Assembly (NCBI GenBank): GCA_017541265.1
Contig: JAFXZK010000009.1
Span: 1-46,590 of the forward strand
Origin: Bacteroidaceae bacterium
GTDB lineage: Bacteria > Bacteroidota > Bacteroidia > Bacteroidales > Bacteroidaceae
Direction: 5' to 3'
Length of the DNA: 46,590 nucleotides
Shown here: positions 1-46,590 of the stretch, in pieces
How the letters are laid out: the number at the start of each line of letters is the position of its first letter
Numbering within the stretch: position 1 is the first letter of the stretch
Program-made: the position numbers and the translations under genes
Notes under the pieces: generated by a model
Told to the model about the DNA's origin: nothing
Database searches by the model: none
Seen by the model: only the letters and a program-made list of their open reading frames with translations

Positions 1-5
1 ATATG

Positions 6-140
6 ATAATCAAACACAAAGACTCAAAGTCACAAAGTAATACCCCTGCCGAAGAAGACACAAAGGTCTTGGCGGAAAGCTTTGTGTCTTCAATTCCGCG
101 GCGTAGCTCTTCTTGTCTTCGTGTCTTTGTGTTTGATTAT
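6..140. repeat. Nested inverted repeats at the left end
   Basis: An 18-bp perfect inverted repeat, 6-23 against 123-140 (right arm GTCTTTGTGTTTGATTAT), encloses a second one, 54-65 GAAGACACAAAG against 80-91. The words CAAAGACAC/GTGTCTTTG recur several times in between. No gene is visible here. The function is unknown; it looks like one of the short-word intergenic repeats seen throughout the window. Confidence 0.7.
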
Positions 141-232
141 ATCACTAAGTATTAGGTGAATATGATTAGCAATAATCACATGCGAAAGTTGAGTAATTAT
201 AAGTCAGGCATTTTGTTGATAATGCTATGCAC

Positions 233-638
233 CTATTCACCTTTGCTTATAATGTTCTGAACATCAATATGTAACAAGGTGAATAGAGCATTCACTTTTG
301 CGTGAAGCTATTCACTTTTTGGGGTAAAAATACAGTGAAATGGCATTCACTTCATAGTAAATCACTTGAAAGACAATCTGTTCACTATGAACAGAAAGTG
401 CTGAAACAATCTGTTTCGCCCGTTGAAACAAAGTGTTTCACAGGTGAAACAAATCGTTTCAACGGGTGATACAGAATCGGACTCCGTTGATTGCTGCCAT
501 TTTCGGGCTTTTGCAAGGTGCAGAAAAAGGTGTTTCTGGACAATTAAGTCAAAGTGAATAGCTGAGTGAAGACTTCACCCATCTATTCACCTATCTATAT
601 GACTTATATACAATGATTTGATACAGAAAAGTGAATAG
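233..638. repeat. Cluster of GTGAATAG/CTATTCAC 8-mers with palindromes
   Basis: Six exact copies of the 8-mer lie at 233-240, 308-315 and 583-590 (CTATTCAC) and at 279-286, 554-561 and 631-638 (GTGAATAG), with two GCATTCAC variants at 288-295 and 343-350. Between them lies a nested palindrome: CCCGTTGAAAC 419-429 pairs with 456-466, and GTTTCAC 435-441 pairs with 444-450. The stretch 1-740 shows no convincing gene. The cluster could be protein-binding iterons or a low-complexity repeat. Confidence 0.6.
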
Positions 639-797
639 GTGTATAGGAAATGCAAATGTTTTATTAGTGTCCGTTAAACACAGCTCGTGTTCCAAGCCCC
701 TACCAATGACAATTTGTTCCTAATACCAATGTCCTCAAAGGTGAGTGGTGGAGAAGAACTATTCCCCGGACAGCAATAGTTTCAAATCATCCTTGCG

Positions 798-840
798 CAA
801 CCCCATGCAAGCCCTTTTTGGGGTTGTTACATTAATTTTT
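798..840 (+). terminator. Possible terminator-like hairpin
   Basis: CAACCCC (798-804) pairs with GGGGTTG (820-826) and is followed within a few bases by a T-rich stretch (ATTAATTTTT, 831-840). It would end any transcript entering from the left. The stem is short and the T-run is offset, so this is tentative. Confidence 0.3.
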
Positions 841-874
841 AAGCTTTCATGCACCTTGTTTCAGATAAACTTTG

Positions 875-882
875 TATATTTG
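875..882 (+). promoter_or_regulatory. Bacteroidetes-type promoter (-7 TATATTTG)
   Basis: TATATTTG matches the Bacteroidetes -7 consensus TAnnTTTG, with TTGTTT about 19 bp upstream as a possible -33 element. Transcription would start near 889, just ahead of the foldable segment 925-1043 and 250 bases before the lipoprotein gene at 1137. Confidence 0.55.
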
Positions 883-888
883 CAGCGT

Positions 889-1043
889 GTTTTGTATGAA
901 ACACATCATTTTGTTGCTCAATTTCTCAGCCGAACTTGCACCTCGAAAGAGACTTTATGAGCAAAACCAAATGTACATTGGAGCTGTGCTTTAAGCGCAG
1001 CCTCCACCATAGTACATTTGGGGCAGTGCAAGGCCCGGCTGAG
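889..1043 (+). ncRNA. Candidate structured RNA or long structured 5' leader
   Basis: The segment after the promoter can fold into a rod. CTCAGCCG (925-932) pairs with 1036-1043 and CTTGCA (935-940) with 1027-1032. A large asymmetric bubble (941-966) follows. CCAAATGTAC (967-976) pairs with 1012-1021, TGGAG (979-983) with 1002-1006, and CTGTGC (984-989) with GCGCAG (995-1000) around a 5-base loop. A small hairpin, GTGTTT/AAACAC, sits near the 5' end. A rod with a large internal bubble recalls 6S-type RNA, but no T-run terminator follows, so it may instead be the leader of the 1137 gene. No family was recognised. Confidence 0.4.
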
Positions 1044-1136
1044 AATATGGACGAGGCTTGCGCTTTCTTTATGCCCCATAAGTTAGTGCTCATTGTCGAT
1101 GTGAACGTGAATAAGTATTAACTAAAACGAAAAAGA

Positions 1137-2465
1137 ATGAATAAGGTAATGAATAGTTTTAGGTACGGGTTGCTAATAATGGCAGCTCTTGTACTTCTTT
1201 CTAATTCTTGTTATGGCAAAACGAATAACAGGAAGGATTATGGATTAAGAGGTTCTGTTTGTGCTGTTGTCGAAAAGAACATAGAGTTCTCGATTAAATT
1301 TGGCGAAGTTGTTCCTACAGGAAAATCTAATGACACCATATACTATTTCCTCAAGAATGGAAATGTGTATGCAGAAGTCTTTTCTCCGAATAAGTATAAA
1401 AGATTTGAGTATGATGAGCATAATAACTTGACCGAAGAGATGTGTGTCAAAGTTGGAAAGGGGCAAGAATATAGAATAGATAATAATCTCTATCATCTCA
1501 ATGACACGGTAGATCACAAATTTTACCAGTATGTTTATAACTCAGGTGGCAGATTGGAGGAAGTTAAATTCTTCGAGTTCAAGAGGTGGCTTGGTGATAT
1601 GGAGCAATATTATCGTATAGTTTATTCGTACGATTCCAATGGAAAGAAGATAGTTTATCGAAATGAATTCTCTATAGATAAAGAGGAAATATATAATGGA
1701 AGTGTTCGAAAAACAAAAGACCATTGCGGTTTCAATAGTACCAGAATAACTACGGAAACATTGAATGCAAAAGGGAGGCCAACAAAACGTGAAATAAGCA
1801 TTGATAATGAGCATTTAAGGACTATTACAATTTCTTATAATGAATATGGTGATGAGGTAAAAATCCTTCATCAGTGGAGTGATGGCTCTCGATCTGTGGA
1901 AACTACCAAATATGTCTATGACCAAAATGGGAACTGGCTTAAAAGATTGCATTTTGTAGGTGACAAGCTTAAGACTTGGACAGAGCGGGAGATTACTTAT
2001 GCAGTATCAGGTGAAGACTATTCAAGAAAACTTGAAGAAGTAAAGATGATAGAAGCAAAAAGCCAGATAATAAATGATATGGTTAAGCACGAACAAGATA
2101 GTATTCAGACTGTTGAAAAAGTATGGGAAGAGGAAGTGGCTAAAGGAGGACCTTTTGCGATAGATGTTGATGAAAACGCTCAATTCCCTGGAGGAGAAGG
2201 CGCATATTCTAATTGGTTTTTGAGAAACTTTCACATGCCAGCAGAAGCAGCGGAAAATGGTGAATATGGAAGGGTCATAGTTGAATGTGTTGTTGAATGT
2301 GATGGCTCAATATCATTCGTTAGGATAAAAAAGAGCGTATCGGAAGCTATAGACAAAGAAGCGTTGCGTTTAGTTAAGAGTATGCCAAAGTGGAAGCCAG
2401 CAATGAAGGATGGGCAGCCAGTCCGTTCAAGATTTATTATACCAATGATGTTTAGAAATGATTAA
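1137..2465 (+). CDS. Lipoprotein with YD-like repeats and TonB C-terminal domain
   Basis: The 442-residue protein has a lipoprotein signal (hydrophobic residues 11-21, lipobox LSNSC with Cys25), so it is probably anchored in an envelope membrane. The middle carries YD/RHS-like beta repeats (YSYDSNGKK, YVYDQNGNW, ISYNEYGDE). From about residue 345 a TonB_C-type domain follows, with typical elements: FPGG, a GxVIVECVVECDGSI strand, DKEALRLVKSMPKWKPA and a closing IPMMF. Such stand-alone TonB_C domains are common in Bacteroidetes envelope proteins; the specific function is unknown. The start could also be Met5. The body is more AT-rich than the housekeeping genes downstream, consistent with accessory DNA. 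It is followed 11 bp later by the DUF1643 gene, probably in one transcript. Confidence 0.8.
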   Translation: MNKVMNSFRYGLLIMAALVLLSNSCYGKTNNRKDYGLRGSVCAVVEKNIEFSIKFGEVVPTGKSNDTIYYFLKNGNVYAEVFSPNKYKRFEYDEHNNLTEEMCVKVGKGQEYRIDNNLYHLNDTVDHKFYQYVYNSGGRLEEVKFFEFKRWLGDMEQYYRIVYSYDSNGKKIVYRNEFSIDKEEIYNGSVRKTKDHCGFNSTRITTETLNAKGRPTKREISIDNEHLRTITISYNEYGDEVKILHQWSDGSRSVETTKYVYDQNGNWLKRLHFVGDKLKTWTEREITYAVSGEDYSRKLEEVKMIEAKSQIINDMVKHEQDSIQTVEKVWEEEVAKGGPFAIDVDENAQFPGGEGAYSNWFLRNFHMPAEAAENGEYGRVIVECVVECDGSISFVRIKKSVSEAIDKEALRLVKSMPKWKPAMKDGQPVRSRFIIPMMFRND

Positions 2466-2476
2466 TTTACAAGAAA

Positions 2477-2989
2477 ATGGATTACACAAATGTTAAGATG
2501 AGAGCAGATGGCGACACAATTCGCTTTGCCCTTTTGAAAGACGGTGAACAAATGCTATATGTATTTGGCGTAAACCCAAGTACTGCCACTGACAAAAAGC
2601 CTGACCGCACAATGCAAAAGGTTCTTGGCTTTGCAGATCGTAATGGTTTTGACGGTTTTGCTATGATGAACCTATATCCTTTGCGGAGTACAAATCCTAA
2701 TGCTTTGCCCAAAGCGATGGACGAAGAATTGCATCAAAGGAATCTTACCGAAATAAAAGAAGTGATTGGTAAAAAGAAGAATCCTGTTATACTCTTCGCT
2801 TTCGGCAACGCTATTGGTGCGGCTCCGTATTTGAAGAAATGTTTGAAAGATATTGTTTCAACACTTCAGCCATTAAACCCTCAATGGAAGCAAATAGGCA
2901 AGCCTACAAAATGGGGGAATCCTCGTCATCCTCTTTATGCCCATTATGTTCCATTTGAAAACTTTGATGTTGAAGCTTATCTAAAATAA
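2477..2989 (+). CDS. DUF1643 domain protein
   Basis: A 170-residue soluble protein with the DUF1643 signature: a hydrophobic strand leading into FGVNPSTAT (residues 30-38), a GFADRNGFDGFAMMNLYPLRSTNP block (about 51-74) and an FAFGNAIG strand further on. The length is normal for the family. No biochemical role is established; members are scattered in mobile or accessory regions. It starts 11 bp after the TonB_C lipoprotein gene and is followed by a strong terminator, so the two genes form a small unit. Confidence 0.8.
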   Translation: MDYTNVKMRADGDTIRFALLKDGEQMLYVFGVNPSTATDKKPDRTMQKVLGFADRNGFDGFAMMNLYPLRSTNPNALPKAMDEELHQRNLTEIKEVIGKKKNPVILFAFGNAIGAAPYLKKCLKDIVSTLQPLNPQWKQIGKPTKWGNPRHPLYAHYVPFENFDVEAYLK

Positions 2990-3000
2990 AAAAGAACATG

Positions 3001-3046
3001 AGCGGATAGCCCGAAACTCCGTTGGCTATCCGCTTAGCTTTTTGTC
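3001..3046 (+). terminator. Rho-independent terminator after the DUF1643 gene
   Basis: An 11-bp perfect stem, AGCGGATAGCC (3001-3011) with 3024-3034, has a 12-base loop and is followed by CTTTTTG. It lies 11 bp after the DUF1643 stop codon. Confidence 0.8.
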
Positions 3047-3166
3047 AATAAACATTTATGCTGCTTGCCCTATGTCGTGCAGGAATTCGGGGGTGAGGTC
3101 GGCACCGTTGCTCTAATCCCATCGTGTGGCATCTTCAGTACCAATTTCATCGCATGGTGGAGAGTG

Positions 3167-3442
3167 TTACTTGTCGTTGTAGTGCTCCTCGGCTTGGATT
3201 ATCAGCACGGTAACACGGTCGTCATAAATATCATAGATGATGCGGTCGTTGGCTGTGATGTGGCGCGAGTATGTCACATCGTTTCCACCAACTAATGCTT
3301 CTGGGTGACCAAGCCCTGTACGGGGATGCTCCATGATGTCGAGCAGAATTTTCGTCGCCTTCTTGAATAGTTGCGGATTGGATTTCTTCCATTTCCGCAA
3401 CGTCTTGTCCGCATCCTTGGAATATTCAATCGTGTACCTCAT
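3167..3442 (-). CDS. Txe/YoeB family toxin (predicted ribosome-dependent mRNA interferase)
   Basis: A 91-residue RelE-fold protein of the YoeB type. It shows an N-terminal strand (RYTIEYSKDADKTLRKW), two helices, then HPRTGLGHPEALVG, YSRHITANDRIIYDIYDD and a terminal ABAB-like segment ending EEHYND. In YoeB the conserved Glu/Arg/His residues and the terminal His-Tyr are catalytic; here Arg in SRHI, Arg in DRIIY and the final His-Tyr are visible. By family, it cleaves mRNA in translating ribosomes. Its start overlaps the last four bases of the antitoxin gene (ATGA), the usual coupled arrangement. Confidence 0.88.
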   Translation of the reverse strand: MRYTIEYSKDADKTLRKWKKSNPQLFKKATKILLDIMEHPRTGLGHPEALVGGNDVTYSRHITANDRIIYDIYDDRVTVLIIQAEEHYNDK

Positions 3443-3702
3443 AGGCTGTCGAAGTATTGCTGCATCTCCTCAGGGGTACGGCATGAAATGGTTTCACCTT
3501 GGGCGTATTCCTTGCGGGCTTTATATATCTTCCGAGACAAAGCGGGCGTAATATGGTTGTTAGCTTTGGCTTTAGCCGTGCGTACCGAAGCCACGCCCCG
3601 CATCAGCTTCATGGCTTTCTTGAGGTCGGCAATAATCGCATCGGGTTCCAGCGTGACAATAATCTGGTTCGGTGATGGAGTATAGGTTGCTACATTTGCC
3701 AT
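3439..3702 (-). CDS. Antitoxin partner of the YoeB-type toxin
   Basis: An 87-residue protein encoded directly upstream of the toxin, with a 4-bp overlap. It is called an antitoxin mainly from position and size. The sequence has an N-terminal region of mixed strand and helix, a basic central helix (VRTAKAKANN) and an acidic C-terminal tail that could wrap the toxin (EEMQQYFDSL). It is not an obvious close match to E. coli YefM, so the antitoxin family is left open. A minus-strand promoter element lies 33 bp upstream. Confidence 0.75.
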   Translation of the reverse strand: MANVATYTPSPNQIIVTLEPDAIIADLKKAMKLMRGVASVRTAKAKANNHITPALSRKIYKARKEYAQGETISCRTPEEMQQYFDSL

Positions 3703-3734
3703 AGTGCTTGCTATTTGTTACGTGTTTGCGAGGG

Positions 3735-3742
3735 CAAAGATA
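3735..3742 (-). promoter_or_regulatory. Promoter of the toxin-antitoxin operon
   Basis: On the minus strand this reads TATCTTTG, a perfect Bacteroidetes -7 element, 33 bp before the antitoxin ATG. No clear -33 TTTG was found at the standard spacing. Confidence 0.65.
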
Positions 3743-3859
3743 CAAAGATTTTCGGGAAAGTGCATTGTCCTGGCAGATAATTCGTTTCTTTCTTCCCTAT
3801 TTTCTTTACTTTTATTTAATAAATGTGTCCTTGTCTGGTTGTTTTCGACGAAAAAGCTG

Positions 3860-3867
3860 TATCTTTG
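3860..3867 (+). promoter_or_regulatory. Promoter of the kinase-like gene
   Basis: TATCTTTG, a perfect -7 element, has TTGTTTT about 21 bp upstream. It fixes the translation start of the following gene at 3889, because the longer in-frame ATG at 3823 lies upstream of the promoter. Confidence 0.65.
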
Positions 3868-3888
3868 CATTCAGAAATAAAGAATGTT

Positions 3889-4527
3889 ATGCGTTATGAC
3901 CTACTTAAACCAGTTTCACAGGGAAGCGACGGAGCGCAAGCTGAGGAAAATCGCAGAATCGCAGAAGTCGCCGATGAACTCCGTAGATGCTGCCAATTAT
4001 ATGAAGCACAACTTCGAAATAGCAAAGGCAATGTAAATGCCCTTGATATTGAACAACATTGTGCCGAACAGCTTGCAAAAAAGCACGGCTGTTGGATATC
4101 TATAGAGCATATCAGCAGTCTTGGTGAGCCAGGGCCGTGCGGCAATGAGAACGACATTTATGTGTCGAATGACATTATCTATAAAGTTAATAACCTTTTG
4201 AATAGCGGGAGCATATTGGTCTTATTGGATAGAATAATATGGCACAACAGCCTTTTTTACGACACTTCTTATTCATTGTACGGTTTCACTGGTTTTGGAG
4301 GGCGTTCTGTTATGCCTGTCCTTCAACAACGATTGGTCAAGAATGCTCGTCCTGCTACTCAAGTGATGATTGACACCTATATGTCAGCTCTTGGCTTCAC
4401 AAAGACAGATCATGTGGGTAGTTTTACGAACGGAACCTACGAAGCATGGGATTTGTTGCCGCGAAATGTTCTTGTTGATGACGAAGGGGACATGTATGTG
4501 GTCGATGCCGAGATAAAGAAACTATAA
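3889..4527 (+). CDS. Small kinase-like protein of the polyvalent-protein type
   Basis: A 212-residue protein resembling the serine/threonine/tyrosine kinase domain described in polyvalent proteins of phages and conjugative elements. Visible elements are a glycine-poor lobe (ISIEHISSLGEPGPCGNENDIYVSNDIIYKVN), the LLDRIIWHNSLF helix, the central YSLYGFTGF strand, and a catalytic-like DLLPRNVLVDDEGDMYVVDAE, in which the DxxPxNVL and VDAE segments would correspond to the catalytic loop and metal-binding Asp. Here it is a stand-alone protein, not part of a giant multidomain one. The N-terminal 60 residues are helical and polar. The substrate is unknown. The start was chosen by the promoter at 3860. 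It lies next to a toxin-antitoxin pair, suggesting mobile-element ancestry. Confidence 0.65.
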   Translation: MRYDLLKPVSQGSDGAQAEENRRIAEVADELRRCCQLYEAQLRNSKGNVNALDIEQHCAEQLAKKHGCWISIEHISSLGEPGPCGNENDIYVSNDIIYKVNNLLNSGSILVLLDRIIWHNSLFYDTSYSLYGFTGFGGRSVMPVLQQRLVKNARPATQVMIDTYMSALGFTKTDHVGSFTNGTYEAWDLLPRNVLVDDEGDMYVVDAEIKKL

Positions 4528-4566
4528 CTGAGTGGTGTATAGAGAGGGGTTAATGATTGGGAATTT

Positions 4567-5145
4567 ATGACACAGAAAGAGATAGCAGAGGACATTAGGA
4601 CGGCGGTGCAGACGTTGAGGCAGGGCGGGCTGATCCTTTATCCGACGGATACGATATGGGGGATTGGATGCGATGCTGCCAACGAGGAGGCTGTGCGGCG
4701 CATCTTCCAATTGAAGCAAAGGGAGGACAGCAAGGCGATGATTTGCCTCGTGGATAGTGCCGACAGGATGCAAAGATACCTGCGGCAGGTGCCGGATGTG
4801 GCTTGGGACCTCATAGAGTTTGCCGAGAAGCCCCTTACCCTCATCCTCGACGGAGCGACTGGCCTTGCGCCAAGCCTCATAGCCGAGGATGGCAGCGTAG
4901 GGCTTCGTGTCACTCGAGAGAACATCAGCCACGAACTCTGTTATCGCTATCAGAGAGCCATCGTCAGCACCAGCGCCAACATCAGCGGCGAGCCTTCTCC
5001 TGCCTGCTTCAACGAGATTACCGATGAGATAAAGCAAGGCGTGGACTACATCATGCGCTCCCGCCAGAACGACCTCAGCAAGAGCAAGCCCAGCCAAATC
5101 ATCAAGCTGGGACTGGATGGAAGAGTACAGATAATTAGGAAGTAA
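4567..5145 (+). CDS. tsaC: L-threonylcarbamoyladenylate synthase (YrdC/Sua5 family)
   Basis: A 192-residue single-domain YrdC protein. By family it makes threonylcarbamoyl-AMP from threonine, bicarbonate and ATP, the first step of the t6A37 tRNA modification. Visible signatures are YPTDTIWGIGCDA (residues 25-37), the KQREDSKAM nucleotide-binding segment (about 50-58), the PLTLIL strand, VGLRVT, and STSANISGEPSP, the strongly conserved family motif. There is no Sua5 C-terminal domain, so it is TsaC-like in size. The last residues and stop run into a repeat-rich spacer (5146-5288). The promoter is not obvious. Confidence 0.9.
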   Translation: MTQKEIAEDIRTAVQTLRQGGLILYPTDTIWGIGCDAANEEAVRRIFQLKQREDSKAMICLVDSADRMQRYLRQVPDVAWDLIEFAEKPLTLILDGATGLAPSLIAEDGSVGLRVTRENISHELCYRYQRAIVSTSANISGEPSPACFNEITDEIKQGVDYIMRSRQNDLSKSKPSQIIKLGLDGRVQIIRK

Positions 5146-5150
5146 TAATG

Positions 5151-5279
5151 GAAGTTAAAGAAGTTATAGGAAGTTAAAGAAGTTAAAGGACGATACTTTT
5201 CGGATGCTAAATATAAGATGCAAAAGCTATTGTCCTTTAACTTCCCAAGTGAGCGAAGCGAACTAACTTCTTTAACTTC
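5151..5279. repeat. AAGTTAAAG-word inverted repeat between tsaC and clc
   Basis: Tandem copies of GAAGTTAAAG (5151-5191) are mirrored by CTTTAACTTC words at 5232-5244 and 5264-5279. Arms 5151-5166/5264-5279 (16 bp) and 5179-5191/5232-5244 (13 bp) are perfect, so the spacer could form a long hairpin and may act as a terminator or mRNA-stability element. Confidence 0.7.
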
Positions 5280-5288
5280 AATAGAAAC

Positions 5289-7073
5289 ATGAATTGCAGA
5301 AACCTCATAGCCTACCTCCTTCGCTGGCGGCGCAGACACCTCTCCGACAAGAACTTCGTGCTGCTCATCAGCTTCTTTGTCGGCATCTTCACGGCATGTG
5401 CAGGCCTGCTGCTGAAGTGGCTCATCTCGCAGATTGAACATCTGCTCACGCACGAGTTCTCCGTGACGAATGCCAACTGGCTCTACCTCGTCTATCCTGT
5501 CGTGGGCATTTGGCTGACGATGCTCTTCATTAAATATATTGTGCGCGACGACATCGGGCATGGTGTCACGAAGATACTCTTTGCCATTGCCCGCAAGCAG
5601 AGCCGCATCAAACCGCACAACACCTGGACCTCCGTCGTGGCTTCTGCCATTACCATCGGCTTTGGCGGTAGTGTGGGAGCCGAGGCACCCATCGTGCTTA
5701 CCGGCAGCGCGATAGGCAGCAGTTTGGGGCAGGCTTGCCGCCTGAGCAACAAGTATATGATGCTCCTCGTGGGCTGTGGCGCAGCTGGAGCTGTGTCAGG
5801 TATCTTCAAGGCACCCATTGCCGGCTTGGTCTTTGTGCTTGAGGTGCTGATGATAGACCTCACGATGACCAGCCTCCTGCCCTTGCTCGTGTCCAGCGTG
5901 ACGGCTGTGGGCCTCACCTTTGCCGTGACAGGCACCAACCCCATCTTCGAGTTCCACTTGCAGGACGCCTTCACGGTCAGTCGCATCCCGGCCTACATTG
6001 CCCTCGGCATTGTCTGCGGACTGGTGGCGCTCTACTTCACGCGAACCATGAACTACCTCGAAGGCATCTTCCGCCGCCTGCAAGGGCGCTACAAGAAGTT
6101 CCTCCTGGGAGCCGCCATGCTGAGCCTGCTCATCTATCTCTTCCCGTCGCTCTACGGCGAAGGCTATGACCTCATCACCCTCTTGCTCAACGGCAACGGA
6201 CAAGCCGACTGGGACACCGCGATGGACCGCTCCCTCTTCTACGGCAGTAACCACCTCCTTATCTACCTTTTCCTCATCATCGTCTTCAAGGTGTTTGCCT
6301 CCACAGCTACCAACGGCGGCGGAGGTTGTGGCGGTATCTTTGCACCCAGTTTGTTCCTCGGCTGTGTCTGTGGCTTCGTCTTCTGTCGGCTTTGGAACAT
6401 GTACGACATCCTTGGCATCGACATTCCGGAGCGCAACTTCGCCATGCTTGGCATGTGCGGACTGATGAGCGGCGTCATGCACGCCCCGCTCACCGGCATC
6501 TTCCTTATTGCCGAGCTGACGGGCGGCTATGCCCTCTTCATGCCTCTGATGATTGTGGCAACAGGCTCTTACCTGACCATCAAGAGCTTCGAGCCTCACA
6601 GCATCTATGCGATGCGACTGGCACAGCGCGGCGAACTCCTGACGCACCATACCGACAAATCTATCCTCACCCTGATGAGCATGGACAGCGTCATTCAGCA
6701 CTACGACCATGTGCTTTATCCTGACATGAACCTCGGCGACGTGGCGGCGCAGGTTTCGGACAGCAAGAATCATGTCTTCCCTGTCGTCAACAAGCAGATG
6801 CAGTTCGTTGGGGCTGTCTATCTCGACGACATCCGCCACCTTGTTTTCCGTACGGAGCTTTACAGGGACTTCTCTGTCTCGCAGCTTATGACGCAGCCCG
6901 AGGCTCTGCTCTCCGTGAACGACTCAATGGATGTCGTGGTTAGCGTCTTCGACCGCACACATGCCTGGACACTGCCTGTCGTCGATGCCGAGGGCATCTT
7001 TGTAGGCTTCATCCGCAAAAGCACTGTCCTGACCGTCTATCGTCAGATGCTTGCCGACTTCTCCAACGATTGA
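5289..7073 (+). CDS. ClC-family chloride channel/antiporter with C-terminal CBS domains
   Basis: A 594-residue inner-membrane protein. Residues 20-440 hold the many hydrophobic helices of a ClC core. GSVGAEAPIV (about 127-136) corresponds to the GREGP ion-selectivity motif and keeps the gating glutamate. GGIFAPSLFLG (about 348-358) is the conserved GxFxP motif. The first family motif (GSGIP) appears as GHGV. The C-terminal 140 residues form a CBS pair (VFPVVNKQMQFVGAVYLDDIR and TLPVVDAEGIFVGFI), normally a nucleotide-binding regulatory module. A glutamate at the gate often indicates a H+/Cl- exchanger, but this cannot be decided here. The gene converges with the minus-strand remnant starting 7 bp downstream. 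Confidence 0.92.
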   Translation: MNCRNLIAYLLRWRRRHLSDKNFVLLISFFVGIFTACAGLLLKWLISQIEHLLTHEFSVTNANWLYLVYPVVGIWLTMLFIKYIVRDDIGHGVTKILFAIARKQSRIKPHNTWTSVVASAITIGFGGSVGAEAPIVLTGSAIGSSLGQACRLSNKYMMLLVGCGAAGAVSGIFKAPIAGLVFVLEVLMIDLTMTSLLPLLVSSVTAVGLTFAVTGTNPIFEFHLQDAFTVSRIPAYIALGIVCGLVALYFTRTMNYLEGIFRRLQGRYKKFLLGAAMLSLLIYLFPSLYGEGYDLITLLLNGNGQADWDTAMDRSLFYGSNHLLIYLFLIIVFKVFASTATNGGGGCGGIFAPSLFLGCVCGFVFCRLWNMYDILGIDIPERNFAMLGMCGLMSGVMHAPLTGIFLIAELTGGYALFMPLMIVATGSYLTIKSFEPHSIYAMRLAQRGELLTHHTDKSILTLMSMDSVIQHYDHVLYPDMNLGDVAAQVSDSKNHVFPVVNKQMQFVGAVYLDDIRHLVFRTELYRDFSVSQLMTQPEALLSVNDSMDVVVSVFDRTHAWTLPVVDAEGIFVGFIRKSTVLTVYRQMLADFSND

Positions 7074-7080
7074 GGAGTCG

Positions 7081-7794
7081 TCAGTAGCCGAAGGTTATGC
7101 CACAAAGGCCTCCTAACACGTTGAGGACATTTTGTGTCCCTCTATAATAGGAGTCTGCGTGGATTTCATAAAGGTACCCCCATACGTAGGAATTAGGCTG
7201 TTCGCTTATCTCGTAGCAGTTTTCTCCAATTGCTTCTATCTCGCCATAGGTTGCTTTGAATATGGTGGTGGTTTCCCTGTCAATAGGCGTCCCGTTATAA
7301 TTATAATCATAGATGGAGGCAGACTCCACTTTCCCCGGATACGAGCTGACATCCACGACGACATCGATATCGAGTTTCCAGTCCGAGTATTCTGTTATGT
7401 CTTCGTCTCCGTGTATGATATTCTGTTCATGCTTTTCGATGCTGACGACGTATCTGTGCCTCTTGTCTCCCAATTTCCCTATGAAGACGCAATTCTGTGA
7501 GCCATGTGAACTGCCTCCAAAGCTGGAGCTCTCTGTTATGCTGCTCGTTGTTTCTCCGCCACTATAATCGATGTTTTCAATGTCAGCAAAGACTGTTGCA
7601 CCGAACTCCATTGTCTTGAAGTATTCGTCGCCCGGCTGTTCTATGGGGATAGAGGCGGTTGTGCCGTTGGGGTAGGTGATGTCGATGGTGTCCTGACGCC
7701 AGAAAACGCTGCTGTTCCTTGTTGCCTTGACCTTGATGGTTCCGTCTTCCAGCTCTTCTATTTCAGTCCAGTCTTGTCGGTGGTTTGTCGTGCA
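7081..7794 (-). pseudogene. Probable decayed BACON-domain protein gene
   Basis: An open frame of 237 codons on the minus strand has no usable ATG at its beginning: it opens just after an in-frame TGA (7797-7795), and the first in-frame ATG is at 7611. The first 60 residues (DGTIKVKATRNSS, WRQDTIDITYPNG, TASIPIEQPG) look like the end of a BACON-type beta-sandwich domain, often found repeated in secreted Bacteroidetes lipoproteins. A signal peptide and the domain start are missing. A good promoter lies only about 16 bp upstream of the open frame. The simplest reading is an internal deletion joining the promoter to mid-gene sequence. A functional protein from 7611 (176 residues) or from a non-ATG codon cannot be excluded. 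Confidence 0.5.
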
Positions 7795-7809
7795 TCACAT
7801 TACACACCG

Positions 7810-7817
7810 CAAAGATA
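7810..7817 (-). promoter_or_regulatory. Promoter upstream of the truncated BACON gene
   Basis: The minus strand reads TATCTTTG, with TTTG at 7841-7838 as -33 element, 24 bp start to start, the canonical Bacteroidetes spacing. The only genes it could serve are the truncated frame at 7794-7081 or an 11-codon frame starting at 7795. Confidence 0.6.
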
Positions 7818-8001
7818 GCGTTTTTCCCCCGTTCAAACAAAGGAAACGACGAAAAAAACAAGCGAACGACAGATTGAGGTTTTGTCAAATTGTAAACCTG
7901 TTTATTTGTTTTTCTTTCTTTTTGCTGTTTTTGCACACTATGAAAAGCAGCTAAAAAAGGAGGCAAAAAGCGTCGTTTTTGTCTTTTCGGCGTGGAGTGC
8001 T

Positions 8002-8046
8002 TGCCAACACAACGTGGACTTGTTGGCATAAGTCCACGTTCTTATT
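8002..8046. repeat. Palindromic ACGTGGACTT element in the spacer 7820-8550
   Basis: AACGTGGACTT (8011-8021) pairs with AAGTCCACGTT (8030-8040). The intervening GTTGGCA (8022-8028) can pair with TGCCAAC (8002-8008), which would form an H-type pseudoknot or alternative hairpins. The 19 bases 8028-8046 are the exact reverse complement of 45506-45524. The rest of 7820-8550 contains AT-rich sequence, a weak TACATTTG (8191-8198) and the moxR promoter; no gene is supported. Confidence 0.6.
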
Positions 8047-8463
8047 CCCAAGACGACACTTTTTTTCGGATGAAAATCTGCGCCGAAAAGTGTGCAAAAA
8101 CGGGCGAAAACAGCCTGTTTTGCCATGTGTAGTTGGCAATTTGCCGCAAAGCATCGAAGCGCGTCGGCTGTAACCATTTGGTTTTCAGAATACATTTGAT
8201 TTAAGCGCATTTCCCCTAAAAAATGAAGAAAACCATGCTAGAGAGTGTTTCAAGCGATTCTGTGCGGTGCGCTGGAAAGTGCTGTGTTAGCAAAAGCGCT
8301 GTTTTTGCAACATTTTGTCAAGTTAGTGCTTGGCGGATGTGCCACGGCGTGCCCCTGCATCCGAAAGAGCGTTCCCTGTGCTTTCTTGCGCTGTTTTAAC
8401 AGAATTAAACACCGTTATAACTTTATTTATCATTTCTCGTTTGGCAGAACGGTAAGAAAGCAG

Positions 8464-8471
8464 TAATTTTG
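8464..8471 (+). promoter_or_regulatory. Promoter of the moxR-bat operon
   Basis: TAATTTTG fits TAnnTTTG, with TTTG at 8440-8443, 24 bp start to start. Transcription would begin near 8478, about 70 bp before moxR. The GC-rich palindrome 8484-8507 lies in the resulting leader. Confidence 0.65.
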
Positions 8472-8483
8472 CAGCCGAAAAAA

Positions 8484-8507
8484 GACCCCCTAACCCCCTT
8501 TAGGGGG
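8484..8507. repeat. GC-rich palindromic repeat copy in the moxR leader
   Basis: ACCCCCTAACCCCCTTTAGG and flanking bases form a short hairpin of the same tail-plus-palindrome design (CCCC-rich tail, then inverted CCCCCT/AGGGGG) as the copies at 9549, 10882, 13093, 23311 and 38009. Confidence 0.65.
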
Positions 8508-8550
8508 AATAAAAAAAGTAAATGGTAAATGGTTAAATAATAAATGTAAG

Positions 8551-9546
8551 ATGGCAGAATCGATTGACATTCGTGAACTAAACGAACGCATTGAGAGACA
8601 AAGTGGCTTCGTCACCAACCTGGTGACGGGCATGAACCAAGTGATTGTGGGGCAGAAGCATCTGGTGGAGTCCCTGCTCATCGGACTGCTCAGCGACGGG
8701 CATATCCTGCTCGAAGGTGTGCCGGGCCTGGCAAAGACAATGGCTATCAAGACGCTGGCACAGCTGGTGGACTCCAAGTTCAGCCGCATCCAGTTCACCC
8801 CAGACCTGTTGCCGGCAGACGTTATCGGCACGATGATTTACAGCCAGAAGGACGAGAAGTTCCTCGTTGAGCAGGGTCCCGTCTTCGCCAACTTCGTGCT
8901 GGCCGATGAGATAAACCGTGCTCCGGCAAAGGTGCAGAGCGCCCTCCTCGAGGCTATGCAAGAGCGTCAGGTGACGATAGGCAAGAACACATTCAAGCTG
9001 CCGAAACCGTTCCTCGTGCTTGCCACGCAGAACCCCATCGAACAGGAAGGCACCTATCCGCTGCCCGAGGCACAGGTGGACCGTTTCATGCTCAAAGTCG
9101 TCATCGACTATCCGAAGCTCGACGAGGAGAAGCTCATCATCCGTCAGCAGATAAAGGGCGAGGCTCAGGTCGTGAAGCCCGTCATGGGAACGGACGAGAT
9201 CATGAAGGCCCGCGAGATTGTGCGCGAGGTCTATCTCGACGAGAAGATTGAGCAGTACATCGCCGACATCGTGTTCTGCACGCGCTATCCCGAGAAGTAC
9301 GGCTTGAAGGAGATAAAGGACTACATCGAGTTTGGCGGTTCGCCCCGTGCCAGCATCAACCTCGCGTTGGCTGCCCGCGCGTTTGCCTTCATCAAGCGCC
9401 GCGGCTATGTCATTCCCGAGGACGTGCGCAGCGTGGCTCACGACGTGCTCCGTCACCGCATCGGCCTCACCTACGAAGCCGAAGCAAACAACGTCGTCAG
9501 CGAAGAAATCATCAGCAAAATCGTGAATAAGGTTGAAGTTCCCTAA
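8551..9546 (+). CDS. moxR: MoxR-family AAA+ ATPase
   Basis: A 331-residue MoxR ATPase. Visible parts are Walker A GVPGLAKT (residues 56-63), the FTPDLLPADVIG segment, Walker B FVLADEINRAP (about 114-124), sensor 1 in LVLATQNPIEQEGTYPLPEAQ, the arginine-containing QVDRF, and a C-terminal lid with GGSPRASINLALAARA. MoxR proteins act as chaperone-like ATPases for neighbouring VWA-domain proteins, here the DUF58, BatA and BatB products. It is first in the operon, 70 bp from a promoter. In related Bacteroidales moxR is followed directly by the DUF58 gene; here a DUF559 cassette separates them. Confidence 0.93.
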   Translation: MAESIDIRELNERIERQSGFVTNLVTGMNQVIVGQKHLVESLLIGLLSDGHILLEGVPGLAKTMAIKTLAQLVDSKFSRIQFTPDLLPADVIGTMIYSQKDEKFLVEQGPVFANFVLADEINRAPAKVQSALLEAMQERQVTIGKNTFKLPKPFLVLATQNPIEQEGTYPLPEAQVDRFMLKVVIDYPKLDEEKLIIRQQIKGEAQVVKPVMGTDEIMKAREIVREVYLDEKIEQYIADIVFCTRYPEKYGLKEIKDYIEFGGSPRASINLALAARAFAFIKRRGYVIPEDVRSVAHDVLRHRIGLTYEAEANNVVSEEIISKIVNKVEVP

Positions 9547-9548
9547 AA

Positions 9549-9580
9549 GACCCACCCCGGCCCTCCCTTAAAGGGAGGGA
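9549..9580 (+). repeat. Left 32-bp inverted repeat of the DUF559 cassette
   Basis: It begins with GACCCACCCCGG, followed by the internal palindrome CCCTCCCTTAAAGGGAGGG. Its reverse complement is found without mismatch at 9987-10018. It starts inside the 5 bp after the moxR stop codon. Confidence 0.9.
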
Positions 9581-9598
9581 GAAAAGTCGCTGACAGAG

Positions 9599-9970
9599 AT
9601 GAGATATGAAACTGCATCACCAGACATTTATCCTTTACTCAGGGCTTTTGCCCGAGAGAACAGAAAGAATGCAACGGTGGCAGAACAGGTGTTGTGGGAG
9701 CACATACGGCACGATGCACTGGGGGTGAAGATTCAGCGACAACACATTATCGGTGATTTCATTGTTGATTTCCTTGCACCAAACGAAAGGCTGATTATTG
9801 AGGTTGATGGCGCATACCATGCAGAAGAACGGCAAAAGGAAGACGACAAAATGCGTGCGGAAATACTTGAGAGGAAGGGTTATAAGGTGATTCGCTTTTC
9901 AAATGAAGAAGTATTATACGATACAGATATGACTATAAAGAAGATTAAGGAGGCGTTGAAACATGAATGA
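9599..9970 (+). CDS. DUF559 (Vsr/PD-(D/E)XK-like) endonuclease-domain protein
   Basis: A 123-residue protein of the DUF559 family, related in fold to very-short-patch-repair nucleases. The N-terminal helix region (NRKNATVAEQVLWEHIR) leads to QRQHIIGDFIVDFLAPNERLIIEVDGAYH (residues 46-74). Asp57 with the Glu68-Val-Asp70 segment and His74 would form the PD-(D/E)XK-like metal site, and GYKVIRF follows as the usual strand. The length is full for the stand-alone family. It sits between moxR and the DUF58 gene, bracketed by perfect 32-bp inverted repeats, in a place where related operons have no gene. The DNA target and biological role are unknown. See the first finding for a possible role in repeat spread. 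Confidence 0.88.
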   Translation: MRYETASPDIYPLLRAFARENRKNATVAEQVLWEHIRHDALGVKIQRQHIIGDFIVDFLAPNERLIIEVDGAYHAEERQKEDDKMRAEILERKGYKVIRFSNEEVLYDTDMTIKKIKEALKHE

Positions 9971-9986
9971 TGCTCAGCGTGATAGC

Positions 9987-10018
9987 TCCCTCCCTTTAAG
10001 GGAGGGCCGGGGTGGGTC
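9987..10018 (-). repeat. Right 32-bp inverted repeat of the DUF559 cassette
   Basis: Exact reverse complement of 9549-9580. It ends one base before the ATG (10020) of the DUF58 gene, so a longer in-frame start at 9963 would translate the repeat and is unlikely to be the natural start. Confidence 0.9.
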
Positions 10019-10019
10019 T

Positions 10020-10880
10020 ATGGATATCCTAAAGCGTGTCCGTCAGATAGAGATCAAGACGCGTGGCCTGAGCAGCAATATCTTTGCGGGCGAGTACCAT
10101 TCTGCCTTCAAGGGGCGCGGTATGACGTTCTCCGAGGTACGCGAGTACCAGTACGGCGACGACATCCGAGACATCGAGTGGAACGTGACGGCCCGCTTCG
10201 GAAAGCCCTACGTCAAAGTCTTTGAGGAGGAACGAGAGCTGACGGTGATGCTCCTTGTTGACGTCAGCGGCAGCCTCGACTTTGGTTCCGTGAAGCAGTT
10301 CAAGCGCGACATGGTGACCGAGATTGCTGCCACGCTTGCCTTCTCTGCCATTCAGAACAACGACAAGATTGGCGTCATCTTCTTCTCGGACAAGATTGAG
10401 AAGTTCATCCCGCCCAAGAAAGGCCGCAAGCACATCCTGTATATCATCCGCGAACTCCTCGACTACCAGCCCGAGAGCCGCAAGACAAACATTGCCTATG
10501 CGCTGGAATACATGACACAGGCCATCAAGAGAAGGTGCATCGCCTTTGTGCTGAGTGACTTCCTCGACCAGCATGGGTTCCTCCAGCCGCTCTCCATTGC
10601 TGCCCACAAGCACGATGTCGTGGCCATTCAGGTTTACGATAAGCGCGTGGCAGAGTTGCCCAACATCGGCCTCCTGAAAGTGCATGATGCCGAGACAGGC
10701 GAGGAGCAGGTCATCGACACCAGCAGTAGTGCCGTCCGCGAGGCACAGGCAAGATGGTGGAAGCAGCAGACGATGCGACTCAAGGACACCTTCAGCCGCA
10801 GCCAAGTGGATGCCGTCAGCGTGCGGACAGACCAGGATTATGTGAGTGTGTTAAGAGGGTTGTTTGCAAACCGTAAATAA
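10020..10880 (+). CDS. DUF58 domain protein of the Bat operon
   Basis: A 286-residue protein with the DUF58 arrangement: an N-terminal segment with SNIFAGEYHSAFKGRGMTFSEVREYQYGDDIRDIEWN, the diagnostic Y-x-x-GDD-x-R-x-I-x-W motif (about residues 40-54), followed by a VWA-like domain beginning VMLLVDVSGSLDFG (MIDAS DxSxS). By family it partners with the MoxR ATPase. No membrane segments are visible, so it is probably cytoplasmic. The start at 10020 (MDILKRVRQ) is preferred over 9963 because the extra 19 residues would be encoded largely by the cassette's right repeat. Confidence 0.9.
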   Translation: MDILKRVRQIEIKTRGLSSNIFAGEYHSAFKGRGMTFSEVREYQYGDDIRDIEWNVTARFGKPYVKVFEEERELTVMLLVDVSGSLDFGSVKQFKRDMVTEIAATLAFSAIQNNDKIGVIFFSDKIEKFIPPKKGRKHILYIIRELLDYQPESRKTNIAYALEYMTQAIKRRCIAFVLSDFLDQHGFLQPLSIAAHKHDVVAIQVYDKRVAELPNIGLLKVHDAETGEEQVIDTSSSAVREAQARWWKQQTMRLKDTFSRSQVDAVSVRTDQDYVSVLRGLFANRK

Positions 10881-10881
10881 A

Positions 10882-10913
10882 GATCCCCTCTAACTCCCCC
10901 GTGAAGGGGGAGA
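10882..10913. repeat. GC-rich palindromic repeat copy
   Basis: TCCCCTCTAACTCCCCCGTG followed by AAGGGGGAGA forms a tail plus hairpin of the GC-rich family in the 50-bp gap between the DUF58 gene and the next gene. Confidence 0.7.
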
Positions 10914-10930
10914 ACAAAAAGAACAGATAA

Positions 10931-12007
10931 ATGATGAAGAGACGGTTATTATCTATTATTTACTTTATATTGTCTATTGGCATCTGGGCGCAGGTGCAGG
11001 TGGATGTGAAGCTTGATTCGGCCTACCTCTATATCGGTCAGCAAATGGACCTCACGCTTTCCGTCACGCTCGACGCGAAGCAGAAGCTCAAGATGCCCGA
11101 CATAAAGAAGGGACAGCAACTCATCCCGGACATCGAGGTCGTGGAGGTCGGTTCGCCCGACACCGCAGTCCTGAACGATGGCAAGCGCCTGACGGTGAGC
11201 CAAGCCTACACCATTACGGCTTGGGACAGCGCATTCTACTACCTGCCGCCAATGGAGGTGATGGTCGATACCACACGTTATGAGTCGAAGAGCCTCGCCC
11301 TGAAAGTCTATACGATTGACGTCGATACGCTTCACCTCGACAACTTCTTCCCGCCAAACGACATCATGGAGCTGCCCTTCCTCTGGGAAGAGTGGCGGAT
11401 GGTGACGTTCGGCGGCCTGCTTTTTGTGCTGATGCTCGTCTGCATAGGCGTGCTGTATTATCACGTCAAGCACGGCAAACCCATCGTTCGCTTTATCCGC
11501 AGGAAGAAGAAGCTGCCGCCTCATCAGGTGGCAATGGACGAGATAGAACGCATCAAGAGTGAGCGCAAGTGGGCCGAGGAGGACAGCAAGGAGTACTACA
11601 CGCTGCTGACCGACACCCTGCGCAACTACATCCGCGACCGTTATGGCTTCAACGCGATGGAGATGACGTCGAACGAAATCATCGAACGTCTCATTGCAGA
11701 GAACAACGAAGAGGCACTCGACGAGCTGCGCGAGATATTCCGCACCGCCGACCTCGTCAAGTTTGCGAAGTGGAGCACACTCATCAACGAGAACGATGCA
11801 AACCTCGTCGCCGCCGTAGAATACGTTAACCAAACGAAGATAGAACCTGATCCGAATGCGAAACCCGAACCCGAAGTCATCAAGGAGACCGACCAGAAAC
11901 GTCTCACGCAAGTAAAGATAATGCGCGTCGCAATGGGCGTACTCATCGTCCTCTCCATTGCTTTGCTGGCTTGGATAATATGGAGATCGGCTGACCTGCT
12001 AATGTAA
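10931..12007 (+). CDS. Bat-operon membrane protein (signal peptide, beta domain, two TM segments)
   Basis: A 358-residue protein of unknown biochemical role conserved in position between DUF58 and batA genes in Bacteroidales. It has a signal peptide (LLSIIYFILSIGIWAQ, mature from about residue 21), a beta-rich periplasmic domain of about 110 residues resembling the start of BatD, and a TM helix (FGGLLFVLMLVCIGVLYYHV, about 157-176). A charged cytoplasmic region (KSERKWAEEDSKEYYTLLTDTLRNYIRDRYG) follows, then a final TM helix (VLIVLSIALLAWIIW). The start may be either of two adjacent Met codons. It is followed by a spacer of GGTTATGAGG and CCTGAAACC words (12010-12095). Confidence 0.8.
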   Translation: MMKRRLLSIIYFILSIGIWAQVQVDVKLDSAYLYIGQQMDLTLSVTLDAKQKLKMPDIKKGQQLIPDIEVVEVGSPDTAVLNDGKRLTVSQAYTITAWDSAFYYLPPMEVMVDTTRYESKSLALKVYTIDVDTLHLDNFFPPNDIMELPFLWEEWRMVTFGGLLFVLMLVCIGVLYYHVKHGKPIVRFIRRKKKLPPHQVAMDEIERIKSERKWAEEDSKEYYTLLTDTLRNYIRDRYGFNAMEMTSNEIIERLIAENNEEALDELREIFRTADLVKFAKWSTLINENDANLVAAVEYVNQTKIEPDPNAKPEPEVIKETDQKRLTQVKIMRVAMGVLIVLSIALLAWIIWRSADLLM

Positions 12008-12009
12008 TA

Positions 12010-12095
12010 TAAGGTTATGAGGTTGTGAGGTTATAAGGTTATGAGGTGAGGAAACCTGAAACCTGAAAGCGAAGCGACCTGAAACCTGAAACCAA
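12010..12095. repeat. Word repeats GGTTATGAGG and CCTGAAACCTGAAA
   Basis: Four degenerate GGTTATGAGG/GGTTGTGAGG units are followed by four CCTGAAA units and GCGAAGCGAC. Low-complexity intergenic sequence inside the operon; no function inferred. Confidence 0.65.
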
Positions 12096-12106
12096 AGAAA
12101 AGAACT

Positions 12107-13105
12107 ATGACCTTTGAAAACCCGCTATATCTGCTTTTGTTGCTGCTGGCGATACCTTATGTAATATGGTATTGGTTTAGGCAGAAGGCTTCGACACCTG
12201 CTATCCGTGTCAGCTCGACAACAGCTATGTTCCAGGCTCCGAAGAGCCTGCGCCAGCGTTTGCTGCACCTGCCGCTCCTGTTGAGGCTGGCCTGTTACGC
12301 CTTTGCCGTCATTGCTTTGGCTCGACCTCAAACGTCTAACAGCTGGAGCAGCAAGCATACCGAGGGCATTGACATTATGCTTTGTATGGACGTCAGCACC
12401 AGTATGCTGGCGGAAGACCTGAAGCCCAACCGCATCGAGGCAGCCAAGAATGTGGCTCTAGAGTTCATCAGCGGTCGCCCCGACGACAATATCGGCCTCA
12501 CGCTCTTTGCCGGAGAAGCCTATACACAATGCCCCATGACCGTTGACCACGCGGTTCTCTTGAACTTGCTGAACGGTATGAAGGTCGATATGGCACAGCG
12601 CGGCCTCATCGACGACGGCACAGCAATCGGTATGGGCATTGCCAACGCCCTGCTCCGCCTCAAGGACAGCAAGGCGAAGAGCAAAGTCATCATCCTGCTC
12701 ACCGACGGCACCAACAACTGCGGACAGATAAGTCCCAACACGGCAGCCGATATGGCGAAGAGCTTCGGCGTGCGTATCTACACCATTGGCGTCGGCACGA
12801 ACGGCACGGCACGCTATCCCTATCCCGTCGGCGGACGCATCGAATATGTCAACATCCCCGTGGAGATTGACACCAAGACACTCGCCACCATTGCCCGCAA
12901 GACGAACGGCGAGTTCTATCGCGCCACGAACAACCAGAAGTTGCACGAAGTCTATCAGGAAATCGACAAGCTGGAAAAGACCAAGATGAACGTGCGGCAG
13001 TACTCCAAGCGCTACGAAGCGTACGGAATGTTCCTGCTCATCAGCGTCCTCTGCCTCATGGTTGAAATCCTATTAAAGAACACGATATTGAAGCCTCTCC
13101 CCTAA
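12107..13105 (+). CDS. batA: BatA, VWA-domain membrane protein
   Basis: A 332-residue BatA-type protein: TM helix near residues 7-24, LALARP-type junction after a second TM (about 58-72), then a VWA domain with MIDAS DVSTSM (95-100), the conserved AEDLKPNRIEAAK, the TAIGMGIANAL threonine loop and LLTDGTNN. A C-terminal TM helix follows (YGMFLLISVLCLMVEILL). Bat proteins were linked to aerotolerance in Bacteroides. The last four residues (KPLP) and the TAA stop lie inside a GC-rich palindromic repeat shared with pyrE, so the native C-terminus may have been replaced. Confidence 0.93.
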   Translation: MTFENPLYLLLLLLAIPYVIWYWFRQKASTPAIRVSSTTAMFQAPKSLRQRLLHLPLLLRLACYAFAVIALARPQTSNSWSSKHTEGIDIMLCMDVSTSMLAEDLKPNRIEAAKNVALEFISGRPDDNIGLTLFAGEAYTQCPMTVDHAVLLNLLNGMKVDMAQRGLIDDGTAIGMGIANALLRLKDSKAKSKVIILLTDGTNNCGQISPNTAADMAKSFGVRIYTIGVGTNGTARYPYPVGGRIEYVNIPVEIDTKTLATIARKTNGEFYRATNNQKLHEVYQEIDKLEKTKMNVRQYSKRYEAYGMFLLISVLCLMVEILLKNTILKPLP

Positions 13106-13128
13106 CCCCTCCCCTAAAGGGAAGGGGG
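13093..13128. repeat. GC-rich palindromic repeat overlapping the batA stop codon
   Basis: It begins GCCTCTCCCCTAACCCCTCC and continues into CCCCTAAAGGGAAGGGGG. It is almost identical to 38009-38043 at the end of pyrE, and in both genes it supplies the TAA stop. Confidence 0.85.
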
Positions 13129-13180
13129 AAAACGGGAGACAAATAGTAAATTGTAAATCGTCAAATTGTAAATAATCTCG

Positions 13181-14884
13181 ATGTTTCGCTTTGAAAGTCC
13201 ACAATATCTCTACTTGCTGTTGGTGCTCGCAGCGCTGACCGCTATACATTATTATATAATATATAGGAAGAAGCAACAGGTGAAACGCTTTGGCGACCCT
13301 GAGCTGACGCGGCAACTCTTCCTTGGTGTCTCGCGTTGGAGGCCGGAGGTGAAGTTCTGGCTGGCAATGGTTGCCCTGATGTCGTTCATCGTTGCCCTGG
13401 CCCGTCCGCAGTTCGGCACGCGCCTCGACACCCGTGAGCGTTCGGGTATAGAAGCCGTCATTGCCCTCGACGTCAGCAATTCCATGTTGGCAGAGGACGT
13501 GAAGCCCAACCGCTTGGAGAAGGCCAAGATGATGGTCAGCAACATGGTCGATGGTATGAGGGACGACAAGATCAGCCTCATTGTCTTTGCCGGAGAGGCC
13601 TTCGTGCAACTGCCCATCACCAGCGACTATGTGAGTGCCAAGATATTCCTCGAAACCATTTCGCCCGATATGATAGGTGTTCAGGGTACGGATATCGCGG
13701 AGGCCATCAACCTGGGAGTGCGCAGCTTCACCCAGCAGGAAGACGTCTCGCGCGCCATCTTCGTTATTACCGACGGCGAGGACAACGAGGGCGGAGCTGT
13801 CGAGGCTGCCAAGAAAGCAGCGGCACAGGGCATCCGCGTCTATGTGCTGGGTATCGGCAATCCTGGCGGAGCACCCATTCCCATCCCCGGCAGCGGGCAA
13901 TACATCATCGACGATGAGGGCAACACAGTTGTCTCGAAGTTGAGCGAGGAGATGTGCCGCGAGATAGCAACGGCAGGACAGGGCAGCTACATCTATGTAG
14001 ATAACAGCAGTTCGGCGCAGAAGAAGCTGTCGGAGCAGGTTGACCGCCTTGCCAAAGCCAAGATGGAGAGTCAGATATACAGCGAATACGACGAGCAGTT
14101 CCAGGGATTCGTCCTCATCGGACTTCTCTTCCTTCTGATTGATGTCCTGCTTATCGAAAGGGAAAGCAAATCGACTTGGCTCAGCAATCTCTTCCGCCGC
14201 CAACGCCCGTTGACAGCCGTCTCGCTGCTGTTCTTCTGCCTGGCGGCAATGGCCCAGACCGACAGGGACTACATCCGCCGGGGCAACCGCCTGATGCGCG
14301 ACAGCGTTTACGACAAGGCGCAGGTCGAGTACCAGAAAGCCATTGAGAAGGACAACACGAATCCCATCTCGCATTTCAACCTCGGCAACGCCCTCCTCTA
14401 TCAGAATAAGGCCGAGGACGCTATGAAGGAGTACGAGACGGCGGCGCGTCTGGAGAAGGACAAGGTGCGTCTGGGGCAGATTTATCACAATATGGGAGTT
14501 ATCTGCCAGTCAGCCAAAAAGTTCGACTTGGCTGTGAACTGTTACCGCAACTCCCTGCGTAACGACCCGACGAACAACGAGACACGCTACAACTATGCCT
14601 TAAGTCTCTTCCAACTGAAGAAGAACCAGAACGACCAAGACCAGCAGGACCAGCAGAAGGACGAGCAGGGCAAGGATGAGAAAGAAGAGAAGGAACAGCA
14701 GCAGCAACAACAACAAGACAAGAAAGAAGAACAGCAAGAGCAGCAACCCCAGCCGGAGCAGATGAGCCGCGAGAACGCCGAACAGATGCTCAACGCCGCT
14801 ATGCAGGACGAGAAAGCCACGCAGGAAAAGGTTCAGAAAGCACAGCAGCAACGCCAGCGGAAGCAGCTGCAGAAACAATGGTAA
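13181..14884 (+). CDS. BatB-BatC fusion protein (VWA domain plus TPR domain)
   Basis: A single 567-residue frame joins two proteins usually encoded separately. Residues 1-335 are BatB: TM helices near 8-26 and 58-74, LARPQFGT junction, VWA domain with MIDAS DVSNSM (97-102), FAGEAFVQLPIT and ITDGEDNEGG, then a TM helix (FVLIGLLFLLIDVLLI). After a short positively charged loop (STWLSNLFRRQRP) a hydrophobic segment ending AMAQ (about 344-358) is clearly a former BatC signal peptide. The rest is BatC: TPR motifs (YIRRGNRLMRDSVYDKAQVEYQKAI and following) and a highly polar Q/E/K-rich tail. The retained signal sequence probably serves as an extra TM segment placing the TPR part in the periplasm. 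No stop or frameshift separates the halves. Confidence 0.9.
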   Translation: MFRFESPQYLYLLLVLAALTAIHYYIIYRKKQQVKRFGDPELTRQLFLGVSRWRPEVKFWLAMVALMSFIVALARPQFGTRLDTRERSGIEAVIALDVSNSMLAEDVKPNRLEKAKMMVSNMVDGMRDDKISLIVFAGEAFVQLPITSDYVSAKIFLETISPDMIGVQGTDIAEAINLGVRSFTQQEDVSRAIFVITDGEDNEGGAVEAAKKAAAQGIRVYVLGIGNPGGAPIPIPGSGQYIIDDEGNTVVSKLSEEMCREIATAGQGSYIYVDNSSSAQKKLSEQVDRLAKAKMESQIYSEYDEQFQGFVLIGLLFLLIDVLLIERESKSTWLSNLFRRQRPLTAVSLLFFCLAAMAQTDRDYIRRGNRLMRDSVYDKAQVEYQKAIEKDNTNPISHFNLGNALLYQNKAEDAMKEYETAARLEKDKVRLGQIYHNMGVICQSAKKFDLAVNCYRNSLRNDPTNNETRYNYALSLFQLKKNQNDQDQQDQQKDEQGKDEKEEKEQQQQQQQDKKEEQQEQQPQPEQMSRENAEQMLNAAMQDEKATQEKVQKAQQQRQRKQLQKQW

Positions 14885-14924
14885 AACGTGACAAGTTCAA
14901 ACGCTCCCAGGTTAGTTGCAAAAC

Positions 14925-15052
14925 GAGGCACGCCTAGTTTGCCAATTAGACACGCCTAGTTTGCCAATTAGACACGCCTAGTTTGCCAATTAGGCACGCC
15001 TAGTTTGCCAATTAGGCACGCCTAGTTTGCCAACTAACCACGCTTAGTTGAA
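14925..15052. repeat. Tandem array of 22-bp units between batC and batD
   Basis: Four clean 22-bp units run from 14946 to 15033 (unit core TTAGGCACGCCTAGTTTGCC plus AA, with G/A variation at position 5). A partial copy precedes them and a degenerate copy follows at 15034-15052. Each unit contains the dyad TAGGCAC-GCCTA or its variant. The array fills most of the 182-bp gap inside the operon. There are no spacers, so it is not a CRISPR array. Other 22-bp-period arrays lie at 25848 and 45462. Confidence 0.88.
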
Positions 15053-15066
15053 AGAGATATTACAAG

Positions 15067-16905
15067 ATGAAAAGAGTTTACACGATATTCACACTATTAT
15101 TCCTTGCGTTAAGCCCCGTCTTTTCGCAAGTTACATTGAAGGTTCAGGCACCGTCCCAGGCAGAGGTCGGGCAGCGCATCCGTATCAGTTATGTCGCCAA
15201 CACTCAAGACATAGATGACTTCCATGTCGATGATTTTGAGGGCTTCAACGTCCTCTACGGTCCCAGCACCAGCCGCTCAAGCAGTTTCTCGATGTCGAAC
15301 GGCCATACAACCCAGAGCAGTACCGTAACCTTCACCTACACTGTCGTGCCCACTACGGAGGGAACGCTCAAGGTGCCTGCCGCCGCTATCAAGGTCGATG
15401 GGAAGACCGTCAAGAGTGGAAGCCCCAGTATAGAAGTGTTGCCGGCCAGCCAGCAGCAGAGCCAGCAGCCCTCTGGCGGGCAGCAAGGCGGCAATTCCCG
15501 CCAGCAGCGTCAGCAGCAGGCCAATTCCGGAGGCGGTCAGATATCTGGCAACGAGCTTTATATGACCGTCACTGCCAACCGCCAGAAGATTTACGAGCAG
15601 GAAGCCGTGATGCTTACCTACAAGCTCTACACCTTGGTCAACATTCAGCAAATCTCAGGCGAGATGCCTCAGATAGACGGCTGTCACGTTCAGGAACTCG
15701 ACCGTGAGGCACAGCTCTCGCTCAAGTACGAGCGCGTCAACGGCAGAAACTACGGTACAGCCGTCTGGAAGCAGTACGTCCTCTACCCGCAGAAGACGGG
15801 CAAAATAAAGATTCCCAGCATCACCTTCGACACGCAGATTGAGGTGCAGAACCACTCGATGGACCCCTTCGACATCTTCTTCGGAGGCGGAAGCCTCTCG
15901 CAGATGGTTCGCAAACAAATCAAGACGACACCCGTCGAGATTGAGGTGCTGCCCCTCCCAACGCCGAAACCCGACAATTTTTCGGGGGCTGTGGGCAAGT
16001 TCACGGTGTCGGCCACGCTGACGCCTGAACAGGTAAATGCCAACGATGCGGCAACCTTGCGCCTCGTCGTGAGCGGTCAGGGCAACATGAAGCTGATGAA
16101 GGCTCCGAAGATTAACTTCCCCCAGGACTTCGAGGTCTATGACCCCAAAGAGAACAACAAGACGACAAACACGGCAACTGGCGCAAAGGGCAACATCACC
16201 TACGACTATGTCGTTGTGCCGCGTCACGGGGGCAAGTTCTCGATTCCACCCGTCGAGTTCTGCTACTTCGACCCCGAAAAGGAACGATACAACACGGTGC
16301 GCACCGACTCTTTCAGCCTTGCTGTCGCCAAGGCAAAGGGTCAGCCCGTCGCTTACACACGCGAACAGGAAGATCTTAACGTGCTGAACAAGGACATCAG
16401 ATTCATCAAGTTGGGCGAGCTGGAAAGCATAGAGACCGACGATTTCTTCGGAACTTCGACCTATTGGCTTGCTTACGCTCTGCTCTTCGCGGCATTCGTC
16501 GCCGCTTTCCTCTGGCTCAGACACAAGCAGAAGCTCAACCCGAACTCGTGGAGCGTGAAGGGAAAGAAGGCAGGCAAAGTGGCTTCGCGCCGCCTGAAGC
16601 AGGCTTCGAAGCTCTTGCACGCCAAGGACGACGCCGCCTTCTACGATGAGGTGATGCGTGCGCTGCTCGGTTATGCAGGCGACAAGCTGTCCCTGCCCGT
16701 GGGCGAACTCACGAAGGACAACGTCATTAGCAAGCTCACTCAGCGCGGCGTGGAGCAGGGCGTCGTGGATGCCTTCATTGCTGTCTTGAGCGATTGCGAG
16801 TTCGCACGCTACGCTCCAACCAGCGATCCTAATATGGCGAAAGAGAAGATTTACCAGCAGGCCTCTGATGTGATTACGCAGATGAACGCCCTAATCAAAA
16901 GGTAA
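15067..16905 (+). CDS. batD: BatD, oxygen-tolerance family membrane protein
   Basis: A 612-residue BatD-family protein: signal peptide (IFTLLFLALSPVFSQ, cleavage about residue 21), a long beta-rich periplasmic region with a Q/G/S-rich linker (about 125-158: QQQSQQPSGGQQGG), the repeated KQYVLYPQKTGKIKIPSITF element, and a C-terminal TM helix (STYWLAYALLFAAFVAAFLWL, about 464-484). A cytoplasmic tail of about 120 helical residues follows (RRLKQASKLLHAKDDAAFYDEVMRAL). The family is believed to assemble with BatA/B/C/E in the inner membrane. The stop codon lies in an AAAAGGTAAAAAGG word repeat (16898-16960). Confidence 0.92.
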   Translation: MKRVYTIFTLLFLALSPVFSQVTLKVQAPSQAEVGQRIRISYVANTQDIDDFHVDDFEGFNVLYGPSTSRSSSFSMSNGHTTQSSTVTFTYTVVPTTEGTLKVPAAAIKVDGKTVKSGSPSIEVLPASQQQSQQPSGGQQGGNSRQQRQQQANSGGGQISGNELYMTVTANRQKIYEQEAVMLTYKLYTLVNIQQISGEMPQIDGCHVQELDREAQLSLKYERVNGRNYGTAVWKQYVLYPQKTGKIKIPSITFDTQIEVQNHSMDPFDIFFGGGSLSQMVRKQIKTTPVEIEVLPLPTPKPDNFSGAVGKFTVSATLTPEQVNANDAATLRLVVSGQGNMKLMKAPKINFPQDFEVYDPKENNKTTNTATGAKGNITYDYVVVPRHGGKFSIPPVEFCYFDPEKERYNTVRTDSFSLAVAKAKGQPVAYTREQEDLNVLNKDIRFIKLGELESIETDDFFGTSTYWLAYALLFAAFVAAFLWLRHKQKLNPNSWSVKGKKAGKVASRRLKQASKLLHAKDDAAFYDEVMRALLGYAGDKLSLPVGELTKDNVISKLTQRGVEQGVVDAFIAVLSDCEFARYAPTSDPNMAKEKIYQQASDVITQMNALIKR

Positions 16906-16962
16906 AAAGGTGAAAGGGTGAAAAGTTAAAAAGAAAAAGGTGAAAAGTTAAAAGGTTAAATT
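16898..16962. repeat. AAAGGTGAAAAG word repeat between batD and batE
   Basis: Several degenerate copies of AAAAGGTGAAAGG/AAAAGTTAAAA fill the batD-batE gap and include the batD stop codon. They belong to the same AT-rich word family as 20636, 30135, 38557 and 43800. Confidence 0.7.
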
Positions 16963-16968
16963 AACACG

Positions 16969-17724
16969 ATGAAACGCAATATATTATTCTTTCTCCTGGT
17001 TGTCTGCCCTCTGTTGATGCGGGCTGTTAGTCTTTCAGAATTGAAGACACAGGCAGATAGCGCTTACGCCCGTGCCGATTATGCAGAGGCCGTCAAGCTC
17101 TACACCGAGTTGGCAGAGCAGAATCCCACTACCGATGTTTGCTACAACCTGGGCTGTGCCTACTATCGTATCGACGACATTGCCCATAGTGTCCTTTGGT
17201 TTGAGCGTGCCTTGAAGTTGAGTCCCAGCGACAAGGAAGTGCTCTTCAACCTCGAAATGGCACGCACGAAGACCATCGACAAGATTATTCCGCAGCATGA
17301 ATTCATCCTCTTCACATACTTCCATCAGGTGACGAACTGGTTCAGCCTGCGCACCTGGACCACCATCGCCCTGCTCTCCTTCGTCCTCATGCTCGTCTGC
17401 CTGCTCGTCTTCTGGGCTTCGGGCAGCCTGACCATAAGGAAGGTTACCTTCTCGTCGGCTGTCGTCCTGCTGCTCTTCTGCATCCTCTCCAACGTCTGCG
17501 CCTCGCAGCAGAGGACTTTCAAGCAGATGCATACGAGCGGCATTATTACCTCGCCTGCCGTGACAGTCAAGAGTACTCCGGCTGATAACGGCAACGACCT
17601 CTTCGTCTTGCACGAGGGTTCCAAGGTGGAGATACTGGATAGTAGCCTCAAGGAATGGTGCGAGGTGAGCATCGCCGACGGCAAGGTCGGGTGGATACCC
17701 AAGAAGTCCTTCGACTTGATTTAG
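16969..17724 (+). CDS. batE: BatE, TPR and SH3-like domain membrane protein
   Basis: A 251-residue protein with a signal peptide ([17 protein letters not shown]), three TPR-like helix pairs ([58 protein letters not shown], about 27-90), two TM helices ([19 protein letters not shown] and [18 protein letters not shown]) and a C-terminal bacterial SH3-like domain ([14 protein letters not shown] ... GWIPKKSF). This is the standard BatE architecture in Bacteroidetes. The SH3-like part probably sits in the periplasm. It is the last of the recognised bat genes; a PAP2 phosphatase gene follows 34 bp later. Confidence 0.9.
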
Positions 17725-17758
17725 GCTTAGAACTCCAAAACGAACTGACCAAACAACA

Positions 17759-18457
17759 ATGATTGAACAGATTGTCCAATGGGATAAGGAACTTCTGGTT
17801 GCCCTGAACGGCTCGTCGTCTCTCTTCCTCGACGGCATCATGCTGACCATCACCGAGACATCCACCTGGGTTCCCCTGTTCGCGTGTCTGCTCTTTGCAG
17901 TCATCAGGAACAACAAATGGCGCGGCAGTCTGCTCATCATCTTCATGGTTGCTTTGCTTGTGACGCTTTGCGACCAGTTCGCCAGCGGCTTCTGCAAGCC
18001 GTACTTCCACAGGTTGCGGCCTTCGCAGGAGCCTGAACTTGCAGAAGTAATCGACCTTGTGTGCGGCTATCGCGGCAGTCTCTATGGCTTCATCTCCAGT
18101 CACGCTTCCAACACCTTTGGCGTCGCTGTCTTCTTTATGCTCCTGTTCCGTAGCAGGAAAGCCACTCCATTGCTGTTGCTCTACGCTTGTCTGTCAAGCT
18201 ACAGCCGCATCTATCTGGGCGTCCACTATCCCCTCGACATACTGATGGGTGCCTTGTGGGGCGTGTTCTGCGCTGTGGCGGTGTATGGCCTCTACAGTTG
18301 GGTTGACAGACGGTTCAGCCTCTCTGCTACCCCACATACTTCACACTATACCGCCACGGGCTACAGGCATACGGACTTCATTCCGCTCCTCTGCATCTTC
18401 CCCCTCATCTTTATTTATATCATCATCAGGGCTGCCATGTTTGCCGCCTCGTCATAA
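17759..18457 (+). CDS. PAP2-superfamily membrane phosphatase
   Basis: A 232-residue multi-pass membrane protein carrying the three phosphatidic-acid phosphatase motifs: KPYFHRLRP (Lys80, Arg86, Pro88), SSHASN (113-118, catalytic His115) and SRIYLGVHYPLD (149-160, with His156 and Asp160). About five or six TM helices are visible. The family dephosphorylates lipid pyrophosphates or phospholipids; candidate substrates are undecaprenyl pyrophosphate or phosphatidylglycerophosphate, but the sequence alone does not decide. It ends 11 bp before the next gene, which suggests co-transcription. Confidence 0.88.
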   Translation: MIEQIVQWDKELLVALNGSSSLFLDGIMLTITETSTWVPLFACLLFAVIRNNKWRGSLLIIFMVALLVTLCDQFASGFCKPYFHRLRPSQEPELAEVIDLVCGYRGSLYGFISSHASNTFGVAVFFMLLFRSRKATPLLLLYACLSSYSRIYLGVHYPLDILMGALWGVFCAVAVYGLYSWVDRRFSLSATPHTSHYTATGYRHTDFIPLLCIFPLIFIYIIIRAAMFAASS

Positions 18458-18467
18458 AGCCACTCAG

Positions 18468-21400
18468 ATGCAAGTACGAACAGCTCTCCTCTCCGTCTTT
18501 CTCGTTTTCGTCGCCTGCTCGTCAGTCGCCGAAAGGGATGCAATGCTTGTGGAAGAGAGCAACGACTTGTCCTATCGCCTGCGCTATACAGATGTCTCTG
18601 CCTCGCTCATAGAGGCAAAGAAGGCTTATGCTTGTTCTGCTGAGGATGCAGACGGACGTGCCGAAGCGCTTAACAATATGGCGTACGTCGCCTATCAGCA
18701 AATGCGCTACGACCAGGCTCTGCACCTCTTGCAAAAGGTCTATGGCTTCAGCAGGAACCAGTTGGAGCTGCTTTGTGCCGACGTGCTTACCATGAAGGTT
18801 ATGCAGCGTATCGGTCGGGGCAAGCCATTCTTCGACAGCCGCCTCTGTGCCCAGAAGCGTATCAGCCGCATCCTCTCCGAGGAAAGCAATCTGACGGAGC
18901 GCCAGAAGCTCCGCCTGCATTATGCTCTGACGGAGTTCCATATTGTGGCTTCCACCTATTATTATTACCTCGGACAGGATGAAGCTGCGCGACGGGAGAT
19001 ACAGGATGCTGCGCGGTATGTCAACCTTGAGACAGACACGACGCAGTGGCTCTACTATCATTATATGTTGGGCAGCGGCGGACTCGTTGAGGGAACGCCC
19101 GAGGAAGTGACAGTCGCGGAGTTCGACCACCTCATCCGTGTCTATACTTTGGCAAGGGTCAGGCACTTTACTTACTTTGAAGCCAATGCCCTTCAATCGC
19201 TTTCTGCCATGATTGCCGACTCGCTTCGTGCCGACGTGCTCAAGCGTCAATGCTTGGATGCCTACAGTTATCTTTATGAGCATCACAAGCGTTGGCAAAC
19301 CGATAGCCTGCTTCCCTCCCGCTATCAGTTTGCTGCCGCGTTGTCCCATCATGCTGTTTCTCTCTTTAAGGAGTATCGCGACCTCTTCCAGACGGCATGC
19401 GCCTTGCGAACCTTGGGCGAGGTATATTTCTCCGCAGGGCATTATGATGAGGCTCTCGAGAGCTTCCGCTCGGCTCTTCATCTCGCTTCCGACTACAGTC
19501 GATCGCCTTATCAGGTGACACCTTGGCTGGCAGGCATACACGAGAACCTCAGCCTTGCCTACAGCGCATTGGGCGACAAACATCTTGCCGACAGTCATCG
19601 CAACACCTATCTCGACCTGCTTGATGAGTCGCGACAGAACAAGGAGCTTGACAGCCGAAAGGCTTTGCTTAAGCAGGAAGCTCGCGGTGAACAGATACAG
19701 TTTGCTCTGCTTCTGTTGCTTGTCGTTGTGGTCGTTGTCCTTTCTGTCGTTTATTATCGTCAGGTCAATCATCGTTCGCGTTCCTTCGAGCAACGTGTTC
19801 GCGGGATAAGCTCTAGCGAGGATTGCCTGCAAGCCAAGCAGAGGCTTCAGGCACTTCAACAGGAGAGCGAAGAACGGCTCGAGGAGAGTAGGGAAGCGTG
19901 CGAGGTCGTGCAGCAACGTATCCTGCAGCAACAGCAGCGACACATCGTGCAGCGCACCAAGCTGTCTGCTGTCTATGCCATCATCCCTTACTTGGACAGG
20001 GTCACTCACGAAGTGCGAAGCCTCGACAAGAAGGAAGGTGATGCGGCAGAGCACCTGTCGTATATTCAGGAACTATGCACGGGCATGATGACCATCAACG
20101 ACCGTCTGACGGAATGGATACAGATGCAACAGGGACGCCTCAACCTGCAAGTGACGCGCTTCCCGCTTGCCGACGTGTTGCACGTCATATCCATGCAGCA
20201 ATACGCCTTCGCGCAGCAGCAGCTCACGCTCGAAGTCCCGGAGACAAACCTTCAAGTAAAAGCCGACAAGCCTCTCACGCTCTTCATGGTCAATACGCTG
20301 GTCGATAATGCCCGCAAGTTCACGCCTGCCGGTGGAAAGGTCTCTGTCTTGCTCGGCGCTACCAACGATTATGTGGAGGTCAGCGTCTGCGACACAGGCA
20401 TCGGACTCTCGCCGGAAGACGTGCAGACACTTAGCGACAGCAAGGTCTATGACCCCAGTCGCATCGGGACACCCAATGCGAGCAAGGGCTTTGGCTTTGG
20501 CATCATGAACTGCAAAGGCATTATTGGCAGCTACAAGAAGCTCTCGTCTCTCTTCAATGTCTGTGACTTCGGCGTGGAGAGCGAGCAGGGAAAGGGCAGC
20601 CGCTTCTGGTTCCGCCTGCCGCGAGTGCCTCTTAATGTTGAAAGGTTGAAAAGTGGAAAAGTCGAAAAGCTGCTTTCCATTATTGCTTTCACCTTTTTAC
20701 TTTTTCACCTTTTCACCTTTTCAAAGCCTCTTCAGGCAATGCCGAAGCGTTGCTATGAGTTGTTCGACTCTACATACAATGCCAATCTTCAAGGGCGATT
20801 TGCCGATGCGTGCCTCTTCTCTGACAGCGCAATAAACATCGTAGAAGAGCCTGTTGACACGTCGTTGCTTGTCTCGCTCTACAACGAACAGGCCATCGCT
20901 GCTCTGGCTCTCGGTCGTTGGGATGTCTATCGAAGGAGCAATGCCGAGTGCGTACGCCTGCACCGCCTCTTCAGCATCGACGGCTCTCTTGCTTCAGACT
21001 GCCAGCGATTAGAGAGGATGACAGCGGACTCGCGTGTGCTCTATGTATTGATAGTCCTGCTTCTTATCGCGTCCCTCGCTCTCTTCTATATGGTCGTGTT
21101 GCGTCACCGCCTGCGCCATCGTGCTTCGCTCGACGACCTCTATCAGCGCCTCACCTCTGTGCTCCGTTCTTTTCCGGAGAATGCTGCAACGATGGACGGC
21201 GAGTTGCAGGCAGTCATTCGCAGTCTCGACCAGCCACAGCTCAGGCAATCGGTGCAGGAGTTGCGGCAGTTGCTCTCCACGGGATTGGCAAAGGTTCGGG
21301 AAACAGAGGCTGCCACAGAAGAGGCAGAAGAGAAGGCACAGCGCTGGCGCTTCGAGCATGACCGCCTCTATGTCATGAATCAAATACTCGACAACTCGCT

Positions 21401-21980
21401 CAGCACAATCAAGCACGAGACAATGTACTTCCCCTCTCGCATCAAGCAGATGGCAAAGGAAGGGGACTCTTGGTCGCCTCTGCTCGACCTTGTGACCTAC
21501 TACCGCCACATCTACATGTTGCTTTACGAGCAGGCACAAAGACAAACCGACCAGTCGCCTTTGCGTTTGCAACCGATCGCAGTCAACGACCTCTTCGCAT
21601 ATGCTGCCAAGACACATGCAGTAGCGTGTCAGCCGACAGATGCTTGGGTTCGGGGCGACGAGATGTTGCTCCAGTTCTTCCTCGACCAGATGTTTGCTGT
21701 TGTGCCGAAGAATGCCACGCTCTCGGCAGAGCAACGCGACGGCATGATATACATTATATATAATGTAGAGGGGCAGCACTTAACCCCTCAACAGCTGTCT
21801 GACCTCTTCTCGCCACAGACCGAACGGATGGAGTATCTTGTTATGCGGCAGATAGTCCGCGAGCATGATGCCGCCTGCGGGCATCCAGGCCTGCGCCTCA
21901 TGGCAGAGAACACAGAGAAGGGCTACAGAATAACCTTCTCGCTGCAACAAGAAGCGCCTCGAAATAAGGAAATAACGTAA
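18468..21980 (+). CDS. Double histidine-kinase-like sensor (DUF5112/DUF5113-type)
   Basis: A 1170-residue protein starting at the ATG just after the PAP2 stop; an upstream ATG at 18249 lies inside the PAP2 gene. It begins with a lipoprotein-like signal (LLSVFLVFVAC). Module 1 has TPR-like helices, a TM helix (FALLLLLVVVVVLSVVYY, about 412-430), a coiled coil, an H-box-like THEVRSL and a good HATPase domain: N-box NTLVDNARKF (about 608), DTGIGL (about 641) and GFGFGI (about 674). A hydrophobic linker (729-755) then leads to module 2: helical sensor, TM helix (LYVLIVLLLIASLALFYMVVL, about 858-880), coiled coil and an H-box-like IKHETMYFP (about 981). Its ATPase part has no recognisable N or G boxes, so it is probably inactive. 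The final residues and stop lie in a TAACGTAA repeat. Confidence 0.75.
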   Translation: MQVRTALLSVFLVFVACSSVAERDAMLVEESNDLSYRLRYTDVSASLIEAKKAYACSAEDADGRAEALNNMAYVAYQQMRYDQALHLLQKVYGFSRNQLELLCADVLTMKVMQRIGRGKPFFDSRLCAQKRISRILSEESNLTERQKLRLHYALTEFHIVASTYYYYLGQDEAARREIQDAARYVNLETDTTQWLYYHYMLGSGGLVEGTPEEVTVAEFDHLIRVYTLARVRHFTYFEANALQSLSAMIADSLRADVLKRQCLDAYSYLYEHHKRWQTDSLLPSRYQFAAALSHHAVSLFKEYRDLFQTACALRTLGEVYFSAGHYDEALESFRSALHLASDYSRSPYQVTPWLAGIHENLSLAYSALGDKHLADSHRNTYLDLLDESRQNKELDSRKALLKQEARGEQIQFALLLLLVVVVVVLSVVYYRQVNHRSRSFEQRVRGISSSEDCLQAKQRLQALQQESEERLEESREACEVVQQRILQQQQRHIVQRTKLSAVYAIIPYLDRVTHEVRSLDKKEGDAAEHLSYIQELCTGMMTINDRLTEWIQMQQGRLNLQVTRFPLADVLHVISMQQYAFAQQQLTLEVPETNLQVKADKPLTLFMVNTLVDNARKFTPAGGKVSVLLGATNDYVEVSVCDTGIGLSPEDVQTLSDSKVYDPSRIGTPNASKGFGFGIMNCKGIIGSYKKLSSLFNVCDFGVESEQGKGSRFWFRLPRVPLNVERLKSGKVEKLLSIIAFTFLLFHLFTFSKPLQAMPKRCYELFDSTYNANLQGRFADACLFSDSAINIVEEPVDTSLLVSLYNEQAIAALALGRWDVYRRSNAECVRLHRLFSIDGSLASDCQRLERMTADSRVLYVLIVLLLIASLALFYMVVLRHRLRHRASLDDLYQRLTSVLRSFPENAATMDGELQAVIRSLDQPQLRQSVQELRQLLSTGLAKVRETEAATEEAEEKAQRWRFEHDRLYVMNQILDNSLSTIKHETMYFPSRIKQMAKEGDSWSPLLDLVTYYRHIYMLLYEQAQRQTDQSPLRLQPIAVNDLFAYAAKTHAVACQPTDAWVRGDEMLLQFFLDQMFAVVPKNATLSAEQRDGMIYIIYNVEGQHLTPQQLSDLFSPQTERMEYLVMRQIVREHDAACGHPGLRLMAENTEKGYRITFSLQQEAPRNKEIT
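20636..20733. repeat. AT-rich word repeat inside the kinase gene
   Basis: GTTGAAAGGTTGAAAAGTGG words (20636-20670) are mirrored by CTTTTTCACCTTTTCACC words (20696-20733), the same inverted structure as the intergenic spacers at 38557-38664. Here it lies in frame and encodes the hydrophobic linker between the two kinase modules. Confidence 0.8.
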
Positions 21981-22045
21981 TAACGTAATCCCGTTATAAC
22001 GTGATAACGTCATACCGTAATAACGAAACAACGAAATAACAAAAC
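21970..22045. repeat. TAACGTAA word repeat
   Basis: About eight degenerate copies of ATAACG(TAA) fill the gap between the kinase and response-regulator genes and include the kinase stop codon and its last three residues. No gene. Confidence 0.7.
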
Positions 22046-22048
22046 AAT

Positions 22049-22771
22049 ATGGATAAATTCAAAGTAATCATCGTCGAAGACGACAAGCTGGAGCTTAAAG
22101 GCACACAGCAAATCCTGCAAACCGAAGTGCCGGAGGCAGAGATTATAGGCACGGCACAGGGCGAGAGTGACTTCTGGAAGCTGATGCGCGACGGACAGCC
22201 CGACCTCGTCCTGCTCGACCTCGGACTTGGCGGCAGTACAACCGTTGGCGTGGACATCTGCCGACAGCTCCGCACACGCTATGCCGACATGAAGATACTC
22301 GTCTTCACTGGCGAGATACTCAACGAACGCCTTTGGGTCGAGGTGCTCAGCGCAGGTGCCGACGGCATCATCCTCAAGACGGGCAACCTCTTGCAGCGCG
22401 ACGACGTGATGCAGGTCATGCATGGCAGGCATCTGGTCTTCAACGAGCCTTTCCTTGAAAAGGTGATGGCACGCTTCCGCAAGGTTGTCTGCAAGGAACA
22501 GGCAGCTGTCGATGCTTTCGTCGAGTACGAGATTGACGAGTACGATGAGCGTTTCCTGCGCCATCTTGCCCTCGGCTATACGAAGGACATGATAGCAGGG
22601 CTGCGGCAGATGCCTTTCAGTACGAAGAGCCTTGAGAAGCGTCAGGTTGACCTTACCAATCGCCTCTTCTCGGAGCGCGAACGGAATGGTGTCAATGCCG
22701 TGCGGCTTGTCGTGCGTGCCATCCAGCTGCACATTATCGACCCGGACAACCTTGTAGCCGATGAACAATAA
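22049..22771 (+). CDS. DNA-binding response regulator
   Basis: A 240-residue protein. The receiver domain (1-120) has the acidic pair in VIIVEDDK (Glu10-Asp11-Asp12), phosphoacceptor Asp57 in LVLLDLGLGG, the Thr in ILVFTGE and the Lys in IILKTGN. A linker of about 45 residues precedes a C-terminal helical domain (FLRHLALGYTKDMIAGLRQMPFSTKSLEKRQVDLTNRLF and ERNGVNAVRLVVRAIQLHII) that looks like a LuxR-type HTH. It follows the double kinase gene with a 68-bp repeat spacer, so it is the probable partner. Its stop overlaps the start of the next gene. Confidence 0.88.
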   Translation: MDKFKVIIVEDDKLELKGTQQILQTEVPEAEIIGTAQGESDFWKLMRDGQPDLVLLDLGLGGSTTVGVDICRQLRTRYADMKILVFTGEILNERLWVEVLSAGADGIILKTGNLLQRDDVMQVMHGRHLVFNEPFLEKVMARFRKVVCKEQAAVDAFVEYEIDEYDERFLRHLALGYTKDMIAGLRQMPFSTKSLEKRQVDLTNRLFSERERNGVNAVRLVVRAIQLHIIDPDNLVADEQ

Positions 22772-23321
22772 GGAGCGCGTCTTCGTCATTGCCCTCATTG
22801 TGGCGGCAGTGCTGCCTTTCCTCTCGTGGGTGTTGTCGGCATTGGGCGTGCCTTGCCGCAGCATCTTCGACGACGAAGGCTTGCGCTGGCTTTTCCGTCA
22901 TGCTAGCGACTGCCTTCACAGCCGCCTCGTGATGTTTGTCCTCTGCTGCCTCATGATGCAGGGCGTGATACAGAGAAGCCGAATCCTTCCTCTCGGCCGT
23001 GCGTTCCGCGATGCGAAGTTCTTGCGCTATACTGCTGTCTATGCCGTCGTGTTCCTCTCCATCCTGTTTGCTGCCGTCCGTCCTGACAGTCCGCTGCTCA
23101 GCATCACAGGCGGTCTTGCAGGAAGTCCCTTGCTCGACGGCCTGCTCTTCCTTGGCTGGCTCTCCTTCATTATCTTCTGCCTCTGCTACGGACATACGAA
23201 ACGCGAGCCTTGGACAGAGATGCTCACCTACGGCATCCGTCGTCATCCGCTTGTCATTCCCTTTGCCATTGTTGTGTCGTTCTGCTGGCAATGCGTACAA
23301 TATATGGTAGCCCCCCTCTAA
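22761..23321 (+). CDS. Small multi-pass membrane protein, possibly AbgT-like
   Basis: A 186-residue protein with about four hydrophobic helices (FVIALIVAAVLPFLSWVLSAL, RLVMFVLCCLMMQGVI, FLRYTAVYAVVFLSILFAAV, LLDGLLFLGWLSFIIFCLC) and a fifth near the end. The first helix followed by DDEGLRWLFRHASD resembles the N-terminal part of AbgT transporters, but the protein is far shorter, so the assignment is weak. The start overlaps the response-regulator stop. The terminal residues APL and the TAA stop are formed by a GC-rich palindromic repeat (23311-23340), so the native C-terminus may have been lost. Confidence 0.65.
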   Translation: MNNKERVFVIALIVAAVLPFLSWVLSALGVPCRSIFDDEGLRWLFRHASDCLHSRLVMFVLCCLMMQGVIQRSRILPLGRAFRDAKFLRYTAVYAVVFLSILFAAVRPDSPLLSITGGLAGSPLLDGLLFLGWLSFIIFCLCYGHTKREPWTEMLTYGIRRHPLVIPFAIVVSFCWQCVQYMVAPL

Positions 23322-23340
23322 CTCCCCCCAAGGGGGGAGA
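23311..23340. repeat. GC-rich palindromic repeat overlapping a stop codon
   Basis: CCCCCCTCTAACTCCCCCCA followed by AGGGGGGAGA is a tail plus hairpin of the GC-rich family. It supplies the last codons and TAA stop of the upstream membrane-protein gene and ends 15 bp before uvrD. Confidence 0.85.
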
Positions 23341-23355
23341 AACACTCAATGCTCA

Positions 23356-25770
23356 ATGGTTAACCTCGAAGAATTAAACGAACGTCAGCTTGAAGCGGTG
23401 CTTTGCATCGATGCTCCTTCGCTTGTCATAGCAGGCGCGGGCAGCGGCAAGACGCGCGTCCTCACCTATAAGATAGCCTATCTGCTGGAGCAGGGTATGC
23501 AGCCCTGGAACATCCTTGCGCTGACCTTTACCAACAAGGCAGCCCGCGAGATGCGCGAGCGCATTGCCACCCTTGTCTCGCCCGAGAAGGCCGGGAAGCT
23601 CTGGATGGGAACCTTCCACAGCATCTTTGCTCGCATCCTTCGTCTGGAAGGACATCGCCTGGGCTATGACACCAACTACACCATCTACGACACCAACGAC
23701 AGCCTGAGCCTCCTCAAGCTCATCATCCGCGAGATGAACCTCGACGAGAAGGTCTATAAGCCGAGTGCCGTGCAGAACCGCATCTCCAATGCCAAGAACC
23801 GCCTCGTGCTGCCCTCCGCCTATACATCCGTGAGGGAGTTCCGCGAGAGCGATGCCTTCTATAACCGCACCCTCATCCCCGAAATATACAACCATTATCA
23901 GGAGCGCCTGAAGCAGGCCAACGCGATGGACTTCGACGACCTCCTGCTCAACACATGGCTCATCCTCAAGCACAATCCCGAGGTGGCGGCCGCTTGGCAG
24001 GAACGCTTCCACTTTGTCCTCGTCGATGAGTATCAGGACACAAACTTCGCCCAGCATCAGATTGTCTGGCTCCTCACCAACCAGCGGCAGCGCGTCTGTG
24101 TTGTGGGCGACGACGCACAGAGCATCTACAGCTTCCGGGGAGCCGACATCGACAACATTCTGCACTTTCAGGAAGCATATACCGGCGCGCGCCTCTTCAA
24201 GCTCGAGCGCAACTACCGCTCCACGCAGACCATTGTTGGTGCCGCAGGCAGCCTCATCCGCAACAACCGAGAGCAAATCTCGAAGAATGTCTTCAGCGAG
24301 AAAGAGGTGGGCAACCCCATTGCTCTTCTGCAGGCCTACAGCGACACCGACGAGGCGAACATCATCACGCGCGAGGTGCAGCGTGCCCATCGTGCAGGTA
24401 TCCCGTACAAGGGCATCGCCGTGCTCTACCGCACCAACGCGCAGAGCCGCAAGATAGAAGACAGTTTCCTCTACGCGCGTGTACCTTATCATATCTACGC
24501 AGGCATGTCGTTCTACCAGCGCGAGGAAATCAAGGATATGCTCTGCTACCTCCGCCTCGCAGTCAATCCCTACGACGAGGAGTCCCTGCGTCGCGTCATC
24601 AACAAGCCCGCCCGAGGCATAGGCGACACCACCGTCCGCAAACTCTCATCGGCAGCTGCAGAGGCAGGGACAACGATTTGGGAAGTACTGGAAGACCTAC
24701 CCCAACCCTCCCTTAAAGGGAGGGAGTCCTCAAATGGTGAGGCCCTCCCTTTAAGGGTGGATTTGAGTAAATCAACATTGTCCCGCCTGAAGGACTTCCA
24801 CGATATGATATCCTCCTTCCACGAAGCCGCCGCTACCGACGATGCCTATACGCTTTCCCTGCGTATCGCGAAGGAGAGCGGTCTGCAGCAGATGATATTC
24901 AGCGGGCACGACCCCGATGATGTCTCACGGCAGGAGAACCTGCAGGAGATGCTCGACGGCATTGCCGCTTTCGTGCAGGACAACCAGGAGCAAGGGCTTG
25001 GCATATTTCTTGGCGACTACCTGCAGGTGGCAAGCCTTGCCACAGACCTTGACCGGGACAAGACGGAGGGGGATGCCGACTGCATCAACATGATGACCAT
25101 CCACACCGCCAAGGGCTTGGAGTTCCCCGTCGTCTTCATCGCAGGCCTGGAGGAAGGGCTTTTCCCCAGTGAGATGTCGCAGGACTCGCCCCGCGCCCTC
25201 GAGGAGGAGCGCCGCCTCTTCTATGTCGCTCTGACCCGAGCAGAGCGGCAAGTCGTCATTACCTACGCCAAGTCGCGCTTCCGCTTCGGTCAGATGGAGT
25301 ACATGCGCCCCAGCCGCTTCATCAGGGAGATACCGGCGGAGTATTATAAGGGGCAAGGAGCAAAGGGCATAGGGCAAGAGAATAGTTTCAGGTCTCCTGT
25401 TCTGCCGGATTTGCAATCCGGCAGAAGCGGGTATAGGGATTTGCAATCCCGCAAGAACGAATATAAGGATTTTCAATCCCGGCAGCCATTAAATCGCATT
25501 TCAAATGCTTATATTCAGAGCGGTCGGATTGCAAATCCGACCGGACAGGCAAATCCGACCGGACAGGGGAAACTATCAGTTCCCCTCCCTACAAGGGAGG
25601 GGCTGGGGAAGGGCCTGGAGTTAGGCTCTGTCGTCCTTCACGATCGCTTTGGCCGAGGCGTCGTCCAGGCTTTAGAAGGCTCCGGCATCGATGCCAAAGC
25701 CACCGTCCGCTTCGACAACGCCGGCACCAAGGTCCTCTTGCTCCGCTTCGCCAAGCTCTCCGTACAGTAG
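23356..25770 (+). CDS. UvrD/PcrA-type DNA helicase with repeat-derived insertions
   Basis: An 804-residue superfamily 1A helicase acting in DNA repair or replication. Motifs in order: Walker A AGAGSGKT (26-33), TFTNKAAREM, VDEYQDTN (motif II), VVGDDAQSIYSFRGADI (III), LERNYRSTQTI (IV), MTIHTAKGLEFPVVF (V) and EERRLFYVALTRAE (VI). A C-terminal Tudor-like domain ends the protein (VVLHDRFGRGVVQAL). Two stretches are not typical of the family and coincide with dispersed repeats. One is LPQPSLKGRE to EALPLRVD (about 447-472), in a 2B-domain loop. The other is about residues 683-755, a long linker rich in DLQSR and NPTGQ words plus VPLPTREGLGKG. All motifs remain intact, so it is probably functional. 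UvrD and PcrA cannot be told apart by sequence alone. Confidence 0.9.
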   Translation: MVNLEELNERQLEAVLCIDAPSLVIAGAGSGKTRVLTYKIAYLLEQGMQPWNILALTFTNKAAREMRERIATLVSPEKAGKLWMGTFHSIFARILRLEGHRLGYDTNYTIYDTNDSLSLLKLIIREMNLDEKVYKPSAVQNRISNAKNRLVLPSAYTSVREFRESDAFYNRTLIPEIYNHYQERLKQANAMDFDDLLLNTWLILKHNPEVAAAWQERFHFVLVDEYQDTNFAQHQIVWLLTNQRQRVCVVGDDAQSIYSFRGADIDNILHFQEAYTGARLFKLERNYRSTQTIVGAAGSLIRNNREQISKNVFSEKEVGNPIALLQAYSDTDEANIITREVQRAHRAGIPYKGIAVLYRTNAQSRKIEDSFLYARVPYHIYAGMSFYQREEIKDMLCYLRLAVNPYDEESLRRVINKPARGIGDTTVRKLSSAAAEAGTTIWEVLEDLPQPSLKGRESSNGEALPLRVDLSKSTLSRLKDFHDMISSFHEAAATDDAYTLSLRIAKESGLQQMIFSGHDPDDVSRQENLQEMLDGIAAFVQDNQEQGLGIFLGDYLQVASLATDLDRDKTEGDADCINMMTIHTAKGLEFPVVFIAGLEEGLFPSEMSQDSPRALEEERRLFYVALTRAERQVVITYAKSRFRFGQMEYMRPSRFIREIPAEYYKGQGAKGIGQENSFRSPVLPDLQSGRSGYRDLQSRKNEYKDFQSRQPLNRISNAYIQSGRIANPTGQANPTGQGKLSVPLPTREGLGKGLELGSVVLHDRFGRGVVQALEGSGIDAKATVRFDNAGTKVLLLRFAKLSVQ
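24694..24760. repeat. GC-rich palindromic repeats in frame inside uvrD
   Basis: A copy in the same orientation as 9549-9580 (ACCTACCCCAACCCTCCC then TTAAAGGGAGGGA) is followed at 24741-24760 by an inverted partial copy (GGCCCTCCCTTTAAGGGTGG). Together they encode about 20 extra residues without breaking the frame. Confidence 0.88.
25402..25565. repeat. Composite GGATTTGCAATCC element in frame inside uvrD
   Basis: A series of short hairpins: CTGCCGGATTTGCAATCCGG (from 25403), GGGATTTGCAATCCC (25437-25451), a GGATTTTCAATCC variant, GCATTTCAAATGC (25496-25508) and CGGTCGGATTGCAAATCCGA (from 25521). A non-coding copy with the units in the same order lies at 43862-43985. Confidence 0.88.
25578..25614. 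repeat. GC-rich palindromic repeat in frame near the uvrD 3' end
   Basis: TTCCCCTCCCTACAAGGGAG continues into GGGCTGGGGAAGGGCC. This is the GC-rich family in the orientation opposite to 9549, encoding VPLPTREGLGKGL just before the C-terminal domain. Confidence 0.8.
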
Positions 25771-25847
25771 GGCTTTTTGTCGAAAATCTTTACATCGAAA
25801 TAGGAGGAAAAACGGCTTTTCGTTGGGTGCAACAGGCTGTCCGCTTT

Positions 25848-25913
25848 ATAAGAGCACGTTCTTATCGTCATAAGAGCACGTTCTTATGACCAACACTCCC
25901 TGTACTTATAGCT
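25848..25913. repeat. 22-bp-period array after uvrD
   Basis: Two 22-bp units (25848-25869 and 25870-25891) share ATAAGAGCACGTTCTTAT, and a degenerate third runs to 25913 (ending GTACTTATAGCT). Each unit has a 6-bp dyad ATAAGA/TCTTAT. It shares CACGTTCTTAT with the element at 8035-8045. Confidence 0.8.
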
Positions 25914-25969
25914 AAAACTTCACCTTGTCTTTTCTGCAAAACTGTGTTTTGTTTAACAGCATAACAATC

Positions 25970-25977
25970 TATTTTTG
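25970..25977 (+). promoter_or_regulatory. Orphan promoter-like element
   Basis: TATTTTTG fits TAnnTTTG, with TTTG at 25948-25951 (22 bp start to start). Downstream there is only a 7-codon frame from 25993 (MPQKFLM) and then the MITE-like element, so either a non-coding transcript starts here or the match is by chance. Apart from this, the array at 25848 and the element at 26173, the gap 25771-26600 shows no gene. Confidence 0.35.
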
Positions 25978-26172
25978 TACTTTCTTAACTCGATGCCACA
26001 AAAATTCCTTATGTAACCCGTTGATTACCAGCTGACATTCGATTTAAGCCCATTTCTTTCGTTTTAGGCTCCAAAGTGCCACTGCGCTCATAAAATGCGC
26101 TTAGAAGAGGCGTGAATGCGAATTTTCTTGACAATCAAAGCGGACGATTCAATAGAATTCACGTTAAAAAGT

Positions 26173-26468
26173 CATTGGTGTCCGTTAAAAACGGCCTGAA
26201 AGGCCAACTAGTTCTTAGCCCAGGGCATCGCCCTGGGTTGGCAGATGTATCATAAATCTCGCCCTGAAAGGGCAAAAGAATTGAATGTCAGCTCTTTTGC
26301 CCCTTCAGGGCGAACATAACGGCCTCACAACACCCAGGGCGATGCCCTAGGCTAAGAACTAGTTGGCCTTTCAGGCCGTAATTAAGCCTTCTATCACAGA
26401 TAAATCTCCAAACATTGATTAATAAAGGCTTTTCATGTCGGCTGCGAAAAGTTTAGCGGACACCAATG
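26173..26468. mobile_element. MITE-like palindromic element with 17-bp terminal inverted repeats
   Basis: The termini CATTGGTGTCCGTTAAA (26173-26189) and 26452-26468 are inverted repeats with one mismatch. Inside, 47-bp arms 26191-26237 and 26333-26379 match with one mismatch, each containing GGCCTGAAAGGCC and CCCAGGGCATCGCCCTGGG. A further inner pair is 26260-26278 with 26294-26312. No coding frame is present. The terminal 12-mer GTGTCCGTTAAA also occurs at 667-678. No clear target-site duplication was identified. Confidence 0.7.
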
Positions 26469-26611
26469 TAAAAAAGAAAATCGTCGGATTGTAAATTGCC
26501 GAGATACATCAGCATCATTCCTTCTCTTGTTTTCCAAACCCATTTAGCCAGAAAGGAGAGAATTATGAATTAAAATGGCAAATGGCAAATGGTAAAATGG
26601 TAAAATTGTTG

Positions 26612-26619
26612 TATCTTTG
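26612..26619 (+). promoter_or_regulatory. Promoter of the helical-repeat protein gene
   Basis: TATCTTTG, a perfect -7 element, is preceded by AAATGGCAAATGGTAAAATGG word repeats (from about 26575) and followed 42 bp later by the ATG at 26661. Confidence 0.65.
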
Positions 26620-26660
26620 CACCCAGAAAGGAAAAGAAATGGTAAACGGCTAAATGGTAT

Positions 26661-28886
26661 ATGATTGACCTCAAGACGCTTCGCCTCATTCGACAGGACG
26701 GTTTGCAGAACTTCGCCGCCGGCCGTGTCCTCAACGGCATCGCAGCACTGCGGACGCTTCTGCCCTATTGTGCTGCCGAAACGCTTCTCCAAGCCGAAGC
26801 GGAGAGCTTGGAGGAGAACTACCACCGTATGCTCTCGTTCCTTCGCAGGGGAGGCAACGACAAGAAGCGCGGCGAGGTGCAGGCCAAGATACAAAGGCAG
26901 GGTGTCGCCCTCGTGGAACAGGTAAGCCGTGCCATACGAATTACACTGGACAAGGACCTTTATGCAAAGTCGGTTAAGAATGAAGAGTTAACTCCCATTC
27001 TTCATTCTTCATTTTCCTTTGACGAAGACCAGGACGACATCTTCGATGCGCTGTGGACGTCGCCGCTTTGGTCCGCACAAGACACAGCCTTCTGGTACGA
27101 CTTCATCCTGCGGCAGCGCGACATCGTGCAGCAGCACCTCATCGGAGCATTGTTCCTTTCCCTTTGGGAACACTACGATGCGGAGAAGATGCAGCTGCTC
27201 GGCCTCCTTGCCGACAGCGAGTGCCACCGCACGCGCATCACTGCCGTCACCTATCTGCTGTTGCTCCGACTCCGCCACAAAGAACTTGTTTCGCTCCTGC
27301 CGCCCCTGCCCGACAGCCTTCGCACGAAGAAAGGGAGGAAGCTCGTCGCACAGGTGCAGTACGAGATGCTGCTTATGCTCGTGTCCGAGAAGGACATGGA
27401 GAAAGAGCTAAAGGAAGCCGAGGGCCTCACAAAAAAGGTGCTTACGACTATCACCCCGATGCTCACAAAAAAAGCGGAGGACAAGCCGGAACCATTCACC
27501 CCTCCTTTGGAGGGGAAGGGGGAGGCTATTGTAGATTCCCTCAAAGGCATCATCTCCCTGAGAGGACGCTACTTGCGAAACCGCCTGCAGCGCGGCCTCG
27601 ACATCAACCTTTCCAAGATTCCCCTGCTGCACAACTGCGAGTACATGCGCCGCGTCTCGCACTGGTTCCTGCCTTTCGATAAGACGCACCCGCTCTTCCA
27701 GTCCGTGATGATTGACGAAAAGGGCAACGAGAAGCAGAACCTCTCCACGCTGGTTGACCTCATCATGGACTGCGACGTCGACAAGCTGGCGATGCTTTAT
27801 CTCGTCGCCAACGACAAGGATTTCTCGAAGGCCGTGCAGCAGCTGGACGAGCAGGAACTTCCCGGCCTCGAAGACGCCGTCATCCCGGAATACACCATCC
27901 GCTTCATCATGCAGGACCTTTACCGCTTCTTCTGCCACTCGCCCCTGCACACACAGCTCACCAACCCTTTCCGCGAGAAGCTGACGCTGCTCGACTTCCC
28001 TGAAATAGCCGCTTTGTTCTCTGCCGACGACTGCGTCAGCTGTTGCGGCCTGCTCTTGGAGCTGGGACGCGACAAACAGGTTATTGCCACGCTGGACGAC
28101 CTCATCAGCCGCGAAGGAGCCTCTGCTCCGGCATTGATACTCAAGGCAAGAGCCTTGAAGACACTCTCTGACTCTCCCTTGAGGGGAGAGGACTCCTCCC
28201 TTTTAAGGGGAAGTTGGGTAGGGTCCGCTATCAGCTGTGCCCGGAGCGCGGAAATGCTTGAGCCGGACAACACCGACATCCTGCAGTTCCTTGTCGAGTG
28301 CTATGCCTGGCAAGGTTGCTTTGAGGAAGAACTCGAATACTTGCAAAAGCTTGCCGAGCTGCAACCCGACAACAAGGCACTTCCGCGTCTCATAGCAAGT
28401 GCGACAGACAGGGCAGGCAGGAAAGAGGAAGCCCTGCAACTCTTCTTCAAGCTGGATTACGAGCTGGAGGAAAGTGGCGAGGAGCACGCCGACATTTTCT
28501 CCTCCATTGCCGACATCGCGCTTCGCCTCGGCAAGCTCGACATAGCAGAGCGATACACGGAGAAGGAAATTGAAATTCTCTCCAACTCCACCTCAAGGAG
28601 CGCAAACTCCCTCCTTTTAAGGGAGGGCTGGGGTGGGTCCTTGCGCTTGGGGCACATCCGACTGCTTCAAGACAACTGGAAGGACGCTTTGAATTACTAC
28701 GAGCAGTTTATCAATCTATACTGCAAAGAGACAGGGAAAGACATAACAGCCGCCCTTGCCGTGCTCGACAAACAGTGGCAAGAACTCGATGCCCAATGCC
28801 CAATGGTCAATGACTTATTGCTCATCCACGACATCCTGCAAGCCAGAGCAGACAGTGCCCAAAGCACCATGATAAATCGTAAATAA
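26661..28886 (+). CDS. Large helical TPR-like protein of unknown function
   Basis: A 741-residue soluble protein with no signal peptide or TM helix. It is almost entirely helical; the C-terminal third has recognisable TPR-like pairs (SCARSAEMLEPDNTDILQFLVECYAWQGCFEEELEYLQKLAELQPDN, and KLDYELEESGEEHADIFSSIADIALRLGKLDIAERYTEKEIEIL). The N-terminal 330 residues carry LLRLRHKELVSLLPPLPDSLRTKKGRKL and KGIISLRGRYLRNRLQRGLDINLSKIPLL; no enzyme motif was recognised. At least four short stretches correspond to dispersed repeats: near residue 106-118, 279-288 (TPPLEGKGEA), 503-523 (DSPLRGEDSSLLRGSWVGS) and 643-660 (NSLLLREGWGGS). The frame survives all of them. It has its own promoter and stands alone between uvrD and the efflux operon. 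Confidence 0.75.
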   Translation: MIDLKTLRLIRQDGLQNFAAGRVLNGIAALRTLLPYCAAETLLQAEAESLEENYHRMLSFLRRGGNDKKRGEVQAKIQRQGVALVEQVSRAIRITLDKDLYAKSVKNEELTPILHSSFSFDEDQDDIFDALWTSPLWSAQDTAFWYDFILRQRDIVQQHLIGALFLSLWEHYDAEKMQLLGLLADSECHRTRITAVTYLLLLRLRHKELVSLLPPLPDSLRTKKGRKLVAQVQYEMLLMLVSEKDMEKELKEAEGLTKKVLTTITPMLTKKAEDKPEPFTPPLEGKGEAIVDSLKGIISLRGRYLRNRLQRGLDINLSKIPLLHNCEYMRRVSHWFLPFDKTHPLFQSVMIDEKGNEKQNLSTLVDLIMDCDVDKLAMLYLVANDKDFSKAVQQLDEQELPGLEDAVIPEYTIRFIMQDLYRFFCHSPLHTQLTNPFREKLTLLDFPEIAALFSADDCVSCCGLLLELGRDKQVIATLDDLISREGASAPALILKARALKTLSDSPLRGEDSSLLRGSWVGSAISCARSAEMLEPDNTDILQFLVECYAWQGCFEEELEYLQKLAELQPDNKALPRLIASATDRAGRKEEALQLFFKLDYELEESGEEHADIFSSIADIALRLGKLDIAERYTEKEIEILSNSTSRSANSLLLREGWGGSLRLGHIRLLQDNWKDALNYYEQFINLYCKETGKDITAALAVLDKQWQELDAQCPMVNDLLLIHDILQARADSAQSTMINRK
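26978..27019. repeat. AATGAAGAGTTAA/ATTCTTCATTCTTCATT repeat in frame
   Basis: AATGAAGAGTTAACTCCCATTC and CATTCTTCATTTTCC words form an imperfect palindrome inside the helical-repeat gene, encoding NEELTPILHSSFSF. The design resembles the A/T-rich intergenic word repeats. Confidence 0.55.
27497..27522. repeat. GC-rich palindromic repeat in frame
   Basis: CACCCCTCCTTTGGAGGGGA followed by AGGGGG encodes TPPLEGKG inside the helical-repeat gene. Confidence 0.8.
28170..28227. repeat. Two adjacent GC-rich palindromic repeats in frame
   Basis: GACTCTCCCTTGAGGGGAGA (28170-28189) is followed by CTCCTCCCTTTTAAGGGGAA and GTTGGGTAGGGTCC (28193-28226). The second is in the orientation of 9987-10018. They encode DSPLRGEDSSLLRGSWVGS. 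Confidence 0.85.
28605..28640. repeat. GC-rich palindromic repeat in frame, close to the cassette consensus
   Basis: AACTCCCTCCTTTTAAGGGA followed by GGGCTGGGGTGGGTCC. It matches the right DUF559-cassette repeat (9987-10018) except for a few bases, and encodes NSLLLREGWGGS inside the helical-repeat gene. Confidence 0.88.
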
Positions 28887-28974
28887 TCTTAAAAAACACA
28901 CCCCGAAAGGACATTTGGGACAATTCTGTGCGCCTTTTGGGTCACTGCGATGCGCCCATTTCAATTTTTTTTTG

Positions 28975-28982
28975 TATCTTTG
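28975..28982 (+). promoter_or_regulatory. Promoter of the RND efflux operon
   Basis: TATCTTTG, a perfect -7 element after a T-run, is 53 bp before the membrane-fusion protein ATG. It lies in the 148-bp gap after the helical-repeat gene. Confidence 0.65.
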
Positions 28983-29034
28983 CCGCGCCTTATTAATAAA
29001 AGAGGAATAAACAACAAAAAGACATCATAAACCT

Positions 29035-30156
29035 ATGAGAATCAAAACAACATTTATTGTGACTTTGTCGCTGGCAGCACTTGTTTTGTTGAGTTCCTGC
29101 GACGGCAAACAGCAGCGCAAAGCGTCCACGCCAGCCTTCAAGACAGGCAAGGTAGAGAAAAAGAACATTACCCTCTCCCGTAAATACTCGGCCACCATAC
29201 GCGGACGGCAGGACATCGACGTCTATCCGCAAGTAGGCGGCACGCTGCAGAAGCTCTGCGTCACCGAGGGACAGAAGGTGACGAAGGGGCAGACGCTCTT
29301 CATCATCGACCAAGTGCCCTTCCAGGCTGCCCTGAACACAGCAGAGGCAGCACAGAAGGCTGCCAATGCCGGCCTTGCCACTGCACAGCTTACCTACGAC
29401 AGCAAAAAGAAGCTCTTCGACCAGCAGGTCATCAGCGACGTTGAACTACAGACGGCTCACAACACCTTGCTCAATGCCAAGGCACAGGTAGCACAGGCCG
29501 ACGCGCAGGTGCTCAATGCCCGCAATAACCTCAGCTACACCGTCGTGAAGAGTCCCGCCAATGGTGTCGTCGGCACACTGCCTTACCGTCAGGGTGCTCT
29601 GGTGGGTTCAAGTATGCCCCAGCCCCTGACCACCGTCAGCGACAACAACGAGATGTACGTCTATTTCTCCATCACCGAGGCGCAGTTCCTCCAGATGGTG
29701 CGCAGTGGCGAGAGCGTGGAACAGGCCATCGCCGCCATGCCTGAGCTGACGCTCCAGCTGGTCGACGGCAGCGAATACGAAGTGAAGGGCAAGGTGGAAA
29801 CGGCAAGCGGCGTGGTTGACAGGAACACCGGTTCCGTCCAGCTTCGCGCAGTCTTCGCCAATCCCAGACACATCCTGCACTCCGGTTCCACAGGCAATAT
29901 CATCATGCCAGTCGAGTTTAAGGACGTGCTTGTCATCCCCACCGCCGCCACCGTGCAGCTGCAGGACAAGTACAGAGTCTATCTTGTTGACAAGGATGGC
30001 ATTGCCCACGGTCAGATTATAAGCGTCCTGCCCCAGACGAACGGCAAGGAGTACATCGTGACAGACGGCCTCAACGGCTCCGAGGAGATTGTGTGGGAAG
30101 GCGCCGGAATGGTGAAGGACGGACAAAAAGTGAAAGGTGAAAAGGTGAAAGAGTAA
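29035..30156 (+). CDS. RND efflux periplasmic adaptor (membrane fusion protein)
   Basis: A 373-residue AcrA/MexA-type lipoprotein: signal with lipobox LLSSC (Cys22), the lipoyl half-motif VYPQVGGTLQKLCVTEGQKVTKGQTLFIID, an alpha-hairpin (AALNTAEAAQKAANAGLATAQLTYDSKKKLFDQQVISDVELQTAHNTL), the second lipoyl half (SPANGVVGTLPYRQGALV) and beta-barrel/membrane-proximal domains. It bridges the inner-membrane pump and outer-membrane channel encoded next. The C-terminal QKVKGEKVKE and the stop are encoded by the AAAGGTGAAAAGG word repeat that fills the following spacer, so the tail is probably repeat-derived. Confidence 0.93.
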   Translation: MRIKTTFIVTLSLAALVLLSSCDGKQQRKASTPAFKTGKVEKKNITLSRKYSATIRGRQDIDVYPQVGGTLQKLCVTEGQKVTKGQTLFIIDQVPFQAALNTAEAAQKAANAGLATAQLTYDSKKKLFDQQVISDVELQTAHNTLLNAKAQVAQADAQVLNARNNLSYTVVKSPANGVVGTLPYRQGALVGSSMPQPLTTVSDNNEMYVYFSITEAQFLQMVRSGESVEQAIAAMPELTLQLVDGSEYEVKGKVETASGVVDRNTGSVQLRAVFANPRHILHSGSTGNIIMPVEFKDVLVIPTAATVQLQDKYRVYLVDKDGIAHGQIISVLPQTNGKEYIVTDGLNGSEEIVWEGAGMVKDGQKVKGEKVKE

Positions 30157-30239
30157 AAAGGTGAAAACACGCACACCAACTCTTTAACTGACTAATTCCC
30201 TCTTTCAATTTTTCAACTTTTCAATTTTTCAACTTTTAT
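30130..30239. repeat. AAAGGTGAAAAGG and TTTTTCAACTTTTCAA word repeats
   Basis: The 3' end of the adaptor gene and the spacer before the pump gene hold AAAGTGAAAGGTGAAAAGG words followed by CAATTTTTCAACTTTT words, an imperfect inverted arrangement like that at 38557-38664. Confidence 0.7.
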
Positions 30240-33200
30240 ATGAAAGGTAACATCTTTATAAAGCGCCCTGTGATGGCAATCTCCATTGCCATTATGATTG
30301 TTTTTATTGGCGCCATCAGCTACTTCTCGCTGCCGCTTGAGTCTTATCCCGATATTGCTCCGCCAACCGTCAGCGTCTATACCACCTATATGGGAGCAAG
30401 TGCGGACGCCGTGATGAACGCCGTCATCCAGCCCTTGGAAGAGAGCATCAACGGTGTGGAGAACATGCTCTACATGACCTCGACTGCCACCAACGCAGGG
30501 TCGGCCACGATACAGGTCTATTTCAAGCAAGGCACCAACCCCGATATGGCTGCCGTCAACGTGCAGAACCGCGTGTCGAAGGCGCAAGGCTTGCTCCCCT
30601 CGGAAGTCACGAAGGTGGGTGTGCAGACCATCAAACGCCAGACATCCTTCCTGCAAATCGACGCTCTGACCTGCACAAATGGACAGTACGACGAGGACTT
30701 CATCACGAACTACCTCGACATCAACGTCATCCCGCAGGTGAAGCGCGTGGAGGGCGTGGGCGATGTCACACTGCTTGGCGGCACCTATTCGCTGCGCATC
30801 TGGATGAAGCCCGACGTGATGGCACAGTACAACGTCGTGCCTGATGACATCACGGCGGCCTTGGCAGAGCAGAACCTGGAAGCCCCCGTCGGCCAGCTCG
30901 GCGAGAAACCTGTCAACGGCGACCACGGAGCAGGCGTGCAAAACGTCTTCCAGTACATGCTCAAGTACAAGGGACGTCTGAAGGAAATCACGGAATACGA
31001 GGATATTGTGATTCGTGCCAACGACGACGGTACCGTGCTTCGGCTCAAGGACATCGCCACCGTAGAGCTTGGCGCACAGAGCTACAGCTTCCACGGCGAA
31101 ACGAATGGCAAGCCCGGCGTGCAGTTCCTCGTCTTCCAGCTCTCTGGTGCCAACGCCAAGGAGACCAATGACCGCATCACGAATCTGCTTGCCGACCTCT
31201 CCGAAGACCTGCCAGAGGGACTGGAGTTCGTCAACATGATGTCGAGTAACGACTTCTTGCTTGCCTCCATCAGCAACGTGGAGGAGACACTCATCGTTGC
31301 CATCATCCTCGTCATCCTCGTGGTTTATTTCTTCCTTCAGGACTTCAAGGCAACCATCATTCCCTCAATATCCATCGTCGTTTCCCTTATCGGCACCTTC
31401 GCTTGTATGGCGCTTGCGGGCTTCACGCTCAACCTGTTGACGCTCTTCGCCCTTGTGCTTGCCATCGGTACGGTGGTGGATGATGCCATCGTCGTCGTAG
31501 AGGCTGTGCAGGCGAAGTTCGATGCTGGCTACACAAGCCCCTACGAGGCAACAAAGGACGCGATGAGCGACGTGACGATGGCCGTCATTTCCTGTACGTT
31601 TGTCTTTATGGCTGTGTTCATTCCCGTGAGCTTCATGCCTGGCACATCAGGCCTGTTCTATACGCAGTTCGGCGTCACGCTGGCAACCTCTGTCGGCATC
31701 TCCTGCATCAGCGCCCTCGTGCTTTGTCCCGCACTTTGTGCATTGATGATGCGGCCAGCCAGCGAGGAGCGTCGCAAGGGCTTCTTCGGAGCTATTAACT
31801 ATCGCACACGCTTGGCATACGAGGCCACCTATACCGCCATGCTCACGAAGTACGGCAACTTGCTTCGCCGCCTTGTGAGCCGAAAGGCACGTTACGTCGT
31901 GAGCTTCGGAGGCTTGCTCATCGCTGCCATCGGCGTACTCTTCTTTGCCAATAACCTGCCTAAGGGACTTGTGCCAAACGAGGACCAGGGTGTCTGCATG
32001 ATGAACGTGAGCGGCGTGCCCGGCAACAACGTGGCCTCAACCTACGATGTGCTGACTCGTGCAGAGAAAATCGTGAAGGAGATTCCCGAGGTGTCGCGCT
32101 TCAACAAGGTGGCTGGCTACGGCTTCATGTCGGGCCAAGGCACCAGCTACGGCATGATGATTCTGAAGCTGAAGCCTTGGGATGAGCGTCGTTACGGCTT
32201 CTGGCATCCGATAGACAACTTCATGTCATCCTCCTCGATGGTGGCCAACGCGAAGCTCAACGCCCGCCTGATGGCTGAGATTCCCGACGCGCAGTGCTTC
32301 GTCTTCGAGCCTGGCATGATTCCCGGCTACGGCATGGGCAGTATCGAACTTCAACTGCAAGACAAGACCGGCACTGCCGACAAGGAGGTCTTCTACAACT
32401 ACACTCAAGAGTTCATTGCGAAGCTCAGCGAACGCCCGGAGGTGGGACGTGCCATGAGCACCTACGCCCGCAACTTCCCGCAATACAGTGTCACGGTCGA
32501 TGCGGCACAGTGCAAGCGGGCTGGCATCAGTCCGGCAACCGTCCTTTCTGCCCTTGGCAGCTATTGCGGCGGTGCTTACGTCAGCAACATGAACCAGTTC
32601 TCGAAGGTTTATCGTGTCATCTTGCAGTCCGCTCCCGAATACCGCATGACCGAAGCCGACCTCGCGAACATGTTTGTCCGCAATGGTAAAGAGATGGCAC
32701 CGCTGAGCCAGTTCGTCCAGCTGGAGCAGGTACAAGGTCCTGAAGTTGACAACCGCTTCAACCTCTTCAGCTCGATTGCCGTCAACGTCAATGCTGCCAC
32801 AGGCTATAGCAACACTCAGGTCATGGAGGCAATCAAAGAGGTGAAGGAGGAAGTCTTCCCAACAGGCTATGACTACGAATACGGAGGCATGTCGCGAGAG
32901 GAAGCACAGACCATCGGCAGCATGGACACATATCTTATATATGCCGTCTGCGTGCTGCTCATCTTCCTCATCCTCTCCTGTCTCTACGAGAGTTTCCTCA
33001 TCCCCTTTGCCGTCATCTTCAGTGTGCCGGCAGGCTTGATGGGCTCTTTCGGCTTCGCTTGGCTGTGGAACCAAGGCTATTCGGTCCTGCCGATGATATT
33101 CCTCGGGCAGATTGAGAACAACATCTACCTGCAGACGGGTGTCATCATGCTCATTGGCTTGCTCGGCAAGACAGCCATCCTCATCACGGAGTTCGCCCTT

Positions 33201-33551
33201 GAACGCCGTCGTAAGGGCATGGGCATCGTCGAAGCTGCATACGCAGCTGCCGAGGCACGTCTGCGCCCCATCCTGATGACGGTGCTGACTATGATATTCG
33301 GCATGATACCTCTCGCCCTCGCCACCGGCGCAGGCGCCAACGGCAACCGCACCATCGGCCTTGGCGTCATCGGCGGCATGACTGTCGGCACCATTGCCAT
33401 CCTCATCACCGTTCCCCTTTTCTTCATTATCTTCGAGTGGTTGCAGGAACGCATCCGTCCTGTTATGCAAGAGGAGGCTGACCAGCAGTTCCTCAAGGAA
33501 AGGGAACGTACCAAAAATGAAAGAATGAGAAATGAAAGAATGAAAGAATGA
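30240..33551 (+). CDS. RND multidrug efflux pump, HAE1 family (AcrB-like)
   Basis: A 1103-residue inner-membrane proton-driven pump. The start MKGNIFIKRPVMAISIAIMIVFIGAISYFSLP is the typical TM1 with the KRP motif. The TM4 proton-relay aspartates are in GTVVDDAIVVVEAV (about 408-421) and the TM10 lysine is in LLGKTAILITEFA (about 971-983). The large porter loops contain PLEESINGVENMLYM and NPDMAAVNVQNRV. The length is slightly above the usual 1030-1060. The last 13 or so residues (TKNERMRNERMKE) and stop are encoded by GAAAGAATGA tandem words and are probably a repeat-derived extension. By family it exports hydrophobic compounds together with its neighbours; the substrates cannot be predicted. 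Confidence 0.95.
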   Translation: MKGNIFIKRPVMAISIAIMIVFIGAISYFSLPLESYPDIAPPTVSVYTTYMGASADAVMNAVIQPLEESINGVENMLYMTSTATNAGSATIQVYFKQGTNPDMAAVNVQNRVSKAQGLLPSEVTKVGVQTIKRQTSFLQIDALTCTNGQYDEDFITNYLDINVIPQVKRVEGVGDVTLLGGTYSLRIWMKPDVMAQYNVVPDDITAALAEQNLEAPVGQLGEKPVNGDHGAGVQNVFQYMLKYKGRLKEITEYEDIVIRANDDGTVLRLKDIATVELGAQSYSFHGETNGKPGVQFLVFQLSGANAKETNDRITNLLADLSEDLPEGLEFVNMMSSNDFLLASISNVEETLIVAIILVILVVYFFLQDFKATIIPSISIVVSLIGTFACMALAGFTLNLLTLFALVLAIGTVVDDAIVVVEAVQAKFDAGYTSPYEATKDAMSDVTMAVISCTFVFMAVFIPVSFMPGTSGLFYTQFGVTLATSVGISCISALVLCPALCALMMRPASEERRKGFFGAINYRTRLAYEATYTAMLTKYGNLLRRLVSRKARYVVSFGGLLIAAIGVLFFANNLPKGLVPNEDQGVCMMNVSGVPGNNVASTYDVLTRAEKIVKEIPEVSRFNKVAGYGFMSGQGTSYGMMILKLKPWDERRYGFWHPIDNFMSSSSMVANAKLNARLMAEIPDAQCFVFEPGMIPGYGMGSIELQLQDKTGTADKEVFYNYTQEFIAKLSERPEVGRAMSTYARNFPQYSVTVDAAQCKRAGISPATVLSALGSYCGGAYVSNMNQFSKVYRVILQSAPEYRMTEADLANMFVRNGKEMAPLSQFVQLEQVQGPEVDNRFNLFSSIAVNVNAATGYSNTQVMEAIKEVKEEVFPTGYDYEYGGMSREEAQTIGSMDTYLIYAVCVLLIFLILSCLYESFLIPFAVIFSVPAGLMGSFGFAWLWNQGYSVLPMIFLGQIENNIYLQTGVIMLIGLLGKTAILITEFALERRRKGMGIVEAAYAAAEARLRPILMTVLTMIFGMIPLALATGAGANGNRTIGLGVIGGMTVGTIAILITVPLFFIIFEWLQERIRPVMQEEADQQFLKERERTKNERMRNERMKE

Positions 33552-33553
33552 AC
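33505..33553. repeat. GAAAGAATGA word repeat at the 3' end of the pump gene
   Basis: AATGAAAGAATGAGAAATGA and two further AAAGAATGA words form the final codons of the pump gene. The same words occur non-coding at 45700-45740. Confidence 0.75.
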
Positions 33554-33610
33554 GGAGCAGAAGCCAAGTATCTTTCTGGATTATAGATTAAGTATTTAGG
33601 ATTAAAGGTC

Positions 33611-35005
33611 ATGAAACAGATTATGAAACGCATATCATTATTTCATTTTTTCATTATTTCATTTTTACTGAGCAGCTGCTCATTGTACAAGAACTATGAA
33701 CGTCCTGCCGACATCATCACAGACGGCATCTACGGCGACATGCAGACGGCTGGCGACAACAGTCTGGGCGACCTGAAGTGGCGCGACATCTTCACCGACC
33801 CGACGTTGCAGGCACTCATTGAGCGCGGTCTCAGGCAGAACAGCGACATGAAGAATGCCGAGTTGCGCATAAAGGAAGCGGACTATGCCCTGAAGTGTGC
33901 CAAGCTGGCATACATACCCAGCTTCTACTTCAAACCCAGCGGCACCCTCAGCAAGACATGGGACCCCTATGACCGCAACACCTATGCGTTCAGCAAGACC
34001 TATTCCCTCCCTGTCTCAATGAGTTGGCAGATAGGCAGCATAGGTTCGCTTCGCAACAACAAGAAGAAAGCGGAAGTGACACGCGAACAGCTTCGCAATG
34101 CCAAGCAGGCTATACAGGCACAGCTTGTGGCAGGCATCGCTTCCATGTACTACAACCTCTCCATGCTCGACGAACAGCTCGCGCTGACTCAACAAACAGA
34201 ACAGAACTGGGGCAAGTACCTGCAGATGCAGAAGCAACTGATGGATGCAGGACAAGGCAACATGGCTGCCGTGGCAAGCATTGAAGCCACTTACTACAGC
34301 ATCTCTACGTCCGTCATTTCCATCAAGGACAACATTCATGCTGTCGAAAATGCTCTTGCCACTTTGCTCGGACAAACAGCCGACCACATTGAAAGGGGAC
34401 CGCTTTCCTCCTTCCGAATACCGGAAGTTTGCTCCACGGGTATGCCAATAAGCATCTTGGATAGACGTCCTGACGTGCGCGATGCAGAGTACAAACTGGC
34501 TGCAGCGTTCTACGACAAGAACATCGCCCTGAGCAGTTTCTTCCCGCAACTCAACATTACTGCCAACGGCCAGTTCGCCAACAGCGTGGGAGCAGTCATC
34601 AATCCTGGTGTCTTCATCGGGCAGGCAGTCGCAAGCCTTGCCCAGCCCCTCTTCGATAACGGCCGCATCCGTGCTCAGTACAAGGTGTCGAAGGCAGAAC
34701 TGGAGATTGCCACCAATGACTTCCAGCAGGCAGTTATCGCAGCAGGCAACGAGGTAAATGCTGAGATGGATAACATCTATATGTCCCGAAACAAACAGGA
34801 ACTTATCGACAAGCAGGTGGAAGCACTGACCAGAGCCCTTGATGCCACAGAAAAGCTCTATGCCAATAGCGGCACAAACTACCTGAATGTCATCACGGCA
34901 CAGAACTCTCTGCTCTCTGCCCAAATGAGTCAGATAAGCAATCGCATGGAAGCCATCGATGCCACCATTGGTCTCTATCAGGCCCTTGGCGGTGGTGCAG
35001 AATGA
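33611..35005 (+). CDS. Outer-membrane efflux lipoprotein (TolC/OprM-like)
   Basis: A 464-residue NodT/OprM-type outer-membrane factor: lipobox LLSSC (Cys23), an early W-RDIFTDPTLQALIERGLRQNSDMKNAELRI, long helices with PVSMSWQIGSIGSLRNNKKKAEVTREQLRNAKQA, the conserved LDRRPDVRDAEYKLAAAFYDKNIALSSFFPQL, and a second repeat with QPLFDNGRIRAQYKVSKAELEIA. It completes the tripartite pump. Its signal peptide is encoded by ATTTCATTTTTTCATTATTTC words (33638-33665) akin to the intergenic word repeats. The start may be Met1 or Met5. Confidence 0.93.
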   Translation: MKQIMKRISLFHFFIISFLLSSCSLYKNYERPADIITDGIYGDMQTAGDNSLGDLKWRDIFTDPTLQALIERGLRQNSDMKNAELRIKEADYALKCAKLAYIPSFYFKPSGTLSKTWDPYDRNTYAFSKTYSLPVSMSWQIGSIGSLRNNKKKAEVTREQLRNAKQAIQAQLVAGIASMYYNLSMLDEQLALTQQTEQNWGKYLQMQKQLMDAGQGNMAAVASIEATYYSISTSVISIKDNIHAVENALATLLGQTADHIERGPLSSFRIPEVCSTGMPISILDRRPDVRDAEYKLAAAFYDKNIALSSFFPQLNITANGQFANSVGAVINPGVFIGQAVASLAQPLFDNGRIRAQYKVSKAELEIATNDFQQAVIAAGNEVNAEMDNIYMSRNKQELIDKQVEALTRALDATEKLYANSGTNYLNVITAQNSLLSAQMSQISNRMEAIDATIGLYQALGGGAE

Positions 35006-35027
35006 CAGGACAAGCAAAAGCCTTGAT

Positions 35028-37202
35028 ATGAACAGAAGAGAATTCTTACAACGCAGTACTGCCCTTGCCGGTGCTGCTTATCTTGGCTCGCCAGCACTTG
35101 CCGAGACGATTGCAACGCTGGGCGAACCAAACCTCGTGATTGGCATTGTCAGCGACATCCATCTTCGCGGAGCAGACACAGCCGAGACGTTCATCCACAC
35201 GCTCGAATACTTCCGCAGTCTGAAGGTAGATGGCGTCATCATCGCCGGCGACATGGCCGACCAAGGACTCCTGCCGCAGCTGCAAGTAGTGGCAGACGCT
35301 TGGTTCCAAGTCTTTCCCAATAACAAAGGCCTCGACGGCAAAGAGACGGTGCAGCTCTTCATCTATGGCAACCACGACATGGAGGGCTACACCTGGGGAG
35401 GAACCATCAGTAGCGTGGGGGCTGCCACGGCGCAGGCGCAGGGCATCGGCCGACAGGCTGCTGCCGCTTGGAAGCAATGCTTCAAGGAGGACTACCAGCC
35501 CATCTGGATGAAGACCATCAAGGGCTACCACTTCATCGGCGCGCATTGGGAGAACCAGAACCACATCTCCGGTCTCGCAGGCTTCCTCGAAGAGCACAAC
35601 GCCGAGCTGACTGCCGACGGCAAGCCCTTCTTCTATATCCAACACCCTCACCCCAAGGACACCTGCAACTGCGCGTGGGCTTGGGGCCGCGACGACGGAA
35701 CGGTGACGAGACTCTTGAGCAAGTACCCCAACGCCATCGCGTTCTCCGGACATTCCCACTCGCCTCTCGACGACGACCGCGACCTCTGGCAAGGCAGCTT
35801 CACCAGCATCGGCACCTCGTCGCTCAAGTATCTCTACCCGATGCCCGCTCGCGAAAACACCTATCAGGACGATTGGTCGGCCAAGCCGCCTACGCAAATG
35901 GCGAAGATGGACCCGCAGGACGGACGTCAAGGCATGGTGATGCGCGTCTATGACAACGCTATCACGTTCGAGAAGAGAGAGTTTGTCTATGACGAACCCA
36001 TCGGCGAGCCGTGGTATCTACCCTGGCCCATCTCGACCTCGCAGCCGCTCTCCTTCGAGAACCGCGCCAAGTCGGCCGCCATTCCGCAATTCCCCGCAGG
36101 CACAAAGGCTACCGTGACGGCAGGCAATGGCAGCGACCGCTACGGCACACAACAGAAGCAAGTGACGGTCCACTTCCCGACCGTCTTGAAGAAGAACGCC
36201 GGCGTACGCGCCTTCGACTACGAGGTGCAGGTGGAGTACGACTGGCTCGATGTCCGCCACGTCTGCTCGACGAAGCGCGTCTTCTCGCCTAAGTGCTACC
36301 TCGGCGAGAACAAGGAAGAGGGCGAAGTCATCTGCGTCTTCGGCGAAGGCGAACTGCCCAAGGACTTCGCCTACCGCTTTGCCATCCGTCCATGCAACTG
36401 CTTCGGAGCCAAAGGCAACCCCATCTATTCGGATTGGATAGACAGCTCTTTCGCCATGTTCACCTCCACCCTCTCGCTCGACAAGCAGTTCTACCGCACC
36501 GGTGAAGCCATCCGCGTGACCTTCTCGGACGTTCCCGTCGGCACGGAAGCCTGGGTAGGCATCTATGCCAAAGGCAAGACACCAGGTTCGAGCGACAAAG
36601 CTGCAACCTATAAATATACAGAAGTGGCAGCGGGCACATTGAGCCTCAGCCTCTCGGCAACAGGCGAATACTTTGCCGTGCTCTTCCAGGACGGCGGCTA
36701 CACAGAGTGCTCGCCCCGCATTCCTCTCTTTGTCCTTTCGCGGGCTTACAACCCCGAGAACTTCTCCATGCAGACCGACAAAACCGTCTATAACGTGGGC
36801 GACGCCATCTTAGTGACGCTTGCCAACGCTCCCATGCTGAGCAACGACTGGATAGGCATCTACAGGGCCGACATCGTGCCGAAGGACGCAATCTGCCCCA
36901 CCTGGCTCTACAACAACAAAATAAACGGCTCGCTCACGCTCAACGTCAGCGGCACAAAGAACTGGACGGCACCCTTGTCCGAAGGCGACTACTTTGTGGG
37001 CTACTTCATGGCCGACGGCTACGAGGAACCTTTCTCACGCCAATATTTCACCATCGGCAAAGGGGATGACGACAGCGTGTCCGCTCCCTCTGAAGAGAGA
37101 GAAGGCAACCACCTCATCTATCGCCTCGACGGCACCCGCACCGCAAGCATGCAGGAGCCGGGCCTCTACATCAAGGACGGAAAGAAAGTGATAAAGAGTT
37201 AA
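35028..37202 (+). CDS. Tat-exported calcineurin-like metallophosphoesterase with C-terminal beta domains
   Basis: A 724-residue protein starting MNRREFLQRSTALAGAAYLG, a twin-arginine signal; the longer in-frame start at 34959 overlaps the efflux gene and is rejected. The phosphoesterase domain shows all metal-binding motifs: IVSDIHLRG (about 39-47), IAGDMADQ (about 71-78), YGNHDMEG (about 112) and FSGHSHSP (about 238). Beyond residue 330 two similar beta-sandwich repeats follow, each with a LDKQFYRTGEAIRVTF/TDKTVYNVGDAILVTL start and a WVGIYAKGK/WIGIYRADI strand. The C-terminus (YRLDGTRTASMQEPGLYIKD) resembles the sorting-like tail of the protein at 40639. Substrate unknown; by family a phosphomonoester, phosphodiester or nucleotide. 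Confidence 0.85.
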   Translation: MNRREFLQRSTALAGAAYLGSPALAETIATLGEPNLVIGIVSDIHLRGADTAETFIHTLEYFRSLKVDGVIIAGDMADQGLLPQLQVVADAWFQVFPNNKGLDGKETVQLFIYGNHDMEGYTWGGTISSVGAATAQAQGIGRQAAAAWKQCFKEDYQPIWMKTIKGYHFIGAHWENQNHISGLAGFLEEHNAELTADGKPFFYIQHPHPKDTCNCAWAWGRDDGTVTRLLSKYPNAIAFSGHSHSPLDDDRDLWQGSFTSIGTSSLKYLYPMPARENTYQDDWSAKPPTQMAKMDPQDGRQGMVMRVYDNAITFEKREFVYDEPIGEPWYLPWPISTSQPLSFENRAKSAAIPQFPAGTKATVTAGNGSDRYGTQQKQVTVHFPTVLKKNAGVRAFDYEVQVEYDWLDVRHVCSTKRVFSPKCYLGENKEEGEVICVFGEGELPKDFAYRFAIRPCNCFGAKGNPIYSDWIDSSFAMFTSTLSLDKQFYRTGEAIRVTFSDVPVGTEAWVGIYAKGKTPGSSDKAATYKYTEVAAGTLSLSLSATGEYFAVLFQDGGYTECSPRIPLFVLSRAYNPENFSMQTDKTVYNVGDAILVTLANAPMLSNDWIGIYRADIVPKDAICPTWLYNNKINGSLTLNVSGTKNWTAPLSEGDYFVGYFMADGYEEPFSRQYFTIGKGDDDSVSAPSEEREGNHLIYRLDGTRTASMQEPGLYIKDGKKVIKS

Positions 37203-37367
37203 AAAAAAGCCTCACCCCTAAGCAAGGCTCGACGATAGTCAACCCCTCTCCGCGTTAAGGGGTTAGAGGTTAGAGAACACCATCACCCACAGCTATCCTC
37301 TTACCACTAACCTCTAACCACCAACCACCTATAAGGGTCCAATAAATGGTAAATGGTAAATGATTAA
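37203..37367. repeat. Spacer with GGTTAGAGGTTAG inverted repeat and AAATGGTAAATG words
   Basis: GGTTAGAGGTTAG (37261-37273) pairs perfectly with 37307-37319. CCCCTCTCCGCGTTAAGGGG lies just upstream, and AAATGGTAAATGG words lead into pyrE. No gene and no clear TAnnTTTG promoter. Confidence 0.65.
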
Positions 37368-37379
37368 ATGGTAAATATA

Positions 37380-38021
37380 ATGATGAACAACGTTGGATCA
37401 ATCTTTGCAGCTAAGCTGCTGGGCGTGAAAGCCATCAAGTTGCAGCCGACTAATCCCTTCACATGGGCAAGCGGCTGGAAGAGTCCTTTCTATTGCGACA
37501 ATCGCAAGACACTCTCCTTCCCCAACCTTCGCTCCTTCGTCAAGGTGGAGCTGACGCGACTCGTCATGGAGCAGTTCCCCGAGGCAGAAGGCGTGGCCGG
37601 CGTTGCCACAGGAGCCATCGCTCAAGGTGCTTTGGTGGCCGACGCATTGAACTTGCCCTTTGCTTACGTCCGCAGCAAGCCTAAAGACCACGGAATGGCG
37701 AACCTCATCGAAGGTGAACTTAGGGCTGGCATGAAGGTTGTGGTTGTTGAAGACCTCATCAGCACAGGCGGCAGCAGCCTCAAAGCTGTCGAGGCACTGC
37801 GTGCGGCAGGCTGCGAAGTAGTCGGCATGGTGGCATCCTACACTTACGGCTTCCCCGTTGCGGAAGAGGCATTCAAGGCAGCAGGCGTGAAGCTCGTCAC
37901 CCTGACCAACTACGAGGCTGTCGTCAGCGAAGCCCTCAAGACGGGCTACATCAAAGAGACAGACATTGAAACCCTTAACGAGTGGCGCAAAGACCCGGCA
38001 AACTGGAAGCCTCTCCCCTAA
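37380..38021 (+). CDS. pyrE: Orotate phosphoribosyltransferase
   Basis: A protein of about 213 residues that converts orotate and PRPP to orotidine 5'-phosphate in pyrimidine synthesis. Key features are IKLQPTNPFTWASGWKSPFYCDNRK near the N-terminus, ATGAIAQGALVADALNLPFAYVRSKPKDHG in the middle, and the PRPP-binding loop VVVVEDLISTGGSS. Starts at 37368, 37380 or 37383 are possible; the first lies inside an AAATGGTAAAT word repeat, so the later pair is preferred. The last residues (KPLP) and TAA stop lie inside a GC-rich palindromic repeat nearly identical to the one ending batA. Confidence 0.93.
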   Translation: MMNNVGSIFAAKLLGVKAIKLQPTNPFTWASGWKSPFYCDNRKTLSFPNLRSFVKVELTRLVMEQFPEAEGVAGVATGAIAQGALVADALNLPFAYVRSKPKDHGMANLIEGELRAGMKVVVVEDLISTGGSSLKAVEALRAAGCEVVGMVASYTYGFPVAEEAFKAAGVKLVTLTNYEAVVSEALKTGYIKETDIETLNEWRKDPANWKPLP

Positions 38022-38043
38022 CCCCTCCCCTAAAGGGAAGGGG
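38009..38043. repeat. GC-rich palindromic repeat overlapping the pyrE stop codon
   Basis: It begins GCCTCTCCCCTAACCCCTCC and continues CCTAAAGGGAAGGGG, essentially the same as 13093-13128. It supplies the KPLP codons and TAA stop of pyrE. Confidence 0.88.
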
Positions 38044-38076
38044 AATAAATTGTAAATCGTCAAATCGTAAATTGAA

Positions 38077-38556
38077 ATGACCGAATACAAAAGCGAAGTA
38101 AAGAAGATATACGCTCCCATCGGGCGAGTGTATGAGCGACTGGCAGACCTCAACAACCTGGCTGTCATACAGCAGGGCCTCGACAATCCCGAGGCTATGC
38201 GGCGCATACAAGAGCAGGCCGGCGACAAGGTGAAGCCTGAACAATTGGAGCAAATCGTGAAGAAACTGCGGGAACTGCGTTTCGACACCGACAGCGTCTC
38301 GGGCGATACGCCAATGGGCACTGCCACGCTACGCATCATAGAGCGTGAGCCGGACAAAACCATCAAGTTTGCCGCCGAAGGGATGCCTGTGGCTGCCAAC
38401 ATGTGGATACAACTGCTGCCCAACGGCGAGAACGAGTGCGCTATGCGCCTTACCGTCAAGGCCGACCTCAACTTCTTCATCCGCCAGATGGTGGGCAAGA
38501 AGCTGGAGCAAGGTGTTGATGGTCTGGCACAAATGCTGGCAAGCCTGCCGTACTAA
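38077..38556 (+). CDS. SRPBCC-fold protein (polyketide cyclase/START-like)
   Basis: A 159-residue soluble protein. The opening EVKKIYAPIGRVYERLADLNNLAVIQQGL is typical of the SRPBCC helix-grip fold (strand, then V-x-x-x-L-x-D-x-x-x-x). Later strands include FDTDSVSGDTPMGTATLRIIEREPDKTIKFAAE and MWIQLLPNGENECAMRLTVKADLNFFIRQMVGKKLEQGVDGLAQML, which ends with the long C-terminal helix of the fold. No ligand is known. In Bacteroidales such a gene is commonly found between pyrE and argH, as here. Probably co-transcribed with both. Confidence 0.75.
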   Translation: MTEYKSEVKKIYAPIGRVYERLADLNNLAVIQQGLDNPEAMRRIQEQAGDKVKPEQLEQIVKKLRELRFDTDSVSGDTPMGTATLRIIEREPDKTIKFAAEGMPVAANMWIQLLPNGENECAMRLTVKADLNFFIRQMVGKKLEQGVDGLAQMLASLPY

Positions 38557-38664
38557 TAAAAGGTGAAAAGGTGAAAAGGTAAAAAATTAAAAAGCATTTT
38601 CACCTTTTATCCTTTTACTCTTTATCTTTTTCAATTTTTCAACTTTTCAATTTTTCAACTTTCA
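38557..38664. repeat. AAAAGGTGAAAAGG inverted word repeat before argH
   Basis: Tandem AAAAGGTGAAAAGG (38558-38582) is mirrored by TTTTCACCTTTTATCCTTTT (about 38605-38625) and TTTTTCAACTTTTCAA words, so the spacer could form a long A-U hairpin. It has the same design as the in-frame copy at 20636-20733. Confidence 0.75.
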
Positions 38665-40005
38665 ATGAAGTTGTGGGACAAAGGTTATGAGGTGACGGCG
38701 GAGATTGACCGTTTCACCGTCGGGCGCGACCGCGAGATGGACATGTATCTGGCAGAGGCCGACGTGCTTGGCTCGATGGCGCACATCACAATGCTCGAGA
38801 GCATCGGTTTACTCGAGAAGGAAGAACTGCGGGTGCTGCTGGCAGAACTGCGGAACATCCTCGTGGAGATACGCGAGGGGCGGTTTGTCATTGAAGAGGG
38901 CATTGAGGATGTTCATTCGCAAGTGGAACTGATGCTCACGAGAAGACTAGGTGACATAGGCAAGAAGATACACTCCGGGCGCAGTCGCAACGACCAGGTG
39001 CTGGTTGACCTCAAGCTCTTCATCCGCAAACAGCTGCGTCTCGTTGCCGAAGACGTCCGCAGTCTCTTCACAGAGTTGCAACGGCAGAGCGAGCGCTACA
39101 AGGACGTGCTCATGCCGGGCTACACCCACCTGCAAGTGGCGATGCCCAGCAGCTTCGGCCTTTGGCTGGGTGCCTACGCAGAGAGCCTCGTGGATGACCT
39201 TGTCTTCCTCGAAGCCGCCTATCGCATCACCAACCGCAACCCCCTCGGCTCGGCAGCAGGCTACGGCTCGTCGTTCCCTTTGAACAGAACCATGACGACG
39301 GAGCTGCTTGGCTTCGACTCCCTTGACTATAATGTCGTCTATGCCCAAATGGGACGCGGCAAGACAGAGCGCAACGTCGCCTTTGCCCTCGCTGGCATAG
39401 CTGGCACCGTCAGCAAACTTGCCTTCGATGCCTGCCTCTTCAACAGCCAGAACTTCGGCTTTATCAAGCTCCCAAAGGAATGCACGACAGGCTCCAGCAT
39501 CATGCCGCACAAGAAGAACCCTGACGTCTTCGAGCTGACACGCGCCAAATGCAACAAACTTCAGGCTCTGCCCCAGCAGGTCACCCTCATCATGAATAAC
39601 CTGCCAAGCGGCTACTTCCGCGACCTGCAAATCATCAAGGAAGTTTTCCTTCCTGCCTTCCAGGAGTTGAGGGAGTGCCTGCAAATGGCAACCTACATCA
39701 TCGCCCGGCTCGAAGTCAACGAGCACATCCTCGACGACACGCGCTACGACCTGATGTTCTCCGTTGAGGAAGTGAACCGCCTTGCCGCCGAAGGAATGCC
39801 CTTCCGCGACGCCTACAAGAAAGTCGGACTCGACATTGAAGCAGGCAAGTTCACGCCAAAGAAGGAAGTCCGCCACACCCACGAGGGCAGCATCGGCAAC
39901 CTCTGCACAAAAGAAATTGCCGACCTCATGCAACAAGTGTGGGACAGCTTCCACTTCGAGAAAGCCACAGAAGCAGAAAAGAAACTCACAATGCTGTCGG
40001 ATTGA
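38665..40005 (+). CDS. argH: Argininosuccinate lyase
   Basis: A 446-residue protein cleaving argininosuccinate to arginine and fumarate. Signatures: SGRSRNDQV near residues 98-106, MPGYTHLQVAMPSSFGLWL (about 150-168) with the catalytic-type THLQ, NPLGSAAGYGS, and the fumarase/aspartase-superfamily signature GSSIMPHKKNPDVFE (about 277-291) with the catalytic serine loop. The length is normal for Bacteroidales ArgH. It starts after a word-repeat spacer of 108 bp and is followed 24 bp later by a lipoprotein gene. Confidence 0.95.
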   Translation: MKLWDKGYEVTAEIDRFTVGRDREMDMYLAEADVLGSMAHITMLESIGLLEKEELRVLLAELRNILVEIREGRFVIEEGIEDVHSQVELMLTRRLGDIGKKIHSGRSRNDQVLVDLKLFIRKQLRLVAEDVRSLFTELQRQSERYKDVLMPGYTHLQVAMPSSFGLWLGAYAESLVDDLVFLEAAYRITNRNPLGSAAGYGSSFPLNRTMTTELLGFDSLDYNVVYAQMGRGKTERNVAFALAGIAGTVSKLAFDACLFNSQNFGFIKLPKECTTGSSIMPHKKNPDVFELTRAKCNKLQALPQQVTLIMNNLPSGYFRDLQIIKEVFLPAFQELRECLQMATYIIARLEVNEHILDDTRYDLMFSVEEVNRLAAEGMPFRDAYKKVGLDIEAGKFTPKKEVRHTHEGSIGNLCTKEIADLMQQVWDSFHFEKATEAEKKLTMLSD

Positions 40006-40029
40006 ATCCGAAAGAACAAACAACGAAAA

Positions 40030-40596
40030 ATGAAGAATCGCGTCTTTACATTATCTATTATATGTTGCCTGTTGTTTACCAATTGCAAGAACGGCGAGGT
40101 GAACAACAAGTATTGCAATCTGCCTGCACGGCTTCACATCGAAAATGTCCTCCAGGCACCGACAGTACTTATGCCTGCCTGCGAAAGCATGGGCGAGTTC
40201 TGCACCGTCAAAATATCAGACGACGGACAACGGTTCCAATTCACCAACGCCGAAGGCAAGACTGACCTCATCAACATCCTTGCCATAAGTGGCTACAATG
40301 GCTACATCCTCGGCTTAAACAGCGGTCTTATCATAGGGAAACCCTCCATCCCGGAATTAGGCGAGAGCACCCCTCGTGTCATCTGCCTCGACCGCGACTG
40401 CTCCAATTGCTATCTGAACTATCACATCACCAAGCCTTTGGTGCTGCAAACGGCAGGCTATGCAAAATGCAATAGTTGCGGTCGAACCTACAACCTCAAC
40501 GACTGCGGCACAATCTCCGACGGTCCCGCCGGACGCAACCTCTTCCGCTACCGCGTCAACTACCTGAACTATACACTCTACATCAACAACGGATAA
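40030..40596 (+). CDS. Cysteine-rich putative lipoprotein
   Basis: A 188-residue protein with a lipoprotein signal (LSIICCLLFTNC, Cys19) and a C-terminal cysteine-rich half: CLDRDCSNCYLNYH and later YAKCNSCGRTYNLNDCG. The spacing of the CxxC pairs suggests a Rieske-like or zinc-ribbon fold, with the metal bound by cysteines; the Rieske histidines are not present in standard positions, so iron-sulfur binding is doubtful. The partner of the metal site and the function are unknown. It lies between argH and a large secreted protein gene. Confidence 0.7.
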   Translation: MKNRVFTLSIICCLLFTNCKNGEVNNKYCNLPARLHIENVLQAPTVLMPACESMGEFCTVKISDDGQRFQFTNAEGKTDLINILAISGYNGYILGLNSGLIIGKPSIPELGESTPRVICLDRDCSNCYLNYHITKPLVLQTAGYAKCNSCGRTYNLNDCGTISDGPAGRNLFRYRVNYLNYTLYINNG

Positions 40597-40638
40597 GCAT
40601 TCTAAGGAAATAGATTGATAATTCGGAATAAATATACC

Positions 40639-42915
40639 ATGATTAAAAGATTACTCTTACTTCTGACTCTTTGTTTCGGAATTGTCTCTTCTGCCGCCTT
40701 TGCACAAGATGAGACAGAAGACCTCACCGACTACAAGACTGCTTGCCTGGCTGCCATCGACAACATTAGCTTGATAGGCGACAACTTTGCTATGAATTCG
40801 ATAATCACAATAGCAAAGACATCCCTTGATTTGTGCAGCACCAAAGACGGAATGCGCCGCGTCATGACCACGCTCAGGGCAGGTGTGCTGGCTTATCTGA
40901 AAACAGTTTCGGCGTTCCAGGACGGACAGGTCTTCACAGGTTTGGTGGGCAATCACTCTTTCGACACTGGCGACCTTTCGCTGTGGTACAGCATAGGGTT
41001 CGACCTCAGCCAGATAGGTCTTTCTGACATCACCAACGCCATTGGTAGCGGTGACGTGAGCGGATTGGTCGACGCCGTTTCCGTAAACAATTGGAACGAA
41101 GACACCAAAGCCATTGAGAACGAGGGGAGCAATGCTGTCTCGGGCGGCGACCAGAAATACTACCTGAATAGCAGTCAATTGATGATGCAGCCCCTCCTCG
41201 GTTTGCCTGCAGGCATCTATAGCTTCAGCGCCAAAGTCGCCTGCAAGCCTGGCCTCCTACGCCTGAACAAGGTTCACCTCAATGCCTTGGTTGTATCCAC
41301 AAATGTCGTGCAAGAGATTCTTGGCGATGTACTCTCAACCACCAGCGACTGGGGAGAACTCCTCTCTAATTTCGATTTGACACAGTACATTGGGGTTTTC
41401 CTTAATAATGGTAAGCTGTACACAGAATCTGCCAGCTGCAAGAACCTCAACACCTTCTCCGATGGAGAGTTGCGCTTCATGATCGACGACGGGGATATTG
41501 TCATCATCGGTATGAATGCAGGATTGGTGCCATTCATCGGAACCGAGCAATACCGAGCAGACAATCTGCAGCTCACAGGCCTTCGGGCTGCCGACAATAT
41601 CCTTACTCCCGCAAAGGCAGACCTGGCGGCAGCTCTTCAGGACCTCTCAGAAATCGAGGCCAACTACAATGCCGATGCAGAGTCAACAACCGTGCAACCT
41701 GCCTTTACATTCGACAAGACAATCACAGAGAACTACAACAACGCCTACCGCACAGCAAAAGACAAGTACGATAACGACAAGCTGACAGACGTCCTCACAA
41801 AGAACGATCTGAGCAACATCGACGGTCTGGACGCCACGCTCAAGAACCATTACAGTAAAGACATCCAAACTCTGGAAAAGGCGAAAGAGACATTCGACAA
41901 GCAGGGCTTCATTGCCCCCAAAGCCAACGAGGTGTTCAACATCGTGATGCGCGACGATTGGATAACCCTCTTCAGCAAATGGACAGGCAATGCTGTTTCC
42001 ATTGACGAAGATATGTCCCTGCGCTTCAGCCAAAAGCCCGGAGAGTCCATCTTTGCCCTCCCGTTTGGCTTCGAGAGAGCTTCAGACACCTACACCAACC
42101 AGCTTCGCGCCTTCGTGTACGACTATCGCGACAAGTACTATCTCGGCAAGTCGGACAACAAATTCGTCCTCTCCACCGACCCGTCCGAGGCTGTTACCAT
42201 TACAGCCATGCTCTCATATACCGAAGAGGGGGATCTCAAGCTGATGAACGACGACATGTACCTTGGCACATCCTATACCAGCAATGACTTCATCGCGACC
42301 GACAACGGATCATTCCTGCGTCCCACCCGTACGGGACTGACTGTCGCCCCTGCCCAGGAGATGGAATTAACCGTCACCGTCCCTGCTGGCACGGAAACAG
42401 GCACACTGATGCTTCCCTTTGATGCCGACCTTCCCGAAGGTGTCAATGCCTTCACCGTCACTGGCATCAATGCCGCCTTGCCATATCTCGAAAAAGAAGC
42501 CATGACAAACATCAATGGCAACACACCCTATGTCATTATGGCAGCCGCGGGCGACTACACCTTCACTGGTGTTCCTCATGCCGTCCTGCCCTCCTATGAC
42601 GAAGGTCTTCTCATCGGCAGACACACGCCCTGCACAACACAAGGTACTAACGAATACAAACTAACAACAGAGGACGGCTTCAGTGTATTCAAAAGGATGG
42701 ACGGACAGCCTGTTGCAGCAAACGAATGTTACCTGAAATGCGATTCTCCCGATGACATCATATTCGTCAATCAGACAGATGCCGCTACAAGTATTAATGA
42801 CATTGATAATGAACGCCGGACAATCGGTAACGCTATCTATAATCTCTCTGGTCAACGCCTTGCCAAACCTCAGCGTGGCTTGAACATTATCAACGGCAAG
42901 AAGGTTGCATATTAA
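40639..42915 (+). CDS. Large secreted protein with Prevotella-type C-terminal motif
   Basis: A 758-residue secreted protein: signal peptide LLLLLTLCFGIVSSAAFAQ with cleavage after AQ near residue 23. The start is the ATG at 40639, not an in-frame TTG at 40615. The N-terminal half contains a possible beta-sandwich (GNHSFDTGDLSLWYSIGFDLS, FSAKVACKP). A helical hairpin follows (about 325-430: TITENYNNAYRTAKDKYDND, LEKAKETFDKQ), then beta-rich domains with MELTVTVPAGTETGTLMLPFDADLPEG. The tail IYNLSGQRLAKPQRGLNIIN ends with GKKVAY, a motif common at the C-termini of secreted Prevotella proteins. No enzymatic motif was recognised. Confidence 0.75.
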   Translation: MIKRLLLLLTLCFGIVSSAAFAQDETEDLTDYKTACLAAIDNISLIGDNFAMNSIITIAKTSLDLCSTKDGMRRVMTTLRAGVLAYLKTVSAFQDGQVFTGLVGNHSFDTGDLSLWYSIGFDLSQIGLSDITNAIGSGDVSGLVDAVSVNNWNEDTKAIENEGSNAVSGGDQKYYLNSSQLMMQPLLGLPAGIYSFSAKVACKPGLLRLNKVHLNALVVSTNVVQEILGDVLSTTSDWGELLSNFDLTQYIGVFLNNGKLYTESASCKNLNTFSDGELRFMIDDGDIVIIGMNAGLVPFIGTEQYRADNLQLTGLRAADNILTPAKADLAAALQDLSEIEANYNADAESTTVQPAFTFDKTITENYNNAYRTAKDKYDNDKLTDVLTKNDLSNIDGLDATLKNHYSKDIQTLEKAKETFDKQGFIAPKANEVFNIVMRDDWITLFSKWTGNAVSIDEDMSLRFSQKPGESIFALPFGFERASDTYTNQLRAFVYDYRDKYYLGKSDNKFVLSTDPSEAVTITAMLSYTEEGDLKLMNDDMYLGTSYTSNDFIATDNGSFLRPTRTGLTVAPAQEMELTVTVPAGTETGTLMLPFDADLPEGVNAFTVTGINAALPYLEKEAMTNINGNTPYVIMAAAGDYTFTGVPHAVLPSYDEGLLIGRHTPCTTQGTNEYKLTTEDGFSVFKRMDGQPVAANECYLKCDSPDDIIFVNQTDAATSINDIDNERRTIGNAIYNLSGQRLAKPQRGLNIINGKKVAY

Positions 42916-42930
42916 AAGAGGGAATCTCAA

Positions 42931-43932
42931 TCAACGAACAGACTTTCTTCTGGTCAGCCACTTCTCTGCTTCTTCTGTGTCTGCAGGGCGGATGTCTATG
43001 GGGGTGCTTGGAGGTTGCAGTGTGAAGGTATCGACCATGGCTGGCGGCAACTGGTAATCTTGTTTGAGAATGTCGCGGACAGTGCCGGCTTGGCTATCGT
43101 CACTCATGCGTTTGACGGCCTCGCGCAAAAGGTTAAGAAAGGCTTCTTGCTGTGCCTTTGTTGCTGACTTGCAAGCGGTCCACGCATAGAGGCGCGGCTG
43201 TTTGCCCTTCGATAGGAAGAGGCGTTTGTGTCCCAGCATTGTCATCCATGTGGCGTAAGGCTCACCCATCATGGCGGCATCGATGAGACCCTGACGAATC
43301 ATCTCTGCACGTAGCCGCACGTCGTTGATTTGTGGGCGGTAGATGTCATCGTGGCTGGTGCGGGTGCTGTCGAGCACGCGGTCGCACCAATAGTCCGTTG
43401 CGGACAGCCGGCTCACGGCAATCATCTGTTCCTTCATCTGGTTCACTTGCTTCACGCGCTTTGTTTTGAGCGAGATAAGCGAGAGTGTTTCGTCGCAACT
43501 TGCAATGGGAGTCAAGTCGGTTTGCTTTAACAAGCGGGCACAGCGGATGAGGTCGGTGAAGGCAACATCTACATGCCCATTCACGATAGCCGTGTCAATG
43601 TCCATCTGTGCCTGATAGCGCAGCAACTCCATCTCCACGCCTAAGCTGTCGGCAAGTCCGCTGCGCTCTGCATAATAAACAGGCAGACAACTCATTGTCG
43701 GCATGACGGCAACACGGAGAACGGTTGTGTCGATGCCAGTGCTGTCCGCCTCAAACTGCATCGCCTCCTGCCGATGGGAGCAAGAGGCAAGCATTAAAAA
43801 TAAAAAGGTGAAAAGATAAAAAAGTGAAAAGGTGAAAAGCGAAAAATAAGAGTTACCATGTTCGGTCGGATTTGCAATCCGACCGTTATGGGTATAGGGA
43901 TTTGTAATCCCGCAATCAGTGTTTTGTCGCAT
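42931..43932 (-). CDS. Periplasmic-binding-like lipoprotein (ABC transporter substrate-binding fold)
   Basis: A 333-residue protein. After the lipobox MLASC (Cys about 51) come the hallmarks of an NMT1/SsuA-like binding protein: VLRVAVMPTMSCLPVYYAERSGLADSLGVEMELLRY, then VNGHVDVAFTDLIRCARLL, and a C-terminal lobe with MIRQGLIDAAMMGEPYATWM. No permease or ATPase gene is adjacent. The N-terminus is odd: the only ATG (43932) lies inside a dispersed GGATTTGCAATCC element, and the hydrophobic signal core (SLFTFSLFYLFTFLFL) is encoded by the AAAAGGTGAAAAG word repeat. It lies downstream of pgk on the same strand and may be read from the pgk promoter. Confidence 0.75.
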   Translation of the reverse strand: MRQNTDCGITNPYTHNGRIANPTEHGNSYFSLFTFSLFYLFTFLFLMLASCSHRQEAMQFEADSTGIDTTVLRVAVMPTMSCLPVYYAERSGLADSLGVEMELLRYQAQMDIDTAIVNGHVDVAFTDLIRCARLLKQTDLTPIASCDETLSLISLKTKRVKQVNQMKEQMIAVSRLSATDYWCDRVLDSTRTSHDDIYRPQINDVRLRAEMIRQGLIDAAMMGEPYATWMTMLGHKRLFLSKGKQPRLYAWTACKSATKAQQEAFLNLLREAVKRMSDDSQAGTVRDILKQDYQLPPAMVDTFTLQPPSTPIDIRPADTEEAEKWLTRRKSVR

Positions 43933-44056
43933 TGCAAATGCTTATATTCCAAGCTGTCGGATAGCAAATCCGACAGAACGATTGCAGTTCCGACCGAACA
44001 TGGAAGATTTAGAGGGGTCTTCCTTTTTCACCTTTTCACCTTTTCAATTTTTCACC
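43800..44056. repeat. Composite repeat region between the binding protein and pgk genes
   Basis: AAAAGGTGAAAAG words (43804-43846), a GGATTTGCAATCC composite element (43862-43985) with units in the same order as 25402-25543, and TTTTTCACCTTTTCACC words (44028-44056) fill this stretch. Units of the composite are GTCGGATTTGCAATCCGAC (43866-43884), GGGATTTGTAATCCC, GCATTGCAAATGC and GTCGGATAGCAAATCCGAC. Confidence 0.85.
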
Positions 44057-44061
44057 TTTAA

Positions 44062-45330
44062 TTATCCTTTGATGGCAGCTACGCCAGGAAGCACCTTGCC
44101 TTCGATGGCTTCGAGCAGAGCGCCGCCGCCGGTGCTGATGTAGCTGACCTTGTCCTCAAGGCCGAATTTGTGGACGCAAGCCACGCTGTCGCCACCGCCG
44201 ATGAGGGAGAAAGCTCCTTCGGCAGTTGCCTTTGCCACAGCCTCGCCCACGGCACGGCTGCCAGCGCAGAAGTCGTCGCATTCGAAGCAGCCAGCGGGGC
44301 CGTTCCAGAGAATTGTCTTTGCACCTTCGATGGCTTTGGCGAACTTTGCCTGGCTCTTGGGGCCGACATCGAGGCCGTCCCAACCTGCTTCGATAGCGTT
44401 GCTGGGGAAGGTCTTAACCTCTGCACCGGGCTTCACGCTGAATGTGCCGAAGTCATAGCCTGTGCAGCAGATGCTGTCCTCTGCCAGAACAAGCTCCACG
44501 CCGTTCTTCTTTGCCATCTCTTCCACGCCGAGAGCCACGTCGAGCTTGTCGAGTTCGACAATCGAGTTGCCGATTTCGCCGCCGTGAGCCTTTATAAAGG
44601 TGTAGGTCATGCCGCCGCAGAGGATGAGCTTGTCAACCTTGCCCAGCAGGTTCTCGATGATGCCAATCTTGGTGCTGACCTTAGAGCCGCCCATGATGGC
44701 GACGAAGGGACGCTTGATGTTTGAGAGGACATTATCGACGGCCTGCACTTCCTTCTCCATGAGGAAGCCCAGCATCTTGTTGTCAGCATCGAAATAGTCG
44801 GCGATGACAGCTGTAGAGGCGTGTTTGCGGTGAGCGGTGCCGAAGGCATCCATCACATAGCAGTCAGCATAGCTTGCCAGAGTCTTGGCAAACTCCTTCT
44901 GGCTGGCCTTCATAGCCTTCTTGGCCTCGTCGTAAGCGGGATCTTCCTTGTCGATGCCTACAGGTTTGCCTTCCTCTTCGGGATAGTAGCGCAGGTTCTC
45001 AAGGAGGAGTGCCTCGCCCATCTTCAGGGCCTTGGCAGCGTCCTGAGCCTTGGCGCAGTCGGGAGCGAAGCTGACGGGACAGCCGAGTGCCTTCTCCACA
45101 GCTCCACGAATCTGACTAAGGGAGAGCTTGGGGTTCACCTTGCCTTTGGGCTTGCCCATGTGGCTCATGATGATGGCAGCGCCGCCATCGGCGATAATCT
45201 TCTTCAGGGTGGGCAGAGCGCCGCGGATGCGGGTGTCGTCCGTAATCTCACCATTCTCGTTCAGGGGCACGTTGAAGTCAACGCGCACGATTGCCTTCTT
45301 ACCGGCAAAGTTAAATTCACTGATTGTCAT
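44062..45330 (-). CDS. pgk: Phosphoglycerate kinase
   Basis: A 422-residue glycolytic enzyme interconverting 1,3-bisphosphoglycerate and 3-phosphoglycerate with ADP/ATP. Diagnostic segments are [15 protein letters not shown] (residues about 10-24), [24 protein letters not shown], the hinge [28 protein letters not shown], and the nucleotide loop [35 protein letters not shown]. The length is typical. A minus-strand promoter lies 48 bp upstream. Confidence 0.96.
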
Positions 45331-45377
45331 AATAAATAATGTGTAAGGTTATCAAAGTATATGTTTCATTTCGGGTA

Positions 45378-45385
45378 CAAAGGTA
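45378..45385 (-). promoter_or_regulatory. Promoter of pgk
   Basis: The minus strand reads TACCTTTG, a good -7 element, 48 bp before the pgk ATG. No clear -33 match because the upstream sequence is an AAGTTGAAAAG word repeat. Confidence 0.65.
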
Positions 45386-45461
45386 CGAAGAAAAGTTGAA
45401 AAGTTAAAGAATAAAAAGGCTGAAAAGTTAGAAAGGATGAAGAATTTAACGATTATACGCA

Positions 45462-45549
45462 AAAAAGTCCCCGTACTTATGGCAATAAGAGCGTGGACTT
45501 ATGACAATAAGAACGTGGACTTATAGCAATAAGTACAGGGACTTATGAC
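45462..45549. repeat. 22-bp-period array between pgk and tRNA-Gln
   Basis: Four 22-bp units start at 45462, 45484, 45506 and 45528. The two central ones share AATAAGRACGTGGACTTAT-type sequence (R is G or A by copy, AGCGTGG or AACGTGG). Each unit has the dyad ATAAG/CTTAT. The 19 bases 45506-45524 recur as exact reverse complement at 8028-8046. Confidence 0.85.
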
Positions 45550-45580
45550 GGAATCTGTATTAACTTGATTTCCAGCGGGG

Positions 45581-45651
45581 TTGGACTACCTGGGTTCGAA
45601 CCAAGACTAAGAGAACCAAAACCTCTTGTGCTACCATTACACCATAGCCCA
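45581..45651 (-). tRNA. tRNA-Gln (anticodon TTG)
   Basis: A complete cloverleaf on the minus strand: acceptor TGGGCTA/TAGTCCA (7 bp with one G-U), D-arm GTGT-AATGGTA-GCAC, anticodon arm AGAGG-TTTTGGT-TCTCT with anticodon TTG at positions 34-36, and T-arm CTTGG-TTCGAAC-CCAGG. The discriminator is A and CCA is not encoded. The anticodon reads CAA glutamine codons. Confidence 0.93.
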
Positions 45652-45685
45652 ATCCAAAACCAAACGATTTTCTCGTTTGCGGCTG

Positions 45686-45693
45686 CAAAGGTA
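45686..45693 (-). promoter_or_regulatory. Promoter of tRNA-Gln
   Basis: The minus strand reads TACCTTTG, a -7 element about 35 bp upstream of the tRNA 5' end. Confidence 0.6.
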
Positions 45694-45699
45694 CAAAGA

Positions 45700-45800
45700 A
45701 AAAATGAAAGAATGAAAAAATGAGATAATGAAAATGAAAAAAACATGCATTTTCTCATTTTTCATTCTTTTATTCCTTCATTTTTTCATTATTTTTATTT
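45700..45800. repeat. AATGAAAGAATGA / TCATTCTTTTATTCC inverted word repeat
   Basis: AAAATGAAAGAATGAAAAAATGA (from 45701) is mirrored by CTCATTTTTCATTCTTTT and later TCATTATTTTTATTTCATTA. It overlaps the tyrS stop codon, so the final tyrS residues LLIMK may be shaped by the repeat. Confidence 0.7.
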
Positions 45801-46590
45801 CATTATCAGGAGGAAGTACTTCTTCTTGCCTTGCTGGACGAGGAGGTATTTGCCGTCGAGGAGGTCGGCTTCGCTGACCATTTGGTCGAACGAGGCGAGC
45901 TTCTCCTTGTTGAGGCTGACACCGCCGCCTTGCGTGAGCTTGCGCATCTCGCCCTTGCTGGGGAAGCACTGCGTGTGCTCGGCAAAGAGGTCAACGGCTT
46001 TCGTGCCTTCGCCTTTCAACAGTTCCTTGTCTATCTCGAACTGAGGCACGCCGCTGAAGACGTCGAGCAGCGTCTGTTCGTCAAGCTTGACGAGGCTCTC
46101 CTTCGTGGCTTTTCCGAAGAGGATGTTGCTGGCTTCGAGGGCCAATTCGTAGTCCTCGCGGCTGTGAACCATGATGGTCAACTCCTCTGCCAGTTTCTTC
46201 TGCAGGACGCGCAAGCCGGGGTCTTTGCGGTGCTCCTCAATGAGTGCATCGATGGTCGGCTTGTCGAGGGAAGTGAATATCTTGATGTAACGCTCTGCGT
46301 CCTCGTCGGCGACGTTGAGCCAGAACTGGTAGAAGGCGTAGGGGCTGGTGCGGTTGCGGTCGAGCCAGATGTTGCCTTTCTCGGTCTTGCCGAACTTCTT
46401 GCCGTCGGCTTTCGTGATGAGCGGGCAAGTGAGGGCGAAGGCCTCATTCTCTATGCCGAGCTTGCGGCGGATGAGTTCTGTGCCGGTTGTGATGTTGCCC
46501 CACTGGTCGCTGCCGCCCATCTGGAGCTTGCAGTTCTTGGTCTGGTAGAGGTGCAGGAAGTCGTAGCCCTGCAGGAGCTGGTAGGTGAAC
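45795..46590 (-). CDS. tyrS: Tyrosyl-tRNA synthetase, 3' part (5' end outside the window)
   Basis: The C-terminal 264 or so residues of TyrRS; the 5' end is cut by the window boundary. The upstream part reads [16 protein letters not shown], the class I tyrosine-binding helix, then [38 protein letters not shown] contains the KMSKS-equivalent loop (KFGKT). The C-terminal S4-like RNA-binding domain includes [11 protein letters not shown] and [18 protein letters not shown]. It attaches tyrosine to tRNA-Tyr. Confidence 0.95.

Follow-up and report, generated by a model that had tools for sequence, protein, structure and literature searches.

What is a small nuclease gene doing in the middle of a moxR operon, enclosed by two inverted copies of a palindromic unit that recurs without the gene elsewhere in the same DNA? 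The locus lies in a 46.6-kb stretch (46,590 nt, here called the window, meaning the whole of the DNA analysed), and a sequence-only reading had proposed that its DUF559 protein is the mobilising or maintaining nuclease of a REP-like repeat family. Empty sites, exchange between species and units that follow the protein tree support this proposal, in which DUF559 may itself mobilise the element. We put at roughly 0.7 the probability that positions 9548-10019 are a mobile element of the form unit-DUF559-inverted unit and belong to a REP-like family, in which this form carries the gene and the single units and tail-out pairs would be the gene-less forms. The analysis goes beyond the earlier claim in the readable state of host genes, same-site exchange between species, the linkage of unit and protein, and spread to other phyla. 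The element and its neighbours are arranged as follows.

8551..9546, + strand: MoxR ATPase, the upstream host gene, whose stop codon abuts the left unit
9548..10019, + strand: entire inserted element, 472 bp, delimited by presence/absence at moxR-DUF58 junctions
9548..9581, + strand: left unit, outer tail AGACCCACCCC plus hairpin CCCTCCCTTAAAGGGAGGG, a perfect inverted copy of 9986-10019 with a DNA hairpin
9599..9970, + strand: DUF559 Vsr-like nuclease gene, 123 aa (PF04480, E 2.2e-33; predicted fold)
9963..10019, + strand: element-encoded leader into DUF58 (MNDAQRDSSLPLREGRGGS-), from frame analysis of ORF 9963-10880
9986..10019, - strand: right unit, inverted copy of the left unit, tail outward, with GGGTGGGTCT at its outer edge
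10020..10880, + strand: DUF58, the downstream host gene, missing the first codons that are present at empty sites

The perfect 32-bp inverted repeats originally described (9549-9580 and 9987-10018) proved to be two bases longer, forming 34-bp copies, and pairing of the arms reaches 46 nt at 89% complementarity (9548-9593 / 9974-10019). The arm match scores 67.9 bits, and five shuffles of the flanks peaked at 20.3. Each unit combines the outer tail AGACCCACCCC with a hairpin whose 8-bp stem folds, again as described (left unit, DNA minimum free energy -8.5 kcal/mol, z -2.7, with 4 of 200 shuffles equally stable; right unit, z -2.1 in DNA folding), and the DUF559 gene is indeed the only content between them. 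The ATG of the leader overlaps the DUF559 stop codon (ATGAATGA), and the frame remains open across the right unit into DUF58; this ATG, at 9963, is probably used as the DUF58 start codon.

Gene-less units elsewhere in the window include five sites, two of them tail-out pairs, that lie in frame within two coding ORFs, together with three related units.

24692..24773, + strand: gene-less tail-out unit pair, in frame in a UvrD-type helicase (ORF 23356-25770)
25581..25613, - strand: solitary unit, in frame in the same helicase ORF
27499..27530, - strand: solitary unit, in frame in ORF 26661-28886
28158..28225, + strand: abutting tail-out unit pair, in frame in ORF 26661-28886
28607..28639, - strand: solitary unit, in frame in ORF 26661-28886
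10878..10920, + strand: related unit, between DUF58 and the next gene
13090..13132, + strand: related unit, at the end of a BatA-type gene
38006..38048, + strand: related unit, 95% like 13090-13132

Scanned strictly, the 46.6 kb yielded 8 hairpins, both flanks of the element counted, and looser repeat families contribute five or six further degenerate copies; the figure of about a dozen given by the sequence-only reading stands only when the degenerate copies are included. Its description of these copies as solitary fails for 24692-24773 and 28158-28225, both of which are tail-out pairs.

The window also holds a MITE-like 54-nt inverted repeat (26185-26385, 94% complementary, spacer 93 nt), a 22-bp tandem repeat of TAGTTTGCCAATTAGGCACGCC type (14891-15066), two related clusters of GGATTTGCAATCC-type palindromes (25376-25546 and 43837-43979), and 22-bp palindromic repeats of CATAAGAGCACGTTCTTATGAC type at 25847-25912, at 45462-45549 and near 8019-8050.

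The arrangement recurs widely. All four DUF559 genes found in the window's own genome (87% complete) are framed by inverted units, with a separate variant of the unit pair for each gene and the weakest pair at L004. Across the genus, 100 of 139 genomes carry 1-8 copies. Flanking inverted repeats were scored against a pass mark of at least 23.9 bits, reached by 31 of 34 genus loci (the own genome's four plus the best-scoring matches) and by 90 of 121 testable, non-duplicate loci overall (34 genus, 80 named and 14 plasmid loci, 128 in all, minus 6 duplicates and the cut locus L119); the situation named as damaging to the idea, in which most DUF559 genes are without such repeats, is thus not what we found. 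None of 160 control windows in a first set passed (maximum 23.8 bits), and two of 120 did so in a second (27.6 and 29.5 bits). Tail direction, assigned by script in the 90 passing loci, was outward in 78, inward in 6 and undecided in 6. The 31 loci that scored below the mark, 8 of them at one flavobacterial site, count against the mobile-element reading. Those eight genes (L089, L092, L114, L118, L121, L122, L123 and L132), seven from named flavobacteria and one from a Bacteroidia MAG, share a common site at which none passes, and are possibly domesticated copies.

In a survey of the phylum, DUF559 was present in 109 of 198 genomes. A sample of 60 loci among the matches listed (20 in long ORFs and 40 others) gave 31 passes, at least two of which (L218 and L223) have repeats that are not C-rich units. 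A C-rich hairpin was present on both sides of the gene in 39 of the 60 loci, on one side in 10 and on neither in 11; the corresponding counts for 240 control windows were 0, 9 and 231. Beyond the phylum, 14 of 33 plasmid records were sampled, and 8 of these loci passed with a 300-bp window and 7 with 260 bp. Units of the same kind occur at plasmid loci of Deinococcus, Sphingomonas, Sphingobium and cyanobacteria; a matched unit pair was not found at those of Sinorhizobium, Shinella, Azospirillum and Photobacterium. Among DUF559 loci, 54 downstream genes are singletons, indicating many unrelated insertion sites. In the named loci, themselves chosen for DUF559, we counted 54 adjacent tail-out pairs less than 1.5 kb apart, and 39 of them enclose DUF559 with an interior of 373-572 bp, while 14 of the remaining 15 have an interior of 8-238 bp and one of 979 bp; these pairs give no support to the idea that any gene may lie near such repeats. 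Chance pairing of GC-rich repeats was rejected because of the shuffles and the control windows (0/160, 2/120, and 0/240 double-sided). Phages were likewise rejected as the main carriers of DUF559, with 3 of 50,697 records matching at 1e-8.

Evidence of movement comes from junctions at which the element is present in some genomes and absent from others. Among the best 30 of 124 matching genomes, 29 moxR-DUF58 loci were readable (L058, which lacks moxR, was left out): the element fills 6, the window included, 21 are empty with the genes 8-57 bp apart, and 2 (L044 and L051) carry a different insert. The observation that related moxR operons have no DUF559 gene is thereby confirmed, and the comparison of junctions that had been suggested as a check yields the empty sites whose absence would have spoken against the proposal. 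At iorA-iorB (best 30 of 72 matching genomes), 5 sites are filled, the own genome's among them, 24 are empty, and one (L182) holds a short element with both units and the leader, without DUF559. Filled iorA-iorB sites lack the iorA stop and the iorB start. Occupancy forms a mosaic, with genome G032 filled at DUF58 and empty at iorB and G136 the opposite. No target-site duplication was seen by eye at iorA-iorB, which counts against the mobile-element reading.

The insert at L044 (1109-1468) encodes a PF05635 (23S_rRNA_IVP) protein between A/T-rich repeats. Flanking inverted repeats of at least 23.9 bits occur in 13 of 18 uncut PF05635 loci (range 14-53), the flanks being arrays of short A/T-rich units that by eye are unlike the DUF559 unit and resemble dispersed repeats of the window (for example 30125-30167, 30191-30236 and 13147-13173). 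These inserts may represent another family that pairs a gene with repeats.

When homologous elements from different sites are aligned, the match stops no more than a few bp from the outer unit edges. For L066 and L072 (79%) the alignment spans 2940-3430, with unit bounds at 2942-3430, and for L002 and L074 (69%) it spans 1391-1892, with bounds at 1392-1892; L066 and L071 match at 68%, L106/L109 and L066/L070 match piecewise, and L066/L077 only in part. A blastn match between the window's own element (L001) and L002 was not found, which counts against the mobile-element reading. Two species, G000 and G136, share an iorB-site element with no difference in 501 bp, and the adjoining 500-bp stretches hold 42 and 23 differences; the identity overshoots the left end by 28 bp and the right end by 11 bp. 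Together with the empty iorA-iorB sites, the sequences of this pair of loci (L159/L160) point to same-site transfer. L008 and L009 share a nearly identical block from unit to unit, plus ~45 codons of the host gene, broken by a divergent patch at the DUF559 stop and a 36-bp indel; the right unit of L008-L010 sits ~45 codons within the host gene, which counts against the mobile-element reading. Taken together, presence/absence at fixed junctions, homologous copies elsewhere and same-site exchange between species support a mobile block that is bounded by the units.

Host genes appear to remain readable. In 31 of the 34 genus loci a frame is open across the right unit and for more than 150 nt beyond it; an ATG ahead of the unit is in frame in 20 of these, the open frame is that of DUF559 itself (a fusion) in 6, and the first in-frame ATG follows the unit in 5, with no such frame in the other 3 of the 34. 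By eye, the upstream gene's stop codon is often adjacent to the left unit or formed by it. Elsewhere, elements lie wholly in frame in genes for UDP-glucuronate epimerase, LeuRS, MetH, HsdR and an AddA/RecB-like helicase. Six near-complete genomes yielded, at 1e-80, no leuS other than the DUF559-bearing one (in G199 this search gave two leuS matches within one gene), suggesting that the LeuRS-DUF559 fusion works. In the loop of the UvrD-type helicase, 10 of 30 genus loci, the window included, contain unit sequence (best 30 of 121) as inserts of 63-153 bp, always a multiple of 3; the loop is a bare 33 bp in 18 and holds another insert, of 66 bp, in 2. Judged from these sequences, insertion spares the host gene, the element either offering a start codon or reading in frame.

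The predicted fold of DUF559 (mean pLDDT 87.2) matches 3hrl, the homing endonuclease I-Bth0305I and Vsr, and the protein is homologous in sequence and predicted fold to I-Bth0305I, of the EDxHD/Vsr-like family. Residues E29, D57, E68, D70, H74 and D83 are invariant in 42 DUF559 sequences; in I-Bth0305I (3r3p) the positions of D57, D70 and H74 are taken by A, N and W, which counts against the mobile-element reading. DUF559 is under purifying selection, with low dN/dS (calculated without L038, whose DUF559 is frameshifted, and with two of the five DUF58-site sequences partial). At the DUF58 site its dS resembles that of the host genes, and the copy therefore looks long resident there, which counts against the mobile-element reading; long residence and low dN/dS are likewise features of RAYTs.

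On a tree of 122 DUF559 proteins, in which 54 of 119 inner branches are open, left-unit tail class shows 12 changes over 62 labelled rows, and 300 shuffles of these rows gave a minimum of 26 changes and a mean of 32 (from the 90 passing loci, 26 rows without a label and 2 GATC rows were left out). With one row per site, 12 changes fall in 39 rows, and shuffles gave a minimum of 16 and a mean of 21. Unit type thus follows the DUF559 tree across sites. CCCTCCC..GGGAGGG hairpins number 0-281 per genome, with a median of 30.5 in 100 DUF559-positive and 2 in 39 DUF559-negative genomes and a Spearman correlation between DUF559 and hairpin abundance of 0.66 over the 139 genomes, ancestry being uncontrolled in both. 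In a test on 30 genomes the uncontrolled correlation was 0.62, and ancestry control left 3-8 independent pairs and no power. With the same proviso on ancestry, the medians run contrary to the prediction that repeats would be equally abundant without DUF559. Nine of the 39 negative genomes (61-91% complete) nonetheless hold at least 10 hairpins, one of them 123, and 14 of the 100 positive genomes hold fewer than 5; both figures count against the association and against the mobile-element reading.

How might such an element move? The nuclease, with its Vsr/I-Bth0305I-like predicted fold, would recognise the unit cognate to it, perhaps folded into a hairpin in single-stranded DNA, a step suggested by the shared descent of unit and DUF559. 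It would then cut the recipient site, and repair would copy the unit-bounded block into the cut, as the fold and the same-site exchange suggest; cutting and copying would be the least certain steps of the model. DUF559 may act in trans on gene-less pairs. Insertions would survive in positions that keep genes readable, either at operon stop/start junctions that receive a stop and a start codon from the element or in frame in loops.

The same observations could be read without a unit-bounded mobile element. DUF559 might be a free-standing homing endonuclease spreading by intronless homing between two conserved genes, with the units as passive protective ends or hitch-hikers of independent origin. 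Its relationship to I-Bth0305I and the same-site exchange between diverged flanks fit this account, as do the assignment of a DUF559 gene to the EDxHD homing family in a section on inteins (PMC9403480) and the position of free-standing homing genes between conserved genes (PMC6083498). We nevertheless consider it unlikely, since unit type tracks the DUF559 tree across sites, homology between sites stops at unit edges, and similar junctions and loops are occupied by gene-less unit elements.

Less probable still is a nuclease that serves the host in repair or in palindrome control, is retained by selection and sits beside palindromes in a regulatory role, not for mobility. Purifying selection, host-like dS at the DUF58 site, the Vsr-like predicted fold, the eight loci of one flavobacterial site that lack a passing inverted repeat, and the proposal that the DUF559 protein VsrA of Caulobacter is a mismatch-repair endonuclease (PMC12907096) would all suit such a role; a copy number of 0-8 inside one genus, many unrelated insertion sites (54 downstream singletons), empty sites at both moxR-DUF58 and iorA-iorB, and a block exchanged between species would not. 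We give very little credence to the units being ordinary terminators or insertion hot spots with DUF559 as chance cargo: they are GC-rich hairpins and some lie between genes, but double-sided hairpins mark 39 of 60 DUF559 loci and 0 of 240 control windows, DUF559 is what 39 of 54 tail-out pairs enclose (in named loci chosen for DUF559), and units occur in frame inside genes.

Beyond the window, we consider the odds about even that DUF559 defines a widespread, undescribed, multi-phylum class of mobile element, a Vsr-like nuclease with cognate hairpin ends, copied in a site-directed manner into conserved and even essential genes, in frame or at start codons, and the source of the C-rich palindromes scattered through its carrier genomes. 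If so, a large group of dispersed bacterial palindromes would gain a partner enzyme, and a Vsr-like nuclease would be a second, unrelated answer to the problem that REP/RAYT systems solve with an HUH transposase. DUF559 domains in LeuRS, MetH, HsdR and UDP-glucuronate epimerase would then be element insertions, not evolved fusions, and insertion that is site-directed and tolerated in frame would offer a natural model of how essential genes can take up an insertion and show no obvious loss of function. A description of a DUF559-plus-repeat element was not found in literature searches whose coverage excluded preprints and most subscription journals, and none of the DUF559-mentioning papers found has repeats as its subject, by title and the start of the abstract.

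Several known systems share parts of this arrangement. The target-site duplication of DDE insertion sequences and MITEs was, as noted, not seen by eye at iorA-iorB. Inteins likewise place a homing-type nuclease domain in frame in conserved genes such as that for LeuRS, but the nucleotide ends of the DUF559 element are inverted hairpins, and no intein or splicing model was among the matches listed for 13 ORFs at cut-offs of 1e-3, 1e-20 and 1e-8, two of them strict. The Rickettsia palindromic elements (RPEs) are not known to have a nuclease-bearing member, whereas the DUF559 family has one and its arrangement spans phyla. RPEs resemble it as palindromic repeats in frame in protein genes, according to PMC3733652, which describes REPs and RAYTs and mentions RPEs. 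Free-standing EDxHD/Vsr-like homing genes such as I-Bth0305I share the nuclease family and predicted fold, the optional gene between or inside conserved genes and same-site spread; unlike them, the DUF559 element has hairpin ends that track the protein, many unrelated sites, and gene-less derivatives whose copies can number in the hundreds.

The closest likeness is to REP/RAYT systems (REPtrons), and here the comparison first drawn from the sequence holds for a gene flanked by inverted palindromic units and for many dispersed gene-less units and tail-out pairs. It does not extend to the enzyme, which is a Y1 HUH transposase in REP/RAYT and a DUF559 protein (PF04480, Vsr-like predicted fold) here, or to the GTAG or CGTC tag that marks the base of the REP palindrome (PMC3733652, according to which CGTC repeats seem to have no transposase of their own). 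The window's unit has neither tag, and of the 90 passing loci 21 have GTAG within or immediately inside one unit or more, 5 of them in both units, and 14 have CGTC, so that neither is a constant tag of DUF559 units. Unlike REP/RAYT, too, DUF559 units often lie in frame inside genes, and the element is exchanged at the same site between species.
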